Shown here one piece after another: positions 1 to 37,262 of a stretch of DNA of 37,262 nt; within the stretch, counting starts at the first letter, position 1, and the number at the start of each line of letters is the position of its first letter. The position numbers and the translations under genes were made by a program. The notes beneath the pieces were generated by a model. That model was not told the DNA's origin and searched no databases. It saw nothing but the letters and a program-made list of their open reading frames with translations. Origin of the DNA: Erysipelotrichaceae bacterium. GTDB taxonomy: Bacteria > Bacillota_I > Bacilli_A > Erysipelotrichales > Erysipelotrichaceae. The stretch lies in NCBI GenBank assembly GCA_022772735.1, contig JALEZD010000022.1, positions 1-37,262 of the forward strand, written 5' to 3'.

Positions 1-140
1 GGATGGCAAAATGGAGTTGGTATTTTACACAAAAAACACCTATTTCATTTATTTTTTACGATTATATTACTAATTTATTTGATTTAACATTTAAAAAAGT
101 GATACTTTCATTTGAAAGTACCGCTTTGTCAACAAACTGA
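1..140 (+). other. Left-edge stretch with no convincing gene
   Basis: One plus-strand frame (frame 3) is open from the window edge to a TGA at 138-140, about 45 codons, ending in ...S-T-A-L-S-T-N. It has an ATG at position 3 but no visible ribosome binding site in the window, and I recognise no family. It could be the tail of a convergent gene lying to the left, or chance in AT-rich DNA. An 8-bp inverted repeat (103-110 with 113-120) lies within it. I see nothing else here. Confidence 0.2.
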
Positions 141-162
141 AACGAACTCAAACGAGTTCGTT
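141..162 (-). terminator. Terminator hairpin after the flavin reductase gene
   Basis: A 9-bp perfect inverted repeat (141-149 with 154-162, loop AAAC) begins directly after the TAA stop at 163-165. On the minus strand it is followed by a T-rich stretch. On the plus strand it is followed by TTTTATTTT, so it probably works in both directions. Confidence 0.7.
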
Positions 163-1920
163 TTATTTTGTTTCAGATGTTGCTGTTTGCCCAGCTATTC
201 TACCAAATACTGTAATATCTGTTATCGCAACGCTTCCTAATCTATTGTTTCCATGAATGCCACCAGTTACTTCTCCAGCTGCATACAATCCTTTTATGAC
301 ATTGCCATCTTTATCAAGTACATGAGTCTGTGTATCAATTTTTATTCCACCCATTGTATGATGAACAGCAGGTGCAAATTTAACTAACCAATATGGACCT
401 TCTTCAATTTTATATAATGTTCCACGTTTGTTAAATTCTAAATCTTTTCCACCATCAACATAACCATTCCATACTTTAACAGTTTCTTCAAGAGTTTTTG
501 CATCAACTCCCATTTTTTCTGCAACCTCTGCAAGTGTATCAGCCTCTACTAAATAACCCTTTTCCATTAAGTCATCTACTTCGCTTTTGTGATTTAATAA
601 TACGCCTGCTTCTTCTGCAGCTTTCTTCGTCATTAATTCGTATCCTACTGAACCAGTTTGAGCTTTTACTGCCATAGATATTGCATATCTCGTATTTAAT
701 TCTTCAACAAATCTTTTACCTTCTTTATTTACCATTATAGTCATACCTTTTAATCTTGTATCATCTACATAAAGAAGTGCACCTGTTTCTGGATTACAAA
801 CTGGATAAAGTTGAATATATTCCATACCTACTAAATCAGCACCAATATTTGAAGCCATTATTATACCATCACCATCGATACCTTTTGCGTTGGTAGATAA
901 AACACTTTCATCTACATTTGGATCATATTTTTTTCTCATTTCAACATTATTGCCAAAACCACCTGTTGTTAAAATTACACCCTTTGTTTCAAATTCATAA
1001 TTAGCTTTTTCACCTTCAGCTTTTAATCCAATAACTTCATTTTTTTCGTTAACTATCAACTCTGTTGCTTTAGTATTTAACATCACAGGTATATTTAACT
1101 CTTCAATTTTCTTTTTTAATTTACCTACAGGTTCAGTTCCTCTTGCACCTAAAGGTATCAAAGATCTTTTAACTGAATGACCTCCAAAAAACATTAATTC
1201 ATTTTCCCATTCAACATTAACAACTTCACTTAACCATTTAGAATCATTTAATGCGTTGTCTGCTAAAACTCTAATTAAATCAGGATTTCCACCTGCTTTA
1301 AGAACATCTTCGTATAATAAATCTGCACTATCTTCAATACCCTCTTGTTTTTGAAGATCATTTCCTGGAGCAGCCATTTCAGCTCCTGAAATTAATGTGT
1401 TACCACCTACAAAAGGCATTTTTTCAATAATAACAACATCTTCTGCACCATTTAGTTTTGCTTCAATTGCTGCAATCATTCCAGCTCCACCAGCACCAAC
1501 CACAACTATTTGATGACTTTCTTTTATAGTTTCTTTTTCTTTAGAAGTTTCTTCAACCACCTTTTTTGCAAGTAGGCTTTCATCTCCACCCGCTTTACTT
1601 AAAGCATTTTTTAACGCTTCAAATGTTGCGTTTGATGTAAATGTTGCTCCACTAACTGCATCAACTTCCAAACTATTTGTCTCAATAACTTTGTTTAAAA
1701 TTATTGTTGATGCTTCTCCATAACCAGCTGTTTCCTTTGTTTCTACAACTTCTGCATCAACAATTGTGCTGTCTTTAATTGAAATGCTAATTTTTACATC
1801 ACCATTTCTACCTTTACCTACACCAGTAAAAGTTCCATCTTTTAAAGATGATACTGCTTGTTTGCTAGAACAGCCAAAAACTAAAAACAAGCTAACTAAT
1901 AATGTTATTATTCTCTTCAT
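163..1920 (-). CDS. FMN-domain flavin reductase lipoprotein (fumarate/urocanate reductase family)
   Basis: This is an extracytoplasmic flavin reductase of 585 residues. A lipoprotein signal ends in the lipobox V-F-G-C (Cys17). An FMN-binding domain (about residues 27-110) carries D87-A-V-S-G-A-T93, the consensus for covalent FMN attachment by ApbE-type flavinyltransferases. A FAD-binding reductase domain follows (137-580), with the dinucleotide motif G-A-G-G-A-G at 142-147. Features of the fumarate reductase family are visible: Arg411 in N-T-R-Y, the family's proton-donor position; His520-His521 in H-H-T-M-G-G; Arg560 in H-G-N-N-R-L-G. Where true fumarate reductases have S-H-R-P, this protein reads S-L-I-P (253-256), so the acceptor may not be fumarate; urocanate or another enoate is possible. 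The ATG follows AAGGAGAG. The gene has its own promoter and lies 86 bp downstream of the large surface-protein gene. No flavinyltransferase gene is in the window. Confidence 0.9.
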   Translation of the reverse strand: MKRIITLLVSLFLVFGCSSKQAVSSLKDGTFTGVGKGRNGDVKISISIKDSTIVDAEVVETKETAGYGEASTIILNKVIETNSLEVDAVSGATFTSNATFEALKNALSKAGGDESLLAKKVVEETSKEKETIKESHQIVVVGAGGAGMIAAIEAKLNGAEDVVIIEKMPFVGGNTLISGAEMAAPGNDLQKQEGIEDSADLLYEDVLKAGGNPDLIRVLADNALNDSKWLSEVVNVEWENELMFFGGHSVKRSLIPLGARGTEPVGKLKKKIEELNIPVMLNTKATELIVNEKNEVIGLKAEGEKANYEFETKGVILTTGGFGNNVEMRKKYDPNVDESVLSTNAKGIDGDGIIMASNIGADLVGMEYIQLYPVCNPETGALLYVDDTRLKGMTIMVNKEGKRFVEELNTRYAISMAVKAQTGSVGYELMTKKAAEEAGVLLNHKSEVDDLMEKGYLVEADTLAEVAEKMGVDAKTLEETVKVWNGYVDGGKDLEFNKRGTLYKIEEGPYWLVKFAPAVHHTMGGIKIDTQTHVLDKDGNVIKGLYAAGEVTGGIHGNNRLGSVAITDITVFGRIAGQTATSETK

Positions 1921-1938
1921 TTTTCTCTCCTTAAGACA

Positions 1939-1967
1939 ATTTTATTCTTATGTGAATAAAAAAGCAA
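1939..1967 (-). promoter_or_regulatory. Sigma-A-type promoter of the flavin reductase gene
   Basis: On the minus strand -35 is TTGCTT (1962-1967) and -10 is TAAAAT (1939-1944), with a 17-bp spacer. The inverted repeat TTTATTC-N6-GAATAAA (1941-1960) fills most of the spacer and overlaps the -10, so it could be an operator. Confidence 0.6.
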
Positions 1968-2006
1968 GTGATTTAAAGAAAGATTTGTGATTTTTTTATT
2001 AAATAT

Positions 2007-5000
2007 TTATTGGTTTTCTTGTTTGTTTTTACTAATAATTAATACTATTAAAAATATACTTATTAATATCGTTATAATGAATAGAATAAAATAATTGTTA
2101 TCTAATAAATTTATAAATCTATGTTTTTTTATATCCTCAGATAATTTTTTTGAGCTATCATCTTTATTTTTTTCAGATTTATTATCATCTAATTTTAAAT
2201 CTTTTGTTTCATTTTTTGAAACTATTGTTTCTTTTTTTAAGTTTTCTTCTTTTTTTACTGTTGGAGAAGTTACAATATCATTTTTATATGATGTTTTTGT
2301 ATTATTATTTGTTGCTGAAGACACTATATCATACGTTTTATTTTTATTTTTTGTCGCAGAAGAAATTATATCATATGTATTGTTTTTACTTTTTGTTGCT
2401 GAAGTGATAAAATCACTGTTTTTTGTATTTAATGTTTTCTTAGTTGGTGATGTTACAATATCATTTTTATGATAAGAAGTAAGATCAAATTTTTCATTCT
2501 CAATAACAAAATCATTTAAATTTGGTGGAATTAAAATTGATAACCACTTAGTTTTATCTTCAGATACATTATAAAATAGGGTGTTTATACTTCCGTCAAT
2601 AAATTTTGTTTTTGATTTACTATCAATGATTATACTTTCATCTTTTAATTTACCTAATCTTGTATTAGAATTCCCACCACTTAAATATACATACCTTGTA
2701 TTTACTTTGCCAGTACCACTAATTGATTTCCCACCTTCTAAATATGTTCCATTTCCTCCACTAGCAATTAACTTTCCATTACCTTTAATTTCACTGTTAT
2801 TTAATATTATTGCATCTCCGCCTAATGTTGTTGTGGCATATAAACCACCACCAAAAACACCTAAAACACTATTATCTTTAATATCAATTGAACCATTTTC
2901 AACTTCCATTCCAATTTGACCAGAATATGGTCTATTCGTATTAGGATCATCTCCTGTAGGTGATTCATCCCCCTTTACAAAAACTTGCCCATTTATTGTT
3001 ACATTTCCATTTACTTTAATTACTGCATTTACATTCTTTCGTGCAACTTTCCCATCAGTTAGATTGTTTGTATTAGAATATATCAAACAATTTTCTAGTG
3101 TCGCACCATCATTTAAAACTATTTGTCCATTAATAGAGGAACCAGTTAAAAAATTATTTGTTAATGGATCATAGTTTACTTGAAGTTTGCCTCCATTTAA
3201 CACAGTTATTGTTCCATAAATTGAAGAGTCTCTAATATTTAATCTAGAATTATTTTTAACAATAATATTAACACTACTTAAAACTTTCATATTAACAAGT
3301 GTTAAATCTGTATTATCATCAATAATTAATGTTTGTTTTATTTCAGGATTTGCATCACCCAAAACACCATATGTCCCTGAAGCGTGTGAACCATACCATG
3401 CTTTAATTTCTCTAGGTACAGTAACTGTTTCATTATCTGAAAACTTTGAAATATACCATGGTTTCATGTCCCATATATATTTGCCATCTTCCATTTTTTT
3501 AGCATTACTTAATTTTAAATGATTAACTAGCATTTCAGATTGTGAATATACTTCAAAAAACAATTCATTACTTACTGCTTTTCTTCCAAGTTCATCTACA
3601 ATTTCAACTTTAACTGGATATACACCGATATTTTTTGGTGTTCCTGATAAAGTTAATTTACCTGAAGAAATAGAATAAACACCTTTCATACCACTTCTTT
3701 CGTCAATAATAACCTTTGATTTTGTTGCATCAACTTTAATATGTTTAAGTGTTGATAAGTTTTTCCAACTTTCTTCTTTTAATTCTTTATCTTCACTAAC
3801 TTCAATTACAACATCTGAATTTTGATTAACACTTGCGGAAGATGATGCACCACTAATTGCATCATAACCTTTCTGATTTACCATTGCATTTTCAAAATAA
3901 CCTTTAATTCTAATATTAAGTGGCAATATATCTTCATTATTATTTTCAATAGGTAAATGTTCTATTACATATGTATCCTTGTCTTTGTTTTTTTCTTTAA
4001 TTTTAATATGAAATACAATCTTACCATCTATTGCAATCTTAACAATATCATTTGATTTTAATGTTCCAATCTGAATTTCTGAATCTTCCAAATAATAATT
4101 AGTACTTGGATTAAACACACCTCCACTACTAGATGATTTAGAATAATATTTGTCATTTACTTTTATACTGCTTACATTTTTTATTAAAGATTTATTTTTT
4201 AAAATAATTGAATGCCTGAATTTTTTATCTTCTACTGAAATTTCTATTTCTTTTTCAGTATCATCAGTATTTATAATATATTTTTCATTAGTTTTTTCTA
4301 AATTCAAAATATTTTGATATTTATTTAAATCTGTAATCTTATAGTTTAAATTATCTCTATCTTTTGAAACTATAGTAATTACATTGTCTTTTTCAAGTTG
4401 ATTTATGTAAAGTTTTGAATTTTCATCTATTAAATATTCTTTATTTAAATAAGATAAACTTGTATTATTAATTTTTTTATATTCTACATTATTAACTAAA
4501 ATATTAGTAATATTTTTTACATAATCAATATTATCAAATTCAATCACATATCCATTTTTCACATTATCAAAAGAAGTTGTTGTTATATTTATATCTTTTT
4601 TTATTTCTTCTGAATTATCAATATTTGTTTCAACATAAGCATTACTGCTTTCTAAAGATAAAGTACCATCTATTGAATTAATAACTGTTATTTTATAATT
4701 TTTTTCTTCATAACCGTTAGAAACTATTTTAATAATATCGTTTACAATTAATCTGTTTATATATAACTCTTTATTCGATTTATTATATTGTGCAATATCA
4801 TCATTAAAGTTTTTTGAGTCAATATTTAGATATTTTACATTATTAACATATATTTCACTTATGTTATTTACATACTCAGCATTATTAAATTCTAAAACTC
4901 CAGACTTAAATAAACTAGAATATTTACTATTTAATAATTTTAATTCATTTTCTGTATTTTCTTTATCTAAAGTATTATTAGTTATCTCAAAAGATAAGTT

Positions 5001-5342
5001 ATTTTTATCTGCATTAATTACTTTAAAAATAAATTCATTCCCTTGATTTTTTATTTTTACAATATCATTATTATTAAGTTTATTTATAAAAAGAACATTA
5101 TCACTTATCAAATATTCATTATTAAATCCAAAATAATAACCTGTTGTTTTAATATATTCTGTATCATTTACACTTACTTTTTCAATTGTTGATACATAAT
5201 TATCATCACTAAATTTAAACCTATATCCCCCTCTTCCATAATCGTATCCACTCTCACTAATTCCTAAAGAATCAGCATATACATTTTTTGATAAACAAGT
5301 AAAAAACATTAAAAATGTTATTAAAGTTTTTATAATTTTCAT
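2007..5342 (-). CDS. Large anchored surface protein with HID/DUF1533-type repeats and a beta-helix-like region
   Basis: The 1111-residue protein has a signal peptide (1-24) and a C-terminal hydrophobic anchor (about 1084-1103) with a short cytoplasmic tail; no LPXTG is seen. Four repeats (about 40-120, 147-231, 263-349, 375-462) share the pattern tyrosine... I..I.VN...Y ...L.I......D.v.I. This resembles the Shr-type hemoglobin-interacting domain (HID, formerly DUF1533). Residues 494-500 read D-A-I-S-G-A-S, matching the FMN-attachment consensus, but no full FMN-binding domain surrounds them. Residues about 515-600 look Ig-like. Residues about 665-900 are short Asn/Gly-rich beta-strand repeats, as in parallel beta-helices. 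Residues 961-1028 hold five tandem D-[IF]-[IV]-[ST]-S-[AP]-T repeats, followed by a charged stalk rich in Lys, Asp and Ser. The start is ATG after GAGAGGTG. Heme or hemoglobin binding is inferred from the repeats only. Confidence 0.8.
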   Translation of the reverse strand: MKIIKTLITFLMFFTCLSKNVYADSLGISESGYDYGRGGYRFKFSDDNYVSTIEKVSVNDTEYIKTTGYYFGFNNEYLISDNVLFINKLNNNDIVKIKNQGNEFIFKVINADKNNLSFEITNNTLDKENTENELKLLNSKYSSLFKSGVLEFNNAEYVNNISEIYVNNVKYLNIDSKNFNDDIAQYNKSNKELYINRLIVNDIIKIVSNGYEEKNYKITVINSIDGTLSLESSNAYVETNIDNSEEIKKDINITTTSFDNVKNGYVIEFDNIDYVKNITNILVNNVEYKKINNTSLSYLNKEYLIDENSKLYINQLEKDNVITIVSKDRDNLNYKITDLNKYQNILNLEKTNEKYIINTDDTEKEIEISVEDKKFRHSIILKNKSLIKNVSSIKVNDKYYSKSSSSGGVFNPSTNYYLEDSEIQIGTLKSNDIVKIAIDGKIVFHIKIKEKNKDKDTYVIEHLPIENNNEDILPLNIRIKGYFENAMVNQKGYDAISGASSSASVNQNSDVVIEVSEDKELKEESWKNLSTLKHIKVDATKSKVIIDERSGMKGVYSISSGKLTLSGTPKNIGVYPVKVEIVDELGRKAVSNELFFEVYSQSEMLVNHLKLSNAKKMEDGKYIWDMKPWYISKFSDNETVTVPREIKAWYGSHASGTYGVLGDANPEIKQTLIIDDNTDLTLVNMKVLSSVNIIVKNNSRLNIRDSSIYGTITVLNGGKLQVNYDPLTNNFLTGSSINGQIVLNDGATLENCLIYSNTNNLTDGKVARKNVNAVIKVNGNVTINGQVFVKGDESPTGDDPNTNRPYSGQIGMEVENGSIDIKDNSVLGVFGGGLYATTTLGGDAIILNNSEIKGNGKLIASGGNGTYLEGGKSISGTGKVNTRYVYLSGGNSNTRLGKLKDESIIIDSKSKTKFIDGSINTLFYNVSEDKTKWLSILIPPNLNDFVIENEKFDLTSYHKNDIVTSPTKKTLNTKNSDFITSATKSKNNTYDIISSATKNKNKTYDIVSSATNNNTKTSYKNDIVTSPTVKKEENLKKETIVSKNETKDLKLDDNKSEKNKDDSSKKLSEDIKKHRFINLLDNNYFILFIITILISIFLIVLIISKNKQENQ
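2259..2462 (-). repeat. Five tandem D-x-x-[ST]-S-[AP]-T protein repeats
   Basis: Within the surface-protein gene, residues 961, 977, 991, 1005 and 1022 each start a copy: DIVTSPT, DFITSAT, DIISSAT, DIVSSAT, DIVTSPT. Spacings are 16, 14, 14 and 17 residues, and the linkers are rich in Lys, Asn and Thr. The copies lie about 60-120 residues before the membrane anchor. Confidence 0.85.
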
Positions 5343-5365
5343 TCTACACCTCTCACTAATGAATA

Positions 5366-5395
5366 ATTATAAGTTAGCACACACTAACTAGTCAA
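5366..5395 (-). promoter_or_regulatory. Promoter of the surface-protein gene with an operator-like palindrome
   Basis: On the minus strand -35 is TTGACT (5390-5395) and -10 is TATAAT (5366-5371), 18 bp apart. The spacer (5372-5389) consists exactly of the inverted repeat AGTTAG-TGTGTG-CTAACT. A repressor bound there would cover the promoter. I do not recognise the regulator. Confidence 0.75.
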
Positions 5396-5453
5396 TGTGA
5401 TAAACCTTAAGATTGAAATCAAATTACTTACATAAGTTTTAAAATTTTCATTT

Positions 5454-5478
5454 TAAAAGGATAGCATCATACTATCCT
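5454..5478 (-). terminator. Terminator after ileS
   Basis: The 7-bp stem AGGATAG/CTATCCT (5472-5478 with 5458-5464, 7-nt loop) is followed on the minus strand by TTTT. It lies 26 bp past the ileS stop and separates ileS from the surface-protein promoter. Confidence 0.7.
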
Positions 5479-5503
5479 CTATGTTTTGTTTTTAATTAAT
5501 ATT

Positions 5504-8233
5504 TTATAGTTTTAAAGTTTCTAATACTTTTTGACATCTTGCACATACGCCGTTTTCATCATGTTCTTCACTTATATTCCAACATCTTGGACATACAACT
5601 CCACTCGCAAAACTTACTTCCACACTTAAATCATCATCTTCAATAAATTCTACTTTAGAAACTATTAACCATTGTGCAACATTACCTTCAAACAATTCAC
5701 TTAAAAGATTTATTAATTCTTTATTTGCCTTAACTGTTAATTTAGCTTCTAAAGGCTTTCCAATAATTTTTTCCGCTCTTGCAAGCTCTAATGACTTAAA
5801 TGCAACGTCTCTAAATTCGTTTACTTTAATAAATTTGCTTTTTATTTCTTCTGCATCAGTATAAACATTTGAAATAGGGAAATGTGTGTAATGTACAGAG
5901 TTTTGTTCATCATTATTAAATACATCCCAAATTTCATCCATAGTAAATACTAATATTGGTGCCCACAATTTACATAGCGCATCCACAACATTCCAAATAA
6001 CACTTTGTACTTGTCTTCTTCTTAAAGAATCTTTTGCCTCAATGTATAGAATATCTTTTGTGAAGTCCAAATAGTATGAACTTAATTCGTTAATCATTAA
6101 GTTAGTCATTTTCCCCGTTGCACCAACATAATCATATTTCATATAATCATCTACAACAGATTTTATAGTTTCATTTAATCTAACCATAATAAACTTATCA
6201 ACTGGTGCGAGTTTATCATAATTTATCATATCTTTTTTAGGATCAAAATCAGTTGGATTAATATTTCCTAACATAAATTTAAAAGTATTTCTAACTTTTC
6301 TATATTGCTCAGTGACTTGTTTTAAATTATCATCACCTATTCTCATATCTTGTTTAAAATCAACTGTTGCTGCCCAGAGTCTAAATATATCTGCTCCGCT
6401 CTTATTTATTACATCCATTGGATTTACAACATTTCCAATTGATTTACTCATTTTAACACCTTTAGAATCGTTTACATAACCATGTGATAACACTGTCTTA
6501 TATGGTGCTTTACCATTAATAGCTGTACCAATAATCAATGATGAGTTAAACCAACCTCTATATTGATCACTACCTTCAAAATATAAATCTGCTGGGTAAC
6601 TTAGTCCTCTTGCTTGTAATTCTTGATGTGAAGAACCAGAGTCAAACCAAACATCCATTATATCTGTTTCTTTTGTAAAATTACCATTAGGAGATTTATT
6701 ATTCTTATATCCATCTGGCAACAGTTCTTTTGCATCTTTCTCAAACCAAACATTTGAGCCATATTTACCAAATAAGTCTATTATATGGTCAAATACTTCT
6801 TTCTCAATTATAGGTGATTTATCTTCATTAAATATGATAGGAATTGGTACACCCCATAGTCTTTGACGAGATATACACCAATCACCTCTATCTTTTATCA
6901 TATTATATAGTCTTGCTTCTCCCCAATCATTTTCCCATTTAACTTCTTTTATTTGATTCAAAAGTTGTTCTCTAATTTTTTCTATACTACAAAACCATTG
7001 AACAGTAGCTCTAAAAATAACTGGTTTTTTTAATCTATCATCATGTGGATAACTATGGACAATATTTTCAATTGCTAATAAATGATTAGATGCATGTAAT
7101 AATGAAATAACCTTTTTACTACAATCATCAACAAATAGTCCTTCAAGCTCACTTCCTGCATCTTTAGTCATACAACCTTTTTCATCTACAGGGCAATATG
7201 CATCAAGACCATATTTAACTCCAACATAGTAGTCATCTAATCCATGACCTGGTGCTGTATGAACACATCCTGTACCATCTTCATCAGTTACATGGTCTCC
7301 TAAAATTATTATTGAAACTTTATCTTCATAAAGTGGATGTACACATTTAATGTTTTCAAGTTCACTTCCCTTATATGTCTTGATTACATTACATTTTTCT
7401 AAATTGAATTTTTCAATTAATTTATCTTTTAAACTTTCTGCAACAATTAATTTTCCCTTTTCGCTATCAATTACAACATAGTTTAAAAGAGGATTTAAAC
7501 ATATAGCTAAGTTTGCAGGGATTGTCCAAGGAGTAGTTGTCCAAATAACAAATTTTTCATCACCATTTAAAACATTATTACCATCTTTTACATCGAATGG
7601 TACATAAATAGTTGGATCTTTTTTATCCATATAAACAATTTCAGAATCTGCAACGGCTGTTTCTGAAAAAGGAGACCAATAAATTGGTTTTAAACCTTGG
7701 AAAATCAAACCATCTAATGCCATTTTTGAAAAAGCTTCAATTTGTCTTTTTTCAAAATCTTTTAATAATGTAATATATGGATTAGCATAATCTGCAATTT
7801 GACCAAGTCTTTTTTCTGTAGATTTTTGTAATTCAATTTGTTTAAAAGCATATTCCTCACAAAGTTTTCTAAACTCTGCTGCAGATATTTTTTTTCTATC
7901 AACACCTAATTTTTGAATAGCATTTTCTATAGGTAAACCATGAGTATCCCACCCTGGGAAAAAAGGTGTATAATATCCTGCCATCGCATGTGTTCTTACA
8001 ATAAAATCTTTTATACTTCTATTCATTGCAGTTCCTGCATGTAAATTTCCATTGGCATATGGTGGACCATCATGTAGAACAAATGGTTTTTCGTCTTTAT
8101 GGGCATTTAAAAACTTTTCATAATAGTTGTCATCTTCCCATTTTTTCAAAATAACGGGTTCTTTTGTAGGTAAATTTCCACGCATCTCAAAATCAGTACG
8201 TGGCATTAAAAGCGTTTCTTTGTAATCTGTCAT
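5504..8233 (-). CDS. ileS: Isoleucyl-tRNA synthetase
   Basis: Class I synthetase that charges tRNA-Ile in the cytoplasm, about 909 residues, the usual length for the bacterial zinc-containing type. Visible features: N-terminal D-G-P-P-Y-A-N-G-N-L-H-A-G-T (HIGH region, here HAGT), W-D-T-H-G-L-P-I-E, the CP1 editing domain, D-Q-Y-R-G-W-F, the K-M-S-K-S loop, and a C-terminal zinc finger C-P-R-C...C-A-R-C. A longer frame starts with TTG at 8251, but that TTG lies at the edge of the ribosome binding site GGAGGAG. The ATG at 8231-8233 (M-T-D-Y-K-E) is correctly spaced, so I use it. Expression is controlled by the T-box leader just upstream. Confidence 0.97.
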   Translation of the reverse strand: MTDYKETLLMPRTDFEMRGNLPTKEPVILKKWEDDNYYEKFLNAHKDEKPFVLHDGPPYANGNLHAGTAMNRSIKDFIVRTHAMAGYYTPFFPGWDTHGLPIENAIQKLGVDRKKISAAEFRKLCEEYAFKQIELQKSTEKRLGQIADYANPYITLLKDFEKRQIEAFSKMALDGLIFQGLKPIYWSPFSETAVADSEIVYMDKKDPTIYVPFDVKDGNNVLNGDEKFVIWTTTPWTIPANLAICLNPLLNYVVIDSEKGKLIVAESLKDKLIEKFNLEKCNVIKTYKGSELENIKCVHPLYEDKVSIIILGDHVTDEDGTGCVHTAPGHGLDDYYVGVKYGLDAYCPVDEKGCMTKDAGSELEGLFVDDCSKKVISLLHASNHLLAIENIVHSYPHDDRLKKPVIFRATVQWFCSIEKIREQLLNQIKEVKWENDWGEARLYNMIKDRGDWCISRQRLWGVPIPIIFNEDKSPIIEKEVFDHIIDLFGKYGSNVWFEKDAKELLPDGYKNNKSPNGNFTKETDIMDVWFDSGSSHQELQARGLSYPADLYFEGSDQYRGWFNSSLIIGTAINGKAPYKTVLSHGYVNDSKGVKMSKSIGNVVNPMDVINKSGADIFRLWAATVDFKQDMRIGDDNLKQVTEQYRKVRNTFKFMLGNINPTDFDPKKDMINYDKLAPVDKFIMVRLNETIKSVVDDYMKYDYVGATGKMTNLMINELSSYYLDFTKDILYIEAKDSLRRRQVQSVIWNVVDALCKLWAPILVFTMDEIWDVFNNDEQNSVHYTHFPISNVYTDAEEIKSKFIKVNEFRDVAFKSLELARAEKIIGKPLEAKLTVKANKELINLLSELFEGNVAQWLIVSKVEFIEDDDLSVEVSFASGVVCPRCWNISEEHDENGVCARCQKVLETLKL

Positions 8234-8252
8234 ATAATCCTTCTCCTCCAAT

Positions 8253-8440
8253 AAAAAAACGTCCTAATCTAAGGACGTAAAATTACGCGGTACCACCTTA
8301 GTTCATCCTAGTAGGATGCACTTAATGCTTTAACGCAGCAAACGATTGCTAAACAATAAGTGATATCTATCTTATAACAAGTACCTATTTTCACCAAACA
8401 TAGGTTCTCTATAACTTGCTTTTAAGTGACGTGTCTTATC
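8253..8440 (-). promoter_or_regulatory. T-box leader (riboswitch) of ileS
   Basis: The minus strand between divIVA and ileS contains the T-box core AAGGTGGTACCGCG (8285-8298). It is followed by the terminator hairpin ACGTCCT...AGGACGT and a run of seven T (8253-8278). Upstream is a Stem I-like domain with a base helix GATAAG/CTTATT. A candidate specifier ATC (8362-8364), followed by the expected purine, would pair with the tRNA-Ile anticodon GAU. Uncharged tRNA-Ile would stabilise the antiterminator and allow ileS transcription. The leader begins at the divIVA stop codon. Confidence 0.93.
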
Positions 8441-8922
8441 TAATGCATTCTTTTTTCAGCTTCATCCAGCCACCTTAAATCAGGTAAATCTGGAAGTTTA
8501 AAATCTTCAATATTTTTATACATGATATCCAATTTTTCATGTAAATCTGTTTTCATTCCTTCTGCACTTGTAGATAATCTAGATAAATCAGTTAAAATTA
8601 ATCTAGAAATCGATAACGCTTCTTTTATAATTATATCTGCATTTTCCTGTGCAGTTTTAATAATAGAATTAGCTTCTTGTATTGCAGCTCTTGATATAAT
8701 ATCTGCAGATTTTCTATTGTTTTCATAATCATTATTTAGATTTACATATCTTGTTCTAAGTTCATCTAATAAAAGGGTTGATTGCTCAAGTTTTTGTGAG
8801 TATAGTTCAAGTTTTCTCTTTAAATCAGCAACTTGTTTTTCTAAATAATCAACTCTATCATCAACCGCAAATCTATCATACCCATTTTTCATGAGTCGAA
8901 ATTTTTGTTTATGACTTGTCAC
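8440..8922 (-). CDS. divIVA: DivIVA-like cell-division/polarity protein
   Basis: Cytoplasmic coiled-coil protein of 160 residues. The N-terminal K-F-R-L-M-K-N-G-Y-D-R-F-A-V-D-D-R-V-D-Y-L-E matches the DivIVA membrane-targeting segment (F...GYD..AVD...). A coiled coil covers about residues 25-95 and a helical tail follows. The longest frame starts at a TTG (8952) overlapping ylmH. A GTG at 8920-8922 lies 4-5 nt after AAAGGGGAG and leaves a 13-nt gap to ylmH, so I use the GTG. The order sepF-ylmH-divIVA-ileS is the classic end of the Gram-positive division cluster. Confidence 0.88.
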   Translation of the reverse strand: MTSHKQKFRLMKNGYDRFAVDDRVDYLEKQVADLKRKLELYSQKLEQSTLLLDELRTRYVNLNNDYENNRKSADIISRAAIQEANSIIKTAQENADIIIKEALSISRLILTDLSRLSTSAEGMKTDLHEKLDIMYKNIEDFKLPDLPDLRWLDEAEKRMH

Positions 8923-8935
8923 TATACTCCCCTTT

Positions 8936-9661
8936 CTAAATAAACTTTTCAATTCCTACCAAAATTTTATCTTTTTTTGTACTTTTTATTATACCTTTAT
9001 AAATAAAACGTCCTTTGCCTTTAATAGAAATTATACAGTCATTATTACACAACTTATTTATTTCTGCAATTACAATATGGTTAATCTTGACTCTGTCATC
9101 TTTTAGTATTTCTTGAGCTTCTTTTCTAGAACAATTCATAATTGCAGACACAATATTATCTATTCTTGGACTGCTTATAATTTTTTCAAAATACTGTGTT
9201 TTAACTATTCTATTTTTAAAAACATCACTAACCTCAAATTTTATTGTTATATTTTTTATCTCAATAAAGTTTTCTATTAAAAACCTCATAAAATTTTCAG
9301 TTGTATACAAATAAATAAACTCATCTTCAACAAAAAAGTCTCCAACTTGATTTCTGTTTATTGAAAGCGACATCAAAGCCCCTAAAATATCTCTGTGAGT
9401 TATACTATTGTATTTATTGTCAAATTTAGCTTTTAAACAAACAATATTAAAATTATTTATTTCACCAAAATAAGCTTTGCAACATTCGGCATTTTCATAA
9501 CCACCCCATATTGTAAATTTATATTTTTTGCCAACATAATTTTTTAAAATTGTTTGTTCTTCAGGTGTTAGAAAATTTGTTTCTGTTACAACATTATAAT
9601 CTTTTGATTGTTCAATTAAATCATCAATTCTAGATATTAATCGCTTATAATCAATATTCAT
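8936..9661 (-). CDS. ylmH: YlmH-like S4-domain RNA-binding protein
   Basis: 241 residues. The C-terminal S4 RNA-binding domain (about 165-241) begins S-P-R-I-D-N-I-V and includes N-C-S-R-K-E-A-Q-E-I-L. The N-terminal part fits the YlmH family, which binds the large ribosomal subunit and acts in ribosome-associated quality control in Bacillus; it sits in the division cluster by conserved gene order. The ATG overlaps the end of the downstream sepF copy by 11 nt (AATGAATATTGA), which suggests translational coupling. No strong ribosome binding site is seen. The yggT/ylmG gene usually found between sepF and ylmH is absent. Confidence 0.9.
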   Translation of the reverse strand: MNIDYKRLISRIDDLIEQSKDYNVVTETNFLTPEEQTILKNYVGKKYKFTIWGGYENAECCKAYFGEINNFNIVCLKAKFDNKYNSITHRDILGALMSLSINRNQVGDFFVEDEFIYLYTTENFMRFLIENFIEIKNITIKFEVSDVFKNRIVKTQYFEKIISSPRIDNIVSAIMNCSRKEAQEILKDDRVKINHIVIAEINKLCNNDCIISIKGKGRFIYKGIIKSTKKDKILVGIEKFI

Positions 9662-10055
9662 TGTTATCTAAACTTATTGCACCATCAACTCCTATTGAAC
9701 TTGGAGTAAGTAAAATTGTATTATGCGCAATCTTTTGTATAGTACCATCAAGCGCAAAAACTGTACCTGTTAAAAAATCTATTGTTCTTTGTGCATAATC
9801 CCTTTGTAAACGATGTAAATTCACTACACATGCTCTTCTTTGTTTTAAATGTTTTGCGATTTCTTCAACTTCATCAAAACTTCTTGGTTCAAATAAAACC
9901 ATTTTTGTATCTGAAGACATCTTATTTATTTTAGTACGAGGTTCTTCATAAGAACTAATTGCTTTTGCTTCCTCTCGTGTTATTTCTAATTCTTCTTCAA
10001 TTTCATCTGCTTCTTCGTTTTGGAATAATTTTCCAAACATATTTTTAATGCCCAT
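9651..10055 (-). CDS. sepF: SepF cell-division protein, copy 1
   Basis: SepF anchors FtsZ to the membrane and shapes the septum. This copy has 134 residues: an amphipathic N-terminal helix (M-G-I-K-N-M-F-G-K-L-F), an acidic linker (about 12-45), and the SepF core from about residue 50 (V-L-F-E-P-R-S-F-D-E ... F-L-T-G-T ... L-L-T-P). The start is the ATG at 10055, 5 nt after GGAGG; the longer in-frame ATG at 10067 overlaps that binding site. It has its own short leader behind an extended -10 promoter and is followed by ylmH. The core is almost the same as that of the upstream copy. Confidence 0.94.
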   Translation of the reverse strand: MGIKNMFGKLFQNEEADEIEEELEITREEAKAISSYEEPRTKINKMSSDTKMVLFEPRSFDEVEEIAKHLKQRRACVVNLHRLQRDYAQRTIDFLTGTVFALDGTIQKIAHNTILLTPSSIGVDGAISLDNNEY

Positions 10056-10075
10056 AATAACCTCCATTTTTAGTC

Positions 10076-10084
10076 ATTATATCA
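10076..10084 (-). promoter_or_regulatory. Extended -10 promoter of sepF copy 1
   Basis: TGATATAAT on the minus strand (TG-N-TATAAT), about 20 nt upstream of the start codon. No clear -35 is seen because the upstream DNA is the T-tract of the preceding terminator. Confidence 0.5.
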
Positions 10085-10097
10085 TATTTTTCACAAT

Positions 10098-10129
10098 AAA
10101 AAAAAAAGAGAATAAATACTTTTATTCTC
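10098..10129 (-). terminator. Strong terminator overlapping the end of sepF copy 2
   Basis: The 9-bp stem GAGAATAAA/TTTATTCTC (10121-10129 with 10108-10116, 4-nt loop) is followed by ten T on the minus strand. The stem includes the last codons and the TAA stop of the gene. Confidence 0.88.
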
Positions 10130-10544
10130 CAGAATGATCTAAACTAATTGAACCATCAACTCCTATTGAACTTGGAGTAAGTAAAATTGTATTATGCGCA
10201 ATCTTTTGTATAGTACCATCAAGCGCAAAAACTGTGCCTGTCAAAAAATCTATTGTTCTTTGTGCATAATCTCTTTGTAAACGATGTAAATTTACCACAC
10301 ATGCTTTTTTATGTTTTAAATGACGTGCAATTTCTTCTGCTTCATCAAAACTTCTTGGTTCAAATAAAACCATTTGTGTATTACCACTTGAAGTAACTTT
10401 TTTTACCTTTTCAACAGGTGCACTTCTTCTTACTTCTCTTGTCGGTTCTACTCGTCTATTGTCTTCTACATATTCATATTCATCTTCGTCTTCTACTTCA
10501 TCAATAGGTGCAACAAAGTTTAGTATCTTATCCTTCAAACCCAT
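10122..10544 (-). CDS. sepF: SepF cell-division protein, copy 2 (tandem paralogue)
   Basis: 140 residues, start ATG at 10544 (M-G-L-K-D-K-I-L-N-F) after GGAGGG. The longer frame to 10607 would translate through the promoter and is rejected. An amphipathic helix is followed by a very acidic stretch (D-E-V-E-D-E-D-E-Y-E-Y), then a basic linker, then the SepF core. The core matches copy 1 at 73 of 79 positions, including 51 consecutive identical residues, while the first 55 residues are unrelated. It has its own promoter and its own terminator, so it can be expressed separately. Whether the two copies form mixed polymers is not visible from sequence. Confidence 0.93.
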   Translation of the reverse strand: MGLKDKILNFVAPIDEVEDEDEYEYVEDNRRVEPTREVRRSAPVEKVKKVTSSGNTQMVLFEPRSFDEAEEIARHLKHKKACVVNLHRLQRDYAQRTIDFLTGTVFALDGTIQKIAHNTILLTPSSIGVDGSISLDHSGE

Positions 10545-10577
10545 ACTTAAATTCCCTCCATAAATACTGCTTGTAGT

Positions 10578-10607
10578 ATAATACAATATTTTAACAGAAA
10601 ATAACAA
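10578..10607 (-). promoter_or_regulatory. Promoter of sepF copy 2
   Basis: On the minus strand -35 is TTGTTA (10602-10607) and -10 is TATTAT (10578-10583), with an 18-bp spacer. It lies between the end of the DUF4173 gene and the sepF ribosome binding site. Confidence 0.5.
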
Positions 10608-10619
10608 GTTTTTCTCATT

Positions 10620-12020
10620 TTAATGTAAATTTTTAGATAAAAATTTATTTAAAACATTTTTATAATATAAAATTTCTAAATTCATATTTATTAAATCTCT
10701 ACTATCAAGTCTTTCTTTATAAAATCTTAGTTCATACATAATTTTATTTTTTTCACCATTATCTACAGTTTCATAATATTTTTTTATGTATTCATCAATA
10801 ACTTCAAAATTGTAAATATACTCAAAATCAAATTTATTATTTATTATATTGTAATTGACAATTTGTTTATCAATATATATAAAATTAATAAACAAAAACG
10901 ATAATGAAACTAATAAAACTGAAATTTTCATATAGTTGTAGTTTATATATAAAGAAAATATATGAAACAAAATAACAAAAACCATTAAACCCATAAAAAT
11001 TAAAGTATTAAATCTAGAGCTTGTTAAACCATAAACCCCTACATAAACAAACATCCTAAGCAATCCCATTATAGTAATTATTAAAGTTTGAAATCCTATA
11101 ATCGACAGTAAATATTTCTCATTTTTGTCAATATGTTTAACAATAGAAAAAACAATAAAATTTATAAATGAAACTACACTTAATTCAAAAAAACCTTTTC
11201 TTGCATAACTTGAAATTTCAGATGCTGTTTTAATATTTATATCATAGTTTAAATAGGTGTATAAAATACTTAACAAATACACTGAATATAAACAAACTAA
11301 TGAAATTAAAATAGTTTTTAAAACTATATCATCAAAATTTATTATTTTTTTATGTTTATCTAAAGATAATTTGTTTATATTTGTGTATAAAGCACTAAAC
11401 ATTCCACTTGCAAGTATTAGTGAAAAGATAAAATATGGTATGTTTAATATACTTGAAAAATCAAAATAAATTAATTTATTAATAATTTTATTAAATGTTA
11501 TATCTGTTACCATTAAAAGAGAAGATATAAATATTAATATTGGTATTGATATAAACATGCCCAATATAATTCTAGAAAATACATTTGAAGTTGATTTTTC
11601 AAAATGAAAAATACTTTTTAAAAATAAATTGAAATTTTTTAGTGGAATTACAACAATTTTTTCCCATAAATCTTTTAGAATAAATTCATCTATTAAATCA
11701 TTAGTTCTATTACCACTTAAAGTAATTAACCAATACCCCATACTAACAAACAGCATGTTATATGTAAAAAAATTTATAGAATAATTTTCAAATATTGAAA
11801 AAGATAAACTAACTAAAATAAGATATACTAAATATATTTTATGATTTTTATTTACTTTAACTCCCTTCATTTTAAAATACCATAATGTTAAACATATAAT
11901 CATTAACGTAAATAGAGTAATTGAAAATCCACCTTTATTTAATTCAAATATATTTACAGTAAAAAAATAAGTAAGTATATACATCAAAAACGCACAAATT
12001 TTTTCTGTATTTGTTATCAT
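10620..12020 (-). CDS. DUF4173-type multi-spanning membrane protein
   Basis: 466 residues with about 11-12 hydrophobic segments spread over residues 5-395, then a soluble Lys/Asn/Tyr-rich tail (about 395-466). The segment S-Y-A-R-K-G-F-F-E-L (about 267-276) resembles the A-R-x-G-F-F-x-L signature I associate with the DUF4173 family. The biochemical role is unknown. The ATG is 1 nt after the stop of the small regulator, and its ribosome binding site AAGGAGG lies inside the regulator's last codons, so the two are translationally coupled. Function is likely linked to the DUF2975/XRE pair upstream. Confidence 0.7.
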   Translation of the reverse strand: MITNTEKICAFLMYILTYFFTVNIFELNKGGFSITLFTLMIICLTLWYFKMKGVKVNKNHKIYLVYLILVSLSFSIFENYSINFFTYNMLFVSMGYWLITLSGNRTNDLIDEFILKDLWEKIVVIPLKNFNLFLKSIFHFEKSTSNVFSRIILGMFISIPILIFISSLLMVTDITFNKIINKLIYFDFSSILNIPYFIFSLILASGMFSALYTNINKLSLDKHKKIINFDDIVLKTILISLVCLYSVYLLSILYTYLNYDINIKTASEISSYARKGFFELSVVSFINFIVFSIVKHIDKNEKYLLSIIGFQTLIITIMGLLRMFVYVGVYGLTSSRFNTLIFMGLMVFVILFHIFSLYINYNYMKISVLLVSLSFLFINFIYIDKQIVNYNIINNKFDFEYIYNFEVIDEYIKKYYETVDNGEKNKIMYELRFYKERLDSRDLINMNLEILYYKNVLNKFLSKNLH

Positions 12021-12021
12021 A

Positions 12022-12231
12022 TTAATCCTCCTTAACGTATTCTAAAATATCACTAGGTTGACAATCTAAAACTTCACATAATACTTCAAGAGTACTAAAT
12101 CTTATGGCTTTTGCTTTACCAGTTTTTAAAATTGATAGATTTGCTTGTGTAATACCAACTTTTTCTGATAATTCTTTTACAGATATTTTTCTTTTTGCCA
12201 TCATTACATCTAAATTTACAATAATTGCCAT
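12022..12231 (-). CDS. Small XRE/Cro-type helix-turn-helix regulator (YozG-like)
   Basis: 69 residues, almost entirely one HTH domain. The recognition region reads S-V-K-E-L-S-E-K-V-G-I-T-Q-A-N-L-S-I-L-K, followed by G-K-A-K-A-I-R-F-S-T-L and the tail C-Q-P-S-D-I-L-E-Y. This is the compact family commonly encoded next to DUF2975 membrane proteins. It starts 3 nt after the DUF2975 stop. Such regulators presumably control their own operon; the target is not visible. Confidence 0.9.
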   Translation of the reverse strand: MAIIVNLDVMMAKRKISVKELSEKVGITQANLSILKTGKAKAIRFSTLEVLCEVLDCQPSDILEYVKED

Positions 12232-12234
12232 AAT

Positions 12235-12675
12235 CTACACCGTAAAATCGTTTTCTTCTTTGATAATTATTGCTTGTTCAAACACATTTTTTATAACTCT
12301 CAATATCATTCCCATAAAAAACGAAACAAAAAACCCAAATATCCATAAATAAAAATAAAATGAGGAAATGAAACATATTATAGAAATTATAAAAGATGCC
12401 CAGCTTAAATACCTTAAATATTTTATATTTTCTTTTGTAAATACATTTTTATTTTCTATATTTTTGATAAGTTTCATTAAAATTATTAAAATATAAAACC
12501 CTATTAAAATACACAAATAAAAACTAAATAATAGATTTATTGTTATATTGTTATATCCTCTAAGATTTATATAAAACTTTAAAATTGGATATAAAAAAAT
12601 TGTAAATAAAAATAATACAAACTGTGATAACATTATTAAATATTTTGTAACAACTATTGAATTATATTTTTTCAT
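12235..12675 (-). CDS. DUF2975-type membrane protein
   Basis: 146 residues with four transmembrane segments (about 10-30, 47-67, 88-108, 112-130), typical in size and partner for DUF2975. The start is the ATG at 12675 (M-K-K-Y-N-S), 7 nt after AGGAGG; the longer frame to 12723 runs through the promoter. It is the first gene of a unit with the XRE regulator and the DUF4173 protein. One inference is that the membrane protein senses a signal and controls the regulator, but no function is established from sequence. Confidence 0.8.
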   Translation of the reverse strand: MKKYNSIVVTKYLIMLSQFVLFLFTIFLYPILKFYINLRGYNNITINLLFSFYLCILIGFYILIILMKLIKNIENKNVFTKENIKYLRYLSWASFIISIICFISSFYFYLWIFGFFVSFFMGMILRVIKNVFEQAIIIKEENDFTV

Positions 12676-12694
12676 TTTTATTCCTCCTATATAA

Positions 12695-12723
12695 ATTATA
12701 GTCAGACATTTATTGTTTTTCAA
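12695..12723 (-). promoter_or_regulatory. Promoter of the DUF2975-XRE-DUF4173 unit
   Basis: On the minus strand -35 is TTGAAA (12718-12723) and -10 is TATAAT (12695-12700), with a 17-bp spacer. This is near-consensus. Confidence 0.78.
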
Positions 12724-12756
12724 GTAAAAATTATTGTTTTTCGATATATAAAGCTA

Positions 12757-12782
12757 ATAAAAAAGTGAACATTAAGTTCACT
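12757..12782 (-). terminator. Terminator of the V-ATPase/M42 operon
   Basis: The stem AGTGAAC/GTTCACT (12776-12782 with 12764-12770, 5-nt loop) is followed by a T run on the minus strand. It overlaps the stop codon of the M42 gene. Confidence 0.83.
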
Positions 12783-13839
12783 AAAATGAATCTATTATAT
12801 CTTCTGTAATATTTGTACAAATAGCAACAGCTAAATCAACTGCAGAATTAAAGTCATCTAAAGAAACAAAACAATTGCTAGTATGAATATATCTTACAGG
12901 TACACCAATTACAATTGTAGGTATATCTTTTTTATGTATATATGCAGCATTTGTTCCTCCACCACTTCTTACTCCTTCTTGAACAGGAATGTTAAGTTTT
13001 TTTGCTAAATCAACTGCATATTTTTGAAATCTTGGATTTGTAATCATTGTACTATCCATATTTCTTAACATACAACCTTTGTTTATTGCAGCTTGAATCA
13101 TATAAGATTCGCTAAATGTATCATCTGCAGGTGTCCCTTCAAAACATATTGCAATTTTAGGTTGTAATTTTTCTACATTATTAATTATTCCCCTTGTACC
13201 TACCTCTTCTTGAGTTGAAAATGAAGCTTTTACATCTACAGATAATTTCAAATCTTTTAATCTTTTTAAAGTTTCAATCTCTGCTGCAACACCTATTCTA
13301 CAGTCAAATGCTTTTCCTAAAAAAAGTCTTCTATTTTCATCATAAGTACATTTAACATTAGGCACTCCAACACTTGCAAGTTTAAGCTTATAATATTCCA
13401 AAACCTCTTTATCACTTGATGCTCCACAATCTAAAACCATATTATTTATTGATAAAGGAGCATTTTTATCAGCTTCACTCATAAAATGAACTGGTTTTGA
13501 TGAAACTATACAATCAATTAGTTTTCCATCAGTATTTTTAAAACTAAAGTTGCTTGTAGGAAGTGAAGCTGCTGCCCAGCCACCAATAGTAAGAAATCTC
13601 ATTGTACCATTTGGTTTTATTCCCTGTATCATCAATCCAACTTCATCCATATGTGAATCAAGCATAACAGAATATTTTCCAGTGTTTGAATTTAATTCAC
13701 ATCTTACATTTCTAAGAGTATCTTCTTCAAGATTTTTAAAATCTTTTAATTCTTCTTTTACAATATTACAAACATCATCTTCAAATCCGCTTGGTCCAAA
13801 TGCATCAGAAAGTTTTTTTATTAAATTAATATTTTCCAT
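12781..13839 (-). CDS. M42-family metallo-aminopeptidase
   Basis: 352 residues, full length for the family. It is a cytoplasmic, probably dodecameric dinuclear metal aminopeptidase that trims peptides. Metal and catalytic motifs visible: D-S-H-M-D-E-V-G (about 60-67), T-Q-E-E-V-G-T-R-G with the catalytic Glu pair (about 207-215), and the C-terminal H-T-S-N-C (about 323). F-G-P-S-G-F-E at the N terminus is typical. The ATG overlaps the stop of ntpD (TAATG) and its ribosome binding site AAAGGAG lies in ntpD, so it belongs to the V-ATPase operon. Exact substrate preference (PepA-, FrvX- or YsdC-like) cannot be told. Confidence 0.92.
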   Translation of the reverse strand: MENINLIKKLSDAFGPSGFEDDVCNIVKEELKDFKNLEEDTLRNVRCELNSNTGKYSVMLDSHMDEVGLMIQGIKPNGTMRFLTIGGWAAASLPTSNFSFKNTDGKLIDCIVSSKPVHFMSEADKNAPLSINNMVLDCGASSDKEVLEYYKLKLASVGVPNVKCTYDENRRLFLGKAFDCRIGVAAEIETLKRLKDLKLSVDVKASFSTQEEVGTRGIINNVEKLQPKIAICFEGTPADDTFSESYMIQAAINKGCMLRNMDSTMITNPRFQKYAVDLAKKLNIPVQEGVRSGGGTNAAYIHKKDIPTIVIGVPVRYIHTSNCFVSLDDFNSAVDLAVAICTNITEDIIDSF

Positions 13840-14462
13840 TACTTTGTATCTCCTTTCAATTTATTTTGTTTAATTACTTTTAATCTACTAAATTCTTCTC
13901 TTTCTTTTTCTTCTAAAACTTCTGTAATATTTTTTATTGTCCACTCAAAATTAGGTATAACAATATTTTTTAAAGCATTGGCTCTTTTTTGTGTTTTTCT
14001 AATAACATTTGCAAGTCTATATACACTATTATCAACTTCTGCAAGTATCACAGTAAGTTTTTTTATTTTTTGAAATTGAATATAAGCCTCATCTATTGAT
14101 GAACTACTATTTTCTAAACCGTAACTTATTTCTAAAGGAGAATCTTCTAAGCTAACATTAGGAACTTCAACTCCCATAACACTCCTATAAGTAAGATGAA
14201 CACCATTATCCACAGGAACTTGACGAACTATATTAGTTATAACACCACTTGATAAATTAGCTTGTTGTAGATTGTAATACCCCATTTCATATGCTTTAGT
14301 TATTTCATCTCTTATAAGTTTAACCTTATCAACAAGCTCCATCATTTCTCTAATTAATACATTTCGTTTCCTATCCATTAAATCATAACCTGTTTTTGCA
14401 AGAACTAAAGATTTTTTAGCTTGTATAAGATTTCCCTTTGTTGCAAAAACTTGTTTTGCCAT
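13839..14462 (-). CDS. ntpD: V/A-type ATPase subunit D
   Basis: 207-residue helical central-stalk subunit that transmits rotation between the A3B3 head and the membrane ring. The N-terminal coil (A-T-K-G-N-L-I-Q-A-K-K-S-L-V-L-A) and the C-terminal R-L-A-N-V-I-R-K-T-Q-K-R-A-N-A-L are typical of subunit D. ATG follows AAAGGAG located in the end of ntpB. Confidence 0.95.
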   Translation of the reverse strand: MAKQVFATKGNLIQAKKSLVLAKTGYDLMDRKRNVLIREMMELVDKVKLIRDEITKAYEMGYYNLQQANLSSGVITNIVRQVPVDNGVHLTYRSVMGVEVPNVSLEDSPLEISYGLENSSSSIDEAYIQFQKIKKLTVILAEVDNSVYRLANVIRKTQKRANALKNIVIPNFEWTIKNITEVLEEKEREEFSRLKVIKQNKLKGDTK

Positions 14463-14464
14463 AA

Positions 14465-15883
14465 TTATTTATCTCCTTTTAATGCAAGTTCAATTGTATG
14501 TTCTGCATGAATTGGATCATAATTTTCTTTTATCAATGCAGTATCTAATCTATCTAAAGCACTAATAGGTAATGTAGATAATAATGCCCAACTTAAATTA
14601 AGTGTTTCATTTATTGTTCTTTTCGCACCAAATCCTTGCCCCACAAATACACTTTCAAATTTTCTTCCAAATTCAATGTATTTTTTATCTAAAGCTGAAA
14701 GTTCATCTTCACCAATTACAGAAGCTAAACTTCTTGCCTCAATAACTTTTGCATAACTTGAAAAAAGCTGATTCGCAACATCTTTGTGATCTTTTCTAGT
14801 ATATCCTTCCCCTATACCATCTTTCATCAATCTTGAAAGAGAAGCCAAAATATTGATTGGCGGATAAATGTTATTCATATGTAAATCTCTATCTAAAACA
14901 ATTTGGCCTTCTGTTATGTAGCCTGTTAAGTCAGGTACTGGATGTGTAATATCATCATTTGGCATAGTTAATATAGGAATTTGTGTAACTGAACCTTGTT
15001 TCCCTTTAACAATACCTGCTCTTTCATAAAGAGAAGCTAAATCAGAATACAAATATCCTGGATACCCTTTTCTACCAGGAATTTCACCTTTGCTACTAGA
15101 GAATTCTCTAAGTGCTTCACAATATGATGTCATATCAGTAAGTATAACTAATATATGCATTCCACATTCATATGCCAAATATTCTGCAGCTGTCAAAGCA
15201 CATCTTGGAGTAATAATTCTTTCAATTATTGGATCATTTGATAAATTTATAAACATACAAACTTTTTCCATTACGCCTGTTTCATCAAATGATTTTTTAA
15301 AATATTCTGCAACGTCATTTTTTACACCCATTGCACCAAAAACAATACCAAACTCTTTATTTTCTTCTTCAGCAATTTGTGCCTGTCTTACAATTTGAAC
15401 AGCCAACTTATCATGAGGCAAACCAGAACCAGAGAAAATAGGTAATTTTTGACCTCTAATTAATGTATTTAATCCATCAATCGCAGAAATACCAGTATTT
15501 ATATAGTTTCTAGGGTATTCTCTAGATACAGGGTTAAGTGGTGCACCATTTATGTCAGAAAACTTTTCAGCATAAACTTCCCCTAATTCATCAATTGGTT
15601 TCCCAGAACCATTAAAAGTTCTACCCAATATTTCTCTTGATAATGCTAGTTCCATTGGTTTTCCTGTGAATTTAGTTTTTGTATTAGATAAAGACATTCC
15701 AGCTGTACCATCAAAAACTTGAATTATAGCTTTCTTTCCAACAATTTGTACAACTCTTCCAATTCTTGGAGCATCATCACTAATTTGTATTTCGACTATT
15801 TCTTCATTTGAAACATAGTCAACATCATCTAATACAACAAGTGATCCCTTTATATCATCTAATCCTAATAGAGAAACTGTCAT
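14465..15883 (-). CDS. ntpB: V/A-type ATPase subunit B (non-catalytic nucleotide-binding subunit)
   Basis: 472 residues, complete. It alternates with subunit A in the catalytic head. The P-loop position is degenerate ([10 protein letters not shown]), as expected for B, and the segment [17 protein letters not shown] is conserved. ATG follows AAAGGAG with a 14-nt gap from subunit A. Confidence 0.97.
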
Positions 15884-15897
15884 ATATTTTCTCCTTT

Positions 15898-17646
15898 CTA
15901 TTCGATTGTGGCTAATGCCAAATCAATTTTATTATTATATCCATCTAACAATTCTATTTCATTATTTTTTACATCATATTTCATTTTTATAACATCTTCA
16001 AATATTCCAGTTTTTAAAATCAAACTAACTGGAACTCTTTTAGAAACATATTGTTTTGATGCTTTAAATAAGTATGAAATAACCTTCAACATCTTATATT
16101 GTTTTTCAAGAGATACATAAGTATCTTCTACATGAAATGAGTTTTGTTGTAAAAAACCAATTCTAACAACTCTAGCAATTTCTAACAGAAGTTTTTGTTC
16201 TTCTGGTAAAACATCTGAACCAATTAATTTTACAATTTCCATTAATTTGGTTTCTTCATGTAATATAGAAATTATTTCAGCTTGAAGTTTCATAAAATCC
16301 ATCGCAATGTTTTTTTCGTAATATCTTGATAAATCATCAATATATTCACTATAGCTTAAATTCCAGTTAACAGATGGATAATGTCTTGTGTATGCCAAAG
16401 ACTTATCTAATGCCCAAAAACTTCTAATAAATCTTTTTGTATTTTGTGTTACAGGCTCGGAGAAATCTCCACCTTGAGGAGAAACTGCACCAATGATTGT
16501 TAATGAACCTTCAAGTCCAGATAATGTTTCAACATATCCACTTCTTTCATAAAACTGTGCAATTCTACTTGGTAAATATGCTGGATAACCTTCTTCAGCA
16601 GGCATCTCTTCTAGTCTACCTGATATCTCTCTAAGTGCTTCAGCCCATCTTGATGTTGAATCAGCCATAATAGCTACATGATATCCCATATCTCTATAAT
16701 ATTCTGCAAGAGTACATCCTGTATAAATACTTGCTTCACGAGCAGCAACCGGCATATTAGACGTATTAGCAATTAAACAAGTTCTTGAAATTAATGGAAC
16801 ATTAGATTTTGGATCAATTAACTCAGCAAATTCTTCCAAAACCTGAGTCATTTCATTACCACGCTCTCCACAGCCAACATATATTATTATATCAGCATCA
16901 CACCACTTGGCAATTTGGTGTTGAAGCATAGTTTTACCAGCCCCAAACCCACCTGGGATTGCTGCTGCACCACCTTTAGCTATTGGAAAAACTGTATCAA
17001 TAACTCTTTGACCGGTAATTAGTGGAGCACTTATAGATTTTCTATGATTAACAGGTCTTGGATTTCTTATTGGCCATTTTTGTGCTAATTTAACTTCATG
17101 TATAATACCTTTTTCATCTTCAACTTCAATTAACGTTTCACAAACAGTATACATACCATTTTCTACAACTTTAACTACTTTCCCATTTACACCATATGGA
17201 ATCATTGAGCGATGCTCAATTAATTTTGTTTCAGGGCAAATCGCAAAGATTTGACCTTGTTTAACAACATCATTTAACTTAACTTTTAAAGTTACATTCC
17301 ATTTTTTGTTTTCATCTAAAGCGGGTATTGTTTTTCCAGCATTAATAAAAGCTCCTTGACTTTTTGCTATATCCCCCAATGGTCGTTCAATACCATCAAA
17401 AATATTTTCTAAAATACCTGGACCTAATGTGGCACTTAGTAAAGAATTTGATTTTTTTACTTCTTCATTTGGTTTTAAACCTGTAGTTGATTCATAAACT
17501 TGAATAGTTGTTTCATTATCATTTATAGAAATTACTTCACCTAAAAGTTCTTTTTCTCCTACATAAACCATTTCTAACATTCCAAAATCTTTTGTGTTTT
17601 TTACAGTTACAATTGGTCCATTTATTGAATAAATTACATTCTTCAT
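15898..17646 (-). CDS. ntpA: V/A-type ATPase catalytic subunit A
   Basis: 582 residues. It hydrolyses or makes ATP on the cytoplasmic head. The P-loop is G-G-F-G-A-G-K-T (232-239), and the arginine-rich segment [11 protein letters not shown] is present. The long non-homologous bulge before the P-loop (about 110-190) that distinguishes V/A-type A subunits from F-type beta is intact. ATG follows AGGAGTAG. Confidence 0.97.
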
Positions 17647-17655
17647 AAACTACTC

Positions 17656-18240
17656 CTAAAATGTGTATCCAGAATTATTCTGAAACCATTTTTTTGCTTC
17701 TTTAAGTTTTGTATCCAAAGTAAAATCAAATTCAATATTCACATTAGAATTAATAACTTTGAAACCACCAATTAATAAATTGGTTTGTTTAATATCATTT
17801 TTAATAGATTTCTTTGATAAAAACTCTTTAAAAAAATCTTTTTCTTTTTCATTAACATAAAAAACTGAATTTTCATCCAAACATTTTATTTTTGAAAAAC
17901 ATTTTTCTACATATAAAACATATTCATCACTTAAAACAAATTTTTTAAGTTTTGATTCAACTTCTTTAAAAACATTTTCAACAAGTATTTGTCTTTTATT
18001 TAAAAGTTCTCTTTTTGTACGCAATTTAGCTTGAGAAGATTCAGTTGCACTTTGAACTTTTAAGTCATTCAATTCTTTTTCATAATATGTTTCTATTTCT
18101 TTTTTTAATCCTTCTTTAAACATCAACATTTGATCATCATGTGAATATTCAACTTCATGTTTAATTTGATTTTCTACAATTTTTTCTTGTTCTTTAACAT
18201 CGTTAATAATTGTATTATATGCTTCTAGTCGTTCTCCCAT
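17656..18240 (-). CDS. ntpE: V/A-type ATPase subunit E (peripheral stalk)
   Basis: 194 residues: a long charged N-terminal helix (about 1-105) and a globular C-terminal part with L-I-G-G-F-K-V (about 160), typical of the stator subunit E. The longest frame would overlap ntpG by 68 nt. The ATG at 18240 (M-G-E-R-L-E-A-Y) lies directly after AGGAGGATTAAA and leaves a 10-nt gap, so it is the start. Confidence 0.93.
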   Translation of the reverse strand: MGERLEAYNTIINDVKEQEKIVENQIKHEVEYSHDDQMLMFKEGLKKEIETYYEKELNDLKVQSATESSQAKLRTKRELLNKRQILVENVFKEVESKLKKFVLSDEYVLYVEKCFSKIKCLDENSVFYVNEKEKDFFKEFLSKKSIKNDIKQTNLLIGGFKVINSNVNIEFDFTLDTKLKEAKKWFQNNSGYTF

Positions 18241-18250
18241 TTTAATCCTC

Positions 18251-18559
18251 CTACAGTTTGATACCAATTGCTTCGCTAATGTACCTGTCAATTGTTTCTC
18301 CAATTTTTGCAGAACCATGACGGTCTGGTATCTCTACTAACAAAGGCTTTGATAATGTTAATTTGTATTCAGAAATAACATCAGGACATTCATTAATAAT
18401 TTTTGTCGTCATTAAAACAATTGCAATTTCTTCATTTTTTAAACATTTATCAAGTTCTTCTAAAATTTCATGTCTTTCATGAACAACAACACCATCAATA
18501 CCAGAAAGTTTCATTCCTACATATGTATCTGTGTTATCACTTATACAAAATATTTTCAT
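18251..18559 (-). CDS. ntpG: V/A-type ATPase subunit F
   Basis: 102 residues, full length for the small central-stalk subunit F (NtpG). It starts M-K-I-F-C-I-S-D and has the Rossmann-like strand pattern and the conserved ending L-L-V-E-I-P-D-R-H-G. ATG follows AAGGAG. Confidence 0.95.
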   Translation of the reverse strand: MKIFCISDNTDTYVGMKLSGIDGVVVHERHEILEELDKCLKNEEIAIVLMTTKIINECPDVISEYKLTLSKPLLVEIPDRHGSAKIGETIDRYISEAIGIKL

Positions 18560-18573
18560 AAATACTCCTTAAA

Positions 18574-19017
18574 CTATAGATTGTTAATAATTAAAATTGA
18601 AATTAATAGACCGTAAATAGCTACCCCTTCACCAAGTGCAACGAAAATTATAGCTTTACCGAAATTATCAGAGTTTTCTGAAATTGCCCCAATTGCAGCT
18701 GGAGCAGCAGCAGCAACCGCAATACCTGCACCAAGAGCACTTAATCCTGTAGATAATGCAGCAGCAAAAAATCCAATACCTTGAGCATTTGTACCAACAA
18801 TTGAAATTGTTGTTTCTGCCTCTTGAGCAAATGTTGTTAAACCATTAAATTGAAGAATAAATGCAATTAAAAATACACCTGAAAAAATACTTATTTGAGC
18901 TAATAATCTACTTTTGCAATTTTTTGCATTAACTCCCTTTGAAACAAAATACCATAAAGGTCCAATAACTAGTGCAACCGCAAATAACGGTGCTAATACT
19001 TCAAACATTGATAACAT
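18574..19017 (-). CDS. ntpK: V/A-type ATPase membrane rotor subunit K
   Basis: 147 residues. The C-terminal half is a standard proteolipid hairpin (about 80-112 and 121-146), with the ion-binding Glu in A-L-G-E-G-V-A-I-Y-G. The N-terminal half holds two other hydrophobic segments (about 6-28 and 37-64) without a carboxylate, ending in an A-Q-E-A-E stretch that resembles a signal-peptide cleavage region. It is therefore not a duplicated proteolipid of the NtpK type. I do not see the Gln expected for Na+ binding in the first core helix, so H+ coupling seems more likely, but this is weak. ATG follows AAGGAGGAG. Confidence 0.92.
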   Translation of the reverse strand: MLSMFEVLAPLFAVALVIGPLWYFVSKGVNAKNCKSRLLAQISIFSGVFLIAFILQFNGLTTFAQEAETTISIVGTNAQGIGFFAAALSTGLSALGAGIAVAAAAPAAIGAISENSDNFGKAIIFVALGEGVAIYGLLISILIINNL

Positions 19018-19029
19018 AAATTCTCCTCC

Positions 19030-20850
19030 TTAATCTTCATATGTCAATATTTTATATTTTTTTCCGCCACCAATATAATAACGACTAAACATTTCATAAT
19101 ACTCTAATCTTAGTGTTTGTATTCCTACAATTAATCCTTCAAGTCCCATAACAAATATGTTTCCAAGAATAAACACTATTGGACCAGATTTTCCAGTCAT
19201 TTCTACAAGTGTCATAACAACTAACATCATTCCTGCATGGCTTAATACAAACCCTCCAACCCTTAAATATGACAGTGAATTTGTAACAAAGCTAAGCATT
19301 ATTTCTAAAACTTCAAATATAGTTTCTAATACAAAGTTTCCCCAACCTGCATGTGGTTTCGGATTTTCTTTTTCAATTAATTTACCAAGTGGTTCTTTAA
19401 AGAAGAAAAGTAAAATTGGTATACCTACAAATATAGCTAGGTATACAGGTTTTGTAATATTTATTGAATACATTGCATTTAAAATAATTGCACATAAAAC
19501 ATATCCATAAAATACGAATCCTGCTATTCCATTTTGACTAAATAAAGCTTCTTCAAGTTTATGTTGTTTAAATTTAACAAATATATTAATAATCATAGTT
19601 ATTAATATTAATACAGCACCAATTGCAACTGCACTTATAAGAAGAGCCATTGTATTTGATGATGCCATTACATCAAACAGTTTTTCCCTTACATTAAATA
19701 AACTTTGATGAATAGGATTTAATATATGTTCATCACCAAACACTGATCCAAATAAAAATCCAAATATCATTGAGGTAATACCTACTCTTGCGATTACACC
19801 CATAAGTCTATTTTTCTTTTTTATTTCAAAAAAAGTTCCAAGTAAAAATAATATAAATCCTTGTCCTAAATCACCAAACATTATTCCAAATAAAATACAA
19901 TATGTTATTCCTACGAATACTGTTGGATCTATTTCGTTATAGCCAGGTAAGCTATACATATCAATAAATAGTTCAAAAGGTTTAAAAAACCAATTATTTT
20001 TTAACTCTGTTGGTGGTTTTAAATTTGAAACATCTTTTACATCCTTTATTCTAAAATCAACAGGAATTCCATCAAATGACTTTTTAAATTCATCAACTTT
20101 ACCTTCAGGGACAAATCCACAAACAACATGTTTTTCATCCATAATTAATACATATTGATGTAGCTGATGTAATTCATCATTTATACTACAAAAAGTATAT
20201 ACATCATTTAATTTTTCACTATACTTTTGTACAACTTTTTTAACATCTATATTAGGAATTGAAATTCTTTCTAGATATAAACTATCAAATATTTTATTTA
20301 TTTGGCGTGAAAATGCCACACTTGTAGTATATAACACCCAATAATATTGATTGTTTTCATGTAATTTATTAACAATAAACGGTTGTTTACTGTGCATTGT
20401 TAACTTTTTAAAACTTTCATGTGATAATCTACCAAACCCAAACGATAAATATCTACATTTATGTATTTTTTCAAAATCATATTCATTTAATTTATCTAAT
20501 GCAATTTTATCATCATCAGTTAAATAAGTAGAATCCTTGCTGATTGCTAAACTAACTTGTTCTTCAAGTTCAAGAATAAATTCATTTATTTCTTCCTTTG
20601 TATAATGTTTTGAAATATCATCTTTAACTTTCAAATTTAATCCAATGTTATAACCAAGAGTTTTTAGTGTAGTAATATATTCTGAATAAATGTTTTCATC
20701 AGATATTAATTTACCACCATTTTCCTCAGTAATTATGTTTATTGCTGGTTCAGGATGTAATAAGTTAGACTTAACACACGCCAGCAACATTTTATCCAGA
20801 TGTTCTGCATCTGTGTTTGTCGCAACAAACTTCATTTTTGTAATTGCCAT
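19030..20850 (-). CDS. ntpI: V/A-type ATPase subunit I (membrane stator)
   Basis: 606 residues. A soluble, mixed N-terminal half (about 1-300) contacts the peripheral stalks. The C-terminal half has about seven transmembrane helices, including G-I-M-F-G-D-L-G-Q-G and F-G-S-V-F-G-D-E-H. L-S-Y-L-R-V-G-G-F (about 526-534) carries the conserved arginine of the ion half-channels. ATG follows AGGAGATATAT. Confidence 0.95.
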   Translation of the reverse strand: MAITKMKFVATNTDAEHLDKMLLACVKSNLLHPEPAINIITEENGGKLISDENIYSEYITTLKTLGYNIGLNLKVKDDISKHYTKEEINEFILELEEQVSLAISKDSTYLTDDDKIALDKLNEYDFEKIHKCRYLSFGFGRLSHESFKKLTMHSKQPFIVNKLHENNQYYWVLYTTSVAFSRQINKIFDSLYLERISIPNIDVKKVVQKYSEKLNDVYTFCSINDELHQLHQYVLIMDEKHVVCGFVPEGKVDEFKKSFDGIPVDFRIKDVKDVSNLKPPTELKNNWFFKPFELFIDMYSLPGYNEIDPTVFVGITYCILFGIMFGDLGQGFILFLLGTFFEIKKKNRLMGVIARVGITSMIFGFLFGSVFGDEHILNPIHQSLFNVREKLFDVMASSNTMALLISAVAIGAVLILITMIINIFVKFKQHKLEEALFSQNGIAGFVFYGYVLCAIILNAMYSINITKPVYLAIFVGIPILLFFFKEPLGKLIEKENPKPHAGWGNFVLETIFEVLEIMLSFVTNSLSYLRVGGFVLSHAGMMLVVMTLVEMTGKSGPIVFILGNIFVMGLEGLIVGIQTLRLEYYEMFSRYYIGGGKKYKILTYED

Positions 20851-20859
20851 ATATATCTC

Positions 20860-21888
20860 CTAATATATCAATAGGCGGCTAACTTGTTCTAAAGGTACTT
20901 TATACCTTGCCCCCTCTATAATATCAATTATGTTTTGAATTTCTGTTTCGCACAATACAAAGTAAGCTAATAACACAACTTCTGATTCTGAGCTAAAGTA
21001 CATGTAATGTTTACTTATTTCATATTTAATTTTCTTTACATAATATTCAAATCTATCAGTTTTAAAATCTCCCATATAATACAAATATTTTGAGCTTTTA
21101 AGTTTAGATATGACTTCCTCACCACTGCAATTATCAATAATTTCAAATAGTGATTGTTTATTAAAATATTTATATATTGGAATTAAATAACTCTTTATAA
21201 CTGCAGGTGATGCTTTAAAATATTTTTTTAATCTATATATTTTAGTTAAATTATCAAGTTCAATTCCAGTTAAAATAATATCTTCAATTGCTTTTAACTC
21301 TTGTCCTTTGAAATTTTTCCTTGATAACCTTAAAATTTCCTCATAATAAAGTGATGTAAGAGAATATTCCAATCCAACAAAGTCTATATCTTCTATCTTC
21401 ACTTTTTTATATTTTTCTACAACATTAAAATATGGGGTATTTTTAATAACTTCAAGTAATTCATCAAATGTATGAACATCTACAAGTTTCTTCATATCGA
21501 ATTTAGTATGTTCACCAATAAACATTGGCATCATAGCTATTAACTCCGTTTTATCTTCACTTATAAACCCTCTAACTGTATTAAGTATTTGAGTTATTTC
21601 ATGAAATATAACTATAAAGTCATAAAAATCTCCATCATTTGCAGTTGAATATTTTAAAATTTTAGGATATCTTCTAAAAACATCCATTCTTATCAAATTT
21701 TCTAACTGACCTCTATGTATAGATTTTTCATTTATTCCATCCAATGTTTTTTTGAAATAAGTTTCATTTTTTAAAAATGCAGCTACTTCTGAAATATCTT
21801 TTTTTTGTAATAAAATCTGATAATCACTGCTTTTTAATCGTTTTCCAAACAAGGATTTTGTTTTAATCATCATCGCATTATTATTCAT
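20860..21888 (-). CDS. ntpC: V/A-type ATPase subunit C
   Basis: About 342 residues, alpha-helical, and links the rotor ring to the central stalk (d-subunit type). Segments such as K-T-K-S-L-F-G-K-R-L and the C-terminal Y-K-V-P-L-E-Q-V-S-R-L match the family. Two ATGs are possible. The one at 21888 follows TTAGGTGA at correct spacing and clears the upstream stop, while the one at 21909 has no binding site and overlaps the upstream gene. I use 21888. Confidence 0.9.
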   Translation of the reverse strand: MNNNAMMIKTKSLFGKRLKSSDYQILLQKKDISEVAAFLKNETYFKKTLDGINEKSIHRGQLENLIRMDVFRRYPKILKYSTANDGDFYDFIVIFHEITQILNTVRGFISEDKTELIAMMPMFIGEHTKFDMKKLVDVHTFDELLEVIKNTPYFNVVEKYKKVKIEDIDFVGLEYSLTSLYYEEILRLSRKNFKGQELKAIEDIILTGIELDNLTKIYRLKKYFKASPAVIKSYLIPIYKYFNKQSLFEIIDNCSGEEVISKLKSSKYLYYMGDFKTDRFEYYVKKIKYEISKHYMYFSSESEVVLLAYFVLCETEIQNIIDIIEGARYKVPLEQVSRLLIY

Positions 21889-21896
21889 ATATTCAC

Positions 21897-22208
21897 CTAA
21901 TCGATACATTTATTGAATAATAATTCTACCCATTCATCATATTTATTATTATATATATCTTCCAATTTCTTGATATTTTCATCCAAGAACTTCTTATTTA
22001 AAGCTTCATTCATTTTTATTTGTTCATCAAGCTCTAATTTACTTTGTTTAACTTTTTCTTTGATTTTAGCCCAAGCTTCTTCACTTAATTCTCTTTTTTC
22101 ATTTTCAAGATTAAGTTTAAGCGCATTTTTTTCATTATGCCTTATTTCAAGATTTTCTTGGACACACAAGTCAAGGTTTATCAATTCTTTAATTTCATCT
22201 ATACCCAT
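21897..22208 (-). CDS. ntpF: V/A-type ATPase G/H-like peripheral-stalk subunit
   Basis: 103 residues, nearly all charged coiled coil, with Glu, Lys and Asn heavily represented. Being the first gene of the operon and having this composition and size, it fits the subunit G/H (NtpF) that pairs with subunit E in the stator. The sequence alone is too low in complexity for certainty. The start is the ATG at 22208, 5 nt after GAGGTGG; the GTG at 22217 is part of that site. Confidence 0.75.
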   Translation of the reverse strand: MGIDEIKELINLDLCVQENLEIRHNEKNALKLNLENEKRELSEEAWAKIKEKVKQSKLELDEQIKMNEALNKKFLDENIKKLEDIYNNKYDEWVELLFNKCID

Positions 22209-22232
22209 ATTTTCCACCTCGTACGATGTTAT

Positions 22233-22261
22233 ATTATAATACTATAAATATTTCTTTTCAA
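22233..22261 (-). promoter_or_regulatory. Promoter of the V/A-ATPase operon
   Basis: On the minus strand -35 is TTGAAA (22256-22261) and -10 is TATAAT (22233-22238), with a 17-bp spacer. It lies just after the opp-operon terminator. Confidence 0.8.
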
Positions 22262-22263
22262 AC

Positions 22264-22292
22264 AAAAAAATAGATAGTTTGAACTATCTATT
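22264..22292 (-). terminator. Terminator of the opp operon
   Basis: A perfect 11-bp inverted repeat (22269-22279 with 22282-22292) is flanked by A/T tracts on both sides. On the minus strand it is followed by seven T, and it overlaps the stop codon of the small membrane protein. It could act in both directions. Confidence 0.85.
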
Positions 22293-22478
22293 AAAAAATG
22301 CATATATTACAAAATAAAATATACCTAAAATCAATAAAATAGGTGGAACAAATGTAATGAAGGCAGCAATAAACATTGCGATATAATCATCTTTCTCTAA
22401 TTTACTGAGATTTTCATCAATTTGTTTATCATCCAATTTTTGTTTATATTGATTTCTTTTTTTGATCCAATGCAACAT
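22284..22478 (-). CDS. Small membrane protein at the end of the opp operon
   Basis: 64 residues, no family recognised. A charged N-terminal helix (K-K-R-N-Q-Y-K-Q-K...) is followed by one long or two short hydrophobic segments (about 33-62) with a central P-P, ending F-F-N-R. It overlaps the last 35 nt of oppF in another frame. The ATG at 22478 follows AAAAGGA at short spacing; a TTG at 22496 is the alternative. The terminator overlaps its stop, which supports its being the real last gene of the operon. Confidence 0.6.
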   Translation of the reverse strand: MLHWIKKRNQYKQKLDDKQIDENLSKLEKDDYIAMFIAAFITFVPPILLILGIFYFVIYAFFNR

Positions 22479-23787
22479 AATGTCCTTTTTCAACAAGTGT
22501 CATTTTATTGTTGTTTTCATATATACCATCATCTGTAAACTGACGCTTAGCTCTGTTAGAATCATTTTCTATAGAATATTCTTCATCATAAATACTTACT
22601 TCTATATCTCTAGATTCCATAGATGGTATAGAACTTAATAACATCTTAGTATAAGCGTGTTGAGGATTATCAAATATATCATAGTTATCCGCAAGCTCAA
22701 CCATATTTCCAAAATACATAACACCAATTCTATCACAAATATTATTTATTACGCTTAAATCATGTGATATAAACAAATATGTTAAATTTTCTTCATTTTT
22801 TAGCTTTTGTAGTAACTCAATTATTTGAGCTTGAATACTAACGTCAAGTGCACTTACTGCTTCATCACACACAATAAACTTAGGTTTTAATGCTAGTGCT
22901 CTAGCAATACCAATTCTTTGACGCTGTCCACCTGAAAATTGGTGAGGATATCTGTGTATAAAACTTTTTTCTAAACCACATTTTATCATTGTTTCAACAA
23001 CATATTGTTCAAGTTCAACAGAATTCTTTTTAAACATTCCATGTGCAATTAAAGCTTCAGATATTATTTGTCCAACTGTCATCCTTGGATTTAGTGAAGA
23101 ATATGGATCTTGGAAAATTATTTGTATATCTCTTCTCATTACTCTTATTTCTTCATTTGTAAGTTTTGTTAAATCAATTCCATAATCTTTAAATGATTTT
23201 AACTCTTCATAATTTTCTGAATCTTTTTGTTTAAGTTCTAATTCAACAATTTTGCTTCTAACTTCATCTAATAAAGCTTTATCTTCATTAGATTTACTTT
23301 TCTCGTATGCAACACCATATTTATATTCATCTAAAAGTAAAGTTTTTGCATATTTAAATTCACTGTCACTTAGATTGTATAAAGGTCCTGAAAGGCGAGC
23401 TAAAACTCTATATTCTCTCATTGCTGCATCTAGCTTACTTTGAGAATTTTTTGCAATTGCATTCTCTTTATTTTTAATAAATTTACTTCTATAACTTTCA
23501 AAGTTATTTAAATATTTGAGAATATATTTAGGTTGAAACTCATATATACTTCTACCATAATATATTGTATTTCCTCTATCTTGTTTATATAGTTGTAAGA
23601 TAACCCTTCCTAAAGTTGATTTCCCACATCCACTTTCACCAACAAGTCCAAATGTTTCACTTTCATATATTTCGATATCAATGCCATTATTAGCTTTTAA
23701 AAACTTAGGTTTAGAAAATAATTTACTTCCACTTGAAATAGGGAAATACTGTTTTAAATCTTCTGTCTTAATTAATATCTTGCTCAT
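22444..23787 (-). CDS. oppF: Oligopeptide ABC transporter ATPase OppF, with insertion
   Basis: 447 residues, about 120 longer than usual. Walker A is G-E-S-G-C-G-K-S-T (50-58). The Q-loop region I-I-F-Q-D-P-Y-S-S-L-N-P starts at about 223, the signature is F-S-G-G-Q-R-Q-R, and Walker B is F-I-V-C-D-E (304-309). About 120 mostly helical, charged residues (82-205) are inserted between Walker A and the Q-loop, where normal OppF has about 30. The C-terminal G-H-Y-V-A is typical. ATG follows AAGGGGAAA, 3 nt after the oppD stop. It forms the ATPase heterodimer with OppD. Confidence 0.95.
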   Translation of the reverse strand: MSKILIKTEDLKQYFPISSGSKLFSKPKFLKANNGIDIEIYESETFGLVGESGCGKSTLGRVILQLYKQDRGNTIYYGRSIYEFQPKYILKYLNNFESYRSKFIKNKENAIAKNSQSKLDAAMREYRVLARLSGPLYNLSDSEFKYAKTLLLDEYKYGVAYEKSKSNEDKALLDEVRSKIVELELKQKDSENYEELKSFKDYGIDLTKLTNEEIRVMRRDIQIIFQDPYSSLNPRMTVGQIISEALIAHGMFKKNSVELEQYVVETMIKCGLEKSFIHRYPHQFSGGQRQRIGIARALALKPKFIVCDEAVSALDVSIQAQIIELLQKLKNEENLTYLFISHDLSVINNICDRIGVMYFGNMVELADNYDIFDNPQHAYTKMLLSSIPSMESRDIEVSIYDEEYSIENDSNRAKRQFTDDGIYENNNKMTLVEKGHYVALDQKKKSI

Positions 23788-23790
23788 TAA

Positions 23791-24732
23791 TTATTTCCCC
23801 TTTCTATAACATCTAATGAAATGATTTTCTTCAACTTCATATAATTCTGGTTCTTGGTTTTCAATTTCTTCAAAAGTATATTCCTCTGGAAGAATTAATG
23901 GATTATGATTCAAGAAATTTGTTTCATCTCTTAGTCTTGTTTTTATTCTAGGTATTGCCTTTAACAAGCTTAAAGTGTATGGATGTAAAAATTTATTTTT
24001 TTCAAATAATAATTCTCTTGGAGCACTTTCAACTATCTTACCTTTATACATTACAACTATGTCATCTGCCATTTGGTTAATTACCCCTAAATCATGTGTT
24101 ATAAACATAATTGATGTTCCTGTTTCTTTCTTAAGTTCATTCATTAATTTTAATATTTGAGCTTGAATTGTAACATCTAAGGCTGTAGTTGGTTCATCTG
24201 CAATTAATAATTTTGGCTTACATGCAAGAGCCATTGCTATCATAACCCTTTGACGCATACCACCAGATAATTGGAATGGATAAGATTTGTTTACATTTTC
24301 AGGGTTATTAATTCTTACAAGTTTCAACATTTCTAATGCTCTATCTTCTGCATCTTTTTTACTTAATCCTTGATGTAACATTAAAACTTCACTTATTTGC
24401 TTATTTATTGTAAAAACAGGATTTAATGAAGTCATTGGTTCCTGAAATATTACTGAAACATCATTACCTCTAATTTTAGCCATTTCAGTCTCGGAGAAAT
24501 TAGTTATATCAACTCCATCAAAAATTATTTGACCATCATAAATTTTTTGATTTTTTTCAAAAAGCTTTAATATTGACATTGCAGTTTGAGATTTTCCGCT
24601 TCCACTTTCACCAACAACCCCAAGTGTTCTTCCATGTTCAAGAGAAAAGCTAACACCATTTACTGCTTTAACCAAACCTTTTTTTGTATCAAAGTAAGTA
24701 TGTAAATTTTTAATTTCTATTAATTTTGCCAT
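23791..24732 (-). CDS. oppD: Oligopeptide ABC transporter ATPase OppD
   Basis: 313 residues. Walker A is G-E-S-G-S-G-K-S-Q (39-47), the Q-loop V-I-F-Q-E-P-M-T-S-L-N-P, the signature L-S-G-G-M-R-Q-R-V-M-I, and Walker B L-L-I-A-D-E-P-T-T-A-L-D. The OppD C-terminal domain is present and ends H-F-I-R-C-Y. ATG follows TAGGAGGTG, 11 nt after oppC. Confidence 0.96.
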   Translation of the reverse strand: MAKLIEIKNLHTYFDTKKGLVKAVNGVSFSLEHGRTLGVVGESGSGKSQTAMSILKLFEKNQKIYDGQIIFDGVDITNFSETEMAKIRGNDVSVIFQEPMTSLNPVFTINKQISEVLMLHQGLSKKDAEDRALEMLKLVRINNPENVNKSYPFQLSGGMRQRVMIAMALACKPKLLIADEPTTALDVTIQAQILKLMNELKKETGTSIMFITHDLGVINQMADDIVVMYKGKIVESAPRELLFEKNKFLHPYTLSLLKAIPRIKTRLRDETNFLNHNPLILPEEYTFEEIENQEPELYEVEENHFIRCYRKGK

Positions 24733-24743
24733 TATTACACCTC

Positions 24744-26564
24744 CTACTTCTCATTAGATTTAGGATCCATAGCTTCTCTAAATCCATCTCCAATTAAGTT
24801 TACCGATAAAACTGCAATAATTATCATCGCAGTAGGGAATACCCATCTCCACCAATAAATATCAACAACGCTTGCTTCTTGAGCATTTGTAAGCATATTT
24901 CCCCATGAAGGGATTGGCGATTGTATACCAAACCCTAAAAATGACAACCCAGATTCTGTAAGCATTGTTCCAGCATAACCAAGTGTAATACTTACAATCG
25001 CAATATTTAACACACTTGGAAGTATGTGTTTCAAAATAATTGTACTCTCTTTTAAACCTAACGCTCTTGCTGCTAATACAAAATCTTTTTCTCTTTCAAT
25101 TAAAATTTGCCCACGAATTAACCTTGAAAGACCAACCCATGAAAGTAATCCAATAAGCACCATTACTAAATACATTTTTTGTGTTGCAGTCATTCTATTA
25201 CCAATCGCAAAAGATAATGTCATTACAAGTGGTAAAAATGGTATTGAAGATATTATTTCTCCAATTCTTTGAATTAAATTATCAATCCAACCACCTACAA
25301 ATCCTGAAATCAATCCTGCACTCATACCTATAATAGATGTAATTAATACAGCAATAATACCAACGAATAAAGAAATTTTTCCTCCGTGGAATATTCTTGT
25401 AAGTAAATCTCTACCTAATTCATCACTTCCTAAAATAAAGCCTTTATTTCCCCAAGAACTTATATTACCAAATTCATCAACAGCATAGAATTGGAAGTAA
25501 TTTCCCATTAAATTTTCTACTTTACCTTTAAATGTAGGTACATTTAACTCTCCTAAAACATTTTTCCCAAGCATTTTAACTTCACCATTTTCTGTTAAAA
25601 GTGCAAAGGCATTATATCCCGCTTGAACTTGCACAATTTTATCAGTTATTTCTTCATTTTCACTTAGTAATAGTTTTGAACCACTATTCCCCCAAGTGTA
25701 AACTTTTCCATTTTCATCAATGGCAATAGCATTATTCTTATTTATAGCAATATCTACTACTTTTACAGAACCATCAGTTAATTCTGTAGGTAAAGTTGTT
25801 GCAACATAACCTTTACCAGCAATTCCCAATGTTCCATCATCTAATAAATATAAAACATTAAATTTACCAGCTTCTGCTTTTACTATTCTACCCATCCAGT
25901 CTTTTTTAACAATATCCTGACCTTGAGCTTGATCGCCCCAAACATAAGCTTTTCCATTTAGTGTTACAACTCCAGAAAAATCTTTACCTGCAAAAAGTTG
26001 TTTTACATTTCCAGTGATAACAGATGCAACTGAACTAGGAATATCTGCTTGATTAGCAATATTATTTCCCCATCCAATATATTCTCCACTAGTAAGTCTT
26101 GCGATTATAAATGAATCACCTACCGTAAAATCTTCAACTTTAGAGTTTTTAACTTTATCTGGAACTTTTTTTACATTTTTAATATCTACTCCCCATATAT
26201 GAAGTTTTCCATCATTATCTAAGGCAACACTAAATGATGTTCCTGATTCAATTTTCTTCAAATTTCCATTTAATTGTTTTGGAAAATTTAACATATTAGT
26301 TCCAGGAGCGATATTTCTTAGTTCAGGCTCGCTGTAGAAAAAATCAACAGGATTTAATGCAGCACCTATAACTATAAATAAAACTAATGATATAAATCCG
26401 ATAAGTCCTACCATTGCAAGTTTATTTTCAATAAAATTATTAAAAACAGCTCTTGTTGGTGTAATGATTGTACTATCATCTGTAACAGTTAAATTTTCAA
26501 TTTTCTTTTTAGTACCAAAAATTCCTAAGAAGGCACTAAATATTGATTTATTTTTTTTATTCAT
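24744..26564 (-). CDS. oppC: OppC permease with an inserted RCC1-like beta-propeller
   Basis: 606 residues, about twice the normal OppC length. A cytoplasmic N terminus with the OppC-like segment F-I-E-N-K-L-A-M-V-G leads into the first membrane helix (about 49-70). About 277 residues (97-373) follow before the typical G-S-D-E-L-G-R-D-L-L-T-R and the five-helix permease core (about 395-595), which includes the coupling-loop segment A-A-R-A-L-G-L-K-E. The inserted part has seven units of 39-44 residues starting near 101, 141, 185, 226, 265, 309 and 348. Each has the RCC1 pattern (V..v.aG...F...L...G.vy.WG). By topology it lies outside the cell, in the first periplasm-side loop. ATG follows AAGGAGG. 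The operon position between oppB and oppD supports the OppC role. Confidence 0.93.
   Translation of the reverse strand: MNKKNKSIFSAFLGIFGTKKKIENLTVTDDSTIITPTRAVFNNFIENKLAMVGLIGFISLVLFIVIGAALNPVDFFYSEPELRNIAPGTNMLNFPKQLNGNLKKIESGTSFSVALDNDGKLHIWGVDIKNVKKVPDKVKNSKVEDFTVGDSFIIARLTSGEYIGWGNNIANQADIPSSVASVITGNVKQLFAGKDFSGVVTLNGKAYVWGDQAQGQDIVKKDWMGRIVKAEAGKFNVLYLLDDGTLGIAGKGYVATTLPTELTDGSVKVVDIAINKNNAIAIDENGKVYTWGNSGSKLLLSENEEITDKIVQVQAGYNAFALLTENGEVKMLGKNVLGELNVPTFKGKVENLMGNYFQFYAVDEFGNISSWGNKGFILGSDELGRDLLTRIFHGGKISLFVGIIAVLITSIIGMSAGLISGFVGGWIDNLIQRIGEIISSIPFLPLVMTLSFAIGNRMTATQKMYLVMVLIGLLSWVGLSRLIRGQILIEREKDFVLAARALGLKESTIILKHILPSVLNIAIVSITLGYAGTMLTESGLSFLGFGIQSPIPSWGNMLTNAQEASVVDIYWWRWVFPTAMIIIAVLSVNLIGDGFREAMDPKSNEK
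25440..26267 (-). repeat. Seven RCC1-like repeats inside oppC
   Basis: Residues 100-375 of OppC. Repeated marks are V-A-L-D-N-D-G-K-L-H-I-W-G (unit 1), V-T-L-N-G-K-A-Y-V-W-G (unit 3), A-I-D-E-N-G-K-V-Y-T-W-G (unit 5) and A-V-D-E-F-G-N-I-S-S-W-G (unit 7). Units 2, 4 and 6 are more divergent but keep the spacing. Confidence 0.85.
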
Positions 26565-26576
26565 TTTTATACCTCC

Positions 26577-27551
26577 TTATTTCAATTTAACTCTTGGATC
26601 TACAAGTGCATATGCAATATCAGTAATTAAATTAGTCATTACATAAACAATTGAGAAAAATAAATTTAAACTTGTAATCATATCATAATCTAATGAACTT
26701 AAAGCTTCTACAAGAACTCTTCCCATTCCATTCCATGAGAATACAGTTTCAGTAATTACAGAACCCGCAAATAAACTACCAATTGAACCAATAACTATTG
26801 TAACAACAGGTATTAAAGCATTTCTAAATGCATGAGAATATACAATAACTTTTTGGCTTAATCCTTTAGCACGAGCAGTTCTGATAAAATCTTGACTTAA
26901 AACATCCAACATTGCACTTCTTACATATCTAATAGTTCCAGCAAGACTCATAATTGTTAAAGTCGTAACTGGTAATATTAAGCGTCTTGCCCAATCTATT
27001 AGATAAGCACTGCCTTTTAAACTAGCAGAAGGCATTGAGCCTGTAGGTAATAATTTAAGTTTTAATGCAAAAACATATATTAATAGCAAAGAGATAAAAA
27101 ATGACGGCACACTTGTTCCAATAAGTGAAAAAACTTGCCAAAATTGGTCATATAATGATCCACGCTTAACGGCAGACTTAATTCCAGCAAAAATTGAAAT
27201 AGTAAGAGAAAAGAACACTACGAAAACATTCAAAATAATGGTATTTTGAAGAGGTGTCTTAATAGCTGAAACAACAGATTTATTATAAGTCGTTGAAGTT
27301 CCTAAATCTCCTTTTGCAACTCTTGTTATCCACTTAATATACTGAATAGGTAAGGGTTTATCCAATCCATATGCAGCTGTCAATTCTTGTCTTAATCTAG
27401 TTTTTTCTTCAACTCTTGTAACTTTGCTTTGAATAATTTTTGTTTCAATTGGATCTCCAGGCATTATTTTTGTAATACCAAAAATCAATATTGAAATAGC
27501 AAACACAACAGGAATTAAAGATAAAATCCTTCTAATTATGTACTTTATCAT
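26577..27551 (-). CDS. oppB: Oligopeptide ABC transporter permease OppB
   Basis: 324 residues, normal length. The N-terminal helix (I-R-R-I-L-S-L-I-P-V-V-F) is followed by a loop and five further helices. The coupling segment R-T-A-R-A-K-G-L-S is at about 221-229, and F-S-W-N-G-M-G-R-V-L is typical. ATG follows AAAGGAGATAG; the oppA-oppB hairpin lies just upstream. Confidence 0.96.
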   Translation of the reverse strand: MIKYIIRRILSLIPVVFAISILIFGITKIMPGDPIETKIIQSKVTRVEEKTRLRQELTAAYGLDKPLPIQYIKWITRVAKGDLGTSTTYNKSVVSAIKTPLQNTIILNVFVVFFSLTISIFAGIKSAVKRGSLYDQFWQVFSLIGTSVPSFFISLLLIYVFALKLKLLPTGSMPSASLKGSAYLIDWARRLILPVTTLTIMSLAGTIRYVRSAMLDVLSQDFIRTARAKGLSQKVIVYSHAFRNALIPVVTIVIGSIGSLFAGSVITETVFSWNGMGRVLVEALSSLDYDMITSLNLFFSIVYVMTNLITDIAYALVDPRVKLK

Positions 27552-27571
27552 TTTTCTATCTCCTTTGCCAC

Positions 27572-27605
27572 AAAAGAAGATAGACTCATTTAAGAGCTAT
27601 CTTCT
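27572..27605 (-). terminator. Hairpin between oppA and oppB (partial terminator)
   Basis: A 12-bp stem with one bulge (27597-27605 and 27594-27596 with 27575-27583 and 27585-27587, 6-nt loop) is followed by only TTTTG on the minus strand. It lies between the binding-protein gene and the permease genes, where a partial terminator or mRNA-stabilising stem would keep OppA in excess. Confidence 0.65.
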
Positions 27606-27634
27606 AATAAAATTAATTACAAATAAATTAGTAA

Positions 27635-29599
27635 CTATTTAAGTTTGATTTGTTCAACTACATATACCCAACCGTTGAACGAAGTTGTAGGTAATTCTGC
27701 AACTTTATCTCCGTTGTAGTAATCACGATATACATTTGCATAAAGTGGCAAAAATGGAAGAATTTCATTGTAACGAGTTTGATATTCTAACCATAATTTA
27801 GAATATTCATCTCTTTGTGTTCTATCTAATTTTCTCATTTTTTCAGATAATTCATCTAATACTGGATCACTTATTTCCATTGGGTTTTCAGATGTTCCAG
27901 CCAAACGAGAATGGTTAGTTAGATATGGATCAAATATTGCCGTAAAGCTTGTTGCTAAGTTAAAGATATTATATCTATCTTCAGATGGGTGTTTAGACCA
28001 ATAGTAGTATTGATCGATTAATGCGTTCCAATCACCTAAAGTACTTTCATATTTGATACCAACTTTTTCACCATTAGTTGTTAAATTTGATTTTAATAAA
28101 TCAGTAACAGGGTTGTTTTCTGTACCGAAGTGTTTAATTACTAATTCTTCTTTATTTGCGTTGTATCTGCTTCCACTTCCAGCAACCCATGGAGTAGTTC
28201 CATCTGCTTGGAATTTATATTCAGATTGATCTAATTCTTTATTAGCTTCATCAATTGAGAAGTCATAACTATTTAATTCACTTAAAGCTTCTTTATTTTC
28301 GATATACATCCATTGTGCAGTAGCAACTTCTGCATTAACTGCAATACCATTTCCAGCTCCTAAGAACGAAGAAATTAAACTTTGTCTATCGATAATATGA
28401 GCAAGCGCTCTACGAACATGAACATCTTTTGTAGGACCATCTGTGAATCCCATAGGCATATGTCCATAACCTAATCTGTCATATTTTGTTGAAGGGAAAC
28501 CTTTTTCTTCAAGTTTTTCAACAATATCAGCTTGGAATTGAGCAGCAACAATATCAACTTCACCGTTAATTAAACGTTCACCAGCAAGGTTTGAGTTTGT
28601 ATTACCACGAATAATAATTGTTTCAATTGTTGGTTTGTTACCATCTTGGTCTCCAGCATAATTTGGATTTACTTTTAAAATTACTTCGTTATTTTCAAAT
28701 GATTCAAGTGTATATGGACCAGCCACTACAGTTGGTTTATGTAAATATCCATCTTCAGCAATAATAGCCTTAGCAACATCATCTAGATTAACACCTGTTA
28801 ATGTTGTACCATTATCATCACTTACGATTTCAGCACCTGATGCAAGAACATGTAATGGTGCAGGTTCAAATGTAACGTATAATAAATCATAGAAATAAGG
28901 TATAAAATCTTTAGAAATTGTTACTGTGAAAGTTAAATCATCAACTAGTTTTAACCCTTTGTGGTAACCATTTTCTCCTTCTTTTTCACCTAATTGTTCT
29001 TTTGCTGCCTTAACAACTTCTAATGCAGCATTGTATTCATTACTTCCTTCTTCTGCAGATTGTAATGTTTCATTAGCATCTTTTGTTGCTTCAACATATG
29101 CATCATAATTTTCATATAACACACCTGCTTTATAAGCATCTTCACCAATAACTGAACCGTCAGTTGCAACACTTGCACCAACACCAGCATATTCATCTGA
29201 TAGTTTTAATAATGTAGAGAATACATAGTCTTTTGCAGTTAAAGCTTCCCCATCAGACCATTTTAAACCTTCGTTTAGTTTAATTGTATAAACTGTATCT
29301 CCATTTGCATCAAGTTCATTTGTAACTTCTTTTACAAATGTTGAGTTAACTTTAAGCTCCCCAGAACCAGTTGTATAAACTGTACTTGCCTTACCTGTAA
29401 GAAGCATCTTAACATTAGCATCTTCATAAGTATTTCCAAAACCTTGGAAGAAGTTACCTTTAATTACGTTAGAATCAACGATTAACTGCCCACCAACTTT
29501 AGTTTCAGTAGAAGATGTTGAACTACTTGATGTTCCACTACAAGCAACAAGCATTAAAGACAATGTAGATAAACTAGCCACTTTTAGTAATTTTTTCAT
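27635..29599 (-). CDS. oppA: Oligopeptide-binding lipoprotein OppA
   Basis: 654 residues. The lipoprotein signal ends L-V-A-C (Cys20), followed by a Ser/Thr-rich linker, so it is anchored on the outer face of the membrane. The solute-binding family 5 fold is supported by L-N-E-G-L-K-W-S-D-G-E-A-L-T-A-K-D-Y (about 108-125) and the later V-R-R-A-L-A-H-I-I-D-R. A helical, charged stretch (about 165-208) looks inserted in the first lobe. It is the first gene of the opp operon, behind a consensus promoter and a leader of about 90 nt; the ribosome binding site is AGGAGGG. Confidence 0.95.
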   Translation of the reverse strand: MKKLLKVASLSTLSLMLVACSGTSSSSTSSTETKVGGQLIVDSNVIKGNFFQGFGNTYEDANVKMLLTGKASTVYTTGSGELKVNSTFVKEVTNELDANGDTVYTIKLNEGLKWSDGEALTAKDYVFSTLLKLSDEYAGVGASVATDGSVIGEDAYKAGVLYENYDAYVEATKDANETLQSAEEGSNEYNAALEVVKAAKEQLGEKEGENGYHKGLKLVDDLTFTVTISKDFIPYFYDLLYVTFEPAPLHVLASGAEIVSDDNGTTLTGVNLDDVAKAIIAEDGYLHKPTVVAGPYTLESFENNEVILKVNPNYAGDQDGNKPTIETIIIRGNTNSNLAGERLINGEVDIVAAQFQADIVEKLEEKGFPSTKYDRLGYGHMPMGFTDGPTKDVHVRRALAHIIDRQSLISSFLGAGNGIAVNAEVATAQWMYIENKEALSELNSYDFSIDEANKELDQSEYKFQADGTTPWVAGSGSRYNANKEELVIKHFGTENNPVTDLLKSNLTTNGEKVGIKYESTLGDWNALIDQYYYWSKHPSEDRYNIFNLATSFTAIFDPYLTNHSRLAGTSENPMEISDPVLDELSEKMRKLDRTQRDEYSKLWLEYQTRYNEILPFLPLYANVYRDYYNGDKVAELPTTSFNGWVYVVEQIKLK

Positions 29600-29650
29600 C
29601 TTAATCTTTCCCTCCTATATCTTTTAGATATCAACACATAAATTTCATGT

Positions 29651-29665
29651 AATTTTCACAAAACT
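29651..29665. promoter_or_regulatory. CodY-box-like sequence in the oppA leader
   Basis: AATTTTCACAAAACT matches the CodY consensus (AATTTTCWGAAAATT) at 13 of 15 positions and lies about 25-40 nt downstream of the predicted opp transcription start. CodY often controls opp operons in Bacillota, but such matches are frequent in DNA this AT-rich, and whether this organism has CodY is unknown. Confidence 0.25.
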
Positions 29666-29695
29666 ACAATCAAAAAATAAATATGTATGTTCTTA

Positions 29696-29723
29696 ATTAT
29701 AAGAAACAATATTTAATTGTCAA
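29696..29723 (-). promoter_or_regulatory. Consensus promoter of the opp operon
   Basis: On the minus strand -35 is TTGACA (29718-29723) and -10 is TATAAT (29696-29701), with a 16-bp spacer. Both hexamers match the consensus perfectly. Confidence 0.85.
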
Positions 29724-29751
29724 TATTTTTATGAAAAAAACAAGAAAAATT

Positions 29752-29773
29752 TTTATGAAAATATTTTCATAAA
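29752..29773 (-). terminator. 22-bp perfect palindrome after the ABC-F gene, probable terminator
   Basis: TTTATGAAAAT and its exact complement meet without a spacer (29752-29773), directly after the stop codon at 29774-29776. On the minus strand the palindrome is followed by AATTTTTCTTGTTTTTTT. It can fold as a 9-bp stem with a 4-nt loop. Confidence 0.65.
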
Positions 29774-31624
29774 TTATTCTTGTTCACTTAACTCTTCCCA
29801 CTTAGTCATTAGATTTTCAATTTTATTATGAATTTCATCAATTTCTTCATCTAACTCATTCATTTTTCTATAATCGTGATAGTACTCTGGGATAAATCTT
29901 AGTTCTCGTTTATTTTCAAGAAGATTTTCCAAATCATTAATTTGTGTTTCTAATTTTTTTATCTCTTTCTTTATGTTTATATTTTTTACTGTCTTTACTT
30001 CTTCTTTTACTTTTACTTTTTCTTTTTTTTCTTCATTAACTTCTTCTTTATTAAAATATTGATTGTATCCATATGGGAAATATGTAGCTTTACCGTTTTC
30101 AATTAATAAAATTGATGTTGCGATTTGTTTAATAAAATATCTATCATGAGACACAAACAGTATGGTTCCAGTATAATCTTTTAAAGAATCTTCTAATGCC
30201 TCTTTTCCTGGTATATCCAAATGATTTGTGGGTTCATCTAGAATTAAAAAATTAGCCTTTTTTAATAACAGTTTTGCAAGACTTAATCTAACCTTTTCTC
30301 CACCTGATAAAACTTCAACATTTTTAAACACATCATCAGAACTAAATAAAAACTGTCCAAGTATAGTTCTTATTGTTGTTCTATCTAATTCAGGATATTC
30401 ATCCCAAAGTTCTTCTAAAACTGTTTTATTAGAATTAAACTGAGTTAAATTTTGATCAAAATAGCCAACTTCAATTTGATGACCATATAAATAACTCCCT
30501 CCAAGAGAATCTTTTTGATTTACTATAGTTTTTAAAAAAGTTGATTTTCCTGTACCATTGTCACCTATTATTGCAATTTTATTACCTTGCATAATTTCTA
30601 AATTTATTTCACACAAAACATTATCATAGCCAACTTTTAAATCCTCAATTAAAAGCACATTTTTCCCACCTTTTATTTTAGGAGTAAATCGTGCTTTAAA
30701 TGTTTTATTGTCACTTAAAGTCGGTTCATCAATTTTATCCATTCTCTCTAAATATTTTATTTTACTTTGTGCAAATGCAGCTTTATTTTTTTTATATCTA
30801 AATTTTTCAATTAGTGTTTCAATTCTTTCAATTTCATTTTGTTGTCGATTATATGCAGAAATTTGTTTTTCTAAATCTTGTTTTTTCTGTTCAACATATT
30901 TTGTGTAATTGCCAATATATTTATTCATTTGACCATATTCTATTTCATAAACCATATCAACAATATCATCCAAAAACATTCTGTCATGTGAAACCAAAAC
31001 AATTGCTTTGGGATATTTTTTCAAATAACCTTCTAACCATTCAATTGTATTTAAATCTAAATGGTTTGTAGGTTCATCTAAAAGTAGTATATCTGGTTTT
31101 ATTAAAAGTAATTTCACAAATGCAATTCTTGTTTTTTGACCACCAGAAAATGTTTTTATTTCTCTTTTTAAATCTGATTCATCAAATCCAAATTTTGTAA
31201 AAACATTCATCATTTCAGACATATAGTCATAACCACGCTTTTCCTCAAATTTATTTTGAAGTTCAGCATATTTATTTAAAATTTTTTCAGAAAAATCATA
31301 CTTCATTATTTCTTCTAATTTTTCTAATTCATCTTTTAAAATAAAAATTTCTTCAAAAGCTTTATTTAATTCGTCTAATACTGTTTGATTTTCATCTTCT
31401 ATTGATGATTGAGATAAATACCCAATAGTTAATCCATTTTGTTTATGAATATTTCCTTTATCCAAACTTTCAATTCCATTAATACATTTTAAAAGTGTTG
31501 ATTTTCCACATCCATTTCTTCCAACAACAGCAATTTTTTCCGTATTTTTTATTTCAAATTGAATATCTTCAAATACAGTATTGCCCCCAAAATATTTACT
31601 TCCTTTATTAATTTGATAAATCAT
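29774..31624 (-). CDS. ABC-F family ATPase (ribosome-associated type)
   Basis: 616 residues, two ABC domains in one chain and no membrane part, so this is an ABC-F translation factor or antibiotic-resistance-type protein, not a transporter. Domain 1 has G-R-N-G-C-G-K-S-T, F-S-G-G-Q-K-T-R and L-L-L-D-E-P-T-N-H-L-D. Domain 2 has G-D-N-G-T-G-K-S-T, L-S-G-G-E-K-V-R and L-I-L-D-E-P-T-N-H-L-D. A helical interdomain linker (about 240-305) and a C-terminal coiled coil (about 545-616) resemble the YdiF/Uup group. The ATG is 1 nt after the licD stop, with only a weak AGG before it, so it is probably coupled to licD. Confidence 0.93.
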   Translation of the reverse strand: MIYQINKGSKYFGGNTVFEDIQFEIKNTEKIAVVGRNGCGKSTLLKCINGIESLDKGNIHKQNGLTIGYLSQSSIEDENQTVLDELNKAFEEIFILKDELEKLEEIMKYDFSEKILNKYAELQNKFEEKRGYDYMSEMMNVFTKFGFDESDLKREIKTFSGGQKTRIAFVKLLLIKPDILLLDEPTNHLDLNTIEWLEGYLKKYPKAIVLVSHDRMFLDDIVDMVYEIEYGQMNKYIGNYTKYVEQKKQDLEKQISAYNRQQNEIERIETLIEKFRYKKNKAAFAQSKIKYLERMDKIDEPTLSDNKTFKARFTPKIKGGKNVLLIEDLKVGYDNVLCEINLEIMQGNKIAIIGDNGTGKSTFLKTIVNQKDSLGGSYLYGHQIEVGYFDQNLTQFNSNKTVLEELWDEYPELDRTTIRTILGQFLFSSDDVFKNVEVLSGGEKVRLSLAKLLLKKANFLILDEPTNHLDIPGKEALEDSLKDYTGTILFVSHDRYFIKQIATSILLIENGKATYFPYGYNQYFNKEEVNEEKKEKVKVKEEVKTVKNINIKKEIKKLETQINDLENLLENKRELRFIPEYYHDYRKMNELDEEIDEIHNKIENLMTKWEELSEQE

Positions 31625-31625
31625 T

Positions 31626-32435
31626 TTACAACCTTATATCTACTATATGTTTAGGATTGCGCTTTTCTATTGGTGGAAGTGTATTATAACTTTTTGCGAT
31701 TGCCATACATAAATATTCATGGGGTTTATTTGCGATTGGTAATTTTGTATCCTCAAAATCAACATATTGAATTGGATATATTTCATCTTTCTTAAAAATA
31801 AATGGTTTCAATGGGCTTTTAAATGTCCAGCATAAATCAAAGCCTATATACTTTGAATTTTTATTAATTTTTCCATAAAATATTGCATTTTGTACAAACA
31901 AAGTTTTCAGCAATATAGGATTGATATGTAAATTATCAAAAAGTACTATTAATGGCATTAATAAGTAGTTAAAAAGTCTAAATGGTAAATCAATAATTTT
32001 ATTATTAGAACAATAATCATATACAAATACATCCACAAAAATACCATCACATTCTTTAATTCTATTTTCTAATAAAGTATTTGTCTCTTTAATATAAGTT
32101 CCCTTTTTTCTAATTTTCATTGCAGGTATTAAAGGATTATACTTTTTATTTGTTTCAAAACAATGAAAAACATATTTATCAGGTAATTCTCTTTTTAAAA
32201 CATCAATAAATTTTAAATAATCTTCTCTCATCATTGCAATATCTGCGTCATCATCCCATGGTATAAAACCTTTATGACGAACTGCACCTAATGCACTTCC
32301 TCCGTTTAAAAAATATGGTATATCATTCTTCCTACAAATAATATCAATATCTTTAAGCATTTCTAAAAGTACATTATGTACATCTTTAACAGTTATTACA
32401 CTTCCATCATTATTTTCTTTTAAAATATATTCCAT
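31626..32435 (-). CDS. LicD-family phosphotransferase/nucleotidyltransferase-fold protein
   Basis: About 269 residues. The hallmark G-G-S-A-L-G-A-V-R-H-K-G-F-I-P-W-D-D-D-A (about 45-64), with its metal-binding aspartates, is intact, followed by D-I-A-M-M-R-E-D-Y. LicD proteins transfer phosphocholine or related groups onto teichoic acids or surface glycans; the acceptor here is unknown and no choline uptake or activation genes are present. The ATG at 32435 has no clear ribosome binding site; a TTG at 32441 is possible. A terminator stands directly upstream and no strong promoter follows it. Confidence 0.85.
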   Translation of the reverse strand: MEYILKENNDGSVITVKDVHNVLLEMLKDIDIICRKNDIPYFLNGGSALGAVRHKGFIPWDDDADIAMMREDYLKFIDVLKRELPDKYVFHCFETNKKYNPLIPAMKIRKKGTYIKETNTLLENRIKECDGIFVDVFVYDYCSNNKIIDLPFRLFNYLLMPLIVLFDNLHINPILLKTLFVQNAIFYGKINKNSKYIGFDLCWTFKSPLKPFIFKKDEIYPIQYVDFEDTKLPIANKPHEYLCMAIAKSYNTLPPIEKRNPKHIVDIRL

Positions 32436-32439
32436 AATC

Positions 32440-32464
32440 AAAAAAGAAAGCCAAAGTGACTTTC
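32440..32464 (-). terminator. Terminator after asnS
   Basis: The 8-bp stem (32446-32464, one G-U pair, 3-nt loop) GAAAGTCA...TGGCTTTC on the minus strand is followed by six T. It ends only about 5 nt before the licD start codon. Confidence 0.7.
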
Positions 32465-32471
32465 ATCCTTT

Positions 32472-33854
32472 CTAAAATAATAAGTTCTTTGGTGTTCTTG
32501 CGAAAGGTATAACATCTCTAATATTTTGCATACCTGTTAAATAAAGCATAAATCTTTCAAACCCCAAACCAAATCCAGCGTGTTTACATCCACCATATCT
32601 TCTTAAATCTAAATACCATGATAAACCTTCTTCATGAATATTAAGTTCGTTCATTCTTGATTTTAATAAGTCTAATCTTTCTTCTCTTTGAGAACCACCA
32701 ACAAGTTCACCAACTCCTGGTACAAGCAAATCACATGCTGCAACAGTTTTTTTATCATCATTTAAACGCATATAAAATGCTTTAATATCTTTTGGATAAT
32801 CAGTTAAGAAAACCGGCCCTTTTACTACTTGTTCAGATAAATATCTTTCATGTTCAGTATTTAAGTCAACACCCCAAGTAACCTTATTTTCAAATTTAAC
32901 ATCAGCTTTTGTCAAAATATCAATTGCTTCTGTATAAGTCATTCTTCTGAAATCTGCATTTTTTACAAAGTTTAATCTATCTAATAATCCTTTGTCTATA
33001 AACTCATTAAAAAATTTCATTTCTTCAGGACAATTATCCATAACATACTCAATGCAATATTTAATCATATCTTCGATTAAATTCATATTATCATCTAAAT
33101 CCGCAAAGGCCATTTCTGGTTCAATCATCCAAAATTCAGCAGCATGAGTTGTAGTATTAGAATTTTCTGCTCTAAATGTTGGTCCAAATGTGTAAACATC
33201 CCTAAAAGCTAATGCAAAAGCTTCAGCTTGAAGTTGACCAGAAACAGTTAAACTAGCCTTTTTCCCAAAAAAATCTTCTTCATAATTTTGATCATGTCTA
33301 GTTGTTACTGTAAATACCTCTCCTGCACCTTCGGCATCATTTCCAGTAATAATTGGTGCGTGTACATAAATAAAGCCTTGGTTTTGGAAAAACTCATGGA
33401 TTGCCATTGAAAGAACAGATCTAACTCTAAATACTGCATTAAATGTATTAGTTCTAACCCTCAAATGCCCTATTTCTCTTAAATATTCAAATGAATGTCT
33501 CTTCTTTTGTAATGGGTATGTGTTATCACAATATCCTTCTACAACTATTTCTTTTACTTCTAATTCAAAAGGTTGTTTAGAATTAGGAGTTTCTTTGTAT
33601 AAGCCTGTTACTTTTATGGCTGCACCTGTTAAAAGTTTGCTTACTTCTTCAAAATTAGCCAAATTATCTGTATAAACAAGTTGGACATTTTTAAAATATG
33701 TACCATCGTTTAATTCAATAAAACCAACAGATTTACTATTTCTATTAGTTTTTATCCAACCTTGCATTTCTACATATTCAATTTGATCTTTTTCAACATC
33801 ACTTCTACTGTTTTTAAAATCATACAGTTCTCGTGCAGTCATAAAACTTAACAT
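32472..33854 (-). CDS. asnS: Asparaginyl-tRNA synthetase
   Basis: 460 residues. An N-terminal OB-fold anticodon-binding domain (about 25-120) precedes a class II catalytic core. Motif 2 is [16 protein letters not shown] and motif 3 is [23 protein letters not shown] at the end favours AsnRS over AspRS. ATG follows GAGGAAAG, 16 nt after the rex stop, so it is probably co-transcribed with rex. Confidence 0.96.
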
Positions 33855-33870
33855 AAACTTTCCTCTTTCC

Positions 33871-34494
33871 TTATTTTTTTATAGCATTTGTATCAAAAAC
33901 TAACTCTTGAATACTTGCAACAACACTTACCACCTTAACACTAACACCTTTAGGTACAACAAAGTGTTCTGATGTAAAGTCAACTATTCCAGTTATACCA
34001 TTTTCAATTAATATATCAACAGTTTCCTGAATGTTTTGTGTTACAGTTAATATCGCAATTCTACATCCCTTAGGAATGTGATTAGAAATTTCACTGATTG
34101 GATAAACCGGAACACTACTACCTTGAACTTTCTCAGGGTATAAATCAAATGCACAAATAATCTCACCAACGACATTATTCCATTTGTTGTAATTCAATAA
34201 TGCTTTACCCAAATTTCCAGCACCAACAAGAATAATTTTTTCATCAAAACTTAATCCTAAATGGCTACTAAAAATTTCAATCAAACTATCAACATCATAA
34301 CCATATCCTTGTTTTCCCAATTTACCAATAAAAGAAAAATCTCTTCTAATTGTAGTTGGTTCAATCGCAACATAAGATGATAAGTCTTTAGACATTATTC
34401 TTGTAATTCCAACTTCTTTCAAATGTCTTAAAGCTTTTAAATATATTGGATATCTTTGTAAAGTTGCCTTTGGTACAATTTTGTTATCTTCCAT
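33871..34494 (-). CDS. rex: Redox-sensing transcriptional repressor Rex
   Basis: About 207 residues. An N-terminal winged helix ([10 protein letters not shown], then [20 protein letters not shown]) is followed by a Rossmann domain with G-A-G-N-L-G (about 92-97) and the C-terminal swapped helix. Rex represses fermentation and respiration genes when NAD+ is high and releases DNA when NADH rises. The start is ambiguous: the ATG at 34494 (M-E-D-N-K) gives the usual N terminus; a GTG at 34509 is possible. A Rex-box match upstream suggests autoregulation. Confidence 0.93.
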
Positions 34495-34567
34495 GCTATC
34501 ATTTACCACAAATCTCGGTTTATGGATTCCTTTCTATAAATAATATAGTTAATCAACTATCGCAATT

Positions 34568-34610
34568 ATTATAATAACAAATTTTTTTTATTTTGTGAAA
34601 TATTTAACTC
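34568..34610 (-). promoter_or_regulatory. rex promoter region with a Rex operator
   Basis: On the minus strand, GAGTTAAATATTTCACAA (34593-34610) matches the Rex operator pattern TTGTKAAWWWWTTMACAA at all but the first two positions. It lies just upstream of a -10 TATAAT (34568-34573), covering or flanking the -35 area, where Rex binding would block transcription. A second inverted repeat, ATAGTT-N4-AACTAT (34545-34560), lies in the leader. Confidence 0.65.
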
Positions 34611-34612
34611 CA

Positions 34613-35620
34613 TTAACATTCTATATCTTTACTTGGTTGTGCACCAAAATTTAAATCAGATATTAACCCATGATTAAACGCAATACTTCCTGCAGCTCCA
34701 ATCATTGCAGCATTATCTGTACAACACCAAAGTGGTGGAATTGTTAACTTTACATTTTCATGTTTTTTTATCATTTCATTCATTAGCTCTCTTAATCTTG
34801 TATTAGCAGCAACACCACCAGCTAAAACTACATGTTTTGGTTTGAAATCCGAAATAGCTTTATCTGTAATTTTTATTATTTGTGCCAATGCACTTTCTTG
34901 AAAGCTAAATGCTATATCAGCATTAATTACTTCTTCATTGTTTCTTTCTAATCTGTTTTTAAGTTGAATAACAGCTGATTTTAAACCAGAAAATGAAAAG
35001 TCGTATTGATTTTCAGTTTTTGGAATTGGTAATGTATAGTTTGATTTGCCTTCTTTTGCAAGTTTATCTATCGCTGGTCCTCCAGGATAAGATAATCCTA
35101 ACACTCTTGCAACTTTATCATACGCTTCACCAATCGCATCATCTTGAGTTGTACCAACAACTTCAAAACTCCATTCATCTTTCATGATAACTAGTTCACT
35201 ATGGCCTCCAGACACAACTAAAGCTAATAGTGGAAACATTAAGTCATCAACAAATGTATTCGCATATATATGCCCAATTATATGATGAATAGGCACTATC
35301 GGCTTATTATACATCCAAGCTAACGTTTTTGCTGCAATAATTCCCACATGCAATGATCCAATCAAACCCGGTCCTTGAGTTAGCGCAATTGCATCTATTT
35401 TATCCATTGTTAAATTCGCTTTTTTTAAGGCTTCTTCAATTACCACAGAAATATTTTCAACATGTATTCTTGAGGCAACTTCTGGTACAACACCGCCATA
35501 CAATTTATGAACATTTATTTGACTACTTACTATATTAGAAAGTATTTCTTTATCATTCTTTATAATAGAACATGCAGTTTCATCACAACTTGTTTCTATA
35601 GCTAAAATATATTTATCCAC
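34613..35620 (-). CDS. tsaD: tRNA t6A37 threonylcarbamoyltransferase TsaD
   Basis: 335 residues, full length. It transfers threonylcarbamoyl to A37 of ANN-decoding tRNAs together with TsaB and TsaE. The ASKHA fold with I-E-T-S-C-D-E-T-A near the N terminus and the metal-binding H-H-I-I-G-H are visible, and the C-terminal L-A-G-G-V-A-A-N-T-R-L is conserved. The start is GTG at 35620, 7 nt after AGGAGGTGC; the GTG at 35629 is inside that site. It overlaps the rimI stop by 8 nt. Confidence 0.97.
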   Translation of the reverse strand: MDKYILAIETSCDETACSIIKNDKEILSNIVSSQINVHKLYGGVVPEVASRIHVENISVVIEEALKKANLTMDKIDAIALTQGPGLIGSLHVGIIAAKTLAWMYNKPIVPIHHIIGHIYANTFVDDLMFPLLALVVSGGHSELVIMKDEWSFEVVGTTQDDAIGEAYDKVARVLGLSYPGGPAIDKLAKEGKSNYTLPIPKTENQYDFSFSGLKSAVIQLKNRLERNNEEVINADIAFSFQESALAQIIKITDKAISDFKPKHVVLAGGVAANTRLRELMNEMIKKHENVKLTIPPLWCCTDNAAMIGAAGSIAFNHGLISDLNFGAQPSKDIEC

Positions 35621-36065
35621 TATAAGCACCTCCTAAAGGTTTAATCATAAGATATGCATCTTCATGATTATCAACATAATATCCTTTTCTCACATTAACT
35701 TTAATAAATCCATTTTTCTCATAAAATTTTATTGCATTAAAATTACTTACTCTAACTTCTAAAGTTATATTTTCACACATGTTTTTTTCAACTTCTTCTA
35801 TGCATTTATTCATTAAAGTTTTTCCATATCCTTTGTTTTGAAAAGATTTTTTTATTGCAATATTTGTTATTTGTGCACTTTCAAATGTAATCCAAAATCC
35901 AATATATCCAATAATTGTTTCATCTACTAATACATAATATTTCGCAAACGGATTATCATTTAATTCATACAAAAAATCTTCTTTTTTCCATGGAGTTGAA
36001 AAAACTTCATTTTCAATAGATAATAGTTGATCTAAATCGTTCTCTTTTAATTCTCTTACTATCAT
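35613..36065 (-). CDS. rimI: GNAT acetyltransferase RimI-type
   Basis: 150 residues. A GNAT fold with the acetyl-CoA loop F-Q-N-K-G-Y-G-K-T-L-M (about 75-85) and E-V-R-V-S-N-F-N-A-I-K-F-Y-E-K-N-G-F is visible. It sits between tsaB and tsaD, the conserved location of the ribosomal-protein S18 alanine N-acetyltransferase. The ATG overlaps the tsaB stop by 4 nt. The protein target is inferred from homology and context. Confidence 0.92.
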   Translation of the reverse strand: MIVRELKENDLDQLLSIENEVFSTPWKKEDFLYELNDNPFAKYYVLVDETIIGYIGFWITFESAQITNIAIKKSFQNKGYGKTLMNKCIEEVEKNMCENITLEVRVSNFNAIKFYEKNGFIKVNVRKGYYVDNHEDAYLMIKPLGGAYSG

Positions 36066-36661
36066 TTTTTAACTAAATATTCACTTGCTTCTTTTAAGTA
36101 AGTAGGCACTAACAAATGAATATTATCCACCTTTTCCCAAAATTTTTTTAAACTTATAAAATTATTTGATAAATTATTATAAATATCATTTTTCCCAAAA
36201 ACGCTTAAATCACCAACAATATTTTTTTCATCTAAAAAATCTTTTATATCGTCAATCTCTTTAACACATGTTTCTACAACAATATCACCTTTGTTATACT
36301 CACCATAATATACTCTATTACCTCTTGCGTCCATAATTACAGAAGCATTATCAATATCTCCTGCATATAATCTGAGTGTATCTAACGTATATAATGGAAT
36401 ATTTCTAATGCTACACATAACCTTTGCAACACTCATCGCAATTCTTACTCCTGTATAACTGCCCGGACCTTTACTAATTACTACCTCATCAATGTCAAAA
36501 GGTTTAATATTCGCAATTTTACAAACTTCATTTAATTTATCAAATATCAATTCAGATTGTTTTTTTAAACAAATTTCTTGATAACTTGCAATAACTTTAT
36601 CATCTTTGATGATTGATAAAGCTAAAAGTTTATGACTTGTATCCATACAAAGTGTAATCAT
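36062..36661 (-). CDS. tsaB: tRNA t6A biosynthesis protein TsaB
   Basis: 199 residues. Inactive ASKHA paralogue that dimerises with TsaD. The N-terminal L-C-M-D-T-S-H, and K-G-P-G-S-Y-T-G-V-R-I (about 64-74) are the family signatures. Its ATG overlaps the tsaE stop by 4 nt (ATGA), so the genes are translated as a coupled set. Confidence 0.95.
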   Translation of the reverse strand: MITLCMDTSHKLLALSIIKDDKVIASYQEICLKKQSELIFDKLNEVCKIANIKPFDIDEVVISKGPGSYTGVRIAMSVAKVMCSIRNIPLYTLDTLRLYAGDIDNASVIMDARGNRVYYGEYNKGDIVVETCVKEIDDIKDFLDEKNIVGDLSVFGKNDIYNNLSNNFISLKKFWEKVDNIHLLVPTYLKEASEYLVKK

Positions 36662-37104
36662 TTTAAATCTCCTAACATATCTTCATATTTTCTCCCATGT
36701 GGGATTAAAGTAATCTCTCTATAATTATTTTCAATTATATTAATTACTATTTCTAAATATTCATTACCAATTAACTCAATTATATAATTTGGCCATTCTA
36801 TAACAGTTAAACCATCATCATCTATTTGTTCTTCAAATCCTAAATCTTGATGTAAACCTTCTAATCTATACGCATCGATATGATTTAAAGTTAATCTTCC
36901 TGAATAAATTTTTAAAATATTAAATGTTGGGCTATTAATTGTTTTTTTTATATCCAAACCCTTCGCAATACCTTGTGTTAGTGATGTTTTGCCAGCACCT
37001 AAATCTCCTGTCAAAGTAAAAATCATTCCTTTTTTTACAAGTTCTCCTAATTTTTTACCAAAACTTCGAGTTTCATCAATATTTTTACAAATAATTTTAT
37101 ACAT
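36658..37104 (-). CDS. tsaE: tRNA t6A biosynthesis ATPase TsaE
   Basis: 148 residues. The P-loop G-D-L-G-A-G-K-T-S-L (about 34-43) and the following S-P-T-F-N-I-L, H-I-D-A-Y-R and V-I-E-W-P are the TsaE hallmarks. ATG follows CGAGGTG. It is the first gene after the rRNA terminator; a possible -10 (TATACT, 37125-37130) lies upstream, without a good -35. Confidence 0.95.
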   Translation of the reverse strand: MYKIICKNIDETRSFGKKLGELVKKGMIFTLTGDLGAGKTSLTQGIAKGLDIKKTINSPTFNILKIYSGRLTLNHIDAYRLEGLHQDLGFEEQIDDDGLTVIEWPNYIIELIGNEYLEIVINIIENNYREITLIPHGRKYEDMLGDLK

Positions 37105-37142
37105 TTTTCACCTCGTAAAACACTAGTATATAATACACCAAA

Positions 37143-37177
37143 GGAAAAGAAAAAGATACCCGAAATAATAGGGTATC
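37143..37177 (-). terminator. Terminator of the rRNA operon
   Basis: The stem GATACCC/GGGTATC (37171-37177 with 37155-37161, 9-nt loop) is followed on the minus strand by TTTTTCTTTTCC. It lies just past the 5S rRNA 3' end. Confidence 0.85.
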
Positions 37178-37183
37178 TAATAA

Positions 37184-37262
37184 ACCTGGCAACTTGCTAC
37201 TTTCACTATGGCAGGCATAGCTATCATCACCGTAAAGATGCTTAACTTCTGTGTTCGGAATG
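37184..37262 (-). rRNA. rrf: 5S ribosomal RNA, 3' part (cut by the window edge)
   Basis: The reverse complement contains the conserved 5S core CCGAACACAGAAGTTAAG, followed by the GATGATAG helix and an ending AGTTGCCAGG. About 79 nt are present; the 5' part lies beyond the right edge. The 3' end is estimated to within a few bases. Confidence 0.93.

Follow-up and report, generated by a model that had tools for sequence, protein, structure and literature searches.

A peptide importer permease of the Erysipelotrichaceae with a predicted RCC1/BLIP-II-type propeller in its first outer loop

Introduction

What would a propeller domain do inside the permease of a peptide pump? Opp and Dpp importers are well studied and their structures have been solved, and the OppC proteins of E. 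coli and M. tuberculosis, like E. coli DppC, have a short loop between the first and second transmembrane helices (TM1 and TM2). The window analyzed here (the whole stretch of 37,262 nucleotides, from a genome of 1.79 Mb) encodes an importer with the same operon and partners as those systems, but about 285 propeller residues (OppC residues ~88–372) lie between membrane helices 1 and 2. An initial annotation, made from the sequence, had placed a complete RCC1-like seven-bladed propeller at 25440–26267 of the reverse strand, an interval that corresponds to residues ~100–375 of the 606-residue OppC frame. Its author knew of no described peptide importer with a propeller in a permease loop. Our literature search, with most subscription journals outside its scope, found none either; it returned no match for RCC1 together with OppC, Erysipelothrix, an ABC permease propeller or a permease extracellular loop. 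The parts are of known kinds; what is new is their combination, its antiquity and its retention.

Results and Discussion

Fold of the insert

Pfam assigned OppC_N to residues 35–87 and BPD_transp_1 to residues 413–602 of OppC, with RCC1 repeats between them. Within the insert, RCC1_2 scored 87.9 bits (E = 2.7e-25; cut-off 22), while WD40_RLD scored 101 bits (E = 1e-28), which is under its gathering score of 150. The RCC1 profile search that the initial annotation had proposed thus gave high scores. When the insert was compared with PDB sequences, BLIP-II was the top match (E = 9e-17), and many RCC1, UVR8 and HERC2 chains came next. An HMM of the blade, derived from six homologues with the window sequence excluded, matched the insert seven times for a total of 109 bits; because 500 shuffled versions reached at most 9.4 bits, chance is excluded as the source of the repeats.

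An AlphaFold2 (AF2) model of OppC, made from 32 homologues, had a mean pLDDT of 84 and a pTM of 0.77. Most blocks of the propeller had pLDDT values of 82–94; two, near residues 290–310, were at about 70. The model contains exactly seven three-stranded units (Table 1), spaced by 41, 44, 40, 42, 41 and 39 residues, which reproduces the spacing of 39–44 residues given beforehand. Five units have WG at their end and the other two AG and LG, as anticipated by the description of endings in WG or a degenerate form. The model was compared with solved structures by means of Foldseek and VIA-align 2. BLIP-II (3qi0_C) aligned to residues 90–363 of the model with a Z score of 31.0 and an rmsd of 2.0 Å over 253 residues at about 23–24% identity, and the alignments to closed BLIP-II covered 253–257 of 269–273 residues at 2.0–2.2 Å. 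Pfam, the shuffle control, the AF2 model and the fold comparison all agree on a complete propeller, and modeling of OppC alone, one of the checks suggested at the outset, predicts that it closes. We conclude that the insert is, as modeled, a closed seven-bladed beta-propeller of the RCC1/BLIP-II type.

The likeness to BLIP-II, RCC1, UVR8 and the RLDs of HERC2 lies in the seven RCC1-type blades and the closed ring. The setting differs: BLIP-II is secreted as a free protein and the RCC1, UVR8 and HERC2 domains are cytoplasmic or nuclear, whereas in OppC the propeller forms part of a membrane permease.

The permease core and the side of the membrane

Outside the insert, the protein has a six-helix core with an EAA coupling loop, which together with OppC_N and BPD_transp_1 identifies it as OppC, a permease of type I ABC peptide importers. 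E. coli OppC (8z21_B) aligned to residues 33–601 of the model over 278 of its 278 residues (Z = 29.9, rmsd 2.7, 35% identity). Because the insert matches BLIP-II and RCC1 and the remainder matches OppC, the propeller is predicted to sit in the TM1–TM2 loop and to leave the permease core whole. The initial annotation was right about the insertion itself, but its figure of about 277 residues between helix 1 and the segment GSDELGRD was too low: the distance from TM1 (residues 48–70) to residue 379 is 308 residues, of which some 285 form the propeller. The continuous frame and good ribosome-binding sites that it reported were also found, the site of oppC being aggagg. A chance fusion or a frame artefact is ruled out by the unbroken frame, the shuffle control and relatives with the same architecture.

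In the structure of E. coli DppBCDF, the TM1–TM2 and TM3–TM4 regions of DppB and DppC are periplasmic, while the TM4–TM5 coupling loop is cytoplasmic (PMC12136057). As OppC has the same permease core as the solved DppC, the propeller is predicted to face the outside of the cell, where it had been placed originally. For both the fold and the side of the propeller, our evidence is the predicted model together with solved relatives.

The opp operon

The oppC gene lies in an operon with oppA, oppB, oppD and oppF (Table 1), each of which starts behind a purine-rich ribosome-binding site. The same arrangement, OppA-OppB-OppC followed by OppD/OppF, occurs in 33 complete operons of propeller OppCs, and at all loci with flanking sequence the propeller oppC is found in an oppA-B-C-D/F operon. 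In three Erysipelothrix loci (L062, L070 and L081), the order of the ATPase genes after oppC is oppF-oppD rather than oppD-oppF. The proteins fall below the NCBIfam equivalog cut-offs, and peptide is the predicted class of substrate. OppA is a lipoprotein by its lipobox and hence should work on the same side of the membrane as the propeller.

Table 1. Features of the opp operon and of OppC (window coordinates; residue numbers are those of OppC unless stated otherwise)
Feature	Residues	Position	Strand	Description	Basis
oppF		22444..23787	-	447 aa; ATPase with ~110-aa insert	
oppD		23791..24732	-	313 aa; ATPase	
oppC		24744..26564	-	606 aa; peptide ABC importer permease with predicted inserted RCC1/BLIP-II-type propeller	
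TM2-TM6 module	387-602	24759..25406	-	with EAA-type coupling loop	BPD_transp_1; VIA match to 8z21_B
C-side linker	373-386	25407..25448	-	NKGFILGSDELGRD; free of indels in 44 homologues	alignment
Blade 7	349-372	25449..25520	-	F357, Q358, Y360, W371 strongly conserved	AF2, conservation, blade HMM
Blade 6	310-333	25566..25637	-	degenerate end LG	AF2, blade HMM
Blade 5	269-292	25689..25760	-		AF2, blade HMM
Blade 4	227-250	25815..25886	-	degenerate end AG	AF2, blade HMM
Blade 3	187-210	25935..26006	-		AF2, blade HMM
Blade 2	143-166	26067..26138	-		AF2, blade HMM
Blade 1	102-125	26190..26261	-		AF2, blade HMM
N-side linker	71-101	26262..26354	-	ordered; N84, P87, G88 conserved	AF2, alignment
TM1	48-70	26355..26423	-	helix, within OppC_N (35-87)	AF2
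oppB		26577..27551	-	324 aa; partner permease; keeps BPD_transp_1_N region	
oppA		27635..29599	-	654 aa; SBP_bac_5 peptide-binding lipoprotein; lipobox LVAC; sole Cys is OppA residue 20	

Several features of the partner proteins were observed in passing. The insert of OppF (about residues 80–200) lies inside the ABC domain, and mycoplasma OppF models (NF043078) are likewise much longer than E. coli OppF. OppD and OppF have just two and four scattered cysteines, respectively; the iron-sulfur motif of four cysteines found at the C terminus of E. coli DppD and DppF seems to be absent. OppA contains a charged insert of ~45 residues (about 160–210) that is absent from most OppAs of other propeller operons.

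Linkers and the pattern of constraint

The linkers that join the propeller to the membrane helices are ordered in the AF2 model. Across 44 homologues, both linkers and the permease module are free of insertions of four or more residues; nearly all long insertions, of up to 164 residues, fall in the loops that connect blades 2 through 5. Conservation peaks in the C-side linker (JSD of 0.72 vs. 0.44 for the loops between blades) and at the turns and WG positions of blades 1, 2 and 7. Neither face of the propeller is favored, since the AB and BC loops are conserved to a similar degree (0.54 and 0.55). Such constraint matches a domain whose pose is fixed and whose far edge is free.

Two enlarged variants come from metagenome-assembled genomes of Acholeplasmataceae. 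One (L094, positions 5619–9050; the same gene as L125) encodes a propeller OppC of 1144 residues. A beta-rich part separates its blades 2 and 3, and a long helical coiled coil separates blades 4 and 5; in a model of moderate confidence (pLDDT 67.5), the protein is predicted to keep the seven-blade pattern. Another (L092, positions 7722–10076) is 785 residues long and has one or more extra domains between blades 2–5.

Distribution and origin

Is the propeller peculiar to a single genome? Strong matches to the insert (E ≤ 1e-40) were found in 53 of 273 Erysipelotrichaceae genomes, representing 16 genera. A looser tally at E = 1e-10 comes to 79 genomes of the family and includes weak matches; ten matches examined in the range 1e-11 to 1e-19 (L108–L117) all proved not to be OppC frames, and the weak matches were left uncounted. 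Six other genera of the family have full-length relatives with 43–50% identity, and propeller OppCs are also present in other families of the class. In evenly drawn samples, 20 of 395 genomes of the class and 16 of 392 genomes of the phylum were positive. An alignment-based scan of 84,980 species genomes for the junction motif located 34 loci, a count resting on one motif, so that far relatives may be missed; a single-protein query of the species genomes returned no matches, while the alignment query succeeded. The named carriers are Dielma fastidiosa, Longicatena caecimuris, Erysipelothrix tonsillarum, E. urinaevulpis, E. inopinata and Peloplasma aerotolerans. The 53 genomes of the family and the named isolates dispose of the notion that the architecture is an oddity of one assembly. 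The search of homologues proposed initially thus shows an insertion that is conserved in relatives across genera, families and isolates.

Two of the three searched genomes of the source genus have no propeller OppC, and the propeller is therefore patchy between genomes. A tree was computed from the C-terminal module of OppC with the insert columns left out. All 47 propeller rows fell into one clade (support 99/98), with one change of state, so that several independent insertions are ruled out within the sample. In a core-only search of the 273 family genomes, the 52 matches at E ≤ 4e-81 were all frames of 576–641 residues. The next matches, at 50% identity or less, were plain OppCs of ~300 residues, the divergent propeller forms G142 and G147 (551 and 560 residues) and a group of 513–583 residues; OppC frames in this last size range were seen in ~16 genomes of the family. 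Neither the tree nor the core search yielded a propeller-less member of the propeller clade. Taken together, the tree and the core search indicate that the patchiness is that of a whole importer, present or absent, not of the propeller alone. From these comparisons of sequence, the propeller is a single ancient insertion that was kept in every descendant found.

The same loop holds another insert elsewhere in the family. Two OppCs of the same importer family, taken from the group of 513–583 residues (L126, G006:C134; L127, G017:C64), have a ~200-residue, non-RCC1 insert between TM1 and TM2; it is unrelated in sequence to the propeller and has no Pfam match, and the two proteins form their own clade in the OppC tree. 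The site thus holds a second kind of outer domain in that clade.

A domain that has persisted through speciation after a single gain, even in a wall-less mollicute and in isolates from the gut that can be cultured, must serve transport or the cell surface. The locus thus points to an undescribed working part of a peptide importer. It is a testable example of how a pump can acquire an outer module while its cycle stays intact, and it flags a domain exposed on the surface of Erysipelothrix and of gut Erysipelotrichaceae.

Proposed role

Two importers offer precedents. MalF-P2 is likewise a folded outer domain between two helices of one importer permease, and it contacts the binding protein MalE (PMC3150292). 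It belongs to another importer, is placed between other helices and is not a propeller, and the contact with MalE is known there whereas one with OppA is only inferred here; MalF-P2 was not among the structural matches listed for the OppC model, and the likeness is one of role only. The second precedent is the scoop of DppB, also an outer permease element after TM1 that engages the binding protein, in this instance DppA; the motif is held in the BPD_transp_1_N region of DppB (PMC12136057). The scoop is a helix-loop-helix of ~30 residues in the B subunit, whereas the OppC propeller is a domain in the C subunit. Because OppB retains BPD_transp_1_N, the scoop region, the propeller would be an addition to that element and not a replacement of it.

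By analogy with these systems, the propeller may well serve as a rigid outer domain for docking or gating above the mouth of the translocation pathway, in contact with OppA and/or OppB; we give this reading about an even chance. The propeller would be a permanent outer domain, seated beside the mouth by linkers of fixed length, and its main job would be contact with the lipoprotein OppA, with the outer side of OppB or with both during the delivery of peptide by OppA. On the OppC side it would thereby dock and gate, much as MalF-P2 does for MalE and the DppB scoop for DppA. The loops of blades 2–5 would point away from the anchored edge and be free for lineage-specific extras. It is the contact with OppA and/or OppB that is the inferential step here, added to what is reported above on fold, side, operon, origin, retention and linkers. 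The correlation of distance matrices between propeller and OppA was low (partial r = 0.13, p = 0.17), and the test is not specific, since the values for OppB (0.37) and the cytoplasmic OppF (0.49) were higher. Two further points count against a docking role: most peptide importers do without any domain of this kind, and OppB retains the scoop region. The similar conservation of the AB and BC loops also fails to single out a contact face. A bolder version, which we regard as less likely than not, would define a class of importers for which an outer propeller carried by the permease is obligate. This subunit would position or gate OppA, or else a second partner, above the pore, and by taking in domains between its blades it would also serve as a general outer chassis.

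The propeller might instead be a platform for partners. It would recruit some other protein outside the cell or a structure on its surface, for example a secreted peptidase, a second binding protein or a glycan, such that peptides are made or gathered at the pump and OppA is not the main contact. Propellers of the RCC1 and BLIP-II kinds typically serve as scaffolds that bind proteins (PMC9218822), and blades 2–5 accept whole accessory parts, including the beta-rich part and the coiled coil of the 1144-residue protein. The strictest conservation, however, is found at the anchored side (the linkers and blades 1 and 7) and not on a free surface, and no constantly linked gene beyond oppA-B-C-D-F was present at the loci read, in a search that covered the opp genes only. 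We consider a platform unlikely, although it is the foremost of the alternatives.

Direct capture of substrate is improbable. In this reading, the central channel or one face of the propeller would bind peptides and hand them on to OppA or the pore. One AB-turn residue per blade is conserved in the family (F, H, Y, N, N/T, H/N and Q), forming a differentiated ring near the channel, but this is an RCC1 consensus position and the ring may be structural. Moreover, the substrate is already bound by OppA, and, to our knowledge, none of the solved RCC1 relatives among the matches listed is a receptor for peptide uptake.

A passive insertion, that is, a domain tolerated without any task in transport or acting only as a stabilizer or shield, is somewhat more improbable again: the different ~200-residue domain in the same loop of other family members indicates that the site tolerates inserts, but the single ancient origin, the lack of any observed loss, the conserved seven blades and the fixed linkers argue for selection.

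Finally, inhibition of penicillin-binding proteins or the cell wall in the way of BLIP-II, or anchorage to them, is exceedingly improbable, for although BLIP-II is the closest solved relative in both fold and sequence, the two share only about 23% identity, a propeller OppC occurs in Peloplasma aerotolerans (L085), which lacks a cell wall (PMC11122141), and four propeller genomes that are 94–99% complete have no PF00905 transpeptidase, the other nine tested having two to five. On the same evidence, binding of class A beta-lactamases or penicillin-binding proteins in the manner of BLIP-II is unlikely as a general role, and the wall component named initially among the possible partners is an unlikely one.

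Other observations in the window and the source genome

A second protein with RCC1 repeats is encoded in the source genome (L148; G000:C16, ~1470–2000). It has ~700 residues, with an N-terminal XRE helix-turn-helix, a hydrophobic stretch, RCC1 repeats, an FN3 domain and List_Bact repeats, and it has the look of a regulator anchored in the membrane that carries a propeller on the outside. Within the window, a reverse-strand open frame of 1111 residues (2007–5342) has no Pfam match at E = 0.001, and two adjacent SepF genes (9651–10067 and 10122–10607, reverse strand) lie in a cell-division cluster, both with E values of about 1e-25.
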